From: Candidatus Ishikawaella capsulata Mpkobe
GTDB taxonomy: Bacteria; Pseudomonadota; Gammaproteobacteria; Enterobacterales; Enterobacteriaceae
DNA length: 64,000 bases
Direction: 5' to 3'
Assembly (NCBI RefSeq): GCF_000828515.1
Contig: NZ_AP010872.1
Coordinates: 345,001-409,000 of the forward strand
The notes below the pieces were generated by a model. That model saw only the letters and a list, made by a program, of their open reading frames with translations. It had not been told where the DNA came from and made no database searches. Both the position numbers and the translations under genes were made by a program. Below are positions 1-64,000 of the stretch, piece by piece; within the stretch, counting starts at the first letter, position 1; every line of letters begins with the position of its first letter.

Positions 1-1
1 A

Positions 2-781
2 TATCTGGGACCAAATGGAAATCAAATAGGATCAAAAGAGTCAATCAAGGATACGGCACGTATATTGGGTAGGATCTATCATGGTATTCAATATCGTGGA
101 TATAATCAAGAATCACTAAAAATTCTAGCCGAACATGCTGGTATACCAGTTTGGAATGGTCTAACAAACGAATTTCATCCTACTCAGATTCTAGCAGATC
201 TATTAACAATGCAAGAAAAATTACCCGGTAAACCAATTGAAAATATGAAATTAGCTTATGTGGGAGATTGTAGTAATAACATAAGTAATTCTCTTATAGA
301 AGCTTCTGTGCAAATGGGGTTAGATTTGCGTTTAATAGGACCAAAACCATTTTGGCCTAAAGCAAATATTTTTAAAGAATGCAGGACTTTATATAGAAGT
401 AACAGTAAAATTATGTTAACCAGTGATATTAATGAAGGTGTAGAAGGAGTAGATTTTATTTACACTGATATTTGGGTATCTATGGGTGAATCTAAAGAAA
501 AATGGAATGAACGCATAAATTTACTACGAAGTTATCAAGTGAATGATGCTATGTTACAATTAACTAATAATCCTAACGTAAAATTTCTACATTGCTTACC
601 AGCATTGCATGATAATAAAACTGAACTAGGATTGCATATAGCAGATAAATATTTATTAAAAGATGGTGTAGAAGTTAGTAACTCAATATTTGAGTCTAAG
701 CACAGTATTGTTTTTGATCAGGCAGAAAATCGTTTGCATATTATCAAGGCGATAATGGTTGCTACATTAGCAAAATTATGA
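2..781 (+). CDS. argI: Ornithine carbamoyltransferase, 5' end outside window
   Basis: Joins carbamoyl phosphate to ornithine to give citrulline, the sixth arginine step; cytoplasmic. The reading frame is open from base 2 with family sequence ([19 protein letters not shown]), so about 75 N-terminal residues lie upstream; the TTG at 65 is internal. Visible motifs are the carbamoyl-phosphate loop HPTQ (near 178) and the ornithine-binding HCLPA (near 592). The stop is TGA at 779-781. The position next to pyrBI matches argI of enterobacteria. The carbamoyl phosphate would come from CarAB, also in this window. Family assignment is secure; argI rather than argF rests on position only. Confidence 0.95.
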
Positions 782-983
782 ATTACTCGCACTTTATAAC
801 AAATAAATTATTTCTAATTTTTATTTAACATATCATTAATGATATCAAATAATTAAAGATATAATATATACGAATACTATCAAACAGTGGTGTGCTAACT
901 TTAAAGTGATGAGTTGTTTCTTTTCAAGATTTTCAATATCTTACAGGTAGATATTAAATTAAGTATGTATCGAGGAGAGACAA

Positions 984-1913
984 ATGTCTAATCCGTTATA
1001 TCGTAAACATATTATATCTATAGATGATTTTACGAAGGAAGAACTGGAATTAGTTTTATACAGAACTGCGCGTTTTAAAGATAATCTTCAAGAATCACAA
1101 CCGCTGAAGAACAATGTTATTGGCAGCTGCTTTTTTGAAGCCTCTACGAGGACAAGACTATCTTTTGAAAGTGCTATACATAGATTGGGAGCATCAGTAA
1201 TAGGTTTTGCAGATGCTAATAATACTTCATTAAATAAAAAAGGCGAAACTTTTACCGATACTATATTAGTAATTAGCACTTATGTTGATGCAATTGTCCT
1301 CCGTCATCCACAAGAAGGAGCTGCACGACTGGCTACTAAAATTTCTGGCGGAATACCGATTATTAATGCAGGTGATGGAGCTAATCAACATCCTACTCAA
1401 ACTTTATTAGATCTTTTTAGCATTCAAGAAACACAAGATAGGTTATCTAATTTAAATGTAGCTATTGTAGGAGATTTAAAATACGGTCGTACCGTACATT
1501 CTCTAACACAAGCATTAGCAAAATTTACCAATAATCGGTTTTTCTTTATTTCTCCACACCTTTTAAGTATGCCTAGTTATATAACTAATATGTTAGATGA
1601 AAAGAATATTTCTTGGAGTTCTCATGATTCTATAGAAGAAGTAATACCATCTCTTGATATTATATATATGACACGTATTCAAAAAGAACGTTTAGATCCT
1701 TCAGAATATTCTAATATAAAATCACATTTTATATTAAGATCGGAAAATTTATTACAGGCTCGTGAAAATATGAAAATACTTCATCCCCTACCACGCCTAG
1801 ATGAAATTACAACAGATGTTGATAACACTCCTTATGCTTATTATTTTAAGCAAGCCAGAAATGGTCTTTTTACTCGACAAGCCCTATTGTCGCTACTATT
1901 AAATAATAATTAA
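984..1913 (+). CDS. pyrB: Aspartate carbamoyltransferase catalytic chain
   Basis: Catalyses the first committed pyrimidine step, carbamoyl phosphate plus aspartate to carbamoyl aspartate. It has 309 residues, about the E. coli length. The phosphate-binding STRTR motif lies in [15 protein letters not shown] (residues about 51-65), followed by [15 protein letters not shown] and HPLPRLDEI near the C-terminus. A strong Shine-Dalgarno, GAGGAGAG at 972-979, fixes the ATG start. pyrI follows after 21 bases, so the two subunits are probably co-translated. No clear PyrL leader peptide or attenuator is visible in the 200 bases upstream, which suggests the UTP-sensing attenuation known from E. coli has been lost. 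Confidence 0.97.
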
Positions 1914-1934
1914 ATTATCCTGTTAATACATCTT

Positions 1935-2420
1935 ATGATAAGAGAAAAGAACATACAAGTTGAAGCAATTAAAATAGGAACAGTAATAGACCATATCCCA
2001 GCTCACTTTGGTTTTAAAATATTATCCCTTTTTTGCTTGTCTAATACTGAAAAAAGAATTACAATTGGATTAAATCTTCCTTCTCAAGTGCTAGAACGGA
2101 AAGATTTAATTAAAATAGAAAATTTTTTTTTAACACAAGATCAAATAAATAATTTAGCAATTTATGCTCCATATTCTACAATAAACTGTATTAATGATTA
2201 TGAAGTTATAGCAAAGATTAGTCCTTTATTACCAGAATATGTTAATAAAATTTTAATTTGTACAAATAGCAATTGTATTAGCAATAGTGAATTAATTAAT
2301 TCTTGTTTTAGAATTAAAAATTATTCAGGTGAAATATTTCTGAAATGCAGGTATTGCGAGAACGAATTTCCATATAATATTTTAATAAGCAACCAAATAA
2401 ACTTATTTAGCAGTTTATAA
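1935..2420 (+). CDS. pyrI: Aspartate carbamoyltransferase regulatory chain
   Basis: Regulatory subunit of the ATCase dodecamer; in the family it binds CTP or ATP in its N-terminal domain and holds the catalytic trimers through a zinc domain. It has 161 residues against 153 in E. coli. The allosteric region [20 protein letters not shown] is conserved near residues 9-28. The four zinc cysteines are present in CTNSNC and CRYC. It sits 21 bases after pyrB in one operon. Keeping pyrI with an intact zinc site suggests that feedback control of pyrimidine synthesis survives in an otherwise minimal genome. Confidence 0.96.
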
Positions 2421-2444
2421 ATGGAATATATGAGGTATTCAGAT

Positions 2445-2831
2445 ATGTATAAAGCAATAGTTAGTCCACATGCTCCTGGTGCTATTGGTCCTTATGTTCA
2501 AGGGGTAGATTTAGGAAATCTAGTTATCACTTCTGGTCAGATTCCAATAGATCCTATCAGTGGAAATATTGAGGAAGATGTATCATTACAAACGTATCAA
2601 GTACTTAATAATATACAAGCCATTATATTAGCTGCTGGATTACAAGTACGACATATAGTAAAAACTACTATTTTTATTAAAAATTTAAATGATTTTTCAA
2701 TCATTAATACAGCTTATGCTAGTTTTTTCCTTAAAAATAAGGCATCTTTTCCCGCACGTTCATGTGTAGAAGTAGCGCGTCTACCAAAAGATGTTAAAAT
2801 AGAAATGGAAGCTATTGCAATACGATATTAA
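2445..2831 (+). CDS. ridA: Reactive enamine/imine deaminase RidA
   Basis: Hydrolyses reactive enamine/imine intermediates released by PLP-dependent threonine and serine dehydratases. The protein is about 128 residues, the family length. Family blocks are GAIGPYVQGVDLGN, TSGQIP and FPARSCVEVARLPKDVKIE, the last holding the conserved Arg. Two ATGs lie upstream in frame (2421, 2430), but the third at 2445 has a well-spaced GAGG at 2432-2435 and aligns with the E. coli N-terminus, so it is chosen. It is the third gene of the pyrB-pyrI-ridA block, as in E. coli. Confidence 0.96.
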   Translation: MYKAIVSPHAPGAIGPYVQGVDLGNLVITSGQIPIDPISGNIEEDVSLQTYQVLNNIQAIILAAGLQVRHIVKTTIFIKNLNDFSIINTAYASFFLKNKASFPARSCVEVARLPKDVKIEMEAIAIRY

Positions 2832-2942
2832 TTATGCTGCTTATTAAGATAACAATATCTTCTGAACGATAGCTTCTAAATTCATATACTTTATTAAATA
2901 TACATATATAAAGTATAAAAATTTATCTATAAATATACTTAT

Positions 2943-2971
2943 TATACAGTTGATGTTATGAATTATATAAT
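2943..2971 (+). promoter_or_regulatory. Probable sigma-70 promoter of tRNA-Leu
   Basis: A perfect TATAAT -10 box (2966-2971) lies 17 bases after TATACA (2943-2948, four of six matches to TTGACA). Transcription would begin about ten bases before the tRNA. In such A+T-rich DNA chance matches are common, so this rests on the spacing and position. Confidence 0.45.
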
Positions 2972-2987
2972 AAAAAATTCACCTTTA

Positions 2988-3069
2988 GCCGGAGTGGCGA
3001 AATTGGTATACGCAGTTGACTCAAAATCAACCGTAGAAATACATGCCGGTTCAAATCCGGCCTTCGGCA
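2988..3069 (+). tRNA. leuX: tRNA-Leu(CAA)
   Basis: Class II tRNA with a long variable arm, closely matching E. coli leuX. The acceptor GCCGGAG pairs with CTTCGGC (one G-U pair). The anticodon loop CTCAAAA between GTTGA and TCAAC gives anticodon CAA, reading UUG. The T-arm GCCGG-TTCAAAT-CCGGC is intact. The 3' CCA is not encoded: the discriminator A is followed by CTA, so a CCA-adding enzyme is needed. It stands between ridA and rimI with its own spacing and is probably transcribed alone. Confidence 0.96.
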
Positions 3070-3092
3070 CTATTTTTAAGCTTGTAAAGTGC

Positions 3093-3114
3093 TAGTAAGA
3101 TGAATATCTTACTA
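3093..3114 (+). terminator. Hairpin after tRNA-Leu
   Basis: A perfect 9-bp stem (TAGTAAGAT with ATCTTACTA) closes a GAAT loop 24 bases after the tRNA. The expected run of T is missing; TAAAATAATAA follows. It may act as a transcript-end or processing hairpin. Confidence 0.4.
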
Positions 3115-3280
3115 TAAAATAATAAACATTACAAATTAACTTTAAATACTAAAGATATAATCTTATTAACACTACAATATGCTTTTGCTAGATTAAGCTA
3201 TTATGACTCATATGTAATTTTAAACTGGTGATGTGATAATCATTTAAAACAGATTTTTTATATAAAGTATATTTTTTATA

Positions 3281-3724
3281 ATGATAGAAATATTTTCATT
3301 AACTAATGATCAAATTGACCAAGTTGTAAATATTGAACAGTGTGATAAGTTATCTAACTGGGATAAAAAAACATTTATTATACATACTGGTAAAAAATAT
3401 TTTAATTTGTGTCTATCTTTAAATAAAACAATAGTTGGTTTTGCCATAACTCAAGTTATTATCGATGAAGCATCTCTTTTAAAGATATCTATTCATCCAA
3501 TATATCAAAGACGAGGTTATGGATCAAAGCTATTAGAATATTTAATAAAAAAATTACAACAACGTAATATTTTCATTATATGGTTAGAAGTAAGAATATC
3601 AAATTTTCCTGCTATTTATTTTTATGAAAAACTAGGTTTTAATTGTGTTCATCGTAGGTTGAACTATTACAAGACTGTTAATGGATATGAAGATGCCATG
3701 ATCATGGCCCGCAGTATTATATAA
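3281..3724 (+). CDS. rimI: Ribosomal protein S18 alanine N-acetyltransferase
   Basis: GNAT-fold enzyme that acetylates the N-terminal alanine of ribosomal protein S18. It has 147 residues, as in E. coli (148). The acetyl-CoA loop is YQRRGYGSKLLEYL (residues about 80-93); WLEVRISNFPAIYFYEKLGF and RRLNYY follow, the usual C-terminal family blocks. No strong ribosome binding site is visible before the ATG. It stands as a lone gene between tRNA-Leu and radA; its E. coli neighbour holD is absent. A non-essential modification enzyme kept in a reduced genome is mildly surprising. Confidence 0.92.
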   Translation: MIEIFSLTNDQIDQVVNIEQCDKLSNWDKKTFIIHTGKKYFNLCLSLNKTIVGFAITQVIIDEASLLKISIHPIYQRRGYGSKLLEYLIKKLQQRNIFIIWLEVRISNFPAIYFYEKLGFNCVHRRLNYYKTVNGYEDAMIMARSII

Positions 3725-3827
3725 TAGATATTATTTGAACATTTATATTATATGTGATAATTTTTCCTCTATCGAGATATATCTTTATATTACATATTTA
3801 ATATTTTACTGAGATAAGGTATTCTTA

Positions 3828-5204
3828 TTGAATAATATTCATAAATACACTTTTTTTTGTAATAAATGTTCAACTAGTTATCTTCGTTGGCAAGGACGAT
3901 GTAATAATTGTCAATCTTGGAATAGTATCCATAAGGAGTCAGAAAATTATTTATTTTTAAATTCTAAAAAATACTATGGATATGAATGGATATCTTCTGA
4001 TAATAATATACAACAACTCTCAGATATTAATATAGATAATTTATCGCGTTATTCCACTGGATTTCTAGAATTTGATCGTGTATTGGGAGGAGGCATTGTA
4101 CCTGGAAGTACTATATTAGTAGGAGGTAATCCTGGTATAGGTAAATCGACTTTACTGCTACAAACAATTTATATGCTTTCTAAAAATAAAAAAACTCTTT
4201 ATGTTACAGGTGAAGAATCTTTACAACAAATAGCCATACGTGCTCATAGGCTCAATTTAAAAACTAAAAATATGCAATTGCTGGCGGAAACTAATGTTGA
4301 AAAAATATGTTTCCTTGCTAATAAGGAAGATCCCCAAATAATAGTAATAGACTCTATACAGGTTATGTACAGTACTGAAGTGTCTTCTTCTCCTGGTAGT
4401 GTAGTACAAATACGTGAAACAGCTGCTTATTTAACACGTTTTGCAAAAAATTATAATATAGCCATTATCATGGTAGGGCATGTTACCAAAGATGGTTCAT
4501 TAGCAGGACCAAAAGTATTAGAACATTGTATAGATTGCTCATTAATTTTAGAAAAAAGTAATAAATCATATTTTTGTATTATGCGCAGTAATAAAAATAG
4601 GTTTGGTGCGGTCAACGAAATAGGCATCTTTTCTATGACTGACCAAGGAATAAATGAAGTAAATAATCCATCAGCTATTTTTTTATCTCATACACAAGAA
4701 ATTACTTCTGGTAGTTCAATAATGGTTCTTTGGGAAGGAACAAGACCATTATTGGTAGAAATTCAAGTATTAGTTGATTATTCTACGTTAAACAATGCTC
4801 GTCGCATAATAGTAGGTATTGAACAAAATAGATTAGCAATGCTTTTAGCTATTCTCCATCGTCATGGAGGATTACAGGTTACTGATCATGATATTTTTAT
4901 TAATGTAGTAGGAGGTATAAAAATCACTGAAACTAGTGCTGATTTATGTATATTATTAGCTATAGCTTCTAGTTTACATAATTATCCAATTCCACAAGAT
5001 ATAGTAATTTTTGGCGAATTGGGTTTAAATGGAGAGATACGTCCTGTACTAAATAGTGATGAACGTATATATGAAGCAGTTAAACATGGATTTAAACGTG
5101 CAATTATACCTATAGCTAATAAACCACAAAAAACAATTCCAGAAATAAAAATTTTTAGCGTAAGAAAATTAATTGAAGCCATAAACATTATTAAAAATTT
5201 TTAA
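3828..5204 (+). CDS. radA: DNA repair protein RadA, TTG start
   Basis: RecA-like ATPase that promotes branch migration of recombination intermediates. It has 458 residues. The N-terminal zinc finger has CNKC and CNNC (residues 11-29). Walker A is GGNPGIGKST near residue 99; the RadA signature KNRFG lies near residue 256; a Lon-like C-terminal domain follows. The start is TTG with AAGG about eight bases upstream; no better in-frame ATG precedes the zinc finger. Its neighbours in E. coli (serB, nadR) are absent. It is one of the few recombination genes seen here, since recR is missing from the dnaX block. Confidence 0.94.
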   Translation: MNNIHKYTFFCNKCSTSYLRWQGRCNNCQSWNSIHKESENYLFLNSKKYYGYEWISSDNNIQQLSDINIDNLSRYSTGFLEFDRVLGGGIVPGSTILVGGNPGIGKSTLLLQTIYMLSKNKKTLYVTGEESLQQIAIRAHRLNLKTKNMQLLAETNVEKICFLANKEDPQIIVIDSIQVMYSTEVSSSPGSVVQIRETAAYLTRFAKNYNIAIIMVGHVTKDGSLAGPKVLEHCIDCSLILEKSNKSYFCIMRSNKNRFGAVNEIGIFSMTDQGINEVNNPSAIFLSHTQEITSGSSIMVLWEGTRPLLVEIQVLVDYSTLNNARRIIVGIEQNRLAMLLAILHRHGGLQVTDHDIFINVVGGIKITETSADLCILLAIASSLHNYPIPQDIVIFGELGLNGEIRPVLNSDERIYEAVKHGFKRAIIPIANKPQKTIPEIKIFSVRKLIEAINIIKNF

Positions 5205-5267
5205 AATATAAATATATATGTTAATACATATTCATGGAGATAACTAAAAATAGTATTTTTCATTTTA

Positions 5268-5700
5268 ATGAAAGTATTGCTATTTCCTAATTTAATTCAT
5301 GCGGAAGAAATTGGTTCAGTAGATAGCCGTTTTCATATGTATGGTCATAACTCGCATATTACAATTGAAGCTTTTAATGATCCCGACCTGAAGTGAAGAA
5401 TGTTATTCGTACACCCAACACTGGAACTTTACAAGCTATTTTGGGTTTTGATAAATGGTGTAATGCATCTATTGCTTGTAAGCAAATTGGTCCTGTAGAA
5501 CTTAACCTATTAATTACTACTGGTAATAATAAAAATAAGTTTTTATTTTAAACAATTTCCCGAAATCTTCATTGTTAAAAACACTAAAAGTAGTAATTTT
5601 TTGTGATAAAATCCGTAATATGTTAATTTATTTAGATAAATTGACAGGATATCAGGAAAATGCTTTAAGTGTGGTTTATATCCATCCATGGAATCAATAA
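5268..5700 (+). pseudogene. creA: creA remnant, frameshifted
   Basis: Not an open frame, but three pieces align in order to CreA, a small secreted protein of unknown role. Piece one (5268-5396) reads HAEEIGSVDSRFHMYG and EAFNDPDLK, then TGA. Piece two, shifted, reads ACKQIGPVEL and stops at 5549-5551. Piece three reads LKTLKVVIFCDKIRN and ends YIHPWNQ-stop at 5698-5700, like the CreA end. At least two frameshifts separate the pieces. The place between radA and thrA matches the E. coli order. The identification comes from recalled family sequence. Confidence 0.8.
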
Positions 5701-5976
5701 AATAAATCGTTATGTCCAATGATTAATTGAAAAATATTTTATATGATTAATCAACGTTATAATAGATATTACTAAATAGCAGCATAATATAATTTCGTTG
5801 ACTTAATTTATACTTTGCTTTATTTCTAGAAATATCCAATCAGTAATTATATATAACATATATATGCATAATCAAAAATATTATGCCTGCTTAGTTAAAC
5901 TCTTATTGATAATACTTTAATCCAAAATATGCTTTTAAAAATCTAACAAGTTTACAAAATCAGGAGATTTGCAATT

Positions 5977-8427
5977 ATGCGAGTGCTGAAATTCGGGGGA
6001 ACATCGGTCGCCAATGCGGAAGGTTTTCTGCGAGTAGCTAATATATTGGAAAAAAGTGCAAAACATGGGCAAATCGCAACCGTACTATCGGCACCAGCAA
6101 AAATAACTAATAATTTAGTAGAAATGATTGAAAAAACGATTACAGGTCAAGATCCAATATCAAATATCAAAGATGCTGAATATATATTTGATGAAATATT
6201 AAATGGTCTATTTGTAGCAGAACCAGCATTTCCGTATAATACTGTAAAAGAAAGTGTTAAAAAAATATTTTGTTCGCTTAAACAAAGATTAGAAGGTATT
6301 AACCTGCTAGGTCAATGCCCTGAAAATATAAATGCCAAAATTATTTGTATGGGAGAAAAACTGTCAGTTACTATAATGGAGGCATTATTAAAATCACATA
6401 ATTATAGTGTTACAGTAATTAATCCAGTAGAAAAATTATTGGCTGTCGGTAATTATCTGGAATCTACAGTTGATATTACTGAATCAACTCGCCGTATTAC
6501 AAATCTTAAAATTCCCCAGGAAAATTTCATTTTAATGGCTGGATTTACGGCTGGAAATGAACATGGTGAACTTGTAATCTTAGGTCGTAATGGTTCAGAT
6601 TATTCTGCAGCTGTTTTAGCCGCGTGTTTACGTGCAGAACGTTGTGAAATTTGGACAGATGTAGATGGCATTTATACTTGTGATCCTCGTCAAGTATCCG
6701 AAGCTCGTTTATTAAAAGCAATATCATATCAAGAAGCTATGGAACTATCATATTTTGGAGCTAAAGTATTACATCCTCGAACTATTGCTCCCATTGCCCA
6801 ATTTCAAATACCTTGTATAATTAAAAATACTAATAATCCAACTGCATGTGGTACATTAATTGGACCTATAGCTAATAATACAAATGAAAATCCTGTAAGA
6901 GGGATTACCAGTTTAAATAATATGACAATGTTGAATGTATCTGGTGCTGGTATGAAAGGTATGATAGGTATTGCTGCCCGGGTATTTTCGGCTATGTCAC
7001 TTACTGGTATTTCGATTGCATTAATTACCCAATCCTCTTCAGAATATAGTATTAGTTTTTGTATTCCTCATAGCGAACATCTTCGTGCGAAAAGTGTACT
7101 AGAACAAGAATTTTCTCGAGAGCTTAAAGAAGGATTCCTTAATCCATTAGAAGTAATAGATAAAATTGCTATTATTTCGGTAGTAGGTGATGGCATGCGA
7201 ACATTACGAGGTATATCTGCTAAATTTTTTTCAGCTTTGGCTCATGCTAATATTAATGTTATTGCCATCGCTCAAGGCTCTTCAGAACGTTCCATTTCTG
7301 TGGTAATTAATAATAATGATGCCACTACTGGTGTAAGAGTTGTACATCAAAGATTATTTGAGACTGCTCAGATAATTGAAGTATTTATAATTGGCATTGG
7401 AGGTGTTGGTACAGCATTACTGGAACAACTACAACGCCAACAATTATGGTTAAAAAAGAAAAATATTGACATGAGAGTTTGTGGAATTGCAAATTCTAGA
7501 GTTACACATATTGATATATATGGTATTGACCTTAATAAGTGGCAGGTATTACTTAATAAATCTACTAAACCATTTATATTAAAAAAATTAATAAATTTAG
7601 TAAAAGAAAATCATTTACTTAATCCTGTTATAGTTGACTGCACTTCAAGTCAAGTTATTGCTGACCAATATACAAATTTCCTTAAAGGTGGATTCCACGT
7701 TGTAACTCCCAATAAAAAAGCCAATACCTCATCTTGGGATTATTATCAACAAATACGTAAGACAGTAATCACATCAGGTCGGAAATTTCTCTACGATACT
7801 AATGTAGGTGCGGGATTACCAGTGATTGAAAATTTACAAAATTTGTTACATGCTGGTGATGAACTAATAACATTTTGCGGTATTCTTTCTGGATCACTTT
7901 CATTTATTTTTGGCAAGCTGGATGAAGGTATAAGTTTCTCCCAAGCAACTCAGTTAGCATGTAAAATGGGATTTACAGAACCAGATCCTCGAGATGATCT
8001 TTTTGGGATGGATGTAGCACGTAAACTACTTATTCTAGCGCGTGAAGCCGGTTATAATTTAGAATTACGCGATATTAAGATTGAATCTTTATTGCCGGAA
8101 AAATTTAAAAACATTAATAATGTTGAAGATTTTATGCAACGTTTACCAGAGGTAGATACAAAATTTGCAACATGTGTTAAAAATGCACATGCAATGGGTA
8201 AAGTGCTACGATTCATTGGATATATTAATGAAGGCGGTATTTGTACAGTAAAAATTGAAGCTGTAGATAGTGATCATCCGTTTTATAAAGTAAACAATGG
8301 TGAAAATGCCTTGGCATTTTACAGTCATTACTATCAACCCATTCCATTGGTACTACGTGGTTATGGTGCAGGCAATAACGTAACAGCAGCAGGTGTTTTT
8401 GCTGATTTATTACGTATACTATCATAA
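5977..8427 (+). CDS. thrA: Aspartokinase I/homoserine dehydrogenase I
   Basis: Bifunctional enzyme that phosphorylates aspartate and later reduces aspartate semialdehyde to homoserine, at the head of the threonine pathway. It has 816 residues against 820 in E. coli. The kinase domain starts with [10 protein letters not shown] and contains [10 protein letters not shown]. Tandem ACT domains lie around residues 315-460. The dehydrogenase domain has the NAD(P) loop [15 protein letters not shown] near 468 and KANTS near 585. AGGAG precedes the ATG. Upstream DNA (5701-5976) shows no ThrL leader with threonine/isoleucine runs, so attenuation seems lost. It is the first gene of thrABC. Confidence 0.97.
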
Positions 8428-8444
8428 ATGTTGGGAGCGTAATA

Positions 8445-9374
8445 ATGCTAAAAATTTATGCCCCAGCTTCAATTGGAAATGTGAGTGTTGGATTTGATAT
8501 ATTGGGTGCAGCTATTTTGCCAATAGATGGTAGTTTGTTAGGCGATTGTGTTTCCATTGAAGAAGCAGATGAGTTTTTGTTAGAAAATAAAGGCATATTT
8601 TGTAATAAACTTCCTCACGATCCTAAGAAAAACATAGTTTATCAATGTTGGGTACGCTTTTGTAAAAAAATAGGTAAAATTGTTCCAGTGAAAATAACAC
8701 TAGAAAAAAATATGCCTATTGGTTCTGGATTGGGGTCTAGCGCTTGTTCTGTAGTTGCTACTTTAGTAGTTATGAATCAATACTGTGGTTTTCCGTTAAA
8801 TAAGATACAATTATTGAAGTTAATGGGGGAACTAGAGGGATGTATTTCTGGTGGGGTTCATTATGATAATGTTGCTCCTAGCTTTTTAGGTGGATTACAA
8901 TTAATTATTGAAGAAGATGATAATCTTAGCCATATTATACCAATATTTGAAGATTGGTTATGGATTATAGCATATCCCGGTATTAGCATATCAACATCTG
9001 AAGCCAGAAATGTTTTACCTTCTTACTACAGTAAAATAAATTGTATTAAACAGGCGCGTTTATTGGCAGGATTCATACATGCTTGCCATACTCATCAACC
9101 TTTGCTAGCAGCCAAGTTAATGCAGGATGTTATTGCTGAACCATATCGTATCAAATTGATACCAGGATTTTTGAAGGCTCGCAAAGTAGCACAAGATATT
9201 GGTATGTTTATGTGTGGTATTTCAGGTTCTGGACCAACATTATTTACTGTATGTAATGATATTAAAGTAGCTAAAAATATGAGAAATTGGTTAATTCAAA
9301 ATTATTTGCAAAATAATGAAGGTTTTGTACATATTTGTAGTTTAGATATCGCTGGCGCACGTAAAATGGAGTAA
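8445..9374 (+). CDS. thrB: Homoserine kinase
   Basis: Phosphorylates homoserine with ATP to O-phosphohomoserine, the substrate of ThrC. It has 309 residues (E. coli 310). GHMP-kinase motifs are [12 protein letters not shown] near the N-terminus, the phosphate loop [12 protein letters not shown] (residues about 90-101) and [10 protein letters not shown] near the C-terminus. It starts 17 bases after the thrA stop with a GGGAG Shine-Dalgarno and ends three bases before thrC, so the three genes form a tight operon. Confidence 0.97.
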
Positions 9375-9377
9375 TAA

Positions 9378-10664
9378 ATGAAATTTTACAATTTGAAAAA
9401 TCACAATGAACAACTAAGCTTTTCTCAAGCAGTGAAGGTAGGTTTAGGTTCACAACAAGGATTGTTTTTTCCTCTTCACTTACCAGAGTTTGAACTACGG
9501 GATATTGATATGATGTTAGAAATGGATTTTCTGAATAGAAGTAGTAAAATTCTGTCTGTTTACACGGGTAATGAAATTAAACCAAATAATATGAGAATGC
9601 TTCTTAAAAAGGCTTTTTCTTTTCCAGCTATAGTAAAACCGGTCAAAGAAAATATTAGTTGTTTAGAACTATTTCATGGTCCTACTTTAGCATTTAAAGA
9701 TTTTGGAGCACGTTTTATGGCCAGTGTGCTCGCTTATTTAAATAACAATTGTGCTACCGTATTGATTGCAACTTCTGGAGATACTGGTGCTGCTGTAGCC
9801 CACGCATTTTATGGAATGCACAATATCCGTGTAGTCATCCTATATCCACAAGGTAAAATAAGTTCTTTACAAGAAAAACTATTTTGCACATTAGGAAAAA
9901 ATATTGACACTATAGCCATCAAGGGTGATTTTGATTCTTGCCAAACATTAGTAAAACAAGCATTTGATGATAAATTGTTAAGAGAAAAAATTAACTTAAA
10001 TTCTGCTAACTCAATTAATATTAGTAGGCTATTGGCACAGATTTGTTATTATTTTGAAGGAGTAGCTCAATTACCTAAAGAAAAAAGAAATCAACTAGTA
10101 ATTTCAGTACCCAGTGGAAATTTTGGTAATTTAACCGCTGGATTACTCGCAAAATCACTGGGATTACCTATTAAACGTTTTATTTTTTCCACCAACAGTA
10201 ATGACACGGTACCTCGGTTTCTTAGTACAGGCAAATGGTTACCAAAAGCTACGGTAGCAACATTATCTAATGCTATGGACATAAGTAATCCAAATAATTG
10301 GGTACGAATTGAAGAGCTATTTCGTCGTAAAACTTGGAGTTTAAGTGAACTGTCATATAGTTCTGTATCTGATAAAATGACAAATAGCACTCTTATGGAA
10401 ATGGCTGATATCGGTTATATCTCTGAACCACATGCTGCTACTGCTTATTATGCCTTAATTAATAATTTAAAAAAAGAAGAATATGGATTATTTATTGGTA
10501 CGGCACATCCCGCTAAATTCCAGGATAGAATCGAACCTATTGTAGGAAAACAGCTAAATCCTCCAGAACAGTTAGAAAAAAGAAAAAACCTGCCTTTATT
10601 GTCATATACCATGTCAGCAAATTTTGATTTATTAAAAAATTTTTTATTAAAACAAGATCAATAA
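9378..10664 (+). CDS. thrC: Threonine synthase
   Basis: PLP enzyme converting O-phosphohomoserine to threonine, the final step. It has 428 residues, the E. coli length. The PLP-binding lysine lies in TLAFKDFGARFMA (near residue 107); ATSGDTGAAVAHAF and VSVPSGNFGNL-type phosphate-binding loops follow. It starts three bases after thrB. Threonine is an essential amino acid for insects, so an intact thrABC fits a provisioning symbiont. Confidence 0.97.
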   Translation: MKFYNLKNHNEQLSFSQAVKVGLGSQQGLFFPLHLPEFELRDIDMMLEMDFLNRSSKILSVYTGNEIKPNNMRMLLKKAFSFPAIVKPVKENISCLELFHGPTLAFKDFGARFMASVLAYLNNNCATVLIATSGDTGAAVAHAFYGMHNIRVVILYPQGKISSLQEKLFCTLGKNIDTIAIKGDFDSCQTLVKQAFDDKLLREKINLNSANSINISRLLAQICYYFEGVAQLPKEKRNQLVISVPSGNFGNLTAGLLAKSLGLPIKRFIFSTNSNDTVPRFLSTGKWLPKATVATLSNAMDISNPNNWVRIEELFRRKTWSLSELSYSSVSDKMTNSTLMEMADIGYISEPHAATAYYALINNLKKEEYGLFIGTAHPAKFQDRIEPIVGKQLNPPEQLEKRKNLPLLSYTMSANFDLLKNFLLKQDQ

Positions 10665-10674
10665 ATTTATTATT

Positions 10675-10715
10675 TACCTAAAGATATGTAATCTCTATTA
10701 CTTACTTTTTAGGTA
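10675..10715 (+). terminator. Putative thr operon terminator
   Basis: TACCTAAA (10675-10682) pairs with TTTAGGTA (10708-10715). Inside, GTAAT and ATTAC form a second short stem around CTCT. It begins 10 bases after the thrC stop. No clean T-run follows the outer stem, so efficiency is uncertain. Confidence 0.4.
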
Positions 10716-10799
10716 TTAATATATAGAAATACATTGTATAAAAATATTTATATTAAAAAAATCACACTATTCAAGACATGAGACAAATTGAGAGAAAAA

Positions 10800-11756
10800 A
10801 TGATGGATAAGCTTACTTCCTTACGTCAAATGACAACTATTGTTGCTGATACAAGTGATATATCGGAAATAAAACATTATAAACCTCAAGACGTTACTAC
10901 AAATCCTTCTTTGATTTTAAACGCTGTGAATATACCTGAATATCGGAAATTAATAAATAAATCTATCCAATTTGCTAGTAAGCAAAGTAAAAATAAAATA
11001 GAACGAATCCAAATAGCAGCAGAAATATTAGGGGTTTATATAGGTATAGAAATTCTTAAATTAATCCCAGGTCGTATATCTACTGAAATAGATGCTTATT
11101 ACTCTTATGATATTGATAATAGCATTGTTAAAGCACGTAATTTAATTAAACATTATAATGATGCTGGTATTAGTAATAATCGTATTTTGATAAAATTAGC
11201 AGCCACTTGGCAAGGAATTCGTGCAGCTGAACAACTAGAAAAAGAAGGAATTAATTGTAACATGACTTTATTATTCTCTTTTGCTCAAGCAAGAGCTTGT
11301 GCTGAAGCAGGAGTATACTTAATTTCTCCATTTGTTGGACGCATCCTTGATTGGCACATATTAAACACCGATAAGAAATGTTATGAACCATCTGAAGATC
11401 CCGGAGTAATTTCTGTTTCTAAGATCTATAATTACTATAAACAATATAGATATAAAACCATAGTTATGGGTGCTAGTTTTCGTAATGTAAATGAAATTAT
11501 TGAGTTAGCTGGATGCGATTACTTAACAATTTCTCCTATTTTACTAAAAGAATTGTCAAGCACAAAAGGTAATGTAATATGTAAATTAGCAAGTAATAAT
11601 CATGCTATGAAACCACGTCCCGAAAAAATAACTGAATCCGAATTTTTATGGCAACATAATAATAATCCAATGGCAGTAGATAAATTAGCACAAGGAATTC
11701 GTAATTTTGCCGTTGATCAAAATAAATTAAAAAAAATTATCAGTTCTTTAATCTAA
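10800..11756 (+). CDS. talB: Transaldolase
   Basis: Transfers a dihydroxyacetone unit between sugar phosphates in the non-oxidative pentose phosphate pathway. From the ATG at 10800 the protein is 318 residues (E. coli TalB 317) and begins [10 protein letters not shown]. The Schiff-base lysine lies in [35 protein letters not shown] is also conserved. Upstream TTG and downstream ATG (10803) are possible starts; 10800 aligns best and GAGAG lies just before it. The thrC-talB-mog order matches E. coli, where talB rather than talA sits here. Confidence 0.96.
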
Positions 11757-11824
11757 TTTTATATATATTATTAGCTAGAGTTACCGATTCAATTATTAAT
11801 TTTCATAAAAGGGAACATTAACAT

Positions 11825-12385
11825 ATGAATTCGTTACGTATTGGTCTCATTTCCGTTTCAGATCGCGCCTTTAATGGTTTGTATCAGGACTATAATATTC
11901 CTACATTAGAAAATTGGCTCCTTAAAGCTATAATTACTCCCTTCGAAAAAAAAACCAGATTAGTACCAGATGAACAGTTAATTATTGAACAAACAATCTG
12001 TGAATTAGTGGATGAATATTTTTGTCAATTAATTTTAACAGCTGGTGGTACCGGTCCTGCTAAAAGAGATGTTACTCCAGATGCTACACTAGCTATTGCC
12101 GATCGTGAAGTTTTTGGTTTTGGAGAACACATGCGTCGAATTAGTCTTAATTTCGTACCAACTGCTATTCTTTCACGGCAAGTTGGTGTAATTAGGAAAC
12201 AATCTTTAATCCTAAATTTACCAGGTCAACCAAAATCAATTCGAGAAACATTGGAAGGAATTAGAGATGAAAATGGGAAAATAGTAGTGGAAGGCATTTT
12301 TTCCTGTATACCTTATTGTATACACCTCCTTGATGGTCCCGATATAGAAACTAATTCAGCAATAATAAAAAAATTCGTACCTTGA
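11825..12385 (+). CDS. mog: Molybdopterin adenylyltransferase
   Basis: Adenylates molybdopterin before MoeA inserts molybdenum. It has 186 residues, slightly short of E. coli Mog (195). The MoaB/Mog signature TAGGTGPAKRDVTPDAT is intact near residue 73, and FGEHMRRISL and LPGQPKSIRETL follow. The talB-mog-dnaK order is as in E. coli. With moeA and moeB also in this window, late cofactor steps look functional; the early genes (moaACDE) are not in view. Confidence 0.93.
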   Translation: MNSLRIGLISVSDRAFNGLYQDYNIPTLENWLLKAIITPFEKKTRLVPDEQLIIEQTICELVDEYFCQLILTAGGTGPAKRDVTPDATLAIADREVFGFGEHMRRISLNFVPTAILSRQVGVIRKQSLILNLPGQPKSIRETLEGIRDENGKIVVEGIFSCIPYCIHLLDGPDIETNSAIIKKFVP

Positions 12386-12466
12386 TTTTATTATCATCGT
12401 AAAATATAATCAATATAATTGACTTATATTAAATATATTGATTTTTATATTTTTTTATCTTCCACC

Positions 12467-12495
12467 CTTGATGCATATAAATGTAATCCCCATTT
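12467..12495 (+). promoter_or_regulatory. Sigma-32 heat-shock promoter of dnaK
   Basis: CTTGAT (12467-12472) and CCCCATTT (12488-12495) are separated by 15 bases. The E. coli dnaK P1 promoter has the same -35 context (CCCTTGATG) and the same -10 (CCCCATTTA) with a 14-base gap. It lies about 130 bases before the dnaK ATG. G+C-rich boxes of this sort are rare in this DNA, so purifying selection is likely. Confidence 0.85.
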
Positions 12496-12627
12496 AAATG
12501 TTATTCCGTTTTTTAATAAGACCATAACATAAAGTGGTGAAAAACTATTTTATAGTATAGTAATAGAATTTATATGAATCAGCCCACACAACTGATTTGA
12601 GAAAAATTCTATAGAGGAGATGTTTAG

Positions 12628-14529
12628 ATGGGTAAGATTATAGGTATTGATCTAGGCACCACAAATTCTTGTGTTGCTGTTATGGATGGGTCTAAAGCTC
12701 GCGTACTAGAAAATGCAGAAGGTGATCGCACTACACCATCGATTATCGCCTATATGCCAGATGGAGAAACTTTAGTTGGACAACCAGCTAAACGTCAGGC
12801 AGTAACCAATCCACAAAATACTTTATTTGCTATCAAACGGTTGATTGGGCGTCGTTTTAAAGATGCAGAAATACAACGTGATATCAAAATTATGCCGTAT
12901 AAAATTGTTCAAGCGGAAAATGGAGATGCATGGTTAGAAGTAAAAGGACAAAAGATGGCTCCTCCACAAATTTCTGCAGAAGTACTTAAAAAAATGAAGA
13001 AAACTGCAGAAGATTTTTTAGGGGAATGTGTTACTGAAGCAGTTATTACTGTACCAGCATACTTTAATGATGCTCAACGTCAAGCAACTAAAGATGCAGG
13101 ACGTATTGCTGGTTTAGAAGTGAAACGCATTATCAATGAACCAACAGCAGCAGCTTTAGCGTACGGTCTTGATAAAAATAAAGGTAATACAACTATTGCT
13201 GTTTATGATCTTGGTGGTGGTACTTTTGACATTTCTATCATTGAAATTGATGAAGTAGAAGGCGAAAAAACTTTTGAAGTGTTAGCCACAAATGGAGACA
13301 CTCATTTAGGCGGTGAAGATTTTGATAGTAGATTAATTAATTATTTAGTTGCTGAATTTAAGAAAGATCAAGGAGTGAATTTACATAATGATCCTTTAGC
13401 CATGCAACGTCTTAAAGAAGCCGCGGAAAAAGCAAAAATTGAACTTTCTTCTGCTCAGCAAACTGATGTAAACTTACCATATATTACAGCTGATTCTGCA
13501 GGACCTAAACACTTAAATATTAAAGTTACTCGTGCAAAATTAGAATCTTTAGTAGAAGATTTAGTTATTCGTTCTATTGAACCATTAAAAGTTGCATTGA
13601 AAGATGCAGGTTTGTCAGTATCTGATATTAAGGATATTATTTTAGTGGGTGGACAAACACGTATGCCTATGGTTCAAGCTAAAGTAGCTGAATTTTTCGG
13701 TAAAGAACCACGTAAAGATGTTAATCCAGATGAAGCAGTTGCTGTTGGGGCAGCAGTACAAGGTGGTGTTCTTGCCGGAGATGTTAAAGATGTTTTATTG
13801 TTAGATGTTACTCCTCTTTCATTAGGCATTGAAACTATGGGTGGTGTTATGACTACTTTAATTAGTAAGAATACAACTATTCCTACTAAACATAGTCAAA
13901 TATTTTCTACTGCTGAAGATAATCAATCTGCGGTAACAGTTCACGTTCTTCAGGGTGAAAGAAAACGTGCTATAGACAATAAATCTCTAGGACAATTTAA
14001 TCTTGATGGTATTCAACCTGCTCCTCGCGGTATTCCTCAAATAGAAGTTACTTTCGATATTGATGCTGACGGCATTTTGCATGTATCTGCTAAAGATAAA
14101 AAAAGTGGTAAAGAACAAAAAATTACTATTAAAGCTTCTTCAGGTTTAAATGAGCAAGAAATTCAGAAAATGGTAAAAGATGCGGAAGCAAATGCTGAAG
14201 TAGATCGGAAATTCGAAGAATTAGTTCAAATACGTAATCAAGGTGATCAAATCATTCATAGTACTCGTAAGCAACTAGATGGATTAAAAGGAAAAATATC
14301 AGATGCCGATAGAATCAATATTGAGAAATCAATAGATAATCTTCTAGCAGTTCTAAAACAAGAAAATAAAAATGAAATTGAAGCTAAGATAAAGGATGTC
14401 ATGCAAGCTTCTAGTAAACTGATGGAAATGGCTCAACAACAAGCAAGTGTGAATAACACATCAACTACTAATAAAGATAATAATGTTGTAGATGCGGAAT
14501 TTGAAGAAGTAAAAGACAATAAAAAATAA
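12628..14529 (+). CDS. dnaK: Chaperone DnaK (Hsp70)
   Basis: ATP-driven Hsp70 that binds exposed hydrophobic segments of client proteins, working with DnaJ and normally GrpE. It has 633 residues (E. coli 638). The ATPase domain opens with [19 protein letters not shown] and has [14 protein letters not shown] and LVGGQTRMP; the interdomain linker is [13 protein letters not shown]; the C-terminal tail ends DAEFEEVKD, the usual EEV-type end. GAGGAG lies eight bases before the ATG. It is transcribed from the sigma-32 promoter at 12467-12495. Many symbionts overproduce such chaperones to buffer damaged proteins. Confidence 0.98.
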
Positions 14530-14552
14530 ATTGAATATTACTTATTAAGTAT

Positions 14553-14579
14553 GGCGGTTGGGTTGATTCAGCAATCGCC
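14553..14579 (+). other. Hairpin between dnaK and dnaJ
   Basis: GGCGGTTG (14553-14560) pairs with CAATCGCC (14572-14579), eight pairs with one G-U, around an 11-base loop. It lies 23 bases after the dnaK stop in the 110-base gap. No T-run follows, so a partial attenuator or an mRNA stability element setting the DnaK:DnaJ ratio is more likely than a terminator. Confidence 0.45.
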
Positions 14580-14639
14580 TTAAGCACACGCGTACAACAG
14601 ATTATATTATTAATAGTGTAATCATGTTAAAGGCAAACC

Positions 14640-15758
14640 ATGGTAAAAAGTGACTATTATAATATTTTAGGAATTTCTAAATCAGCAGATGATCAGATGA
14701 TTAAAAAAGCCTACAAGCGATTAGCAATGAAGTATCATCCTGATCGTAATCCTAATAAAGAAGCTGAGGCTAAATTTAAAGAAATTAAGGAGGCATATGA
14801 AGTTTTAATTGATAAACACAAAAGAGCAGCTTATGATAAATTTGGACATAGTGCTTTTGATCAGCAGAGTAGTGGAGCTGGTTTTGGTAACTCGGATTTT
14901 AGCGATATATTTGGGGATGTTTTTGGAGATATTTTTGGTGGAGGACGTCGTCAACATCCTACGAGAGGTGCAGATATACGTTACAATCTAGAACTAACGC
15001 TGGAAGAAGCAGTACGCGGTATCTTTAAAGAAATAGGAGTCCCTACCTTAGATCAATGCAAAGAATGTCGGGGTAGTGGAGCTAAAAAAGGCACACAACC
15101 ACAAAATTGTCCTACTTGCCAAGGTAGTGGTCAAGTACACATGCGTCAAGGTTTTTTTACGATGCAACAAACGTGTCCGTTTTGTCAAGGACGTGGTAAG
15201 GTAATTAAAAATCCTTGTAGTATATGTCGGGGTAATGGTAAAGTAAAAAAATTAAAGAGTCTATCCGTTAAGATTCCGGCCGGTATTGATACCGGAGACA
15301 GAATTAGGTTAACTGGAGAAGGAGAAGCAGGTGAATATGGTGCTGGAGCAGGAGACCTATATGTAGACATCTCTATAAAAAAACATCCTATATTTGTTCG
15401 GGAAGGAAATAATCTATATTGCAAAGTACCGATTAATTTTGCTATGGCTGCTTTAGGTGGTGAAATAGAAGTGCCCACTCTAAATGGTCGGGTAAAATTA
15501 AAAATACCTTCAGAAACGCAAACTGGTAGGTTATTTAGATTACGTGGAAAAGGAGTAAGTTCAGTTCATAACGGTACATTGGGTGATTTAATGTGTCGGG
15601 TAATTATTGAAACCCCCATTAATCTTAATGAAAAACAGAAAAATCTGCTAAGAGATTTAGAAAGAAGTTTTTGTGGACCTACTGGAGAAAAAAATAGTCC
15701 ACAATCTAAAAGTTTTTTTGATGGGATGAAAAAATTTTTTGATGATTTAACCAGATAA
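14640..15758 (+). CDS. dnaJ: Chaperone DnaJ (Hsp40)
   Basis: Co-chaperone that delivers clients to DnaK and stimulates its ATPase. It has 372 residues. The J-domain holds the essential HPD (YHPDRN, near residue 33). A Gly/Phe-rich stretch (about 75-105) follows. Four zinc repeats of the CxxCxGxG type lie at about 140-205, and the C-terminal peptide-binding domains are complete. It is 110 bases after dnaK and ends before a strong terminator, so dnaKJ forms a heat-shock operon. Confidence 0.97.
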
Positions 15759-15797
15759 TAAGTAGTATTGTCGAATTTAATGAATCAAATAAATGAT

Positions 15798-15840
15798 AGC
15801 TCAAATATGCTATTGTTTTGGGTATTTGAGCTGTTTTTTA
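15798..15840 (+). terminator. Rho-independent terminator of dnaKJ
   Basis: AGCTCAAATA (15798-15807) and TATTTGAGCT (15823-15832) form a perfect 10-bp stem, followed by GTTTTTTA. It lies 40 bases after dnaJ and before convergent rpsT. Confidence 0.8.
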
Positions 15841-15882
15841 TTAACTACCATTATCATTTAGTGGGATAATTACATGTAAAAC

Positions 15883-16146
15883 TTATGTTAATTTACTAAT
15901 ATGTAAACTTAATTTTGTTTTATGACGGGCTGCTTTATTTTTATGAATAAGTCCTTTAGTAGCTTGACTATCTAATAGTGGTTGCATTTTTTTAAATGCT
16001 GCTTGAGCAGCGGTTTTATCTCCAATAGCAATTGCAGCATAGACATGTTTGATAGAAGTACGAATCATAGAGCGTCGGCTGGCATTATACTTACGTTGCT
16101 TTTCTGATTTTATTATACGTTTTTTAGCGGATTTAATATTAGCCAT
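15883..16146 (-). CDS. rpsT: 30S ribosomal protein S20
   Basis: Small basic protein that binds 16S rRNA during 30S assembly. From the ATG at 16146 it is 87 residues, the E. coli length, starting [20 protein letters not shown] longer frame runs to 16212, but GGAGAG about seven bases before 16146 and the family N-terminus fix this start. It converges on dnaJ. The next gene in E. coli order, ribF, is a remnant upstream. Confidence 0.97.
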
Positions 16147-16339
16147 ATATTTGCTCTCCAAATATATACATAAATTATTTAAATAATAGCACATTATTAT
16201 TAAAAAGGTCAATACTATTTAGAAAAAGTTGTTTTAAATAATGTTATTATCAATTAATATTAATTATGTTAAAAATCAACATTTTAGTTTATTATTGTTT
16301 TAATATTAAAATTTATTTATTGATGATTTTTGCAAATAA

Positions 16340-16650
16340 TTTGTTAAGTTTAAGATTAGAAAATTTCATCGTGGATGTGCCTTAACTATGGGTCATTTTG
16401 ATTGTATCCACCGTTGTCATAAATATTTTTTAAAAAATTACGCAACAAAAATTTATAAATATAAAATACCAGTTATGTTATTTGAAACTCATCAACTGGA
16501 ATTTCTTTTAGGTAGTCAAGTAAAGTTCCAGCGCATTTAACATGCATCAAAAATAAACATAATCGAAAAATATGGAATGTATTACTATGTAAAAAATTTG
16601 ATCATATTTTTCAAAATTATCGGCAGATGATTTTATCAACGATATTTGAA
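16340..16650 (+). pseudogene. ribF: ribF remnant (riboflavin kinase/FAD synthetase)
   Basis: Only about a third of ribF remains. One frame reads GCALTMGHFDCIHRCHKYF near 16373-16430, aligning to the nucleotidyl-transfer motif GNFDGVHRGH of RibF with two glycines replaced by Cys, then IPVMLFETHQLEF, and stops at 16538-16540. A shifted frame continues with VLLCKKFDHIFQNYRQ to about 16650. The remaining two thirds, including the kinase domain, are not recognisable before ileS. The rpsT-ribF-ileS order matches E. coli. FMN and FAD must then come from a second locus or from the host. Confidence 0.85.
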
Positions 16651-16865
16651 TTTCCCCAATCGAAATAAAAATATACAAACCTATAATATCTCCAATAACA
16701 GGCATATATATGGTAGAAATATTTTATTTAATTTTACTTATTGTAAATACTTAATACAACTTATACAGCTAAAGATATATATCTAATATTAATAGTGAAT
16801 TGGTTAAAAATAATATTTATTATGTATATACCGTTGTAAAATATCCATAAGAGACTTGAAAGGTA

Positions 16866-19682
16866 ATGACTAATTATAAATCTACTTTAAACTTACCAGT
16901 AACAAAGTTTCCCATGCGTGGCAATTTAGCTAAAAAGGAACCATTTATATTAAAACGCTGGCATGAGGACGATTTATATAGACTTATTTGTCAACATAAA
17001 AAAGGCAAAAAAATGTTTATATTACATGACGGTCCTCCTTATGCTAATGGGAAAATTCACATTGGCCATGCAATTAATAAAATTATTAAAGATATTATTA
17101 TAAAATCTAAAAATATGTCTGGTTTTAATGCTCCTTATGTACCAGGTTGGGATTGTCATGGTCTTCCAATTGAACATAAAGTAGAACAAATAACTAATAA
17201 AATAGCCGAAAAAATTACAGAGCAAAATTTTCGTTTATTGTGTCGGAAATATGCCATTGAACAAGTAGAAGCTCAAAAAAGAGACTTTATACGTCTTGGG
17301 ATATTAGGTGAATGGCATAATCCATATCTAACAATGGAATTTCATACTGAGGCAAATATCATTCGTGCTTTAGGAAAAATTATTGCCAAAGGTTACCTAT
17401 ATAAGGGATCCAAACCCATACATTGGTGTTTTGACTGTAGTTCCGCTTTAGCAGATGCAGAAGTTGAGTATCATGACATAAATTCTTTTTCTATATATGT
17501 TATGTTTATGGTTAGTAATATTGCATATATAAAAGATATCTTTAATATTAAAGATATTAATAATCCAGTAGGAATAATTATTTGGACCACTACCCCTTGG
17601 ACATTACCAGCTAACTGTGCTATTGCTTTACATCCATCTGCTGAATATCAATTAGTACATACTAAATATTATAATTTTATTATGGCCAAATCCCTTATTA
17701 ATGATGTGATGAAATGTTTTTCCATTTCATCATGGCAAATACTGGGAACAGTTATGGGATCTTCATTAGAAGATATATGTTTTCACCATCCTTTTATGGA
17801 TTTTGATATACCAGTAATTATGGGAGAACATATAACATTAGACATGGGTACTGGGGCAGTTCATATAGCACCTAATCATGGATTAGAGGATCATATTCTC
17901 TGTAAAAAATATAATATCAAAAATAAGAACTTCGTTCAATCTAATGGTAACTATATACAAGGAACTTATCCAACATTAGATGGAATAAATATATTTAAAG
18001 CTAATGATTTAATCATAAAATTACTGCAGAAAAATAATTGTCTTCTTAAAGTTGAACACTTCTATCATAGTTACCCACATTGCTGGCGTCATAAAAATCC
18101 TGTTATTTTGAGAGCGACTCCACAATGGTTTATTAACTTAGATAAAAATAACTTAAGGTCGAGACTTATAGAAGAAATTAAAAAAGTTAAATGGGCTCCA
18201 GGTTGGGGTCAATTACAAATGGAAACCATGGTTAGAAATAGTCCGGATTGGTGTGTATCTAGGCAACGAAGTTGGGGAGTTCCTTTGACACTTCTAGTAA
18301 ATAAAGACACTGATCAATTACATCCAAATACCTTAAACTTGATAGAAAAAATAGCTAAACTTGTAGAAAAAAAAGGTATTCAAGTTTGGTGGGATATTGA
18401 TATATATGATCTTATAGGTAAAGATGCTAATAATTATGTAAAAATACTAGATGTATTAGATGTTTGGTTTGATTCAGGTTGTACAAGCTATTCAGTTGTA
18501 GAAAAGCGTCCGGAATTTGAAGATCATCTACCCGATATGTATCTAGAAGGATCAGATCAGTATAGGGGATGGTTTATGTCATCTCTAATTATTTCTACTC
18601 TTATAAGAGATAAGGCACCTTATAAGAAGGTGATCACTCATGGTTTTGCTGTAGATGCACAAGGTCGTAAAATGTCTAAATCAATAGGCAATACTATATC
18701 TCCTCAAGAAATAGTAGATAAATTTGGTGCTGACATTTTACGCATATGGGTAGCATCAAATAATTATTCCAGTGAAATGGCGGTATCTCATGAAATTTTA
18801 ACACGCTCTGTAGACATTTATCGTCGCATTCGTAATACAGCACGTTTCTTACTAGCTAATATTAACGATTTTAATCCTCAAAAAGATTTAGTAGAACCAG
18901 AAAATATGGTAGCTATTGATAGATGGGCTGTAGGGAAAGCAAATTTAACACAATTAGATATTACTAAATTTTATGATAATTATGATTTTCATAGTGTAAT
19001 TCAACATTTAATGCAATTTTGTTCCATAGATATGGGTGCTTTTTATCTTGATATCATTAAAGATCGTCAGTATACAGGTAAAAGAAAAAGTTTTGCAAGA
19101 CTTAGTTGTCAAACAGCATTATGGCATATTACACAAGCGCTAGTACGTTGGATATCGCCTATTATTTCTTTCACTGCTGATGAAATTTGGAACTATTTAC
19201 CAGGTGATCATAGTAAATATGTATTTACTGAAGAATGGTATGATGGTCTTTTTAGTTTATCAGATAATACAGAACTAAATGATTCTTATTGGTCTGAATT
19301 AATTCATATACGCAATGAGGTAAATAAGATCATAGAAAAAGCACGTTCGGATAAATATATTGGCAACAACCTAGAAGTATCTCTTGTGTTGTATGCAGAT
19401 CAAGATTTAGCTGCTAAATTATACCTTTTAGGAAAAGAATTAAAATTTCTTTTATTAACTTCAGAAGTACAAATATATGATTTGTCAAAAGCTGGTGAAG
19501 ATGTGCAACAAAGTAAATTATTTAAAGGGTTAAAAATTAAGATCAATAAATCTAAAGGTAAAAAATGTTTGCGTTGTTGGCATTATACCTATGATATAGG
19601 TGCAAATAAAAATAATGTGAATATATGTAGTCGTTGTTATGATAATATTTTTGGTGAAGGCGAGTATCGTAGATACGTTTAA
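16866..19682 (+). CDS. ileS: Isoleucyl-tRNA synthetase
   Basis: Charges tRNA-Ile and edits misactivated valine. It has 938 residues, the E. coli length. Class I signatures are [12 protein letters not shown] (HIGH) near residue 58 and KMSKSIGN near residue 603. The editing domain carries [11 protein letters not shown]. The C-terminal zinc site is CLRCW with CSRC about 20 residues later. The stop overlaps the lspA start by one base (TAATG), coupling the two genes as in E. coli. Confidence 0.98.
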
Positions 19683-20173
19683 TGTTTAGATTTATGCGTT
19701 ATAGTGGATTATATTGGTGTTGGATTAGTCTGCTAAGTATGTTGCTTGATGTTATTAGTAAGAAATTGGTGTTAGCAAATATTATGCTATATGAAAGTAA
19801 ACCATTAATGCCATTCATAAATTTGTTTTTTAGTCGTAATTATGGAGCAGCATTCAGCTTGTTTTCGAATAGTAACGGTTGGCAACATTGGGTTATGATT
19901 ATTGCTACCTTTGTGATAATATCAATTATCTTAAGAATAATGTACGATAGTAAATCGTACCCAAATTTTAATAATATCTCTTATGCTTTACTTTTAGGAG
20001 GAGCTGTAGGCAATTTATTTGACAGAATTTTCCATGGATTTGTTATAGATTTTATTGATTTACATATAGAAAATTGGCATTTTCCTACTTTTAATATAGC
20101 AGACAGCTGTATTTCTATTGCAACTTTCCTATTAGGAATAAAATACTTGTTTAATCACACCACTGATAAATAA
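19682..20173 (+). CDS. lspA: Lipoprotein signal peptidase II
   Basis: Inner-membrane aspartyl protease that removes signal peptides from lipoproteins after diacylglyceryl transfer. It has 163 residues and four predicted membrane segments. The two catalytic aspartates lie in GNLFDRIFHGFVIDFID and FNIADSCIS, and the RNYGAAFS block is present. It overlaps ileS by one base. Substrates visible in the window include CyoA, which has a lipobox. The following genes in E. coli (fkpB, ispH) are gone or reduced to a remnant. Confidence 0.96.
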   Translation: MFRFMRYSGLYWCWISLLSMLLDVISKKLVLANIMLYESKPLMPFINLFFSRNYGAAFSLFSNSNGWQHWVMIIATFVIISIILRIMYDSKSYPNFNNISYALLLGGAVGNLFDRIFHGFVIDFIDLHIENWHFPTFNIADSCISIATFLLGIKYLFNHTTDK

Positions 20174-20203
20174 TACAAATTAAAATATTTTTGGTAGTAC
20201 ATA

Positions 20204-20390
20204 AGGTGCTCTTCATATACATAGTGGAACTGTCATTAAAAACACATATCATAAATGACATAATAGTTAGTTAATAAATTGTGGTACATTGGTGTAATCT
20301 TTATAGAAGAAGTTAAAATACATAAATGATTTTTTTTTCAGCTCATAGTGTATTTTATCCATTAGTAAAAAAATGGAACTTACTATAAAA
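20204..20390 (+). pseudogene. ispH: Possible ispH remnant (HMBPP reductase)
   Basis: Short collinear matches to IspH in shifting frames. VIKNTYH aligns with VVHNRYV of the family. GVIFIEE (near 20293) aligns with GAIFIEQ. FFSAHSVF (near 20333) aligns with the iron-sulfur enzyme motif IFSAHGVS. Stops and frameshifts interrupt all of them, and nothing is recognisable after 20390. The site downstream of lspA is where E. coli has ispH. The pieces are short, so the call is moderate. Confidence 0.55.
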
Positions 20391-20474
20391 TAGCATATAT
20401 TATATTTGACCTTCCCAAATAACTGCGTTATTAATTAATGTAAACAAAGTTATAAAAATACTTCATATGGTTTT

Positions 20475-21290
20475 ATGACAAATATGAGAATTGCTATTGC
20501 TGGTGTAACAGGTCGTATGGGAAAAAAGCTAATTCAATCACTTCCACATATAGAAGGAATTGTATTAGGAGCAGCTTTCGTTCGGCCAGGCTCTATAGTA
20601 ACAGGAATTGATGTTGGTCAAGTAGTTGGAGAAAAAATACTAGGCATCAAACTAATAGATAATTTAAATACGGCTATTAACGATTTTGATGTACTAATTG
20701 ATTTTACTAATCCTGCGGCAACATTAACATATATCGATTTTTGTTGTAAATATAAAAAATCTATGGTTATTGGAACTACTGGGTTTACTGAATACGAAAA
20801 GAAAAAAATTTTTCTTGCTTCAGAAAATATTAGTATTGTTTTATCTCCGAATTTTAGTGTAGGAATTAATGTAGTAATTAAATTACTAGAAAAAATAACT
20901 ACAGTTATGGGAAATTATGCAGATATTGAAATTATAGAAAGTCATCATCGTAATAAAAGAGATGCTCCTTCAGGTACAGCATTGGCTATGGGAGAAGCAA
21001 TTGCTAATATAATGCATTGGGATTTAAATAAAAAAGCTATTTATAACAGAGGTATTCACAGTGGAAAACGTTTAGCTAATACTATTGGTTTTGCAACTAT
21101 ACGAGCTGGAGATATTATAGGAGAACACACTGCTATATTTGCAGATATCGGAGAACGCATAGAAATTACACATAAGGCATCTAGTCGCATTACCTTTGCT
21201 CATGGTGCTTTAAAAGCTGCTATATGGGTTAATAATAAAAAACCAGGCATATACAGCATGCAGGATGTATTAGCATTATCGACCTTATAA
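20475..21290 (+). CDS. dapB: 4-Hydroxy-tetrahydrodipicolinate reductase
   Basis: Reduces HTPA with NAD(P)H on the route to diaminopimelate and lysine. It has 271 residues (E. coli 273). The Rossmann loop is IAGVTGRMGKKLI; the catalytic block is ESHHRNKRDAPSGTALAMGE (residues about 155-174); GEHTAIFADIGERIEITH follows. It serves both peptidoglycan (with DacC here) and lysine provisioning. There is no strong ribosome binding site before ATG 20475; a second ATG at 20484 is possible. It precedes carAB as in E. coli. Confidence 0.96.
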   Translation: MTNMRIAIAGVTGRMGKKLIQSLPHIEGIVLGAAFVRPGSIVTGIDVGQVVGEKILGIKLIDNLNTAINDFDVLIDFTNPAATLTYIDFCCKYKKSMVIGTTGFTEYEKKKIFLASENISIVLSPNFSVGINVVIKLLEKITTVMGNYADIEIIESHHRNKRDAPSGTALAMGEAIANIMHWDLNKKAIYNRGIHSGKRLANTIGFATIRAGDIIGEHTAIFADIGERIEITHKASSRITFAHGALKAAIWVNNKKPGIYSMQDVLALSTL

Positions 21291-21441
21291 TTATTATTTA
21301 TCATGTTATTTAATAAATATTATATTTCAAATATATAACTTATATCATTTATATAAATAGTATTTGTAAATATTGCAATTGTTTTCCAACAATAAATTAA
21401 TATCATATATTAAATATAAAGTTTATTATTTGGAGGATATC

Positions 21442-22605
21442 TTGATTAAAGAAGCACTTTTAGTATTAGAAGATGGAAGTCAATTTAGTGGCAGATCTGT
21501 TGGAATAACAGGATTAGTAGTTGGAGAAGTTGTTTTTAATACATCCATTACGGGTTATCAAGAAATTATTACTGATCCTTCTTATTATCGTCAAATAGTT
21601 ACTCTTACTTATCCTCACATAGGAAATGTTGGTATTAATAGTCTTGACGAAGAATCTACTAAAATTTATGCACAAGGTTTAGTGATACGAGACCTATCAT
21701 TAATAGGTAGTAACTTTAGAAGCGAAGAAGACTTCGATCATTATTTGCAACGCAATCATACGGTAGCTATTACAGACATTGATACACGTCAACTAACCCG
21801 ATTACTTCGCCAAAAAGGTATCCAGAAAGGTTGTATTATTGCTGGTGATAATCCAGACGCTAAATTAGCTATTAAAGAAACACGTAATTTTTTAGGTTTA
21901 AAAGGCATGGATTTAGCAAAAGAAGTCTGTACATCACAACCTTATAAATGGAGAAAAAGTAGTTGGCGGTTACATAGTAATTCCTTAGAAAAGAGAAAGA
22001 AAGAAGAATTACCTTACAATGTAGTTGCATATGATTACGGAATAAAACGTAATATTCTGTGTATGTTAGTAGATCGAGGTTGTTCTTTAACAGTTGTTCC
22101 TGCTCAAACTTCTGCTTCGGAAGTTTTAAAAATGAATCCAGATGGAATTTTTCTTTCTAATGGACCAGGTGATCCAGAATCGTGTCATTATGCTATAAAA
22201 GCTATAAAAACATTTTTAAAAACAGATATTCCAATATTTGGTATTTGTCTTGGTCATCAATTATTAGCTTTAGCTAGTGGAGCAAAAACTATTAAAATGA
22301 AAGTTGGTCATCATGGAAGTAACCATCCTGTTAAAGACTGTTATACGAACAATATAATGATTACTTCACAAAACCATAACTTTGCAGTGGATGCAAGCTC
22401 TATTCCTAGGAATCTTCGCGTAACTCATATTTCTTTGTTTGATCATACTATACAAGGACTTCATCGGACTGATAAACCTGCTTTCAGTTTTCAGGGTCAT
22501 CCAGAAGCAAGTCCAGGTCCGCATGATGCGGCTTCATTATTCGATTATTTCATAGAATTAATTGTAATCTACCGTTCGAAATTGGCTTTTTCTGTGGGAG
22601 CTTAA
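21442..22605 (+). CDS. carA: Carbamoyl-phosphate synthase small subunit, TTG start
   Basis: Glutaminase subunit that releases ammonia for CarB. It starts at TTG 21442, supported by GGAGG at 21432-21436 and by alignment with the E. coli N-terminus ([16 protein letters not shown]), giving 387 residues. An open frame extends upstream to 21373 without homology. The triad cysteine is in [16 protein letters not shown] and the His/Glu pair is in [13 protein letters not shown]. The stop overlaps the first of two ATGs of carB. Confidence 0.97.
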
Positions 22606-22607
22606 TG

Positions 22608-25600
22608 ATGCCTAAACGTAACGATATACAATCTATCTTAATACTTGGAGCAGGCCCAATAGTTATTGGTCAAGCTTGTGAATTTGATTATTCGGGGGTG
22701 CAAGCTTGCAAAGCACTACGTGAAGAAGGGTATCGGATTATTTTAGTGAATTCTAATCCAGCCACAATCATGACTGATCCAGAAATGGCAGATGCGACTT
22801 ATATAGAACCGCTAAATTTTAAAATATTGAGTAAAATAATCCAAAAAGAACGTCCTGATGCTATTTTACCTACAATGGGAGGTCAAACAGCTCTAAATTG
22901 TGCCCTTGAGTTAGAACATCAAGGTATACTCAAAGAATTTGAAGTAGATATGATAGGTATAACTGCTGAGGCCATTGATAAGGCGGAAGATAGGCAACGC
23001 TTTGATAAAGCTATGAAAAAAATTGGATTAGATACCCCTAAATGTGGTATTGCACATATTCTAGAAGATGCAATAAAAATAGCTAAAGAAATGGGATTTC
23101 CCTGTGTAATTCGTCCTTCTTTTACTATGGGAGGCAGCGGTGGTGGTATTGCTTATAACCTAGAAGAATGTGAAGCAATTTGTGAACGTGCTATTGATCT
23201 TTCACCAATTAATGAACTTTTAATAGATGAATCATTAATTGGTTGGAAAGAATATGAAATGGAGGTAGTACGTGATAAGAACGACAATTGTATAATTGTT
23301 TGCTCAATAGAAAATTTTGATGCAATGGGCATACATACAGGAGATTCTATTACTATTGCGCCAGCTCAAACTATGACTGATAAGGAATACCAGATAATGC
23401 GTAATGCTGCTATCGCAGTACTACGTGAAATAGGAGTGGAAACAGGCGGATCTAACGTACAATTTGCAATTAATCCTAAGAATGGTCGTCTTGTAGTTAT
23501 CGAAATGAATCCTAGAGTATCTCGTTCCTCTGCTCTTGCCTCAAAAGCAACTGGTTTTCCAATTGCAAAAATATCAGCTAAATTAGCAATAGGTTATACC
23601 TTAGATGAATTAATGAATGATATTACTAATAATCTTACCCCAGCCTCTTTTGAACCTACAATAGATTATGTAGTAGTCAAAATGCCTCGTTTTAATTTCG
23701 AAAAATTTTCTGGAGCTAATGATCGCTTAACTACTCAAATGAAATCAGTAGGTGAAGTAATGTCAATTGGTCGCACTTTTCAGGAATCAATACAAAAAGC
23801 ATTAAGAGGATTAGAGTTAGGTACTACGGGATTTGATCCTAAAACTGATCTGAATGATCAGAATGCATTAAATATAATTAGACATCAGTTAAAAGATGCA
23901 GGTTGCGATCGTATTTGGTATATAGCAGATGCTTATCGTGCAGGTATGTTATTAGATGATATCTTCCAATTAACTAATATAGATCGCTGGTTTTTAGTGC
24001 AGATACAAGAAATTATAAATCTAGAACAACAAATTGTATCTATGGGTATTAATGGATTAACAAAAAAATTTTTACGTCAATTGAAACGTAAAGGATTTTC
24101 TGACGCACGTATAGCAACCTTGCTTAATACTGGTGAAAATGAAATACGTCAATTGCGCCAAAATTATAATTTACATCCAGTTTATAAACGTGTTGATACT
24201 TGTGCAGCAGAATTTTCTACTGATACTGCTTATATGTATTCTACTTATGAAGCAGAATGTGAATCTAATCCAACAAATAATAAGAATAAAATCATAATCC
24301 TTGGAGCTGGTCCAAATCGTATAGGACAAGGGATTGAGTTTGATTATTGTTGTGTACATGCGGCGTTGGCATTACGTGCAGATGGTTACGAGACTATTAT
24401 GGTAAACTGTAATCCTGAAACAGTATCTACTGATTATGATATTTCTGATAGACTTTATTTTGAAGCTATTACTTTGGAGGATGTACTAGAAATTGTTCAT
24501 ATTGAGAAACCTAAAGGGGTAATTATACAATATGGAGGTCAAACTCCACTAAAATTAGCTAAATATTTAGAACAAGCTGGTGTGCCCTTGATAGGTACAA
24601 GTCCAGCCTCTATAGATTTGGCTGAAGATAGAAAAAAATTTCAAGTTATAGTTAAAGAACTTGGATTTAAACAACCCTCTAATGCGACTGTTACTAAATT
24701 AGAAGAAGCTATAGAAAAGGCTAGTATAATTAAATATCCTATAGTAGTGCGTCCTTCTTATGTACTAGGAGGTCGGGCTATGGAAATAGTTTACAATGAA
24801 AGTGATCTTAAACACTATTTTCAAACAGCTGTCAATGCATCCTATAATGCACCTGTATTATTAGATAATTTTTTGGATGATGCTATAGAGATAGATGTAG
24901 ATGCTATTTGTGATGGAGAGAATGTTCTAATTGGAGGTATTTTAGAACATATTGAGCAAGCCGGAGTACATTCAGGAGACTCAGCTTGCTCGCTTCCTGT
25001 TTATACTCTCAGTGAAGAGACTCAATACAAGATACGTGAACAAGTTAAACTTTTATCATTTAAAATGAATATTTGCGGTTTGGTAAACGTACAATTTGCT
25101 GTCAAAAATAATGACATTTATCTTATTGAGGTTAATCCTCGTGCTTCACGTACAGTGCCTTTTGTATCTAAAGCCACTGGTATACCTCTAGCTAAGATAG
25201 CTGCTCGTGTTATGGTAGGTCAATCTTTAATGGAACAAGGTATCACAAGAGAGATAATACCACCTTACTTTTCTGTAAAACAAGCAGTTTTACCATTTAA
25301 TAAATTTCCAGGTGTTGATCCTATTCTAGGTCCAGAAATGAGGTCCACTGGTGAAGTCATGGGTATAGGCTATACATTTGCCGAAGCATTTGCAAAAGCA
25401 ATGTTAGGTGAAAAAAGTAAAATGAAGAAAACAGGACGTGCATTACTGTCAGTACGTGAAAATGATAAAAAACGCATTGTTGATTTAGCTACACAATTAC
25501 AGTATTTTGGCTTTGAAATAGATGCTACATATGGTACAGCTACAGTATTAATAAAAGCAGGTTTGAAAGCACGTATAGTAAGTAAAGTACATGAAATAAA

Positions 25601-25844
25601 TCCAAATATTCAAGATATTTTAAAAAATGGAGAATATACTTATATAGTTAATACCACTTCAGGTCGTCAAGCAATTGAAGATTCAAAAGTTATTCGTCGT
25701 AGTGCATTAAAATATAAAGTACACTATGATACTACTTTAAACAGCAGCTTTGCTACAATTTTAGCATTACATGCAGATCCAATAAAACACGTAATTTCCT
25801 TACAAGAAAGGCATAGTAGTACTAAATATACCGATAATAAATAA
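22608..25844 (+). CDS. carB: Carbamoyl-phosphate synthase large subunit
   Basis: Makes carbamoyl phosphate from bicarbonate, ammonia and two ATP, feeding PyrB and ArgI, both in this window. It has 1078 residues from ATG 22608 (family start [18 protein letters not shown]); an ATG at 22605 overlaps the carA stop. The two ATP-grasp halves are complete ([18 protein letters not shown] in the first, [18 protein letters not shown] in the second). The C-terminal allosteric domain is retained, with [17 protein letters not shown] product demand split between arginine and pyrimidines fits the genes kept. Confidence 0.98.
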
Positions 25845-25873
25845 CATTTCATTAAAAAAGCAAAGAGTTGATT

Positions 25874-26371
25874 ATGAAAGTTAGTCTTATCGCAGCATTA
25901 ACGATTGATAGAATCATTGGCAAAAGCAATTCTATACCTTGGATATTACCTGATGATTTGAAATGGTTTAAGTATCATACTTTAAATAAACCCATTATTA
26001 TGGGACGTTTAACTTTTGAATCTATTGGTAAGCCTTTACCAAATCGTTGGAATATCGTGGTAAGCAAAAATCAACCAATTATAAAAAAAGGAATAACTTG
26101 GGTAAATTCATTAAGACAAGCACTTCTAGTTGCAACGGAGGCCGCTGAGGCAGAGGAGATCATGATTATTGGTGGTGGGAATGTATACGAGCAAATGATA
26201 AAAATTGCTGATCGCCTCTATCTTACACATGTATACTTAAAGGTAAAAGGTGATACTATTTTTCCGGAATATAAACCAAATGAATGGCATGTAATCTTCA
26301 CTGAATTTCATGCGGCAAATGAAAAAAATATATATAACTATTGCTTTGAAATTTTAGATCGTCGTTTATGA
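25874..26371 (+). CDS. folA: Dihydrofolate reductase
   Basis: Reduces dihydrofolate to tetrahydrofolate with NADPH. From ATG 25874 the protein has 165 residues (E. coli 159); AAGAG lies six bases upstream, better placed than for the TTG at 25868. The substrate-binding Asp lies in WILPDDLKWFK (near residue 27); KPIIMGRLTFESIGKPLP and MIIGGGNVYEQ are cofactor-binding blocks. Its 3' end overlaps the 3' end of convergent apaH by 34 bases. Confidence 0.97.
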   Translation: MKVSLIAALTIDRIIGKSNSIPWILPDDLKWFKYHTLNKPIIMGRLTFESIGKPLPNRWNIVVSKNQPIIKKGITWVNSLRQALLVATEAAEAEEIMIIGGGNVYEQMIKIADRLYLTHVYLKVKGDTIFPEYKPNEWHVIFTEFHAANEKNIYNYCFEILDRRL

Positions 26372-27180
26372 AGACAACCTTGCAAATAGTATTGTTTTTT
26401 TTCCCAATGCAATAATGTTAGTGGTCCTCCTAAACAACAACCAGTATCAAGACCAATCGCTCCTTTTGGAATACCGCGTCCTTTTAATGATGACCAATGA
26501 CCAAAAACTATGGTATAATTAACTAATGCCATGTTATCAATTAAAAACCAAGGCTTTAACACAGTAGATACTTCTTCCGGATTTCCTTTAAATTCTAAAT
26601 TTATGTTGTTGTTGAAATCACAATAGCGCATGCGGGTAAGAGCATTAATGCTGAATAGCATTCGTTCTGAATTATTTAGTTTTGTGTCTAACCATGAACA
26701 CTTATTATTATTGTATATAGAATTAAGTAAAGTAGTATAATTTTTATTAGAAAGTAATTTAGCGATTTCACTTGCACATAATTTGGCTATTTTCAAATTC
26801 CATTGGGGTGGAATGCCAGCATGGGCCATTATTAATTTTTTTTCTTCATCTACTTGTAGCAAAGGCTGATGACGCATCCATTGCATTAATTCATCTATAT
26901 CACTTGCTTGCAATAAAGAAGTAAAATTCTCGTCTATAATATTAGAATTAATATTATTGTAAAGTGTTAATAAATAAATATCATGATTTCCTAAAACTAA
27001 TTTAATGCTATTTTGAATGGACTTTAAATAACGAAGAACTTCTAAAGAGTGCGGACCACGAGATACTAAATCTCCTGTTAACCATAAAATATCTTTGTCA
27101 GGATCAAATTTAACTTGATCTAACAAATTACGCAATTCTTCATAACAACCGTGAATATCCCCAACTAAATACGTATTCAT
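26338..27180 (-). CDS. apaH: Bis(5'-nucleosyl)-tetraphosphatase, symmetrical
   Basis: Cleaves Ap4A to two ADP. It has 280 residues, as in E. coli, from ATG 27180 (MNTYLVGDIHGCYEEL); an in-frame ATG at 27192 adds four residues without homology. Metallophosphatase motifs are GDIHG, GDLVSRGP and GNHD, with MAHAGI further on. In E. coli apaG lies between rsmA and apaH; here only 134 bases remain and no apaG is recognisable. The 3' end overlaps folA. Confidence 0.95.
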   Translation of the reverse strand: MNTYLVGDIHGCYEELRNLLDQVKFDPDKDILWLTGDLVSRGPHSLEVLRYLKSIQNSIKLVLGNHDIYLLTLYNNINSNIIDENFTSLLQASDIDELMQWMRHQPLLQVDEEKKLIMAHAGIPPQWNLKIAKLCASEIAKLLSNKNYTTLLNSIYNNNKCSWLDTKLNNSERMLFSINALTRMRYCDFNNNINLEFKGNPEEVSTVLKPWFLIDNMALVNYTIVFGHWSSLKGRGIPKGAIGLDTGCCLGGPLTLLHWEKKQYYLQGCLHKRRSKISKQ

Positions 27181-27314
27181 ATAACATACCATTAATCATA
27201 ATTTATCTTTATCATTGAATATAAATATTACAACATGTATAAAATATAAAGCTAATTAATCTTAAACAAGATATCTAATATTTCCTTGATTCAAGGCAGT
27301 ATGAAATTTATAAA

Positions 27315-28163
27315 TTAATGTCCTATTGATATAGGAAAGATATTTTTCTTCACAAGACTATATTGATTAGATATCGAATTAGCTAACTTGATATATTGTT
27401 CTCCTGATATATTTTCTGCTCGTGACAGAGGGCAAATACCAAACAATTCTAAAACTTCTGCTGTAAATATATTCTTCAAACTATTGCGTAAAATTTTCCT
27501 CCTTTTTTTAAAAGCTTCATTTACAATAAAATTTAACATACACATATCTATGGCGGGATAAGGTATTATTTGATGAGGTATTAAACGTACCATTACTGAA
27601 TCTACATTAGGTGATGGAAAAAAAGAACCTGAAGATATTGTAAACAAAGGAATTATTTGACAATAGTATTGTGCCATGATAGTTAATTTACCATAAGATT
27701 TTTCTCCAGGTTTTGCTACTAATCGATCGGCTACTTCTTTTTGAAGCATAAAATGCATATCTTTAATGAAAGTAATGTAATTAAAGAGATAAAATATTAT
27801 TTTTGTGGAAATATTATAAGGTAAATTACCAAATATTCTCATTTTTTTATTTTTTTGTATCAATTTACTGAAATTAACATTCATAACATCTTTTTCAAGA
27901 ATAATTATTTTTTTATTTATATGGTTATTGTCACTTAACCGTCTTACTAAATCGCGATCAATTTCTATTATCGTTAAGTTATCTAAATACTTAATTATTG
28001 GTTCCGTTAAAGCTCCTAATCCCGGACCAATTTCTATGATATAATCATTGGATTGCGGATTAATAGCAGATATTATTCTATTAATAATGTTTACATTTAT
28101 TAAAAAATGTTGTCCAAAACGCTTTCGTATATGGTGGTTTTTATAGAATTGTTTATGCATCAT
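27315..28163 (-). CDS. rsmA: 16S rRNA adenine dimethyltransferase
   Basis: Dimethylates two adjacent adenines in the 3' hairpin of 16S rRNA, also called KsgA. It has 282 residues. The family start [14 protein letters not shown] is followed by the SAM motif [12 protein letters not shown] (residues about 44-55) and the catalytic NLPYNIST (about 118-125). The first codons overlap the pdxA 3' end by 11 bases, so it is likely translated by coupling. The order pdxA-rsmA-apaH is as in E. coli. Confidence 0.96.
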
Positions 28164-29148
28164 TTTTTTTACTTATATGAATTGCCAAATTAATAGCTTT
28201 CATAAGACTGTAGGAATCAGCTATATTCTGACCAGCTAATTGAATAGCTGTACCATGATCAACAGATGTACGGATAAATGGAAGACCTAATGTAATATTA
28301 ACAGCTTTACCAAACCCTTGAAATTTTAATACTGGTAATCCTTGATCATGATACATAGCTAGTATAGCATCAGCACTTCTTAGATATTCCGGTTGAAAAA
28401 TCGAATCTGCTGATAGTGGTCCAGTTAAGTAAATGCCTTCTTTACGTAACTTTTTTAAAGTGGGTATAATAGTAACAATTTCTTCTTGACCTATATATCC
28501 ATTTTCTCCTGCATGAGGATTTAATCCACATACATAAATATGTGGCTTATCTAAAGAAAATTTTTTTTGTAACTCACTGTGTAAAATAGTTATTATTTCA
28601 TATAGGCTATTACAAGTAATTGCAGAGTAAACTTCTTTTAATGGTAAGTGATTAGTGGCAAGTGCTACTCGCATATTATCTGTTACAAACATCATGACAG
28701 CTCTTTTACAATTCGTTACATTAGCAAAAAATTCTGTATGACCTGTAAAATCAATACCTGCAGCATTAATAATGCCTTTATGTACAGGACCTGTAATAAG
28801 CGCTTGAAACTCTCCTGTCATACATTTCTCACAAGCCATTGATAAAGTATTTATTACATATTGACTATTAGCAATAGACAGATGACCTGCTTTTACTGGA
28901 TGAAGCGTATCTATAGGAAAAACGGTCAAAGTGCCACGTTGGTGTTTCTGCGGAGATTTGCTTGGATCATATTGACGAAGTATCAATGGTAATCCCATTT
29001 GTTTAGCTCTATTTTTTAACAATTCCATACAGCTAAAAACTACTATTTCGACCGGCCAATAATGTTGTGCTATCTGAATCACTAGATCTGGTCCAATTCC
29101 TGCTGGTTCACCAGGTGTAATTGCTAACCGGAAATTACTATTTAACAT
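28153..29148 (-). CDS. pdxA: 4-Hydroxythreonine-4-phosphate dehydrogenase
   Basis: Oxidises 4-phosphohydroxythreonine; PdxJ then joins the product with DXP to make pyridoxine phosphate. It has 331 residues. It starts with [19 protein letters not shown]. The metal-binding histidines lie in [14 protein letters not shown] and [11 protein letters not shown]. The other precursor, DXP, is made by Dxs, also in this window. It overlaps rsmA by 11 bases. A surA remnant sits upstream where surA precedes pdxA in E. coli. Confidence 0.96.
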
Positions 29149-29161
29149 GCTTATAACCTAT

Positions 29162-29260
29162 TTATAAAAATATCTTTACATAAGCTAGAGAATTGATTTC
29201 AGTTAGCCAAATTTTAATATGAATCTATCACTTATCCTCTCGGTAATTTTATATTATAAG
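29162..29260 (-). pseudogene. surA: surA 3' remnant
   Basis: Just upstream of pdxA, the minus strand reads WLTEINSLAYVKIFL then stop (stop at 29162-29164). This aligns with the SurA C-terminus (WMQEQRASAYVKILSN) in length, position and stop. Upstream sequence to about 29454 shows no clear continuation. SurA is the periplasmic chaperone for outer-membrane proteins. The match is short but sits at the exact syntenic place. Confidence 0.5.
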
Positions 29261-29454
29261 AAATTCTAGTAGAACAAGTAAATCTGTTATTTCGTCCTTC
29301 TGAACGTTATAAAATATAATTTTAAAATTTTTAAGCTTCGAAGAAATTCGCAATAATATATTTTTAACTGGTTTTTTTATCTATTTAAATTCACGGATAT
29401 GCGTTACTAACAACGTCAGATTTAACTAACGTTGTTTGTAAATCAAATTTTATT

Positions 29455-29955
29455 TCACTCATTAGCCAATTTTATTACTACCCGATTACTTTGTTTAACC
29501 TCTTCCATTACTACATATGTGCGAGTGTTGTTGATTCCTGGTAACCGCAAGAGCATATCTCCTAGCAATTGACGATAAGCTGACATATCTGCTACACGTG
29601 TTTTTAAAAGATAATCAAAATCACCTGAAACTAAGTAACATTCTTGCGTTTCATCAAGATTTTGTACAGCAAGATTAAACTGCTCGAATATATCTGGTTC
29701 ACGACGATTCAAAGTAATTTCCACAAATACCAGTAGTGAGGCATCAAGATAATGTGGATTTAGTTGGGCTGTATAACCTAAAATAAAACCTTTTTGTTCT
29801 AGACGACGTACCCGTTCCAGACAAGGTGTAGGAGATAATCCTACACGTTTGGCAAGTTCTAAATTAGAAATACGACCATTTTTCTGTAATTCATTAAGAA
29901 TATTTTTATCTATGCGATCTATATTTTTACCGAGACGTTTTTTTGTATTTAACAT
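29455..29955 (-). CDS. lrp: Leucine-responsive regulatory protein
   Basis: Lrp/AsnC-family global regulator of amino-acid metabolism. It has 166 residues (E. coli 164) and is close to identical across long blocks. The helix-turn-helix lies in GRISNLELAKRVGLSPTPC (residues about 28-46); the ligand-binding RAM domain includes VSGDFDYLLKTRVADMSAYR. GAGAG lies eight bases before the ATG. It is divergent from trxB, as in E. coli, with a 372-base gap that may hold its own operator. Retention of a full-length global regulator stands out here. Confidence 0.96.
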   Translation of the reverse strand: MLNTKKRLGKNIDRIDKNILNELQKNGRISNLELAKRVGLSPTPCLERVRRLEQKGFILGYTAQLNPHYLDASLLVFVEITLNRREPDIFEQFNLAVQNLDETQECYLVSGDFDYLLKTRVADMSAYRQLLGDMLLRLPGINNTRTYVVMEEVKQSNRVVIKLANE

Positions 29956-31290
<1,335 letters not shown>

Positions 31291-31545
31291 TGGATGATAT
31301 CCATTTCCACGGTCTATTAATAACTAAAATAAAAATTAACATCAGCATATAAATCAAAGGTTTTTGTTGTGATATTTATCAGATACTCATGTTAGTAATT
31401 AATGTAAAGTAGCAATTGATATTTGCTTATTAATATCTTAATCAAAAGTAACTAAACATAATATTCCACGTATTTATATTATTTTATAAGTATTCTATTG
31501 AACTTCCTTATGAATAATATTAGATCATTTACCAGAGATTATTAA

Positions 31546-31767
<222 letters not shown>

Positions 31768-31849
31768 GAAAGATAATTAGTAAGATCAATACATGAAAAG
31801 GCAGCTTACTTTTATTACAGATAGATAGTAAATGAATATGCTGCTTGTT

Positions 31850-32821
31850 TTGTAATCTAAATATCCTAAAGACAAAGGCATGCGTATGCGTAATATCGGA
31901 CGATCCACCATCTATTTCAAACCAACCATTGACGAGCATCCTCGCTTACTTTAAGTATAATATTCATTATAGATAAATTATTGCCATGATAACTTGATTA
32001 GAAAGATATCTGAGTCACCTGATTTATTTTTTAATAACATCGTTTCTATTATTTTGATGAATAAGTCCAATAATACTCCTTTTAATGAGTACCTCAGTTA
32101 GTTGTCATTATTACTAAGACAATATTCAGAATATTTTACTTTATTACCACTATTATCACAGTATATTAAAAATATCATAATGTGCTTTTTACCTCATATG
32201 AATATTGAATAAGTAATATTTATTAATTTGCTAAGTGCATGACGCTCCATTATGACATGTCAAATTCATAAAGCACTGACTAATTTTAATTGCTTCAGTA
32301 ACAGGCTACATGTTAACAAAATACCGAGCTATTCTAGCAACAAATTGCTAATAAGTTAGTTACCTAGCATATTAGGGTTTATTAGGGCTGCTAATTCTGC
32401 TGCCACGCGAAGAGCTTTGACATTATGATGTTCTTCATACTTGAATTTTATTCCACAATTTTTATTGTTTCATCCATAGATAATGAAGTTCTATTTTTTA
32501 GACATATCCGAGTTAACGCTCAAAAAAATTAAAACTTATGATATGCCTTCCTCCTATTACAGGTAAATGACCACTAGAACACAATGGTTTTTAATTAAAA
32601 GCTATATCTTCTATATGTCCGTCCACCAAAAGGATAATATGTATTTCAAAATACCAGTGCAATCAATCTAGCAATATTTGTTATAAATTTTCCTATACAT
32701 AACTCTCTCAATACCTATCAATAGGGTTACGTAGGAATACTTTGTGGAAGCTAGGAGTAGGTCTTCTTTGCTTTGACAAGTTTGATTCCAATTCTGGTCG
32801 TACAGATAGATTACTGTACAT
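31850..32821 (-). pseudogene. clpA: clpA remnant (ClpAP unfoldase)
   Basis: Degraded ClpA spread over about 1 kb instead of 2.3 kb, read in shifting frames on the minus strand. In order: PTPSFHKVF near 32750 (N-domain PTLSFQRVL), a piece with KPLCSSGHLPVIGG near 32570 (KPLLSSGKIRVIGS), SMDETIKIVE and KYEEHHNVKALRVAAELA near 32400-32480 (IEETVQII and KYEAHHDV..RAAVELA), IGLIHQNN near 32060 (IGLIHQDN), and LKVSEDARQWL at 31919-31955 (LEVSQEARNWL). The matches are collinear and the location next to infA fits E. coli. Boundaries are approximate. Confidence 0.85.
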
Positions 32822-33036
32822 ACTTTTACTTTAGCCGAAGGCTTTACAAGGCTAATAACTAGATGACGCTAAAGACCATAATACTTAAACCTTTTATGCG
32901 TAAACTATTTCCGAGACAATCATGGATCTCCATTTACTCTGGCATATTAAATTTAAATTTGATATGGGTTTTTTGATAAAAATTACCCGTATAGGTAATT
33001 AACATGCATTTTAATATACATCAATAAGATAACTTA

Positions 33037-33924
33037 TTAATACATATCAGCATTATAATGACAATTAATCCAATTAATCATCATACTTGCAATATCTAAA
33101 CCAGTGACAGTTTCTATTCCTTCCAGTCCAGGAGAAGCATTAACTTCCATAATTAGAGAACCACGATTAGCCCTTAGAATATCCACTCCTGCTACATTTA
33201 ATCCTAATGTAAAAGCTGATTGTATTGCCATATCACGTTCTAGAGATGTAATCTCTACTGGATAAGCTTTACCACCGCGATGAAGATTAGAACGAAAATC
33301 TCCAGTTTTAGCTTTGCGTTCAATAGCAGCAACGACTTCATTACCGATGACTAAACATCGCAGATCTTTACCCTTTGATTCCTTAATAAATTCTTGTACC
33401 ATAAATTTAATATTAAGACTACGAAAAGTATCAATAATACTTTCTGCTACTGCAATAGTTTCAGCTAGTATTACTCCTATTCCTTGTGTGCCTTCCAAAA
33501 GCTTAATTATTAACGGTGGTCCTCCAACCATTTCGATTAAGTGATGCGTATTTTTTAAATAATAAGATATACCAGTAACTGGTATATCAATCCCTGCTTT
33601 TGTTAATAATTGCATGGTATAAAATTTATCTCTAGTACGCTTAATGGCTCTCGATTTGTTTAATGCATAACTACCACAATTTTCAAATTGTTGAAGTATT
33701 GTGGTCCCATAAAAATTGATATAGGTGCTAATTCTGGGGATGACAGCATCAAAGTGGGGAAGAATTTCATTACGAGAATAAATAGTTGGTAAAGCGTTAT
33801 TAATTTTAATATAGCAAGAAAGTGGGTCGATAATTTCTACATGGTGATTTTGTTTTTTTGCTGCTTCGGATAAACGTCGGCAAGAGTAAATCGTTCTATC
33901 GCGGGACAAAATAGCTATTTTCAT
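33037..33924 (-). CDS. rimK: Ribosomal protein S6 glutamate ligase
   Basis: ATP-grasp ligase that adds glutamates to the C-terminus of ribosomal protein S6. From ATG 33924 it has 295 residues (E. coli 300); an earlier in-frame ATG at 33954 adds ten unaligned residues. Family blocks are [49 protein letters not shown] and [13 protein letters not shown] (metal and ATP binding). The gene lies between the clpA remnant and dacC, roughly as in E. coli. Together with rimI, it makes two non-essential ribosome-modifying enzymes kept here. Confidence 0.94.
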
Positions 33925-34026
33925 CCTTATTGTTTTATCCTCATAATTGTGCACATAAGCAATTTTTGCAATATAAAAAAACTATTTTTGTTTATCATAA
34001 TACATTTTTTTATAAAAATAATATAT

Positions 34027-35241
34027 CTATATATAATGATAAGGCACTTTTTTCGTGAAAAGATTAAAAAAACTCAAAAAAATGTCCTTTAAATGTTTGA
34101 AAACTCCCCCAGACCGTATATTTTCTAATGATATTATTGGAAATTCTTGCACTGTTTGTTCATTTAACTGAATAATCATGATTCCTACTATTTTATTTTT
34201 GTGTAGTGGAGCTTTAAATTTAGGATAAAAAAATTTAATTTTTTCTTTTATAAACTGTCTTTGACCTTTAGGAATAACTATATTGGCATCTTTTTTTACC
34301 CCAAGTAAAACTTCTTTTTTATTACCAAAAAAAATGGTATGAGATATAAAAGGATGATATCCTTTAATTAATTGAATATTTTCAAAATATTTAAATCCCC
34401 AATGAAGCAACTTCTCTGTTTCTGTAAAACGAATGTCACTATTAGATGATCCAAGTAGTACGGAAATTAACCTCATGTTGTCTTTTGTTGCAGAAGCCAC
34501 TAAATTATAACCAGACTCTGATGTATGTCCTGTTTTAATACCATCTACATTTAAATTGTTCTTCCAAAGAAGACGGTTGCGATTGTATTGAGTAATATGA
34601 TTAAAAACAAATTGTTTTTCTTTATGTAAAAGATATTCTTCAGGTAGATCTCTTATTAAAGATTGTCCAATAAGCGCGATTTCTTTAGCAGTAGTATATT
34701 GATTTATTGCATCTAATCCATGAACAGTCATAAAGTGAGTACTTGTTAATCCTAGTACTTTTGTGTAATTATTCATTTTTTTTATAAAATCAATTTGACT
34801 ACCAGCAATATAATCAGCAAGAGCAATACAAGCATCATTTCCTGACTGAATAATAATACCTTTGTTTAAATCTGAAACGGTAATTCGATCAAGAGGTTTA
34901 ATAAACATTAGCGAAGAATTTTTTAGTTTTGAGTAATTTGTAGCGCAAGCATCTTTTGGTATATTAACTATAGCATGAAGATTAATTTTGCCATTTTTAA
35001 GTGCTTGACCAATTACATAGCTAGTCATCATTTTAGTTAAACTTGCGGGATTTAAACGAAGGTCCGGATGATATTTTGTTAATATTTTTCCAGTGTTGTA
35101 ATCTATTAATATCCATGCTTTGGAGGTAAAAGTAGGAGCAGTAATACCCAAATCAGCAAAACTAGAAGTAGGAATAAAGAAAGATAGTGCAATATAAAAT
35201 ATGAATCGCCATCTTAAATATGAAGAGTCTATTTTTATCAT
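34027..35241 (-). CDS. dacC: D-alanyl-D-alanine carboxypeptidase (PBP6-type)
   Basis: Periplasmic penicillin-binding enzyme that trims the terminal D-Ala of peptidoglycan stem peptides. From ATG 35241 it has 404 residues (E. coli DacC 400) with a signal peptide ending near SSFA-D. Motifs are the catalytic SLTK, SGNDA and KTG. The C-terminus has a short amphipathic tail that would anchor it to the membrane. A longer open frame runs to 35385 without homology. The neighbourhood (moeAB, rimK) favours dacC over dacA. It shows that some cell wall is still made. Confidence 0.93.
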   Translation of the reverse strand: MIKIDSSYLRWRFIFYIALSFFIPTSSFADLGITAPTFTSKAWILIDYNTGKILTKYHPDLRLNPASLTKMMTSYVIGQALKNGKINLHAIVNIPKDACATNYSKLKNSSLMFIKPLDRITVSDLNKGIIIQSGNDACIALADYIAGSQIDFIKKMNNYTKVLGLTSTHFMTVHGLDAINQYTTAKEIALIGQSLIRDLPEEYLLHKEKQFVFNHITQYNRNRLLWKNNLNVDGIKTGHTSESGYNLVASATKDNMRLISVLLGSSNSDIRFTETEKLLHWGFKYFENIQLIKGYHPFISHTIFFGNKKEVLLGVKKDANIVIPKGQRQFIKEKIKFFYPKFKAPLHKNKIVGIMIIQLNEQTVQEFPIISLENIRSGGVFKHLKDIFLSFFNLFTKKVPYHYI

Positions 35242-35464
35242 AGCAAAAAAAAAACTTATCCTTACTAGAATTATTTGAATAGGATTCAAAAATATAAAGT
35301 GTATATAGTGAGTGCTATAGATAAAGTTCATTTTTATACGAGTATACTTAGTGCTATTGTAGCATATAAATTTAAAATTATTCATATATTTAAAGATACT
35401 TGATATATTCGATAATATTATATAGATTCAATAAATCTACTATAGAGAGATAAAATTAAAAAGT

Positions 35465-36688
35465 ATGAAAAATCTAATTTCTTTTGATGAAGCTAAAAAA
35501 ATAATATTAAATCAATTAATACCCATAGTTGAATCTGTAAAAGTACCACTTACAGAGGCAATAGGCAGAATTAGTGCAGCTTCTATTTATTCTCCTATTG
35601 CTATACCAATATTTGATAATTCTGCTGTTGATGGATATGCTATACGGTTCAATGATTGTACTACACAAGCATTACTTCCCATAGCAGGATACTCTTGTGC
35701 TGGAAAACCTTTTTTAGGACCATGGCCTCATAATAGTGTGATACGTATTATGACAGGAGCACCATTACCATTGGGATCTGAAGCTATTGTTATGCAAGAA
35801 GACGTAAAAATTTTTTCTGGTGGAATTAAAATAACTAAACCTATTATACCTAGGCAAAATATTAGATTCAGCGGAGAAGATATTAAAATTAATTCATTGG
35901 TTATTCCTTTTGGTCATAGGTTAGGTATAGCGGAATTGCCCTTAATAGCATCTTTAGGTATTTCTAACATAAAAGTATTTCGTAAATTACGAACTGTGAT
36001 ATTTTCCATTGGTGACGAGTTACAATACTTAAATAAAAAATTAGATATAGGACAGATTTATGATATTAATCGATTAATGCTTTCTTTTATGTTAAAAAAG
36101 TTGGGTTGTGAAGTTATTGATTTAGAAATTATTCCAGATAATAAAGAATTACTACATGAGGCTTTGATTCAAGCTGACAATAAAGCAGATATAATTATTA
36201 GTACTGGTGGAGTCTCTGTAGGTGATACAGATCATACTAGATCAGTACTAGAAAAAATAGGAAAAATAAAATTTTCTAGAATAGCAATTAAGCCCGGTAA
36301 ACCTTTTGTTTTTGGACAATTAACTAACAGTTGGTTTTGTGGTTTACCCGGTAATCCTGTATCTGCCGCTGTTACTTTTTATCAATTAGTACAACCAGCA
36401 ATCTTAAAACTATCTGGTCAAATTGATATTTCATTAGGGATAAGACAACGTGCCATTGCTGTAGATAAAATTGTCAAAAAATCAGGACGTGTAGAGTTTC
36501 ATCGTGGTATATGTAAAGCTAATATAGAAGGTATACTAGAAGTGAAAAGCACAGGAAATCAAGGATCACATATTTTTAGTTCTTTTATGTTAGCTAATTG
36601 TTTTATCATACTACAATCTGACCGTGTTACAGTAGAACCTGGGGAATGGGTTGATATTGAATTTTTTAATAAATTAATGGAGAGTTAA
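35465..36688 (+). CDS. moeA: Molybdopterin molybdenumtransferase
   Basis: Inserts molybdenum into adenylated molybdopterin made by Mog. It has 407 residues (E. coli 411). The DNSAVDGYAIR block (near residue 57) and the MoCF-domain signature STGGVSVGDTDHTRSVLE (near residue 244) are intact, with AIKPGKPFVFGQL and GLPGNPVSA following. moeB starts three bases later with a TTG, forming a moeAB operon as in E. coli. It is divergent from dacC. Confidence 0.95.
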   Translation: MKNLISFDEAKKIILNQLIPIVESVKVPLTEAIGRISAASIYSPIAIPIFDNSAVDGYAIRFNDCTTQALLPIAGYSCAGKPFLGPWPHNSVIRIMTGAPLPLGSEAIVMQEDVKIFSGGIKITKPIIPRQNIRFSGEDIKINSLVIPFGHRLGIAELPLIASLGISNIKVFRKLRTVIFSIGDELQYLNKKLDIGQIYDINRLMLSFMLKKLGCEVIDLEIIPDNKELLHEALIQADNKADIIISTGGVSVGDTDHTRSVLEKIGKIKFSRIAIKPGKPFVFGQLTNSWFCGLPGNPVSAAVTFYQLVQPAILKLSGQIDISLGIRQRAIAVDKIVKKSGRVEFHRGICKANIEGILEVKSTGNQGSHIFSSFMLANCFIILQSDRVTVEPGEWVDIEFFNKLMES

Positions 36689-36691
36689 ATA

Positions 36692-37456
36692 TTGAATTTT
36701 TTAACAAAAAAAGAACAATTACGTTATAATCGTCAAATTATTTTGAAAAACTTTGATCTTCAAGGGCAAAAGATCTTAAAAGATTCTAGTGTATTAATTG
36801 TTGGTCTTGGAGGAATTGGTTGTTCTACTGCTACTTGGCTAGTTTGTTCTGGTATCGGAAAGATTACATTACTAGATTTTGATCTTGTTTCTCAGAATAA
36901 TTTACAGCGACAAATATTATATAGAGATACTACTCTTGGTATGCTAAAAGTTGATTCTGCTCAAAAAATATTACAGTCATTAAATAATTATTGCCAAATA
37001 AATACTATTAGTGAAAGATTAAGTAATGACAAATTAAATTATTTGATCAAGCATCAAAATGCAGTGTTAGATTGTACTGATAATATTGAAAGTCGTGAAC
37101 AACTGAATGTATTATGTTACTTTTCTAAAGTCCCATTAATTTCCGCAGCAGCTATTCGTATGGAAGGTCAACTGAACACATTTACATGGCAAGTAGAACA
37201 CCCCTGTTATCATTGCATTAGTCGGTTATTTGGCAGAAAAAAGTTAAGTTGTGTTGAATCCGGTGTTATGGCTCCTTTAGTTGGTGTTATGGGTGCCTTA
37301 CAAGCCATGGAAACATTAAAATTATTAACAAATTATGGAAACTCATTAGAGAGCAAGATATTAATGTACGATGCATTAACAATACAATTTAAAAAATTTG
37401 TAGTTAAAAAAGATTTAAATTGTGAAGTGTGTAGCCATCATAATTTTAAAATATAA
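36692..37456 (+). CDS. moeB: Molybdopterin-synthase adenylyltransferase, TTG start
   Basis: E1-like enzyme that adenylates the C-terminal glycine of MoaD before sulfur transfer. It has 254 residues from TTG 36692. The ATP loop is VLIVGLGGIGCSTATWL; DCTDNIESREQLN and SAAAIRMEGQLNTF are conserved; the zinc cysteines are CYHC and CEVC. It follows moeA by three bases. Its partner MoaD is not in the window. A ThiF-type role in thiamine synthesis is possible, but the sequence resembles MoeB throughout. Confidence 0.93.
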   Translation: MNFLTKKEQLRYNRQIILKNFDLQGQKILKDSSVLIVGLGGIGCSTATWLVCSGIGKITLLDFDLVSQNNLQRQILYRDTTLGMLKVDSAQKILQSLNNYCQINTISERLSNDKLNYLIKHQNAVLDCTDNIESREQLNVLCYFSKVPLISAAAIRMEGQLNTFTWQVEHPCYHCISRLFGRKKLSCVESGVMAPLVGVMGALQAMETLKLLTNYGNSLESKILMYDALTIQFKKFVVKKDLNCEVCSHHNFKI

Positions 37457-37470
37457 TTATCTTTATCTAA

Positions 37471-37493
37471 AATGATAAATAGCATTTATCATT
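37471..37493 (+). terminator. Hairpin after moeB
   Basis: A perfect 10-bp stem (AATGATAAAT with ATTTATCATT) with a 3-base AGC loop, 15 bases after the moeB stop. No T-run follows, but position and perfection suggest the end of the moeAB transcript. Confidence 0.5.
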
Positions 37494-37561
37494 ACTTATG
37501 AAAAATACTTTTTATACTTAGTAAGCTAATAAGAATCTATTACCCTGGCTTGGCTGTAATT

Positions 37562-37920
37562 TTACCGGTATTTATTGTCTAAAAAATCAGATAGTTTCTT
37601 ACGATATTCTACAGTCCTCTGAATTACTATTGAGGTACCTTGACCAGTCCAATATTTTTCTACATTTTCATTTGTATAATAGTATTTTGCAGGACGAAGT
37701 GTTCTTATAGAACGCTTTTTGTGAATATCTAGCATATCCATCAGTAGAATCATCAATACCATCAGCTATGATGAGCATTTCTCGATATTTTGTTAATTTT
37801 TCTTTTTTTCTATTTTGTGCTGCTTCTTCCGCTTCTCTTTCTTCACTGCGTTCATTTCATTCACAACAATAGTTTGATCACTTATCAGAATATTGATACT
37901 ACTAAATGTGATTTCTAATA
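37562..37920 (-). pseudogene. hns: hns remnant (nucleoid protein H-NS)
   Basis: The minus strand reads an H-NS in two frames. Upstream, VVNE, then after a frameshift RSEEREAEEAAQN and TKYREMLIIADGIDD (family YREMLIADGID). After another shift, LRPAKYYYTNENVEKYWTGQ (family RPAKYSYVDENG..TWTGQG) continues to KLSDFLDNK and stop at 37562. The DNA-contact core QGR has become QGT. The coiled-coil N-terminus is largely unrecognisable. The E. coli paralogue StpA is an alternative identity. Confidence 0.85.
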
Positions 37921-38131
37921 TTTATTAGATAGATATCCAAACATTTATCTGTTTCACATTTTGATTAGTATCATTTATAATGTTTAGTGAATGGAAGGGA
38001 AGATAATGAAAATAAAATTATAAGTTATTAATTTTATTTTCATCACTTACATGATGCTTACCGTCATCACGATGTGCGGCTGTTATTCTTCTAAGAGAAA
38101 ATTTCAATAAAGTAATATCTAACTATATAAC

Positions 38132-38630
38132 TTAACAAAATTTAATTGCCACACCACCTGTTAAAATGTTCAAAAGCTTATTTGCGACAATACCTTGCTC
38201 GTAAGTATCGAAAAAAAGATAATAAAATGGATGGAATAGCAATCCTACTCCATAAATAAACTATATGTATATATATACTGTAAAGGTTATAGTGTAATTT
38301 TTTTACTTTGATTAACTGGCATTGCTAAACCAGTTACTAGTAGACCATAAAGATGTGGCAAAGAATTTACTCTGAATATAGGACCCAATGAAATCTTCAA
38401 ATTATCATTTTTTACTATATAAGATGTAGAGCTAATCAAGCCCATTCCGTTCGTAGTATTATCCTGGGCCAATTTTACAGATATTCCACGTGCGTGAAAC
38501 CTCGTAAACCTCGTGCCAAACCCACCATATTATAACTCCTAGTTATAATCATGGCAAAAGCAGAATGAGCAGAGATGACTAACAACCAGGTGAGTATAGA
38601 AAAAGATATGCTATTTTTTTATAAAGAATC
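38132..38630 (-). pseudogene. ompX: ompX-like remnant (Ail/OmpX outer-membrane barrel)
   Basis: Pieces on the minus strand align with OmpX in order. KKIAYLF near 38620 resembles the signal peptide start. The central open stretch (38287-38472) reads AQDNTTNGMGLISSTSYI and ISLGPIFRVNSLPHLYG (family ITAGPAYRINDWASIYG). A shifted frame gives YGVGLLFHPF and DTYEQG, then ends with GGVAIKFC-stop at 38132, like the aromatic OmpX end. At least two frameshifts occur. ompX is near moeAB in E. coli. Confidence 0.8.
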
Positions 38631-38648
38631 TCAAATTTAAATTTGTTA

Positions 38649-39299
38649 CTATTGTATAGATTCAAGTATTTTAGTTATCTCCTGATTTACTCTTATAATA
38701 GGAAGTGTACCATCTATTTTATAATAATTGGTATGACCGCTTAATTCACGTTTATAGTAATTAATAACTGGTTCAGTCATTTTATGGTATTCAATAAGCC
38801 GTTTACGCACAATATATTCTTGATCATCTTTACGAATAGTTAATATTTCACCAGTTACATCATCCCTATTGTGTACTTTAGGAGGATTGAGTGTTACATG
38901 ATAAGTACGTCCTGAAAGAGCATGAATTCTACGACCTACAATACGTTTGATAATTAAATTATCCGGAACCTCTAACTCAATTACACAGTCAATATTAAAA
39001 CCTGCTTCTCGTAAGGCAATTGCCTGAGGCATAGTACGAGGGAAACCATCTAATAAAACACCATTTTTACCTTTTTTGTTATTAATATACTTTTTTACTA
39101 ACGCGATCATTAGTTCATCCGTTATGAATTCACCCCTATTCATCAGAGATTGTACTTTATTATTCAAATGACTATCTTTTTGTACAGCATCTCTTAAAAT
39201 ATCCCCAGTAGAAACTAATAAAAGGTCGTATTTATTTTTAATAAAATGAGCTTGTGTCCCTTTTCCAGCTCCTGGAGCTCCTAATAAAATTATATACAT
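38649..39299 (-). CDS. adk: Adenylate kinase
   Basis: Interconverts ATP plus AMP with two ADP. It has 216 residues (E. coli 214). The P-loop [10 protein letters not shown] lies at residues 7-16; [12 protein letters not shown] and the AMP-binding [10 protein letters not shown] follow; a long LID domain ([14 protein letters not shown]) is present without zinc cysteines. It starts the adk-htpG-ybaB-dnaX-apt series in reverse, as in E. coli. Confidence 0.97.
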
Positions 39300-39373
39300 T
39301 AATATAATCCTTTTAGTTTTTATAAATGAAAGTCACTGAAATAGGAGCTAAATTAATTTTTAATCTATCAACC

Positions 39374-39407
39374 AATGCCTGCTGCTATATTTAAATAAAC
39401 AGGCATT
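39374..39407 (-). terminator. Hairpin after htpG
   Basis: AATGCCTG (39374-39381) pairs with CAGGCATT (39400-39407) across an 18-base loop, 14 bases beyond the htpG stop on the minus strand. No T-run is present, so the call rests on position and the relatively G+C-rich stem. Confidence 0.4.
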
Positions 39408-39421
39408 AGATCAGTTAATAA

Positions 39422-41296
39422 TTATGCTACTAAGAGTTTATTTATACGTTGAATAAATTGGTTAGGATTATCTAAAGTCCCTCGTTCAGCTAATAAAGCT
39501 TGATCTAATAACAATTCTACCCATAATGAAAAAATATTTTCATCTTGTATATCTATCATGCGTTTAACTAAAATGTGTTCGGAATTTAATTCAAGAATGT
39601 ATTTTACTTCAGGGACTGTTTGTCCCACCGCTGCAAAGAGTTTTACCATCTGAGTACTCATATCATTAGTATCGGTTATTACGATAGCAGGAGTATCAGT
39701 TAAACGATGAGTCAGTCTTACTTCTTTTACACGCTCACCTAATATATTTTTTACTCGCTTAATAAAAGGCTGTAATGTTTTTTGTTCTTCTTTATCTTTA
39801 TAGGCATCATTACTCATCAATTTGTTAAGTGAATCATCTACCTTACTTACAGATTGAAATTTTTTACCTTGAAAATCCAGTATATGACTCATCATCCATT
39901 CGTCAATACGATCAAATAATAATAATACTTCAATTCCTTTTTTATAAAAAATTTCTAAATGAGGACTACTTTTTGCTGCAGCATAACTATCAGCAGCAAT
40001 AAAGAAAATTTTTTCCTGATCCTTTGGCATGCGAGAAATATATTCATCTAAGGAGACATTTTGCTCAATACTATTATTATGAGTAGTAGAAAAACGCAAT
40101 AATTTTACAATATTTTCTTTATTATTAATATCTTCAGCTGGTCCTTCTTTTATAACTAAACCAAACTCTTTCCAAAAGAGCTGATATTTTTCAGTATCTT
40201 GTGTTAATTTATCAAGCATTTGTAGCGCACGCTTTACTAATGCATTGCGCAAGCTGTGTGTTACACGATTATCTTGTAAAATTTCACGTGATACATTTAG
40301 CGGTAAATCATTGGAATCAATTAAACCACGTATAAAACGTAGATAGTGAGGCATAAACTGTACAGCATCATCCATTACAAATACCCTACGTACGTACAGT
40401 TTTAAGCCATGTTTATGTTCTCTATTCCACATATCCCAAGGAGCACACTTTGGAACATAAAGCAAACTAATGTATTCTTGTTTTCCTTCAACTCTATTAT
40501 GACTCCATACTAGAGGATCATTATTATCATGAGTAATATGTTTATAAAATTCTTTGTATTCTACCTCACTAATATCTGATTTATTACGTATCCACAAGGC
40601 TTCTGCTTTATTAATTTTTTCCCAATGTATTCCCTCATTTTCGTTCTTTTTAGTTCTAATTTTTACAGGTAAAGATATATGATCAGAATATTTACTAATA
40701 ATATTACGTAAACGCCAATCTTCTAAAAATTCTTCTTCTCCTTTTTTAATATGTAGAGTAATATCTGTACCCCTATCTGCTTTGGAAATATTTGCTAAAG
40801 TATATTCTCCTTGTCCTAAAGATTCCCAAAATACACCTTGATCTGCTGAAAGACCTGCTGCTCTAGTCTTTACGGTCACTTTATCGGCTACTATAAAAAC
40901 CGAATAAAATCCAACTCCAAATTGACCAATTAGGTTCCTATTTTTTTCTGGATCGTTACTAGTAATGGATTCTAAAAAAGTTTTCGTTCCTGATTTAGCA
41001 ATAGTTCCTAAGTTTTCAATTACTTCTGTTCTAGTCATACCAACACCATTATCGCTTATTGTTATAGTACTATTTTCTTTATCAACAGAAATGAGTATAT
41101 TAAATTCACCATTTTTTTCGTATAGAGCAGGATTAGATAGAGCATGAAATCGTAGTTTTTCTATAGCATCGGAAGCATTAGAAATTAACTCTCTTAAAAA
41201 AATTTCTTTATTAGAATAGAGTGAATTGATCATTAAATGTAGAAGTTGCTTTACTTCTGACTGAAAAATATGTGTTTCTTTTTTTTTCATATCCAT
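39422..41296 (-). CDS. htpG: Chaperone HtpG (Hsp90)
   Basis: Bacterial Hsp90, acting late on client proteins together with DnaK. It has 624 residues, the E. coli length. The GHKL ATP site shows [27 protein letters not shown] and GQFGVGFYS; the middle domain has [15 protein letters not shown] and [14 protein letters not shown] 41296 and ATG 41290 are both possible. No sigma-32 -10 box (CCCCAT-like) is visible upstream, unlike dnaK, so heat control may be lost. recR, which precedes it in E. coli, is absent. Confidence 0.97.
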
Positions 41297-41495
41297 AAAC
41301 TATTTCACCATAATCGTATTTAATTAACTTAGTCTTGAAAAGGAATGTGGTCACATAAAAGTGAAGCAATTATTGATGTACTGGTATGTTATTTTAACAG
41401 GTTTTTGCTTACCTAAACTAAAGAATACAAAAATTACCTTAAGCAATACTAGTAACTAATTTTGAAGCTAACCAATAAATTATTTATAATTTTTA

Positions 41496-41822
41496 TTAAA
41501 AAAAATTCAGATCTGGCGGTAATTGCATATCACTAGTCAAAGAGGACATCTTTTCTTTTTGTTTTTCTTCTATACGACGAGTCGCATCATTAAAAGCGGC
41601 TGCTATTAAATCTTCTAACATTTCTTTCTCATCTTTTAATAAACTAACATCTAACTCCACTCGGCGACAATTATGAGCGCCATTAACTGTTACTTTAACT
41701 AAACCTGCACCAGATACTCCTGTTACTTCTATATCAATTATTTCTTTTCTTACCTTGCTCATTTTATCTTGCATTTGCTGAGCTTGCTTCATTAGATTAT
41801 TCATACCGCCTTCAGAAAACAT
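41496..41822 (-). CDS. ybaB: Nucleoid-associated protein YbaB/EbfC
   Basis: Small dimeric DNA-binding protein of the YbaB/EbfC family, downstream of dnaX. It has 108 residues (E. coli 109). [15 protein letters not shown] and the conserved [19 protein letters not shown] are present. It follows dnaX by 34 bases and is likely co-transcribed. With hns broken, it may be one of few nucleoid proteins left, though that is inference. Confidence 0.95.
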
Positions 41823-41856
41823 AATTTTATCTCTTTGTTTAAAATTAGCAATTGGT

Positions 41857-43740
41857 TTAAAGTGGTTTTATACTTTCTTCCTCTAAATCTGAAGAAAAAA
41901 AGGTACGTAATACTTGAACTTTACTATCTTTGGCTATTGATTGAGTAACTTGCTCAAGTTTTTCTTTATAAATAAAATTTTGCCATTCTATTGGTGTTAA
42001 TATTTCAGGATTATCATCTTCAATAATCGATAATTCAATTTTATTACCTAGTAATTGACTTAGAGCTGATACTAGGGTTTTCTGAGCAAGTACTGTGTGA
42101 AGATGACGGTGACTAGAACGTAAATGTAAACATATATGAGGTAATTTTTCTTCTTTCCACGAATTTAAAGCTAATAACCGTACCATCTGTGGCAGTTCTA
42201 AGCTGTCAATTTGTGCCGCCCAGACATCCCTTTTTTGAGATTCTCGAATTAATAAAGAAATCCATTCTGCATATTGTTCTCTTTTAGTGTTATCAATACA
42301 TGGGGATAAAACTGTATTAATATTAGTAGAGTTATTTAAGAATTTTTCTGGCATTAATTCTTTTTTTTCTGATACATCTGAGTTTTTTTTAAGTTCTTTT
42401 TTATAAGAATTTACATATGGAACCAGAGGTTTATAAATATCAACTCCTTCATCACAAACAATTTTTTTTTGTTCTTTTTTACTAATTGACTCAGGTATTT
42501 CAGAAAATTTTTCTGTATTATATTGATCAATCATTTCACTAATATTAGAAAGTCTTCCACTTGGTTTAGGCATTAAATCTTTTTCATTCTTTAATATTAT
42601 ATTATTATGATGACATATTGGAGTTTCATCGATTCTTTCTTGTTGTTTGAATGTAATCGCGCGTAATAAGATCATTTCAACACCTATACGGGGATTAGGA
42701 GCTAACATTAAATCTTTACGTCCTACTGATAATATTTGATAATAAAGTTGTATCTGGTTAAAAGATATTTTACGAGATAATTCTTTTAACTCAGTATCAT
42801 ATTTTATATACCTATTATCACCTAAGGAATTAGGTAAAAACTTTAGTATTGCTATTCTATGTAATAAACTTAGCAGTTCAGCGAGAATTGCATCCCATTC
42901 TATACCATATAAGGCTATTTGATCTAATAAATCTATACTATATGCTACATTTTTTGTAAATAGTGCTTCAATTAATTTTAAAGGTTTTTCATCATCTAAT
43001 ATGCCTAATATGAGATTTACATTTACGGTATTAACTTTACCTAATCCCATAGCAATAGCTTGTTCGGTTAAGCTTAATGCATCTCGCATACTGCCATTAG
43101 CAGCATATGCTAATAATCTTAACGCCTGTAGTTCATATACAATTTCTTCTTTTTCTAAAATAGATTGCAATTTATGAAATATTTGATCAACATCCAAAGC
43201 TTTTAAATGAAAACGTAAACAACGAGAAAGAACAGTAATAGGTAACTTTTGAGGATCCGTAGTTGCTAGTAAAAATTTAACATGCATTGGTGGTTCTTCT
43301 AAAATTTTTAACAATGCATTAAAACTATAGCGAGATAACATATGTACTTCATCGATGAGATATATTTTAAACCTCCCTCTTACGGGTACATATTGGACAT
43401 TCTCCAATAATTCTCGAGTATCTTCTACTTTAGTACGAGAAGCAGCATCTATTTCAATTAAATCAACAAATCTTCCTTGTTCTATCTCGAGACAATTAGC
43501 ACATTTACTACAAAATTTTGATGTAATACCAATTTTACAATTTAAGCCTTTGGCTAATAAACGAGCAATCGTGGTTTTTCCCACTCCACGAGTACCAGAA
43601 AATAGATAAGCATGATGTACCTTATCCATAGATAAACTATTAGATAATGCAGTTAAAACATAATCTTGGCCAGCTACATCAGTAAATACTTGAGGACGCC
43701 ATTTACGGGCTAGTACTTGATAATACATTATATTTTTCAT
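41857..43740 (-). CDS. dnaX: DNA polymerase III subunits gamma and tau
   Basis: Clamp-loader ATPase; full-length tau also links polymerase and helicase. It has 627 residues from ATG 43740 (623 from the better-aligned ATG 43728, [12 protein letters not shown]). Walker A is [15 protein letters not shown]; four zinc cysteines follow ([16 protein letters not shown]); LIDEVHMLS is Walker B. The tau domains IV-V remain and end [10 protein letters not shown]. Codons 424-426 (CAA AAA AAA) form an A9 run at 42462-42470; a -1 slip leads after three codons to TGA, giving a 429-residue gamma-like product, close to E. coli gamma (431). Confidence 0.97.
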
Positions 43741-43808
43741 TTCTTATATAAATGAATTCACTTAGTTTACTTATAAGTTATTTACATACTGACATATTAA
43801 TTTTATTA

Positions 43809-44360
43809 TTAATAGCTCGATAAATTAACTAAACAATAAGTTTTTATTCCTAATGCTTTTAAGCGTTCTGTACCATTTAAGTCAAATAAATTAATTACAA
43901 ATGCAGCATCCTGTACTTTGCCACCAGCCCGTCTAATAAGTTTCACAGCTGCTTCAATAGTACCTCCTGTAGCTAAGAGATCATCTACAATTAATACTAT
44001 ATCTCTAGATGAGATAGCATCTCGATGTAATTGTAACTTACTAGTTCCATATTCTAATGCATAATTTTCACTAAAAACTTTACGAGGTAGTTTACCTGGC
44101 TTACGTACAGGTATAAATCCTACGTGTAATCCCAGAGCAACTGGAGCTCCGAATAAAAAACCTCTTGCTTCTGTTCCTACTACTTTTGTAATATTTCTAT
44201 ATTGGTAGTGCTTTACTAATAAAGCAATAGTAGTAGCATAAGCATTAGCGTTTTTCAGCAACGTCGTGACATCTCTGAATAAAATTCCTGGTTTCGGATG
44301 ATCTCTAATATTTGTTATACTATTTTTAATAAGTTCAGATTGTTGTGCAGTTATAATCAT
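43809..44360 (-). CDS. apt: Adenine phosphoribosyltransferase
   Basis: Salvages adenine to AMP with PRPP. From ATG 44360 it has 183 residues, as in E. coli; an in-frame ATG at 44387 adds nine unaligned residues. Motifs are [13 protein letters not shown], the [18 protein letters not shown] block and the PRPP loop [13 protein letters not shown]. It follows the dnaX block as in E. coli. No strong ribosome binding site distinguishes the starts, so 44360 is a homology choice. Confidence 0.95.
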
Positions 44361-44767
44361 ATATTCACGATTAATCTTCATCCACAACTAAAATAAGATA
44401 TTAAGGCACCTTCAATTTCAATAAAGGATGTGTGTTCTTATTTTATATATATAGTGTGAAATTAGCAAGGGAAATTATAATTAATTCATTTTTATCACTT
44501 TTGGCTGAAAATATTTAAAGATATATATTTACATTTAAAATAATTTTTGAATCTTTCAGTAGAATTACTTAATATATTGGTGTTAATATATACTAAATAT
44601 TCAGTGTCATTATTAAATATAATTAAATAAAGATATGCACTTAGATTGTATTGATATAACATAAATTAAGAAACTATGTATATAGTTCTCTATATAATGT
44701 TTGATACCAATCAATCTATTTAATTTTTAAAAATTAAGTTGTTATTATCCATTAGTAATTTAATAAT
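44361..44767. other. apt-ffs gap
   Basis: About 400 bases of A+T-rich DNA where E. coli carries several genes, including the acrAB region and ybaN. I see no open frame, repeat or recognisable remnant; decay appears complete. Confidence 0.5.
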
Positions 44768-44879
44768 GAGAAGCTCTATTTACTATATCATAACACATAA
44801 ATCATTTGTTACGGCTGCTTCCTTCCGGATCTGACCGAGTTCACAAATTATTATTGCTAGACTAATAATAGAGCTTCTC
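44768..44879 (-). ncRNA. ffs: 4.5S RNA of the signal recognition particle
   Basis: RNA partner of Ffh in co-translational membrane targeting. The minus strand has the invariant domain IV core, GGTCAGATCCGGAAGGAAGC, within a 112-base hairpin whose ends pair perfectly (GAGAAGCTCTATT with AATAGAGCTTCTC). E. coli 4.5S is 114 bases. It lies in the E. coli order between apt and ppiD. Most of the stem has drifted to A-T pairs while the Ffh-binding core is unchanged. Confidence 0.96.
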
Positions 44880-44913
44880 TTTATCAAAGATTTTAAATAA
44901 TACATGGCAGTAT

Positions 44914-44940
44914 GTTATATATACTTAACAAATATGTCAA
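44914..44940 (-). promoter_or_regulatory. Probable sigma-70 promoter of ffs
   Basis: On the minus strand a perfect TTGACA (44940-44935) is followed after 15 bases by TATAAC (44919-44914). Transcription would begin about 28 bases before the mature 4.5S RNA, leaving a short leader for RNase P removal. The spacing is shorter than ideal. Confidence 0.45.
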
Positions 44941-45142
44941 ATTATTTTTTTTATAACTATAAATTATCTCAAAAAAGATATATCTTTCTACTGAATCAGC
45001 TATATTCATTACAGTAATTAATAAATTTGAAAAATTCACCATACAATTATTTGCTATATATAAAATACACTAATTAATGATTTGATATTGTTATTAACAT
45101 ACTCGATGCACTATTGACGATACCAGTAGTACAATCGATAAA

Positions 45143-46990
45143 TTACATTGCATATTTACCATACTTAATCTTTGCTTTTTCATATAATGCTTGTAATAGT
45201 GTATTAATTATGATTGTTCTGTCGTATGCATCTATATTTTTTATAATTTTTTGATATTGTTCAGTATTTCCTTGGTCTGTAAAAACTTTATCGAGAGCAA
45301 TTAAAATTATATGACCATGAGAATCGTCCATTAACTCATAACGTTTCCCTTTTTCTGGTTTTGGAATAGTAAAAACTTTTTGTGATACTAAATCTTTAGT
45401 ATTAATATCTGTTACTTGTAATTTTCCAAAATGTAGCTTAGCTTTTTTAAAGCTATCATATTTCCCTACATTTAAATCCTCTACTATTTTTTGTCCTTGT
45501 ATTTTGGCTTGTTTTATAGCTTGGTTATATTTTAAATAACTAACAATTTTATTTTTTACATCTTTTAAAGGTATAGTAGTTTGTGGTGTATATCCATCTA
45601 ATTTTGCAATAAAAGTCGTATAATCATCCGTTCCAATGATATTAATACTTTTATTGGCTTTATTTTTTTCTTCTAAAAAAATATTCAAAAGTGAATTTTT
45701 TACAGATTCATTATTAAATTCTGCCGGAATATTATTCAAATTAAACCAATTAGTTTTTACCACTTTTATTTTTGCTAATTTTTCAATTTGAGAGATATTG
45801 GCATGGTTCTCAATAGCTTTAACAATTTTTTGCTGTAACTGAGATAAATAAGTTAATTTTTTTTGTTCTATAATTTGGTTTACAATAGTATCACGTACTT
45901 CTGTTATCGATTTAACATGTTTGCGTTGTATACCTTCTAACTTTGCGATTATAAAACCAACCGATAATTTAATGGGATCAGAAATTTGACCTATTTTAGT
46001 CAAATTAGCTTTTTTAAGTTCTTCGGGAATGCGCGCAGGTTCTACCCATCCTAAATCCCCACCTTGAAGATTTGAAAGAGGATCAATAGAATATTTTTTA
46101 GCTAAAAGAGCAAAATTTTCTCCATTTATTAATTTTTTTATTATCAAATTTGCTTGATATTTAGTTTTAGTTTGAATAATTCTATAATGATTCAACGGAA
46201 TCTGAAGATATTCATCCTTGTTTTGATTATACCAATTTTTAATCTCTAACTCACTGACAATAGGTTCTTTTACATTAGCTACATCTAATAGTATATAACT
46301 TACTAAAAATTTTTCTGGTTGCAGAAACAAACGCATATTGTTCTTATAATAACTAAGAATATCACTATCACTAATATGTTGTGCTTTAATTAATTTATCA
46401 ATACTTAGAGCCGCTGTTCTAAAATTACGTTTTTGTTGAGATAAATTCAAAATCTTTTCTGATTCAGATTTTAATATAAAATCTGAATTTGTAATTGAGC
46501 TAAGTAGATTTTGCATTGATAAGCGAGCCCGTAATAATTTTATATATTGATCAACTGTCAAACCCATTTGAGCTATTTTATTCTTATACGTTGCATTATC
46601 AAAACTTCCATTAACTTGAAAGTTTTCTTCATTTAAAATAAATTGTTTAATTGTATAATCACTTACGGAAAATTTTAATTTTTCAACGTATTGATGTAAT
46701 AAAATGTTTATAATAATTTGTTGCAATACGTAAAAATAAATATCTCTCCGAGTAGATTCATCTGATGTTGACCATAACTGATTTATATCATTATCTAATA
46801 TTGATTTAATTTGTAAACGACTAATTTTATATCCATTAACTGAGACTGCATAATCGTCATTATCTATTCCGAGCAAATAATTATTGATTACGCCAGTCAA
46901 TCCAAAAGTTATTAGTATAACTATTAACAATAGTTTGACTGTTATATTATTAAATACCGTGTGCAAATTACTTATCATGACAAAATTCAA
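45143..46990 (-). CDS. ppiD: Periplasmic chaperone/parvulin-like PpiD
   Basis: Inner-membrane-anchored chaperone near the Sec translocon that helps emerging periplasmic and outer-membrane proteins. It has 615 residues (E. coli 623). One N-terminal membrane segment (about residues 18-36, LLLIVILITFGLTGVI) precedes a SurA-like N-region and a parvulin domain with NLQGGDLGWVEPARIPEEL (about 305-323) and GFIIAKLEGIQ. ATG 46978 is an alternative start. With surA reduced to a fragment, PpiD is the only periplasmic folding chaperone seen here. hupB, next to lon in E. coli, is absent. Confidence 0.93.
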   Translation of the reverse strand: MNFVMISNLHTVFNNITVKLLLIVILITFGLTGVINNYLLGIDNDDYAVSVNGYKISRLQIKSILDNDINQLWSTSDESTRRDIYFYVLQQIIINILLHQYVEKLKFSVSDYTIKQFILNEENFQVNGSFDNATYKNKIAQMGLTVDQYIKLLRARLSMQNLLSSITNSDFILKSESEKILNLSQQKRNFRTAALSIDKLIKAQHISDSDILSYYKNNMRLFLQPEKFLVSYILLDVANVKEPIVSELEIKNWYNQNKDEYLQIPLNHYRIIQTKTKYQANLIIKKLINGENFALLAKKYSIDPLSNLQGGDLGWVEPARIPEELKKANLTKIGQISDPIKLSVGFIIAKLEGIQRKHVKSITEVRDTIVNQIIEQKKLTYLSQLQQKIVKAIENHANISQIEKLAKIKVVKTNWFNLNNIPAEFNNESVKNSLLNIFLEEKNKANKSINIIGTDDYTTFIAKLDGYTPQTTIPLKDVKNKIVSYLKYNQAIKQAKIQGQKIVEDLNVGKYDSFKKAKLHFGKLQVTDINTKDLVSQKVFTIPKPEKGKRYELMDDSHGHIILIALDKVFTDQGNTEQYQKIIKNIDAYDRTIIINTLLQALYEKAKIKYGKYAM

Positions 46991-47104
46991 ATTGATTAAT
47001 TTATATATTAAATATACATAAATATTCCATTTTATTATACAGTAATAATGTTATATTATAGTACTGTGATAATATAAAATTTATCAATAATATAACTTTA
47101 AACT

Positions 47105-47122
47105 ATAGATTTTTTAATCTAT
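47105..47122 (-). terminator. Small hairpin after lon
   Basis: ATAGATT and AATCTAT form a perfect 7-bp stem around TTTT (AAAA on the minus strand), 37 bases after the lon stop. Weak and without a T-run; it may be chance. Confidence 0.3.
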
Positions 47123-47159
47123 CGTATTAAATATGAAAATCCAATCCTAATAATTAGCA

Positions 47160-49499
47160 TTATTTCTTAACTACAGCTAACTTTAGTACTTCTTCAATTA
47201 GTTTAACTGGATAAATTGTCAAATTAGCAATTATATTTTTGGGAATTTCTTCTAAATCCCGTATATTCTCATGGGGAATAATTACAGTTTTGATACCTCC
47301 ACGATGAGCGGCCAGTAATTTCTCTTTTAATCCTCCAATAGATAATATGTGACCCCGTAATGTAATTTCTCCGGTCATCGCCACATCTGATTTTACTGTA
47401 TTACCAGTCAAACAAGAAACTAATGCAGTGCACATAGCAATTCCTGCACTAGGACCATCTTTAGGAGTTGCACCTTCTGGAACATGTATATGTATATCTT
47501 GTGTTTCGTGAAAATTACTATCAATGCCTAAATCATTTGCTCGTGCACGCACTACAGTTAGGGCGGCTTGAATAGATTCTTGCATGACTTCTCCTAAGGA
47601 ACCGGTATAATTAAATTTGCCATTTCCAGGTATACAAGTTGCCTCGATAGTTAATAAATCTCCACCTACTTCTGTCCACGCTAATCCCGTAACTTGACCT
47701 ACACGATTTTCATTATTTGCACGACCATAATCATAAAGTTTAATACCTAAAAATTTTTTCAAATTTTCACTATTAATAGTCATATGTTTGGTAGTTTTAT
47801 CTAATAATAACATCTTCACAGTTTTACGGCATATTTTAGATATTTCTCGCTCAAGATTACGGACTCCAGCTTCTCTAGTATAATAACGAATGATGTCTAT
47901 TATCGCATCAGGTTCGATAGTAATTTCCTCTTCTTTCAGAGCATTACGATGTATTTGTTTAGGAATTAAATGTTGCTTAGCAATATTTAACTTTTCATCT
48001 TCAGTATAACCTGAAAGTTTAATAACCTCCATTCTATCTAGTAATGGTGGTGGTATATTCATTGAATTTGATGTCGCTACAAACATAACATCAGAAAGAT
48101 CATAATCCAATTCAAGATAATGATCATTAAAAGAACTATTCTGTTCGGGATCTAATACTTCTAATAGAGCTGAAGCAGGGTCACCTCGCATATCATGAGA
48201 CATTTTATCAATTTCATCCAGTAAAAATAAAGGATTTGTAACACCTACCTTAGCCATTTTTTGAATAAGCTTACCAGGCATAGAACCAATATAAGTACGA
48301 CGATGACCACGTATTTCAGCTTCATCTCTTACACCACCCAAGGCCATTCTTATATATTTGCGACCTGTAGCTTTAGCAATAGACTGACCCAATGAAGTTT
48401 TACCTACACCTGGAGGTCCAACTAAGCAAATAATTGCTCCTCTAATTTTATTTAGTCGAGTCTGCACAGCTAAATATTCTAATATGCGATCCTTAACTTT
48501 TTTTAAACCATAATGATCTTTATCTAATCCATATTGAGCTTTATTTAAATCTTTTTTTACTTTACTACGTACACTCCAAGGAATTTGAACGATCCAATCA
48601 ATATAATTTCGTATAACTGTTGCTTCTGCTGACATTGGAGACATCATTCTCATTTTTTGTAATTCTGCTTCTACCTTCTTAAAAACTTCTTTAGGCATCT
48701 TCGTTTTATTAATTTTACGTTTCAATACTTCATATTCATCAAATGATTCATCTATTTCACTTAATTCTTTTTGAATTGCTTTCATTTGCTCGTTTAAATA
48801 GTATTCACGTTGACTTTTTTCCATTTGTTTTTTTACACGATTACGAATACGTTTCTCAACTTGCAATAAATCAATTTCTGATTCCATCATGGCCATTAGA
48901 TATTGTAAACGTTCATTTACATCGAACATTTCTAATATTGATTGTTTATCGACGAGTTTCAATGGCATATGAGCTGCTACTGTATCTGCTAAACGTGCAG
49001 CATCATCAATATTGTTTAATGAAGTTAGTACCTCCGGAGGTATTTTCTGGTTAAGTTTTATATACCCTTCAAATTGACTAAGTGCTGCACAAATAAGTAT
49101 TTCTTGTTCACGATCTTGTTTTTTGCTTCCTTCTGTATTGGAAATAATCATATATTCTATTTGTGCAACAAAATATTCACCATTATCAGATAAATTGGTG
49201 ATATGGGCTCTTTGTAAACCTTCGACTAATACTTTTACAGTACCATCTGGAAGTTTAAGCATCTGCAAGATAGATGAAATAGTGCCTACTGAAAAAAGAT
49301 CATTGGTACTGGGATCATCTTGCAAAGGTTCTCTTTGAGCCACTAATAAAATTTTTTTTTCTTCCTCTACTGCAGATTCAAGGCACCGAATGGATTTTTC
49401 TCTGCCAACAAATAATGGAATAACCATATGTGGGTAAACTACTACGTCACGTAGAGGTAATACAGGGATTTCAAGGTTTTTAGAACGCTCAGCATTCAT
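47160..49499 (-). CDS. lon: ATP-dependent protease Lon
   Basis: AAA+ serine protease degrading misfolded and short-lived proteins. From ATG 49499 it has 779 residues (E. coli 784); GAGGGAG about five bases upstream supports this over an in-frame ATG at 49541. The N-domain begins IPVLPLRDVVVYPHMVIPLF; Walker A is GPPGVGKTSLGQS; the catalytic Ser lies in PKDGPSAGIAMC and the Lys in LPIGGLKEKL-like SIGGLKEKLLAA. It is downstream of clpX as in E. coli. No CCCCAT-type sigma-32 -10 box was found upstream. Confidence 0.97.
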   Translation of the reverse strand: MNAERSKNLEIPVLPLRDVVVYPHMVIPLFVGREKSIRCLESAVEEEKKILLVAQREPLQDDPSTNDLFSVGTISSILQMLKLPDGTVKVLVEGLQRAHITNLSDNGEYFVAQIEYMIISNTEGSKKQDREQEILICAALSQFEGYIKLNQKIPPEVLTSLNNIDDAARLADTVAAHMPLKLVDKQSILEMFDVNERLQYLMAMMESEIDLLQVEKRIRNRVKKQMEKSQREYYLNEQMKAIQKELSEIDESFDEYEVLKRKINKTKMPKEVFKKVEAELQKMRMMSPMSAEATVIRNYIDWIVQIPWSVRSKVKKDLNKAQYGLDKDHYGLKKVKDRILEYLAVQTRLNKIRGAIICLVGPPGVGKTSLGQSIAKATGRKYIRMALGGVRDEAEIRGHRRTYIGSMPGKLIQKMAKVGVTNPLFLLDEIDKMSHDMRGDPASALLEVLDPEQNSSFNDHYLELDYDLSDVMFVATSNSMNIPPPLLDRMEVIKLSGYTEDEKLNIAKQHLIPKQIHRNALKEEEITIEPDAIIDIIRYYTREAGVRNLEREISKICRKTVKMLLLDKTTKHMTINSENLKKFLGIKLYDYGRANNENRVGQVTGLAWTEVGGDLLTIEATCIPGNGKFNYTGSLGEVMQESIQAALTVVRARANDLGIDSNFHETQDIHIHVPEGATPKDGPSAGIAMCTALVSCLTGNTVKSDVAMTGEITLRGHILSIGGLKEKLLAAHRGGIKTVIIPHENIRDLEEIPKNIIANLTIYPVKLIEEVLKLAVVKK

Positions 49500-49647
49500 A
49501 GAGCTCCCTCTTAATTTAGAGTCTACCAAGTGGCAATGCATTTTAAATGTGCAGTTAACCTACAGGTAATAATAACTGTATATTCAATGTTATAGATTTG
49601 ATAAAATCAAAATAGAATACTTATTCTTCAATTAAAAACTCGTGAAG

Positions 49648-50919
49648 TTATTCCGGAGAAATATGTACTCCGTTATTTTCCTGAATAAAAGTAGCAGTAC
49701 ATTGTTCATTAATAACCAATTCGTTAATTATTACTTTTTTTAGCCCTTTCATAGAAGGCATATTATACATAACTTCCAGCAATGCTGCTTCTACTATAGA
49801 ACGTAGACCACGTGCACCAGTTTTTCTTTGCATGGCTTTCTTAGCAATAGCTACTAGTGATTCCTCAAGGAATTCAAGTTCTACTCCGTCCAAACGAAAA
49901 AGTTCTTGATATTGTTTTGTTAATGCATTTCTAGGCTGACATAAAATTTGAATAAGTGCTTCCTCATTCAATGCATTTAAGGTTGTTATCACCGGTAAAC
50001 GACCTACAAACTCTGGAATTAAACCAAATTTAATCAAATCTTCTGGTTCCACTTGAGAAAGTAATTCACTTTCTGATTGTTTATATGAGGGATCTTTTAC
50101 TTTTGCACTAAAACCAATACCAGAACCGCTTTCCACTCTTTTAGAAATAATTGTATCTAAACCTGCAAATGCTCCACCACATATAAAAAGAATTTTGGAA
50201 GTATCTACTTGCAAAAAGTCTTGTTGAGGATGTTTACGTCCACCATGAGGTGGTACGGAAGCAACTGTACCTTCAATTAATTTTAACAAAGCTTGCTGTA
50301 CACCTTCACCGGATACATCTCGTGTAATAGAAGGATTGTCGGATTTGCGTGATATTTTATCAATTTCATCAATATAAACGATTCCATGCTGGGCTTTGTG
50401 AATATCATAATCACATTTTTGTAGTAATTTGTGAATTATATTTTCTACATCCTCACCAACATAACCAGCTTCTGTCAAAGTAGTGGCATCCGCCATAGTG
50501 AATGGAACATTAAGTAAACGTGCCAGTGTTTCTGCTAGTAACGTTTTTCCACTACCTGTAGGACCAATAATTAAAATATTGCTTTTACCTAATTCTATAT
50601 CACCAGAAGTCCTATCTTTATTAATTAATTTTTTATAATGATTATATACAGCTACTGACAACACCTTTTTAGCTGCTTCTTGACCAATGACATAATCGTC
50701 TAGGTGATTACGTATTTCATGAGGGTTAGGTAATGCCTTAATTTCATTAAGTGACATTTGCTTCATTTCTTCTTCAAGAATTTCATTGCATAAATTAACA
50801 CATTCATCGCATATATATACTGAAGGCCCCGCAATTAACTTATTTACTGCATCTTGATTATGTCCGCAAAATGAACAGCATAGTGTTTGTTCTAAAATAT
50901 TTTTGCGCTTATCTGTCAT
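49648..50919 (-). CDS. clpX: ClpX unfoldase subunit of ClpXP
   Basis: AAA+ unfoldase that feeds substrates to ClpP. It has 423 residues (E. coli 424). The N-terminal zinc domain has CSFC and CDEC/CNE (residues 15-47). Walker A is [24 protein letters not shown] is Walker [11 protein letters not shown] is sensor II. The ClpP-contacting IGF loop appears as IGFSAK. It follows clpP by 136 bases, as in E. coli. With clpA broken, ClpX is the only ClpP partner seen. Confidence 0.97.
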
Positions 50920-51055
50920 TGTAATTAATTAGCCTCTTTTTATATTGTTTATATTATATTGTCTAGCATGTGCTTATGATTTTATCATGTAAATAAATTA
51001 TATAATTTATTTAATTAAGCAATATTTAAATATCTACTGGGAAGGATAATCAATA

Positions 51056-51640
51056 TTACTGACGATACGTTAGAATAGCATCTACTAATCCATATTCTAC
51101 TGCTTCCTTCGCTGAAAGAAAACGGTCCCGTTCAGTATCTATCTCTATTTTTTTCAATGGTTTACCCGTATGTTTAGCTATTAATTCATTCAATCGATGT
51201 TTCACTTGTAAAATTTCACGAGCATGTATCTCAATATCTGTAGCTTGTCCTTGATATCCACCTAATGGTTGATGAATCATTACACGAGAATTAGGAAGAC
51301 AAAATCGTTTTCCTTTAGCCCCTGCTGTTAACAAAAATGCTCCCATGGAATATGCTTGTCCCATACAAATAGTACTAACGTCTGGTTTAATAAATTGCAT
51401 TGTATCATAAATTGACATACCAGCTGTTATAACTCCACCTGGCGAATTGATATACAGATAAATATCCTTATCTGGATTTTCTGCTTCTAAATAGAGAATT
51501 TGAGCTACAACTAGATTAGCCATACGATCCTCAACCTGTCCTGTGAGAAATATTACGCGTTCTTTAAGTAAACGTGAATAAATATCATAGGAACGTTCAC
51601 CACGTGAAGTTTGCTCAACTACCATAGGTATTAAAGTCAT
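51056..51640 (-). CDS. clpP: ClpP protease subunit
   Basis: Serine peptidase forming the degradation barrel of ClpXP. It has 194 residues and starts [15 protein letters not shown], equal to the mature E. coli N-terminus, so the self-cleaved propeptide is missing. The catalytic His lies in [17 protein letters not shown] and the Asp in DTERDRFLS. The catalytic Ser sits in [11 protein letters not shown], where the usual residue before Ser is Ala (GQAASMGA); here it is Tyr (codon TAT). Otherwise nearly identical to E. coli. Confidence 0.97.
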
Positions 51641-51771
51641 TGCATTATCTCTTCATTATCTATATATATTATTAGTAATACTTCCTTAAGTTTACCAGCC
51701 TGTTTCACTATACTGCTATTACATCAATAGACTTATTTATAATCAAGTTATTACAATAAAAAATTGATTAA

Positions 51772-53094
51772 TTAATCAATAAGAGACATATCAAATTTAT
51801 AATTATCCACATTTTGCATGAATTCTTTAAAGTTCATAGATTTTTCTGTTACATGAGCTTCATTTAAAATAGTATTTATAGCTTGTTTTTCCAAGAGATA
51901 ATTTCGCATATTATCCATTAAGTCCTGATTTTTGGCATAAAATTCTATTAATTTAGCAGGTTTTTCATATAAACAAGCTTCTTTATTTATTTGATCGTGC
52001 AATTGTTTTTCATCAACTTTTATTTTGTAATACCGAATTATTTCACATAATAGCAAATTAATAATAATTCTAACTTTTGCTTGGTTAGATAACATTTTTT
52101 CTGAAATATTCATTTTATTTTCATTAAATTCTTTATTAGCTTGCTCACGTAAATTTTTTATCTCTTGTTTTAGTAATACAGGTGGTACCTTACATTTTTG
52201 ATTGTTTTTTAGTAAAGCATTTAAAATTTGTAATTTTATATAATTATAATTTTTATTTTGAATTTCAATTTTTATATTTTCAGTAATTTTTTCACGAAGA
52301 GTAGCAATAGAACCATCTTTCACACCTAAACTCGAGATAAATTTGGATGTGATTTCTGGTAATTCGCATGTTTCAACTTTTTTTACAAACACTTTAAAAG
52401 TTACTAATTTCCCTTTTAGATAATCTACTGAGTAGTTCGGAGGAAATTGAATAGAAACATCAAATATGTCATTTTTCTTATGACCGATTAGACTTTTTTC
52501 AAAATCTTGAATTAATTTATTTTGACCTATTACCAACACAAAATTAGATGCTTGGTTACCTTTAAATTCTTTTTCATCAATCCATCCTTTAAAATCTATT
52601 GTAAGTTTATCATCAATATTAGCCCCTGCATGGCTTTCTTTCCAAATTGCTTTATGCTGGCGCATGATATTCAACATAGAATCAACATCTTCTTCAGTAA
52701 TTTTTACAACTGGATTTTCAATTTCTATAGCATGTAGATTGTTTAATTCAATAGTTGGACTAACTTCAAATTCTACAGAATAAGTTAAATTACTACCTGC
52801 TTCATAGTGATCAGGTATATAAATTGGATTTCCAACTAAATTAATATTTTCCTTATGGATACTTTGCAGAAAATGATATTGCATCATATTATTGATGATA
52901 TCTCGACGTACAGAACTACCATAACGTTGGATAACAATATTCATAGGTACTTTACCTACTCGAAAACCATCTATATGTATTTTTTTAGATATATCAATTA
53001 ATTTTTTGTTAAATGCATTTTCGATTTTTTCAGAAGAAATAGTAATCTTCCTTCTGTGACTAAGATTCTGAACAGTTTCTCCTAAATCTTGCAT
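51772..53094 (-). CDS. tig: Trigger factor
   Basis: Ribosome-bound chaperone and prolyl isomerase acting on nascent chains. It has 440 residues (E. coli 432). The ribosome-binding signature is IDGFRVGKVPMNIVIQRYG (residues about 40-58); the Lys of the E. coli FRK triad is Val here, a position that varies in the family. The PPIase domain has TIDFKGWIDEKEFKG. The C-terminal arms are lysine- and asparagine-rich and less conserved. It lies upstream of clpP as in E. coli. Confidence 0.95.
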   Translation of the reverse strand: MQDLGETVQNLSHRRKITISSEKIENAFNKKLIDISKKIHIDGFRVGKVPMNIVIQRYGSSVRRDIINNMMQYHFLQSIHKENINLVGNPIYIPDHYEAGSNLTYSVEFEVSPTIELNNLHAIEIENPVVKITEEDVDSMLNIMRQHKAIWKESHAGANIDDKLTIDFKGWIDEKEFKGNQASNFVLVIGQNKLIQDFEKSLIGHKKNDIFDVSIQFPPNYSVDYLKGKLVTFKVFVKKVETCELPEITSKFISSLGVKDGSIATLREKITENIKIEIQNKNYNYIKLQILNALLKNNQKCKVPPVLLKQEIKNLREQANKEFNENKMNISEKMLSNQAKVRIIINLLLCEIIRYYKIKVDEKQLHDQINKEACLYEKPAKLIEFYAKNQDLMDNMRNYLLEKQAINTILNEAHVTEKSMNFKEFMQNVDNYKFDMSLID

Positions 53095-53182
53095 ATCGAT
53101 TACCTCAAAACAATTAATAATTTACATTTATTTAAATAGTACAATTTTTCATGAGTTAGAGTAAAATGTAGATAGTAATAAT

Positions 53183-53494
53183 TTAAGTTCTCATATCTGC
53201 GCGACAATTTGGTGAAGCTATAATGGTATTATTTATTTTTGTCCATTCCTTAGTAGTATAAGTATGTAATGCTAATGCATATACACTTTCTGCTAATTCC
53301 TCAATTAATTCTTTATAAATAGATCTATGACGATCTAAAAGTTTTTGACCCATAAAAATATCACTCACGATTATTACTTTAAAATGACTTTCAGATCCAG
53401 CTGGCACATTATGACGATAGCTTTCATTATGAACTTCTAGATATATTGGTTCAAATGCTTTATGTAATTTTTCTGTTATTTGTTCGCGAATCAT
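53183..53494 (-). CDS. bolA: BolA-family protein
   Basis: Small protein that in the family pairs with monothiol glutaredoxins in iron-sulfur traffic and influences cell shape genes. From ATG 53494 it has 103 residues (E. coli 105), with AAGGAG six bases upstream; a longer frame to 53575 lacks homology. [18 protein letters not shown] (with the key His) and [14 protein letters not shown] are conserved, and HALALHTYT-like [13 protein letters not shown] follows. It lies upstream of tig. Confidence 0.95.
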
Positions 53495-53945
53495 AATTAA
53501 ACTCCTTAACAGGGATAAATATGCTGCATTTATTTTATCTATTAATCTATTGAATATTATATTTGAAATATTCATTTATAACAACTATAGTATTTAATTT
53601 GGAATTTATAATAATAATTACATCATTCAGTTGATTTTAAAATAATTATATATTAAAAGAATTGTTAAAAAAGTTATTGTCATTTTTCAATATAAACCAA
53701 ACTATATGATTTAAAATAGCATTTTTAATAAATATTACAATACTAATGTTTATACTCGTTAATAATAACTGTTTATCACATAAAAGTTATTATTAACGAG
53801 TAAGATACTTAATATGATACTAGTGCTGATTGTGCTATTCAAAGGAAACAGTATAACTATATAACATAGTTAGTTTACATTATTTAAAGGTTCCCGTAAA
53901 ATGCTATCATAATTAATAATATATCCCTTGTTAGTGAGGTCTTAA
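53495..53945. other. bolA-cyoA divergent region
   Basis: 451 bases where E. coli has yajG and ampG. No recognisable gene remnant was found. Its main feature is the perfect inverted repeat at 53753-53802. Divergent promoters for bolA and the cyo operon must lie here, but no confident -35/-10 pair could be chosen. Confidence 0.5.
53753..53802. repeat. Perfect 18-bp inverted repeat
   Basis: Left arm TACTCGTTAATAATAACT (53753-53770) and right arm AGTTATTATTAACGAGTA (53785-53802) match perfectly around a 14-base spacer (53771-53784). No T-run follows on either strand, and the flanking genes diverge, so a terminator for them is unlikely. It lies about 145 bases before cyoA. It could be an operator, an RNA 5'-leader structure, or a terminator of a vanished gene. 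Confidence 0.9.
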
Positions 53946-54827
53946 ATGAGACTCAATAAATGCAATAAGTATTTTGAACCATTATTATTCACAATAAGTA
54001 TTGTATTATTAAGTAACTGTAACTGTAATATTGCTTTATTAAATCCCAAAGGGGAGATAGCAATTCAACAACGCTCACTAATACTACTGGCTTTTGGTCT
54101 TATGCTAATTGTAGTTATTCCAGCAATCATAATGGCTATTTTATTCGCTTGTAAATATCGTGATTCTAATACTTCCGACATCCAATATAATCCTAATTGG
54201 TCACATTCTAATAAATTAGAAGCTGTAATTTGGGGTATACCTGTTTTAATTATTTGTTTTCTCGCAATAGTAACATGGAAATCTACTCATACACTAGATC
54301 CTGGCAAATCATTAGATTCTAATAAAAAATCTTTACAAATAGAAGTCATAGCACTTGATTGGAAATGGCTTTTTATTTATCCAGAACAAAAAATTATAAC
54401 TATAAACGAAATTGCTTTTCCGGTAAATATGCCAGTCACTTTTAAAGTAACATCTAATTCTGTAGTAAATTCTTTTTTTATTCCTGAGCTCGGAAGTCAA
54501 ATATATGCAATGGCCGGTATGAAAAATAATCTTAATCTCATAGCTAATAAAGCAGGTATTTATAAAGGTATATCCTCTAATTTTAGTGGACCAGGATTTT
54601 CAGGGATGAAATTCAAAGTAATTGTAACTAAGGATAACACAGAATTCAATAATTGGATTATAAAAGTAAAATCTTCTCCTAAAAAACTAAATACTCAAGA
54701 AGAATACAATAAAATTGCTATTCCTAGTCAAAATAATCCTGTGGAATATTTTTCTACGGAAAATACTACTTTATTCTTACAAGTTATCAAACAGTTCCAA
54801 ATGAGTAAAAATAGAGATAAACCATAA
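53946..54827 (+). CDS. cyoA: Cytochrome bo3 oxidase subunit II
   Basis: Subunit II of the ubiquinol oxidase, a lipoprotein with a periplasmic cupredoxin-like domain (no CuA site in quinol oxidases). It has 293 residues (E. coli 315). The signal peptide ends in the lipobox LLSNC near residue 25; two membrane segments follow (about 44-68 and 90-108). The block [16 protein letters not shown] and [16 protein letters not shown] are conserved. It is the first gene of cyoABCDE and a substrate for LspA. Confidence 0.96.
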
Positions 54828-54851
54828 ATAAAAGTAAAACTGTTTTGCCAA

Positions 54852-54870
54852 CTTTTCTTTTAAAGAAAAG
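54852..54870 (+). other. Hairpin between cyoA and cyoB
   Basis: CTTTTCTTT and AAAGAAAAG form a near-continuous stem 24 bases after the cyoA stop (8 pairs with a 3-base loop). It could mark mRNA processing or protect the cyoA segment. Confidence 0.35.
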
Positions 54871-54898
54871 AACAATATGATTTTTTAAAGAGAATAAA

Positions 54899-56884
54899 AT
54901 GATGTTTGGAAAATTAACTCTAGATGCAGTACCATATCATGAACCTATTATTATGATAACCATTGCTTGTGTAATGTTCATTATACTAGCGTTGATTATT
55001 ACCATCACTTATTTGAAAAAATGGAATTATCTTATATCAGAATGGTTTACTTCAGTAGATCATAAAAAAATAGGCATTATGTATATAATAGTAGCATTTA
55101 TTATGCTATTGCGTGGTTTTATAGATGCTATCATGATGCGAGCTCAACAAGTATTAGCTTCTAGCGGTAAAGCAGGATTTTTATCTGCTCATCATTATGA
55201 CCAAATATTTACGGCTCATGGTGTAATTATGATTTTTTTTGTAGCCATGCCTTTTGTAATAGGTTTAATGAATTTCATTATTCCATTACAAATAGGAGCT
55301 CGTGATGTAGCGTTTCCTTTCATGAATAACCTAAGTTTTTGGTTAACAATTGCAGGTGTAGTTTTAATTAACCTATCTTTAGGAATAGGTGAGTTTGCAC
55401 AAACCGGTTGGTTAGCTTATCCACCTTTATCAGAATTAGCTTATAGCCCAGGTGTAGGAGTAGATTATTGGATTTGGGCTCTGCAACTTTCTGGTATAGG
55501 CACAACATTAACGGGTATTAATTTTTTTGTTACTATTTTGAAAATGAGAGCTCCTGGTATGAATCTTTTTAAAATGCCCGTTTTTACTTGGACAGCTCTT
55601 TGTACTAATATTTTGATTATTGCTGCATTTCCAGTTTTAACTACTACATTAGCTATGTTAACTTTGGATCGTTATCTTCATTTCCATTTTTTTACTAATG
55701 AAATGGGTGGCAATATTATGATGTATGTAAACTTAATTTGGATTTGGGGACATCCTGAAGTTTATATTTTAGTATTGCCAGTTTTTGGGATATTTTCGGA
55801 GATTACTGCAACCTTTTCTAAAAAGCGTTTATTTGGATATACTGCATTGGTATGGGCGACGGTCATTATTAGTATCCTGGCTTTTGGAGTATGGTTACAT
55901 CATTTCTTTACTATGGGTGCAGGAGCTAATGTTAATGCATTTTTTGGTATCATGACCATGATAATTGCTATCCCGACTGGAGTAAAAATTTTCAATTGGA
56001 TTTTCACTATGTATCAAGGAAGAATTCAAATGCACTCTGCTATGCTTTGGACAATTGGATTTTTATTAACTTTTTCCATAGGTGGTATGGCCGGTGTTCT
56101 TTTAGCAATTCCAGGAGCTGATTTTGTTTTACATAACAGTTTATTTTTGGTAGCACATTTCCATAATGTTATTATTGGGGGGGTCGTCTTTGGATGTATG
56201 GCTGGAATTACTTATTGGTTCCCCAAAGCATTCGGATTTACTCTAAATGAAACTTGGGCTAAACGAGCTTTTTGGTTTTGGATTATAGGATTTTTCATTG
56301 CTTTTATGCCATTATATGTATTAGGTTTCATGGGTATGACTCGTCGCTTAAGTCAAGATATTGATCCAGAATTTCATTCTCTATTAGTTATAGCAACAGC
56401 AGGTGTTGTATTGATATCCTTAGGTATCATTAGTCAAATGATCATGTTCTGGATATCTATCCGTGATAGAAAAAAAAATCGCGATTTAACTGGTGATCCT
56501 TGGGGAGGACGTACATTAGAATGGGCTACATCTTCTCCACCTCCTTGTTATAATTTTGCTGTAATCCCTTATATCTATGAAAGAGATGCTTTTTGGGATA
56601 TTAAAGAGAAAGGTATATTTTATAAAAACGCACTACAATATGAAACTATTCATATGCCCAAGAATAGTATCGCAGGCATATTAATATCTACTTTTGCTAC
56701 TATATTTGGATTTTCAATGATTTGGCATATTTGGTGGATGTCAATTTGTTCTTTTTTAAGTGGGATATTTACTTGGATTATAAAAAGTTTTGATGATGAC
56801 TTAGATTATTATATTCCTATAGAAGAAATTCAAAATGTTGAAAATCAGCATCTTAGTAATATTAACAAATTAGGTTTGAAATAA
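54899..56884 (+). CDS. cyoB: Cytochrome bo3 oxidase subunit I
   Basis: Catalytic subunit with haem b, haem o3 and CuB; reduces oxygen and pumps protons. It has 661 residues (E. coli 663), about 15 membrane helices. Haem and copper ligands are visible in [33 protein letters not shown] and [11 protein letters not shown]. Its stop overlaps the cyoC start by one base. The enzyme needs haem O, made by CyoE with farnesyl diphosphate, although the ispA gene here is broken. Confidence 0.98.
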
Positions 56885-57495
56885 TGTTGACTAAAACTGT
56901 TATTAACCAAAAGGATAAGATTAGTCAATCTAATCATATTTTAAAATCCAATACAATTTTTGGTTTCTGGATTTATATGATGAGCGATTGTATTATTTTT
57001 GCAACTTTATTTGCAACATATGCAGTGATGGTAAACAATACTGCTGATGGACCTATAGGAAAAGATTTTTTTAAAATACCATTTGTCCTAATAGAAACAG
57101 TATTTTTGTTAATTAGTTCTTTAACATATGGTATGGCTGTTATCTCCATGTCCTCTAAAAGCAAAGATAATGTTAATCGATGGTTATTCTTAACTTTTTT
57201 ATTAGGTCTGAGTTTTGTACTAATGGAAATATATGAATTTAACCATTTAATTACAAAAAATATTTCTCCACGGAATAGCGGTTTCTTATCTTGCTTTTTT
57301 ACTCTAGTAGGTACACATGGTCTACATGTTATTTGTGGTTTAATTTGGATAATGGTATTAATATTTCAAATTACACAAAAAGGTTTAACTACTACAAACT
57401 GTACTCGTATTATGTGTCTTAGTTTATTTTGGCATTTTCTAGATATAGTATGGATTTGTCTATATACCATTGTTTATTTGATGGGGGTAATTTAA
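56884..57495 (+). CDS. cyoC: Cytochrome bo3 oxidase subunit III
   Basis: Membrane subunit III, needed for assembly of the oxidase. It has 203 residues (E. coli 204) and five membrane helices. [21 protein letters not shown] (one segment) and [16 protein letters not shown] are conserved. It overlaps cyoB and cyoD by one base each (TAATG junctions), so the block is translationally coupled. Confidence 0.96.
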
Positions 57496-57818
57496 TGGGT
57501 ATTGAAACTCATACAAATGAACATAATAATGTTAAATCTTATTTAATAGGTTTTATTTTTTCTCTGATCCTTACAGGTATTCCATACGGGATAGTAATGA
57601 GTAATAAATTATCTAAAACTACTATGACATCAGTAGTTTTAACTTGTGCACTACTACAAGTAGTCGTTCATTTAATTTATTTCTTACATCTAGATACAAA
57701 ATCGGAAAATGGATGGAATATCCTAGCTATAGTTTTTTCATTAATAGTTATTCTGATTATTGTCTTGGGTTCTTTGTGGATAATGGGACATCTTAACCAT
57801 AATATGATGGTTTCCTAG
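57495..57818 (+). CDS. cyoD: Cytochrome bo3 oxidase subunit IV
   Basis: Small three-helix subunit that supports CuB incorporation. From ATG 57495 it has 107 residues (E. coli 109); the frame is open upstream inside cyoC without homology. LLQVVVHLIYFLHLDTKSENGW spans one conserved helix end, and GSLWIMGHLNHNMM ends the protein. The start overlaps the cyoC stop by one base. Confidence 0.95.
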   Translation: MGIETHTNEHNNVKSYLIGFIFSLILTGIPYGIVMSNKLSKTTMTSVVLTCALLQVVVHLIYFLHLDTKSENGWNILAIVFSLIVILIIVLGSLWIMGHLNHNMMVS

Positions 57819-57833
57819 GAATAATTTTTCTCA

Positions 57834-58688
57834 ATGATAAAAGAATACTTACAATTAACAAAACCAAGAATTATTTTAGGAAATTTAGTTTCAGTAACTG
57901 GTGGATTTTTATTAGCTTCCAAAGGACATGTTAATTATTCACGGCTTTTTATTACATTAATTAGTATGGCATTAATTATCGCATCTAGTTGTGTATTTAA
58001 TAACATTATTGATTGCGATATAGATAAAAAAATGTATAGAACTAGAAATAGAGTTTTAGTAAAAGAGAAAATTTCTCTGAAAACCAGTATGTTATATGGA
58101 TTTATATTAGGTATAATGGGCTTTTGGCTAATATATTCTAAAATTAATTTACTAACTATTTGGTTAACATTAATAGGATTTTTGATATACGTTTTTATTT
58201 ATAGTCTTTATATGAAACGTCATTCAATATATGGAACTTTAGTAGGCAGTTTAGCTGGAGCCGTACCTCCCGTTACAGGTTATTGTGCTGTAACTAACCA
58301 CTTTGATGTAGCTTCATTAATTCTGCTCATTATTTTTACTACCTGGCAAATACCGCATGCATATGCTATTGCTATATATCGCTTTAAAGACTATCAACGA
58401 ATAAATATTCCAATATTACCTTTAATAAAAGGTATTAAAGTAGCAAAAAATCATATAATTGTATATATCCTATTATTTATTATAGCAAATTTACTCCTCA
58501 CTATCACCGGTTTTACTGGTTACAAATATTTACTTGTAACTTGTATAATAAGTTTCATTTGGCTAATAATGTCTTATACAGGTTATAAAACTAAAAATAA
58601 TTCTTTATGGGCTCGCAGAATTTTTTTATTTTCTATAATCAACATTACTGTTGTCAGTATTATGATGTCTATAGATCACCACAATTAG
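57834..58688 (+). CDS. cyoE: Haem O synthase (protohaem farnesyltransferase)
   Basis: UbiA-type membrane prenyltransferase that adds a farnesyl group to haem b to make haem O for CyoB. It has 284 residues (E. coli 296) and about nine helices. The first Asp-rich motif is [18 protein letters not shown] (residues about 54-71); the second polar loop includes [15 protein letters not shown]. It starts 15 bases after cyoD. Its prenyl donor, farnesyl diphosphate, would normally be made by IspA, which is broken 2 kb downstream. Confidence 0.96.
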
Positions 58689-58788
58689 TAACAAATATCA
58701 TCAATATAACAAAACTATATTTATACTTTTATAAAATATTTTCTTATAGGTAGGTATTTAATGTTATGTTCATACATTTGAGGTAAAA

Positions 58789-60168
58789 ATGAATGATAAT
58801 AAAATGACTATTAGTGAATTATCTGCCTCTTGGAGCTTAGGTACAGTTATTTCTTTACGTATGCTGGGTATGTTTATGGTTTTACCTGTATTGACTACTG
58901 AAGGTATGAAATTATCTGGTGCAAATGAATCATTAATTGGTCTAGCTATTGGAATATATGGATTAACACAGGCTGTTTTTCAAATACCACTTGGATTATT
59001 ATCTGATCGTCTGGGACGTAAGCCAATTATTATTGGTGGCTTATTAATTTTTATCATTGGTAGTACAATTGCAGCTACTACTAGTTCGATTTGGGGTCTT
59101 ATTATAGGCCGAGCAGTTCAAGGTGCAGGCGCAATTAGTGCAGCGGTAATGGCACTTCTGTCTGATTTAATTCGTGAACAAAATCGAACTAAAGCAATGG
59201 CATGTATTGGTATAAGTATTGGTATAACTTTTACTATCGCGATGGTAGCAGGACCAATCATCACTCATCATTTAAATTTTAATGCATTATTTTGGTTAAT
59301 TTCTATGCTAGCTATATTAGCTATTGTTATAACCTTACTAGCAGTGCCATCAGTAAAATACTACACTTTCAATCGTGAAACTAGCGTAGTGAAAAGCAGC
59401 ATAAGATTAGTACTAAGTAATATTAATTTAATTAAGCTTGATGCAAGTATTTTTATACTTCATGCATTACTAATGCTAAATTTTATAACATTACCGAAAC
59501 AACTAGTGCAATCTGGATTACCTCTTGATAAACATTGGGAAATATATTTATCCACCATGCTAATTTCTTTTTTGAGTATTATGCCATTAATTTTTTTAGC
59601 AGAAGAAAAACATTGTATAAAATGGCTATTTATCTTCGGAATCATCACACTAATTATTGCAGAAATTATATTTTTAAGTGCTGACAATCATCTTTGGATA
59701 CTAGTAAGTGGTAGTCAAATTTTTTTCTTGGCATTTAATTTAATTGAAGCAATATTACCATCTCTGATCAGTAAAGAATCACCTTTAGGATATAAAGGGA
59801 CAGCAATGGGTATTTATTCAACTAGCCAATTTCTGGGTATAGCAATTGGAGGCAGTTTAGGAGGTATATTATTAGGATATCTAGGTTATAAAATGGTTTT
59901 CATATGTGGAATAATACTATCTATTATTTGGCTGATGTTTATTATTACTATTCGAGAACCCCCTTATGTTAGCAGTTTACGTTTTATTATAAAAAATATT
60001 GATTTATTTAGTAATAAATTAGATAAATACTTGATAGAGCAAAAAGGTGTGTTATCAACATTGATTATACCAGAAGAAGAATGCGTTTATATAAAAATAG
60101 ATACTAAATTAACCAATAGAACAGAAATAGAAAAGAGAATTACTTCTCTAACATATAAATGTGGTTGA
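58789..60168 (+). CDS. yajR: MFS transporter, YajR type
   Basis: Major facilitator superfamily membrane protein; substrate unknown. It has 459 residues (E. coli YajR 454). Motif A after helix 2 is GLLSDRLGRKPIIIGG; about 12 helices follow. The C-terminal part (about 395-459) is a hydrophilic ferredoxin-like domain (YVYIK-type ECVYIKIDTKLTNRTEIEK) typical of YajR. It directly follows the cyo operon, as in E. coli. One of the few transporters in view, so it may mediate exchange with the host, though that is a guess. Confidence 0.9.
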   Translation: MNDNKMTISELSASWSLGTVISLRMLGMFMVLPVLTTEGMKLSGANESLIGLAIGIYGLTQAVFQIPLGLLSDRLGRKPIIIGGLLIFIIGSTIAATTSSIWGLIIGRAVQGAGAISAAVMALLSDLIREQNRTKAMACIGISIGITFTIAMVAGPIITHHLNFNALFWLISMLAILAIVITLLAVPSVKYYTFNRETSVVKSSIRLVLSNINLIKLDASIFILHALLMLNFITLPKQLVQSGLPLDKHWEIYLSTMLISFLSIMPLIFLAEEKHCIKWLFIFGIITLIIAEIIFLSADNHLWILVSGSQIFFLAFNLIEAILPSLISKESPLGYKGTAMGIYSTSQFLGIAIGGSLGGILLGYLGYKMVFICGIILSIIWLMFIITIREPPYVSSLRFIIKNIDLFSNKLDKYLIEQKGVLSTLIIPEEECVYIKIDTKLTNRTEIEKRITSLTYKCG

Positions 60169-60441
60169 CATTGCATGTATCATCAGAAAATGTGTAGATG
60201 AATATGTTACTTATATGTATTTTGATATCGGAACTATCTTATTAATAAAGTGCTGTTATTTGATTATATGATAAATTGCTTTTAAATAAATGACTTTTTA
60301 AGTTAACAATTGTCGATAAATACTGGTAGATAATGATATAATATGTAGCCTAAGGTTTATAATAAAAATATTTTTTAATATTATTAAAATAGCTATAATG
60401 CGAAAACATTAAGCATATTTAGTTTATGCGGAATATAAATA

Positions 60442-61280
60442 ATGGATTTTGCTGAATTGTTAAATATGTATCAAAGCAGAGTTAATAACACCTTAACATC
60501 TTTATTAGGTTCTTTACATATGTATTGTACTCCTTTAGTGCATTATCCGGTGGTAAAAGATTACGTCCTTTCCTAGTATATGCAATTGGTGATATGTTAC
60601 AGGTTAACCCAGTTAGTTTTGAGTGTATACATACTTATTCTCTTATCCATGATGATTTACCATCAATGGATAATGATATTTTACGTAGAAACAAACCTAC
60701 TTGTCATATTAAGTTTGGACAATATGTTGCTATATTAGCGCCTTTAATATTTTAGCTACAAAAAGTCTTCCTGGTATAACTAATGAGTATAGGATCAAAA
60801 TAATTTCTGAATTAGCTCAAGCAGGTGGAGTACAGGGTATATGTAGTGGGCAATTATGGGATTTATTAGCGAACAAAAATAATATCAATATCACAAAATT
60901 AAAAAAATTTTTATCTTCATAAAACAGGAGCTTTAATTCGTGCTTCACTTAGAATAGGAGTGTTAGCATCTGGCAAAAATCATTATAAAATATTACCAAC
61001 TATTGATAATTATGCTAACGCTATTGGTCTAGCATTTCAATTACAAGATGATATTTTAGATGTAGTAGACAAAACTTCTTTCCTTGATAAAAGACCAGGA
61101 AAAAATCAAAAATTATGTAATATAACTTATCCTGCTTTAATAGGCCTGAAAAATACTCAGCGCAATCTTTTAAATCTGTATCAAGAAGCATTAGATGCTT
61201 TATCAATATTAGAGTCTAAATATTTTAATACTGGTTCTTTGAAAGAAGTAGCAAGTTTTATAATTAAACGTAATATATGA
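60442..61280 (+). pseudogene. ispA: ispA, disrupted (farnesyl diphosphate synthase)
   Basis: The whole length of IspA is traceable but needs at least three frame changes. Frame one starts [16 protein letters not shown] (60442) and fails near 60515. Frame two reads [18 protein letters not shown] and [10 protein letters not shown] up to a stop at 60753-60755. Frame three reads [21 protein letters not shown] and ICSGQLWDLL. Frame four (from about 60917) reads HKTGALIRASLRIG, QLQDDILDVV and ends at 61280. A deletion at the second break removes the conserved GDALQ segment. Both Asp-rich motifs persist, so decay is recent. It lies directly before dxs as in E. coli. Confidence 0.92.
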
Positions 61281-61304
61281 TTTTTATCAAAGAGTAAGCA
61301 ATGA

Positions 61305-63182
61305 ATGAGTACTAATATTTCTCAATATCCTACATTAGATTTAGTAAATACAGTACAAGCATTACGTTTATTATCAAAAAATAAACTACCCCTGATTTGT
61401 AATGAGCTGAGAAACTATCTTCTGAATAGTGTTAGTGGTTCTAGTGGGCATCTTGCTTCTGGTCTAGGAGTAGTGGAATTAACTGTTGCACTTCATTATG
61501 TCTATAATACACCTTTTGATAATCTTATTTGGGATGTAGGACATCAAGCTTATCCACATAAAATTCTCACTGGAAGACGAGAAATGATCAATACCATTCG
61601 CCAGAAAAATGGATTACATCCTTTCCCGTTTAGAGAAGAGAGTGAATTTGATGTATTGAGTGTAGGACATTCTTCTACTTCGATCAGTGCAGGTTTAGGT
61701 ATGGCCGTAACTGCAAAATACGAACAAAAGAATCGTCGCACTGCTTGTATTATTGGTGATGGAGCAATGACAGCAGGAATGACATTTGAGGCTATGAATC
61801 ATACGGGAGATTTACAAGCAGATATACTAGTAATACTCAATGATAATGATATGTCTATATCAAAAAACGTTGGTGCATTAAATAGTTATTTAGCACGTAT
61901 TATTTCAAAAAATAAACGTATAAAACTGTTGGATAATCATTGCATAGTAAGAAGTTGTCTAAAAAAAGAATTAACCGCAGAAACAGAAATAGATTTTAAC
62001 GGTATCTTCTTTAAAGAATTAGGGTTTAATTATATTGGACCTATAGATGGTCATAATGTTATGGTATTAATTAAGGTTTTAAAAAATATACGTAATCTAA
62101 AAGGTCCTCAATTACTACATATAATTACCAAGAAAGGTAAAGGTTATACTCCAGCAGAAAAAGATCCAATCAAATGGCATGCCGTACCTGCTTTTAACTT
62201 ACATACAGGTACTTTACCTAACGATAATAGTAAAATTACCAGCTATTCTATTATTTTTGGCAATTGGCTTTGTGAAATGGCTAAAAATGATCCAAAACTA
62301 ATTGCTATTACACCAGCTATGCGAGAAGGTTCTGGAATGCACAATTTTTCAAAAAATTATCCTAAACAATATTTTGATGTAGCAATTGCTGAACAACATG
62401 CTGTTACTTTTGCTGCGGGTATAGCAATTGGTGGTTATAAACCAATAGTAGCAATTTATTCTACTTTTTTGCAACGTGCTTATGATCAACTTATTCATGA
62501 TGTAGCACTACAAAAATTGCCAGTATTATTTGCTATTGATCGAGGAGGTATTGTAGGAGAGGATGGTGCCACACATCAGGGAGCCTTTGATATTGCATTC
62601 TTACGTTGCATACCTGGAATGATGATTATGACTCCTAGTGATGAAAACGAGTGTCGTCATATGCTTTTCACAGGTTATAATTATCATAACGGTCCTAGTG
62701 CTGTACGTTATCCTAGGGGAAATATTACGGGAACAAGATTAGAACCATTAAAGAAACTACCTATTGGCAAAGGAATAATAAAGCGCAATGGAAAAAAAAT
62801 AGCAATCCTTAACTTTGGAACATTACTTTACGAAGCCATGACTGTTGCGGAAATACTAAATGCTACTTTAATTGATATGCGTTTTGTAAAACCACTAGAT
62901 GAATCACTAATAATTTCGTTAGTTACCAATAAAAATGTATTAGTTACCATAGAAGAAGGATCTGTTTCTGGAGGAGCAGGAAGTAGTGTTAATGAGTTAT
63001 TAGCTAAATCTAAGAAGATAGTACCAGTTCTCAATTTAGGATTACCAGATCAATTCATTCCTCATGGTAACCAACGAGAGATCCATATAGAATATCAACT
63101 AGATGCCACAGGTATTCATCAACAAATTATGAAGTGGATGAATAAAAAGGTTTTTATCATTAATAAAATCCCAGGAGCCTGA
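61305..63182 (+). CDS. dxs: 1-Deoxy-D-xylulose-5-phosphate synthase
   Basis: Thiamine diphosphate enzyme condensing pyruvate and glyceraldehyde 3-phosphate to DXP, precursor of isoprenoids, vitamin B6 and thiamine. It has 625 residues (E. coli 620). The TPP site is GDGAMTAGM with [25 protein letters not shown] and the transketolase-type [19 protein letters not shown] are conserved. ATG 61305 is used; ATG 61301 runs out of frame at once. Its 3' 240 bases are duplicated at 63574-63770. With ispH and ispA damaged, its main value may be DXP for PLP (see pdxA). Confidence 0.97.
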
Positions 63183-63221
63183 TCATATCATAGGGACAGG
63201 GCTAGAAGAAATAGTAATCTA

Positions 63222-63563
63222 TTTATGATGCTTAATTGATGAATTTTACCATCACCAATATTAATTCATTTGGGTTTTGCATGTTTAAGAATATCCTTAC
63301 AAAGTAAGACATGCAATAAACCTTCTTCTAATTTTACTCCTGTTACCGGGAAGAGAAAATATTAAATCAAAATCGCCCCGATTAATACCACGATATAACC
63401 ATCCATCTTCATTGCTCTGATTTTGATGTTCTTTTTTACCATTAATATTAAGTTGACCCCATACAGTTTCAATGCCTAATTCCTTTTCTTTCCAATTTGG
63501 AACACTAATTGTTAAAGTATAATTTTGTTCATCAATACGACGGATATCATACTCTGGAGTTCC
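63222..63563 (-). pseudogene. ibpA: ibpA copy 1, truncated and frameshifted
   Basis: Small heat-shock protein remnant on the minus strand. The frame from 63563 reads GTPEYDIRRIDEQNYTLTIS, VWGQLNINGKK, WLYRGINRGDFDLIFSLPG (alpha-crystallin core), then a one-base shift near 63345 and GVKLEEGLLHVLLCKDI and HAKPK followed by TGA, where copy 2 has AGA. The N-terminal third is missing because the duplication joins dxs sequence at about 63570. Decayed duplicate. Confidence 0.88.
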
Positions 63564-63573
63564 TACTATAAGT

Positions 63574-63770
63574 TAGTTACCATCGAAGAAAGAGACGTTT
63601 CTGGAGCAACAGGAAGTAGTGTTAATGAGTTATAGTACCACTTCTCAATTTAGGATTACCAGATCAATTCATTCCTCATGGTAACCAACGAGAGGTCCGT
63701 ATATAATATCAACTAAATGCCACAGGTATTCTTTTTATAAATTACCATATGAAATGGATGAATAATATAA
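63574..63770 (+). pseudogene. dxs 3' fragment (duplicate)
   Basis: About 200 bases nearly identical to the end of dxs (62941-63165), with a deletion of roughly 18 bases near 63633 and stop codons in the original frame. It lacks promoter, start and 85 per cent of the gene, so it cannot be functional. Confidence 0.9.
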
Positions 63771-63874
63771 TGTTTATTAACTGCTAAAAAACATTTTATG
63801 CATGCTAAAATATTAGTAACCTTATCAAAATAAAAGTAGAAGACTACATGATGGTGATAATTTTAATTATCAAT

Positions 63875-64000
63875 TTATTTACGATGCTCAATAACTGATG
63901 AATTTTTACCATCACCAATATTAATTCTTTTGGGTTTTGCATGTTCAGGAATCTCCTGACAAAGTAAGACATGCAATAAACCTTCCTCTAATTTTGCTCC
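63875..64000 (-). CDS. ibpA: Small heat-shock protein IbpA/IbpB, C-terminal end
   Basis: Last 41 codons of an alpha-crystallin-type small chaperone; the start is beyond the window. It reads GAKLEEGLLHVLLCQEIPEH then AKPKRINIGDG and ends at TAA 63875-63877. The family C-terminus is of the NGLLYIDL..PEAKKPRRIEI type, including the IxI-like motif (INI). No stop or shift is present, unlike copy 1, so this is probably the functional copy. In the family it holds aggregated proteins for DnaK and ClpB. Confidence 0.85.
   Translation of the reverse strand, partial: GAKLEEGLLHVLLCQEIPEHAKPKRINIGDGKNSSVIEHRK

Follow-up and report, generated by a model that had tools for sequence, protein, structure and literature searches.

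A decaying ribF beside an intact riboflavin pathway in the extracellular stinkbug symbiont Candidatus Ishikawaella capsulata

Results and Discussion

The locus between rpsT and ileS in Candidatus Ishikawaella capsulata is a decaying remnant of the ancestral ribF, the gene for the bifunctional riboflavin kinase/FAD synthetase (Table 1). By gene content, the bacterium would be a maker of riboflavin that lacks FMN and FAD synthesis. A dead ribF is combined here with a whole riboflavin pathway, and no known enzyme for FMN or FAD formation was found; we consider it likely that the pathway is kept for the host and that the flavin coenzymes are obtained from outside the cell.

The window is the whole stretch of DNA analyzed, 64,000 nucleotides at positions 345,001–409,000 of NZ_AP010872.1, the chromosome of Ca. 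Ishikawaella capsulata. The genome comprises 754,729 bases in two contigs (745,590 and 9,139 bases), has a listed completeness of 99.95%, and is the whole sample for the genus Ishikawaella. I. capsulata (AP010872.1) is described as an extracellular symbiont of Megacopta punctatissima, with a chromosome of 745,590 bp and one plasmid (PMC7218078); its reported home is the gut crypts of the plataspid stinkbug, outside the host cells (PMC11586681, PMC7218078).

Table 1. Features in the window that bear on flavin and vitamin B6 metabolism (positions in the window).
Feature	Position	Strand	Evidence
rpsT, upstream neighbor	15883..16146	-	tblastn 71% identity, full length
ribF relic, piece 1	16352..16579	+	RibF HMM 37.8 bits, positions 9-86; N-terminal FAD-synthetase region, one internal TAA
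ribF relic, piece 2	16560..16673	+	RibF HMM 8.1 bits, positions 82-119; other frame, further stops
Putative flavokinase-domain trace	16680..16796	+	5.7 bits, RibF positions 215-253; weak
ileS, downstream neighbor, intact	16866..19682	+	ORF 938 aa; tblastn 60% identity over 1-938 of 938
pdxA, intact pyridoxine phosphate synthesis step	28153..29148	-	tblastn 61%; TIGR00557 409 bits vs. cut-off 290.35
trxB, thioredoxin reductase (FAD enzyme), intact	30307..31290	+	tblastn 75%; TIGR01292 392.9 bits vs. cut-off 343.45

The ribF relic

The Pfam FAD_syn model (PF06574) has a single match in the genome, at window positions 16361-16588 (34.6 bits vs. a cut-off of 27), which covers positions 3-80 of the 158 in the domain and contains a TAA, and so falls short of a complete FAD_syn domain. 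A RibF HMM (model length 311) was built from 17 sequences, E. coli RibF and 16 other orthologues, and recovers two overlapping pieces of the N-terminal half followed by a possible vestige of the flavokinase domain, which the HMM also picks up at 16677-16763. Approximately 95 codons are absent between the second piece and this trace. A single open frame of ~310 aa is replaced by pieces in at least two frames interrupted by stops, and E. coli RibF aligns to the relic only over residues 15-62 of 313 (42% identity). The relic spans 16352 to ~16796; the sequence-only reading had placed a two-frame partial gene at 16340-16650, which agrees with the pieces in at least two frames, and the span is somewhat longer than proposed because the second piece and the flavokinase trace reach past 16650.

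Each piece was compared with 1000 dinucleotide shuffles, of which only those that scored were counted. The score of the core (40.9 bits) was reached by none of 970 scoring shuffles (best shuffle 6.8), and that of the tail, the second piece (13.6 bits), by none of 979. For the flavokinase trace, 2 of 926 scoring shuffles attained its 5.7 bits, and the trace is only suggestive of a remainder of that domain. The nucleotidyl-transfer motif (GNFDGxHxGH type in a functional RibF) of the relic reads TMGHFDCIHRCH, in which, by alignment with the 17 RibF sequences, both motif glycines have been changed to Cys, as had been noticed from the sequence; in the 17 aligned RibFs the first glycine is present in 16 (Ser in the other) and the second in all.

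The interval from rpsT to ileS is the usual site of ribF in Enterobacterales. The order rpsT-ribF-ileS is common to E. coli and to genome G341, which carries an intact ribF between the two neighbors; thus, the relic occupies the orthologous place. The rpsT-ileS gap measures 719 bases, compared with 942 for E. coli ribF. Significant similarity (the PF06574 match, the RibF HMM, and the shuffles) and orthologous position together bear out the earlier identification of a ribF remnant.

Search for a substitute enzyme

An intact ribF elsewhere in the 754,729-base genome, the finding that would have overturned the sequence-only reading, was sought with five enzyme families, and none was found: PF06574 detects the relic alone, and the flavokinase model PF01687 has no match in the genome even at E 10, and so no C-terminal flavokinase domain was recovered. 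By comparison, PF01687 exceeds its cut-off in 53 of 60 genomes searched (Ishikawaella counted among the 60), and in a sample of the order the count is 384 of 394. An archaeal RibK as replacement is rejected, as the archaeal riboflavin kinase model (PF01982) has no match in the genome. For an archaeal RibL-like FAD synthetase (PF01467), the one weak hit in the genome is PanC, with nothing over the cut-off; for a eukaryotic PAPS-reductase-like FAD synthetase (PF01507), the matches above the cut-off are CysD and CysH, and a weak hit is TilS. To our knowledge, PF01687, PF06574, PF01467, PF01507, and PF01982 represent all known routes of flavokinase and FAD synthetase activity. Genome-wide, neither an intact ribF nor a known substitute was found, and within the limits of these searches no known enzyme family would still allow the cell to convert riboflavin to FMN or FAD.

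Riboflavin synthesis and retained flavoenzymes

All five riboflavin genes are present at full or near-full length, with tblastn identities to E. coli of 78% (ribA), 66% (ribB), 57% (ribD), 67% (ribH, which the E. coli record lists as ribE), and 59% (ribC). They lack internal stops, each exceeds at least one NCBIfam cut-off, and the pathway is complete. The sequence-only reading had proposed a check for ribA/B/D/E/H and had itself missed these intact genes, which means that what the symbiont would need is FMN and FAD, not the vitamin. The genome of the kudzu bug symbiont has been said to encode most steps for vitamins including riboflavin (PMC6706230, citing Brown 2014).

Flavin-dependent functions are retained. 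Fourteen of 19 E. coli flavoenzyme queries were found by tblastn: sdhA, lpd, trxB, mnmG, murB, metF, ilvI, aroC, fldA, phr, nuoF, ubiX, pyrD, and cysJ. These queries are FMN or FAD enzymes. There was no tblastn match for dusB, mnmC, or dfp; pdxH is fragmented; and the nadB query retrieves sdhA only. NCBIfam cut-offs were passed by all 10 of sdhA, lpd, mnmG, metF, ilvI, aroC, nuoF, cysJ, pyrD, and murB, and, with trxB (which had been called intact from the window, correctly), by all 11 flavoenzymes scanned; fldA, phr, and ubiX were identified by tblastn. Because FMN and FAD enzymes remain and no known enzyme of FMN or FAD synthesis does, we infer that flavin coenzymes must come from outside.

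Parallel losses in other coenzyme pathways

The flavin pathway is not the only one to be cut near its end. For vitamin B6, serC, pdxB, pdxA, and pdxJ are kept and pdxH is broken; pdxY and pdxK were not found in the genome by tblastn with the E. coli proteins. Pyridoxine phosphate could thus be made, and pyridoxal 5′-phosphate (PLP) could not be made by the pdxH route. The broken pdxH lies at C1:506505-506091, in at least two frames.

Between vitamin B5 and CoA, panB, panC, and coaE are kept, coaD is a relic, and panD, coaA, and dfp were not found in the genome with E. coli queries; for the nad and coa genes, absence denotes that the E. coli protein gave no tblastn hit at E 1e-3. Since panD was not found, pantothenate would not be made without β-alanine from outside, and since coaA and dfp were not found, coaD is a relic, and coaE is intact, the route to CoA is interrupted ahead of the final step. 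The retention of coaE is compatible with import of dephospho-CoA, and is no proof of it. The coaD relic is in two pieces (C1:728509-728732). For NAD, nine genes of synthesis, salvage, and transport were queried, and nadK alone was found; nadA, nadB, nadC, nadD, nadE, nadR, pncB, and pnuC were not found in the genome by tblastn. The biotin genes bioA, bioB, bioC, bioD, and bioF are all kept, along with birA.

The AMP-attaching steps toward FAD, NAD, and CoA (RibF, NadD, and CoaD) are therefore gone or relics, and the kinases NadK and CoaE are kept. In gene content the genome matches a Rickettsia-type importer, in that synthesis of FMN/FAD, NAD, and CoA is absent or broken and the users of these coenzymes are kept. 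The shared cut in B6 and partly in B5, together with the loss of NAD synthesis while NadK is kept, suggests that coenzymes in finished form are taken up generally, and that flavins are not a special case.

Alternative explanations

An assembly or sequencing error in ribF, or an intact copy on an unassembled replicon, is highly improbable. Such genomes often carry single-base indels in poly-A or poly-T tracts, and slippage has been proposed as a possible correction of a ribF frameshift in Blochmannia vafer (PMC3017870), but the Ishikawaella locus carries many lesions instead of one indel: the first piece covers RibF positions 9-86 only, the ~95 codons are gone, there are several stops, and both glycines are changed. 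A sequencing or slippage artifact is rejected on the number of these separate lesions. Moreover, E. coli ribF is longer than the whole rpsT-ileS interval, the listed completeness of the genome is 99.95%, and the chromosome length equals the published value, with one plasmid (PMC7218078).

Import would be unnecessary if the genome encoded an unrecognized family of flavokinase and FAD synthetase, or a promiscuous kinase acting with an adenylyltransferase. Some ~600 ORFs of at least 80 aa were called, most without annotation here, and a cell that requires flavins must have some solution; we nevertheless regard such a hidden enzyme as fairly unlikely, given that all five families searched returned nothing that could serve, that no PF01467 adenylyltransferase exceeds the cut-off, that ribF and coaD are relics, and that nadD was not found. 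The adenylyltransferase losses look like release from making dinucleotide-type coenzymes, not like the replacement of one enzyme. Another variant accepts import but restricts it to FAD (or FMN), with interconversion inside the cell, such as by splitting FAD to FMN. In that case one carrier for dinucleotides would suffice, with NAD and dephospho-CoA as cargo of a similar kind; the present evidence is equally compatible with import of both flavins, and we judge the restricted form unlikely.

Proposed source of FMN and FAD

The likely course thus remains uptake of flavin coenzymes from outside by a bacterium that makes riboflavin for its host. The riboflavin pathway would have been retained most likely owing to the host's need for the vitamin, and the riboflavin would pass to the host. 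The simplest source of FMN and FAD would be the riboflavin kinase and FAD synthetase of the host, and the symbiont would take up the finished coenzymes in the midgut crypts via some putative carrier. The insect host is probably the supplier of the finished coenzymes. The extracellular life of the symbiont makes such a supply less obvious than in Rickettsia or in an intracellular symbiont.

A flavin importer, which the sequence-only reading had proposed to look for, was not recognized: no flavin or nucleotide carrier was identified among 10 scanned proteins of the 32 ORFs in the genome with at least five predicted membrane spans. The 10 comprise DtpA, TsgA, YajR-type and DHA2-like MFS proteins, a sugar porter, an SBF-like protein, TerC, a MarC-type protein (YhgN), MscM, and a Na+/H+ antiporter. 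Many of the remaining 22 multi-span ORFs are, by eye, respiratory-, cell-wall-, or secretion-like; a carrier could be among these 22, or among proteins with fewer spans. FAD (~785 Da) is large for porins, and we know of no well-known bacterial carrier of such large coenzymes. The proposed uptake predicts entry of FMN, FAD, NAD, and a CoA precursor into a cell with a transporter-poor genome that lives outside the host cell, and would narrow the search for bacterial carriers of large coenzymes.

A wider exchange, in which vitamins go out and coenzymes come back, is plausible, and we advance it tentatively. Synthesis of riboflavin and pyridoxine phosphate, and the final part of pantothenate synthesis, may serve the host only, with FMN/FAD, PLP, NAD, and a CoA precursor imported. 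This hand-off may have arisen repeatedly, in at least ten further genera of the family when these are counted by RibD kept and FAD_syn absent. If so, a vitamin pathway retained by such a genome would report host demand directly. Riboflavin that is made but cannot be used by its maker would cleanly exemplify a pathway maintained for a partner, with selection on the five rib genes acting via the host alone.

Recurrence in the family and order

The sequence-only reading had called the dependency unusual. Its core, a dead ribF with no substitute found, stands, and "unusual" is too strong. The family sample consisted of 391 genomes (completeness of at least 90 requested; FAD_syn match threshold E 0.001), with an FAD_syn match in 339 and none in 52. 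By rounded sizes, all 52 genomes without a match are at most 0.9 Mb, and all 287 larger genomes have one. RibD, used alone as the proxy for the riboflavin pathway in this survey, is kept in 25 of the 52, which span ten genera (g31, g146, g158, g171, g184, g187, g188, g205, g214, and g220), and is also lost in the other 27. Because these 27 lack RibD, retention of the pathway after ribF loss is one of two common outcomes, not a rule. The Ishikawaella genome itself stands outside these counts, as do G440 and G735, which have weak FAD_syn matches (9.7e-4 and 1.0e-6, respectively) and keep RibD. In two genomes of one genus among the 25, RibD contains an in-frame TGA (G449, C1:466032-466673; G689, C1:354271-354912), which may stem from recoding, an error, or early decay.

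Genera g146, g171, g187, and g188 each include genomes with ribF and genomes without it, which speaks for repeated loss. The survey thereby offers material for comparison, as ribF has been lost within genera in which it is otherwise retained. Examination of individual genomes by tblastn gave varied states: the complete set of five rib genes is present, and ribF absent, in G030 and G436 (for G030 only, NCBIfam models were also used), G098 has ribA, ribB, ribD, and ribH with no ribC hit, and G033 has ribC and ribH only. In G498, ribA, ribB, and ribC are present in the part of the genome examined, and RibD is known from the survey. In G436, ribF has been deleted outright, as rpsT and ileS lie ~190 bases apart. 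Beyond the family, RibD is present in four of six genomes of family f24 of the same order, and a flavokinase match in none of the six. Ishikawaella is therefore better viewed as one member of a recurrent state than as a singular oddity; its interest lies in the intact riboflavin pathway and the extracellular setting.

Comparison with known systems

The closest precedent in print is Arsenophonus ARAD of the whitefly A. dispersus, in which the riboflavin pathway is complete, ribF is pseudogenized, and a host gene is proposed to complete FMN/FAD synthesis (PMC6167482). The two share a whole riboflavin pathway with a dead ribF; unlike Ishikawaella, ARAD is a whitefly endosymbiont, its relatives ARAF and ARTV keep ribF, and its B6 pathway is reported as kept (PMC6167482), whereas Ishikawaella is extracellular in the gut and is also interrupted in its B6, B5, and NAD routes. 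Rickettsia lacks riboflavin kinase/FAD synthetase and is said to import FMN, FAD, NAD, and dephospho-CoA by carriers described as unknown (PMC5615194); it is intracellular and makes no riboflavin, in contrast to Ishikawaella, which inhabits gut crypts and has all the riboflavin genes.

Blochmannia obliquus and B. turneri are, like Ishikawaella, reduced insect symbionts with losses in the flavin pathway, but the cut is the opposite one: ribABCDH are lost in these two species, and ribF is reported as conserved in all six sequenced Blochmannia species (PMC4389277). Candidatus Benitsuchiphilus tojoi, the reported closest relative of Ishikawaella and likewise an extracellular gut symbiont of a stinkbug, is, unlike Ishikawaella, reported to make both riboflavin and FAD (PMC7218078).

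A literature search, with the primary Ishikawaella genome paper (Nikoh 2011) outside its reach, returned no paper that treats both Ishikawaella and ribF; the portions of PMC5392233, PMC10841577, and PMC9561257 that it covered contain nothing on loss of ribF in Ishikawaella. What is new relative to the sequence-only reading is the joint presence, beside a dead ribF, of five intact rib genes and of flavoenzymes that exceed their cut-offs in 11 of 11 cases.

Additional observations

Two larger genomes of the order depart from the pattern of clear RibF matches. G166 (1.9 Mb, family f9) has no flavokinase match, only a weak FAD_syn match, and no RibH; G056 (1.7 Mb, family f22) has weak matches only, with RibH present. 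A divergent RibF is possible in both.

The 9,139-base plasmid of Ishikawaella had no near match in PLSDB except for one 327-base piece in Pantoea carbekii. Seven ORFs are listed for it, among which, by eye, are a methionine aminopeptidase-like ORF (2040-2792), an aminotransferase-like ORF (2833-4071), and an aldehyde dehydrogenase-like ORF (5080-6537); by sight, the set is reminiscent of the arginine succinyltransferase operon.

Follow-up and report, generated by a model that had tools for sequence, protein, structure and literature searches.

Reliance on external isoprenoids is an established feature of Rickettsia and, to some extent, of other symbionts of insects. In Rickettsia, import of IPP, DMAPP and FPP has been argued from the pattern of genes, the upstream isoprenoid genes and IspA being absent while UppS is kept (Driscoll 2017, PMC5615194), and in R. 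parkeri the dependence is backed by metabolite measurements using mass spectrometry and by statin inhibition (Ahyong 2019, PMC6854040). Blochmannia has lost ispADFGH, ispA included, repeatedly and in parallel, and the retention of dxs in Blochmannia obliquus has been tied to other pathways (PMC4389277). The Buchnera of Sipha maydis needs external FPP for haem O (PMC12013274). The stinkbug Megacopta punctatissima harbours Ca. Ishikawaella capsulata as an extracellular symbiont of its gut, with one plasmid in the symbiont (PMC7218078). A literature search, which did not extend to the original genome paper (10.1093/gbe/evr064), yielded no paper on the isoprenoids of Ishikawaella.

Genomic context of ispA

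The window analysed is the whole stretch of 64,000 nucleotides of the Ishikawaella genome. Within it, ispA is present as a pseudogene in the following arrangement:

53946..57818, + strand: cyoABCD, cytochrome bo3 oxidase subunits; open frames with a match for cyoD, in the E. coli order
57834..58688, + strand: cyoE, haem O synthase and consumer of FPP; intact, above the cut-off of the NCBIfam heme o synthase model
58789..60168, + strand: yajR, MFS transporter; intact, 59% identity to E. coli YajR
60442..61280, + strand: farnesyl diphosphate synthase gene ispA, a pseudogene carrying two deletions and three frame changes
61305..63182, + strand: dxs; intact, most of the sampled conserved residues retained

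An earlier note on this DNA, made from the letters and their open reading frames, described dxs and cyoE as intact beside a broken ispA. Both are indeed full-length, as is yajR.

An intact ispA lies directly upstream of dxs in at least 57 of the 80 gammaproteobacterial dxs loci examined. The order cyoE-yajR-ispA-dxs is identical in a member of the same family with a genome of 0.56 Mb (G018, locus L117), where ispA is intact with its GDALQ segment and dxr and ispH are also retained. Ca. Pantoea edessiphila, a reduced Pantoea, has the same cyoE-yajR-dxs order with ispA gone from the gap; unlike in Ishikawaella, no ispA remnant is detectable at this dxs locus (L009).

Downstream of dxs (63183-64000 and L115:1-1352) there is a tandem duplication of approximately 660-670 bases, the copies being 93-96% identical, which repeats the tail of dxs together with a portion of an ibpA-like gene for a small heat-shock protein. 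The copy closest to dxs is cut short, and the ibpA-like frame that is intact lies at L115:876-1352.

Decay of ispA

The ispA region was compared with the intact IspA of Lelliottia (L005) and Hafnia (L004) by a frame-aware alignment spanning 60442-61274. The following lesions were located:

between approximately 60517 and 60549, + strand: frame change 1, its exact place depending on the reference
approximately 60605-60625, + strand: deletion of about 7 residues, before a motif of 12 residues
60735..60745, + strand: deletion of about 8 residues (the GDALQ segment), with a frame change at 60738-60740
approximately 60908-60920, + strand: frame change 3, inside an A/T run

The three frame changes and the loss of GDALQ that had been read from the letters alone were thus confirmed, and the alignment made visible the first of the two deletions listed, which was absent from that reading. 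The readable parts of ispA retain approximately 50% residue identity (139 of 276 residues versus Lelliottia), the two longest fragments each match PF00348 separately, and both Asp-rich motifs are still legible in separate frames, one of ten residues and the other QDDILD. There is no single open frame across the domain, the joined PF00348 match containing six in-frame stops, and the GDALQ segment expected of a functional FPP synthase is missing. Among 57 intact IspA homologues, the exact GDALQ is present in 37 and GDAL in 41. The state of ispA is one of decay and not of chance. Given several independent lesions, deletions among them, sequencing error is very unlikely to be their source.

It might be supposed that slippage or recoding at A/T runs, which has been reported for some symbiont genes, still allows ispA to give rise to a functional enzyme, its frame changes falling in A/T-rich stretches and roughly half of its residues being those of free-living IspA. 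This is scarcely credible, since all three frame changes would need correcting, slippage could not bring back the two deleted segments (GDALQ among them), and IPP and DMAPP, the substrates, are themselves not produced.

Loss of the isoprenoid supply pathway

The genome comprises 754,729 bases in two contigs, a chromosome of 745,590 bases and a second contig of 9,139 bases, and was scored as 99.95% complete. Throughout the genome, plasmid included, PF00348 gave no match except the broken ispA; IspB is therefore absent. The earlier note had allowed that FPP might come from another prenyl synthase, namely IspB, and that an additional intact FPP synthase would overturn its own reading; the first proposal is refuted by this search, and no enzyme of the second kind was found genome-wide.

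The wider possibility is that some other synthase, whether IspB, of the CrtE type or of the UppS family, makes FPP and renders the loss of ispA harmless. In E. coli, loss of ispA is tolerated because some FPP is formed by other synthases, and Benitsuchiphilus, a related stinkbug symbiont, has a plasmid-borne crtE. In Ishikawaella, however, the 9.1-kb plasmid carries arginine-degradation, replication and other genes with no prenyl synthase, a PF01255 search of the genome retrieved UppS only, and dxr and ispH are missing regardless. Together with the lack of a second PF00348 match, these results refute an alternative synthase of any recognised family and make the idea as a whole very improbable.

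The intact dxs had been taken to mean that the pathway was otherwise whole, which is not the case. Dxr and IspH had no match in the genome, though the same method found both in 10 of 14 control genomes, with matches in E. coli among the controls; the IspH family PF02401 likewise had no match in Ishikawaella. Between frr and uppS, where dxr would stand by synteny, a Dxr remnant of 33 residues survives. The corresponding site for ispH lies in the window:

20174..20474, + strand: site of fkpB-ispH in E. coli (lspA to dapB), with a weak ispH remnant at approximately 20194-20314

The statistics of both remnants are modest and the case for them is partly positional, from their syntenic sites: the Dxr remnant scores 61, none of five shuffles exceeding 30, or 52 with a simpler gap model, a score reached by 1 of 200 shuffles, and the ispH remnant, which is weaker, scores 40, again reached by 1 of 200 shuffles. 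No remnant of fkpB or xseB scored above shuffles.

A genome search for ispB, uppS and all of the MEP genes had been proposed in the earlier note. With the C5 stage judged on dxr and ispH, ispB proved absent and uppS intact, and dxs was intact with dxr and ispH absent. Both stages of supply are lost, the C5 stage (dxr, ispH) and chain elongation (ispA broken, no ispB); with dxr and ispH gone, not only FPP but also the C5 units are lacking.

UbiA also had no match in the genome, CyoE itself being the only UbiA-family match, so that the usual route to ubiquinone is unavailable despite the open bo3 oxidase genes. For the bo3 quinol oxidase encoded at 53946-57818, with neither UbiA nor IspB, quinone must come externally or via some other route.

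Isoprenoid-consuming genes and the retention of dxs

Four isoprenoid-consuming genes, uppS, mraY, miaA and cyoE, are intact, and the expectation that users of FPP persist despite the broken ispA holds for uppS and cyoE. MraY, MiaA and CyoE have open frames and exceed the curated cut-offs. UppS retains the sampled catalytic residues with the exception of position 39. The presence of proline there (R39P) was considered as a sign of decay and rejected, since relatives whose pathways are intact also vary at this position. Over the 3,648 bases of the four genes there are no lesions versus approximately 22 expected at the lesion density of ispA, a figure that assumes that the consumers and ispA were released from selection simultaneously.

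Beside uppS, cdsA (CDP-diglyceride synthase; L114:6005-6762, G000:C1 about 246004-246761, - strand) is broken. Compared with E. coli CdsA it has three stops, two frame changes and one deletion, and only a 102-residue C-terminal frame is left. The condition of this copy suggests that phospholipid precursors are external too.

Three further genes bear on peptidoglycan and on the fate of the Dxs product:

34027..35385, - strand: D-Ala-D-Ala carboxypeptidase (DacC in the earlier note); open, Peptidase_S11 match, below the cut-offs of the curated subtype models
28153..29148, - strand: pdxA, vitamin B6 pathway; intact
G000:C1:517828-518523: pdxJ; intact

PdxJ and PdxA are enzymes of the DXP-dependent route to vitamin B6, DXP being the product of Dxs. 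As both are intact, DXP would be useful even without isoprenoid synthesis, and dxs is most likely kept for vitamin B6 via PdxJ and PdxA.

Comparison of reduced genomes

The comparison took in nine genomes no larger than about 1.1 Mb, Ishikawaella included, with CyoE identified by its match to E. coli CyoE and by a neighbouring cyoD. FPP synthase is absent with UppS, MraY, MiaA and CyoE present in three of the eight others (G005, G006 and G021). IspH is absent too from G006 and G021. In G005 (L110, L122) IspH is present and Dxr is encoded next to UppS, but prenyl synthases are entirely lacking; this genome may produce C5 units with nothing joining them into FPP. G010 has no FPP synthase, IspH, UppS or MraY and retains MiaA and CyoE. 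Two synthases each were found in G007 and G013 and one each in G015 and G018, with IspH in all four. In this small set of reduced genomes, the retention of UppS tracks peptidoglycan synthesis, as represented by MraY, rather than the capacity to produce FPP. A second UbiA-family match in G007 (G007:C1:355626-356330) has three internal stops and is probably a decaying ubiA.

These data bear on the proposal that uppS and cyoE are useless leftovers, with finished polyprenyl phosphate, haem A or O and quinones imported or dispensed with. With UbiA and IspB lost and the bo3 oxidase retained, quinone at least is probably taken up ready-made, and with cdsA broken the uptake of finished membrane lipid is conceivable. 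Against this, uppS, mraY, miaA and cyoE are free of lesions, two other genomes that make neither C5 units nor FPP have retained the same genes, and MiaA requires free DMAPP. The proposal is accordingly considered unlikely.

Probable supply from the insect

Isoprenoid units are not made, yet the enzymes that consume them are kept, from which we infer uptake from the insect. A requirement for external IPP, DMAPP and FPP, or close equivalents, supplied by the insect or its diet, is the explanation that we hold to be probable. The lesion-free consumers, the pairing of UppS with MraY across the nine genomes and the parallel with Rickettsia all point in this direction.

The mevalonate pathway of the insect would be the most likely origin of IPP, DMAPP and FPP or their equivalents. 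Imported FPP and IPP would be used by UppS to form the peptidoglycan carrier, haem B would be farnesylated by CyoE to provide haem for the bo3 oxidase, and DMAPP would be used on tRNA by MiaA, while Dxs would persist through the need of DXP for pyridoxal phosphate. Once uptake had arisen, the upstream genes would have decayed, leaving dxr and ispH nearly erased and ispA still legible. The location of the symbiont outside host cells counts against such a scheme, as the diphosphates, being charged, would need a way into the lumen of the crypts. On balance we lean towards the view that C5 and C15 prenyl diphosphates are fed by the insect across the crypt lumen via a putative export and uptake route.

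The earlier note named the host, IspB and a co-symbiont as possible sources; with IspB refuted, supply by the host is the one that stands. In plataspids this one symbiont dominates the midgut crypts, and a co-resident bacterium is a highly improbable source of isoprenoids in place of the insect. Such an arrangement gained no support from the genome but has a possible precedent in one aphid, where a co-symbiont may be the source of FPP for Buchnera (PMC12013274).

Comparison with known systems

Supply from the insect would place Ishikawaella beside Rickettsia, in which genes of C5 synthesis (here dxr and ispH) are likewise missing, there is no FPP synthase, and UppS and MraY are kept. Rickettsia differs in being intracellular in the host cytosol and in keeping IspB and mostly Idi, whereas Ishikawaella is extracellular in the gut, without IspB and with Dxs, the latter probably for vitamin B6. 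Ishikawaella thus resembles Rickettsia in logic but differs from it in the set of genes. Blochmannia is similarly a reduced enterobacterial insect symbiont that has lost terpenoid backbone genes, although it is intracellular in ants and the pattern is mixed among strains. The Buchnera of Sipha maydis also depends on the insect or a partner for the FPP of haem O, but is intracellular, with two symbionts present. The extracellular setting is the sole unusual point of the present case, through which an extracellular insect symbiont would join the bacteria that depend on outside isoprenoids.
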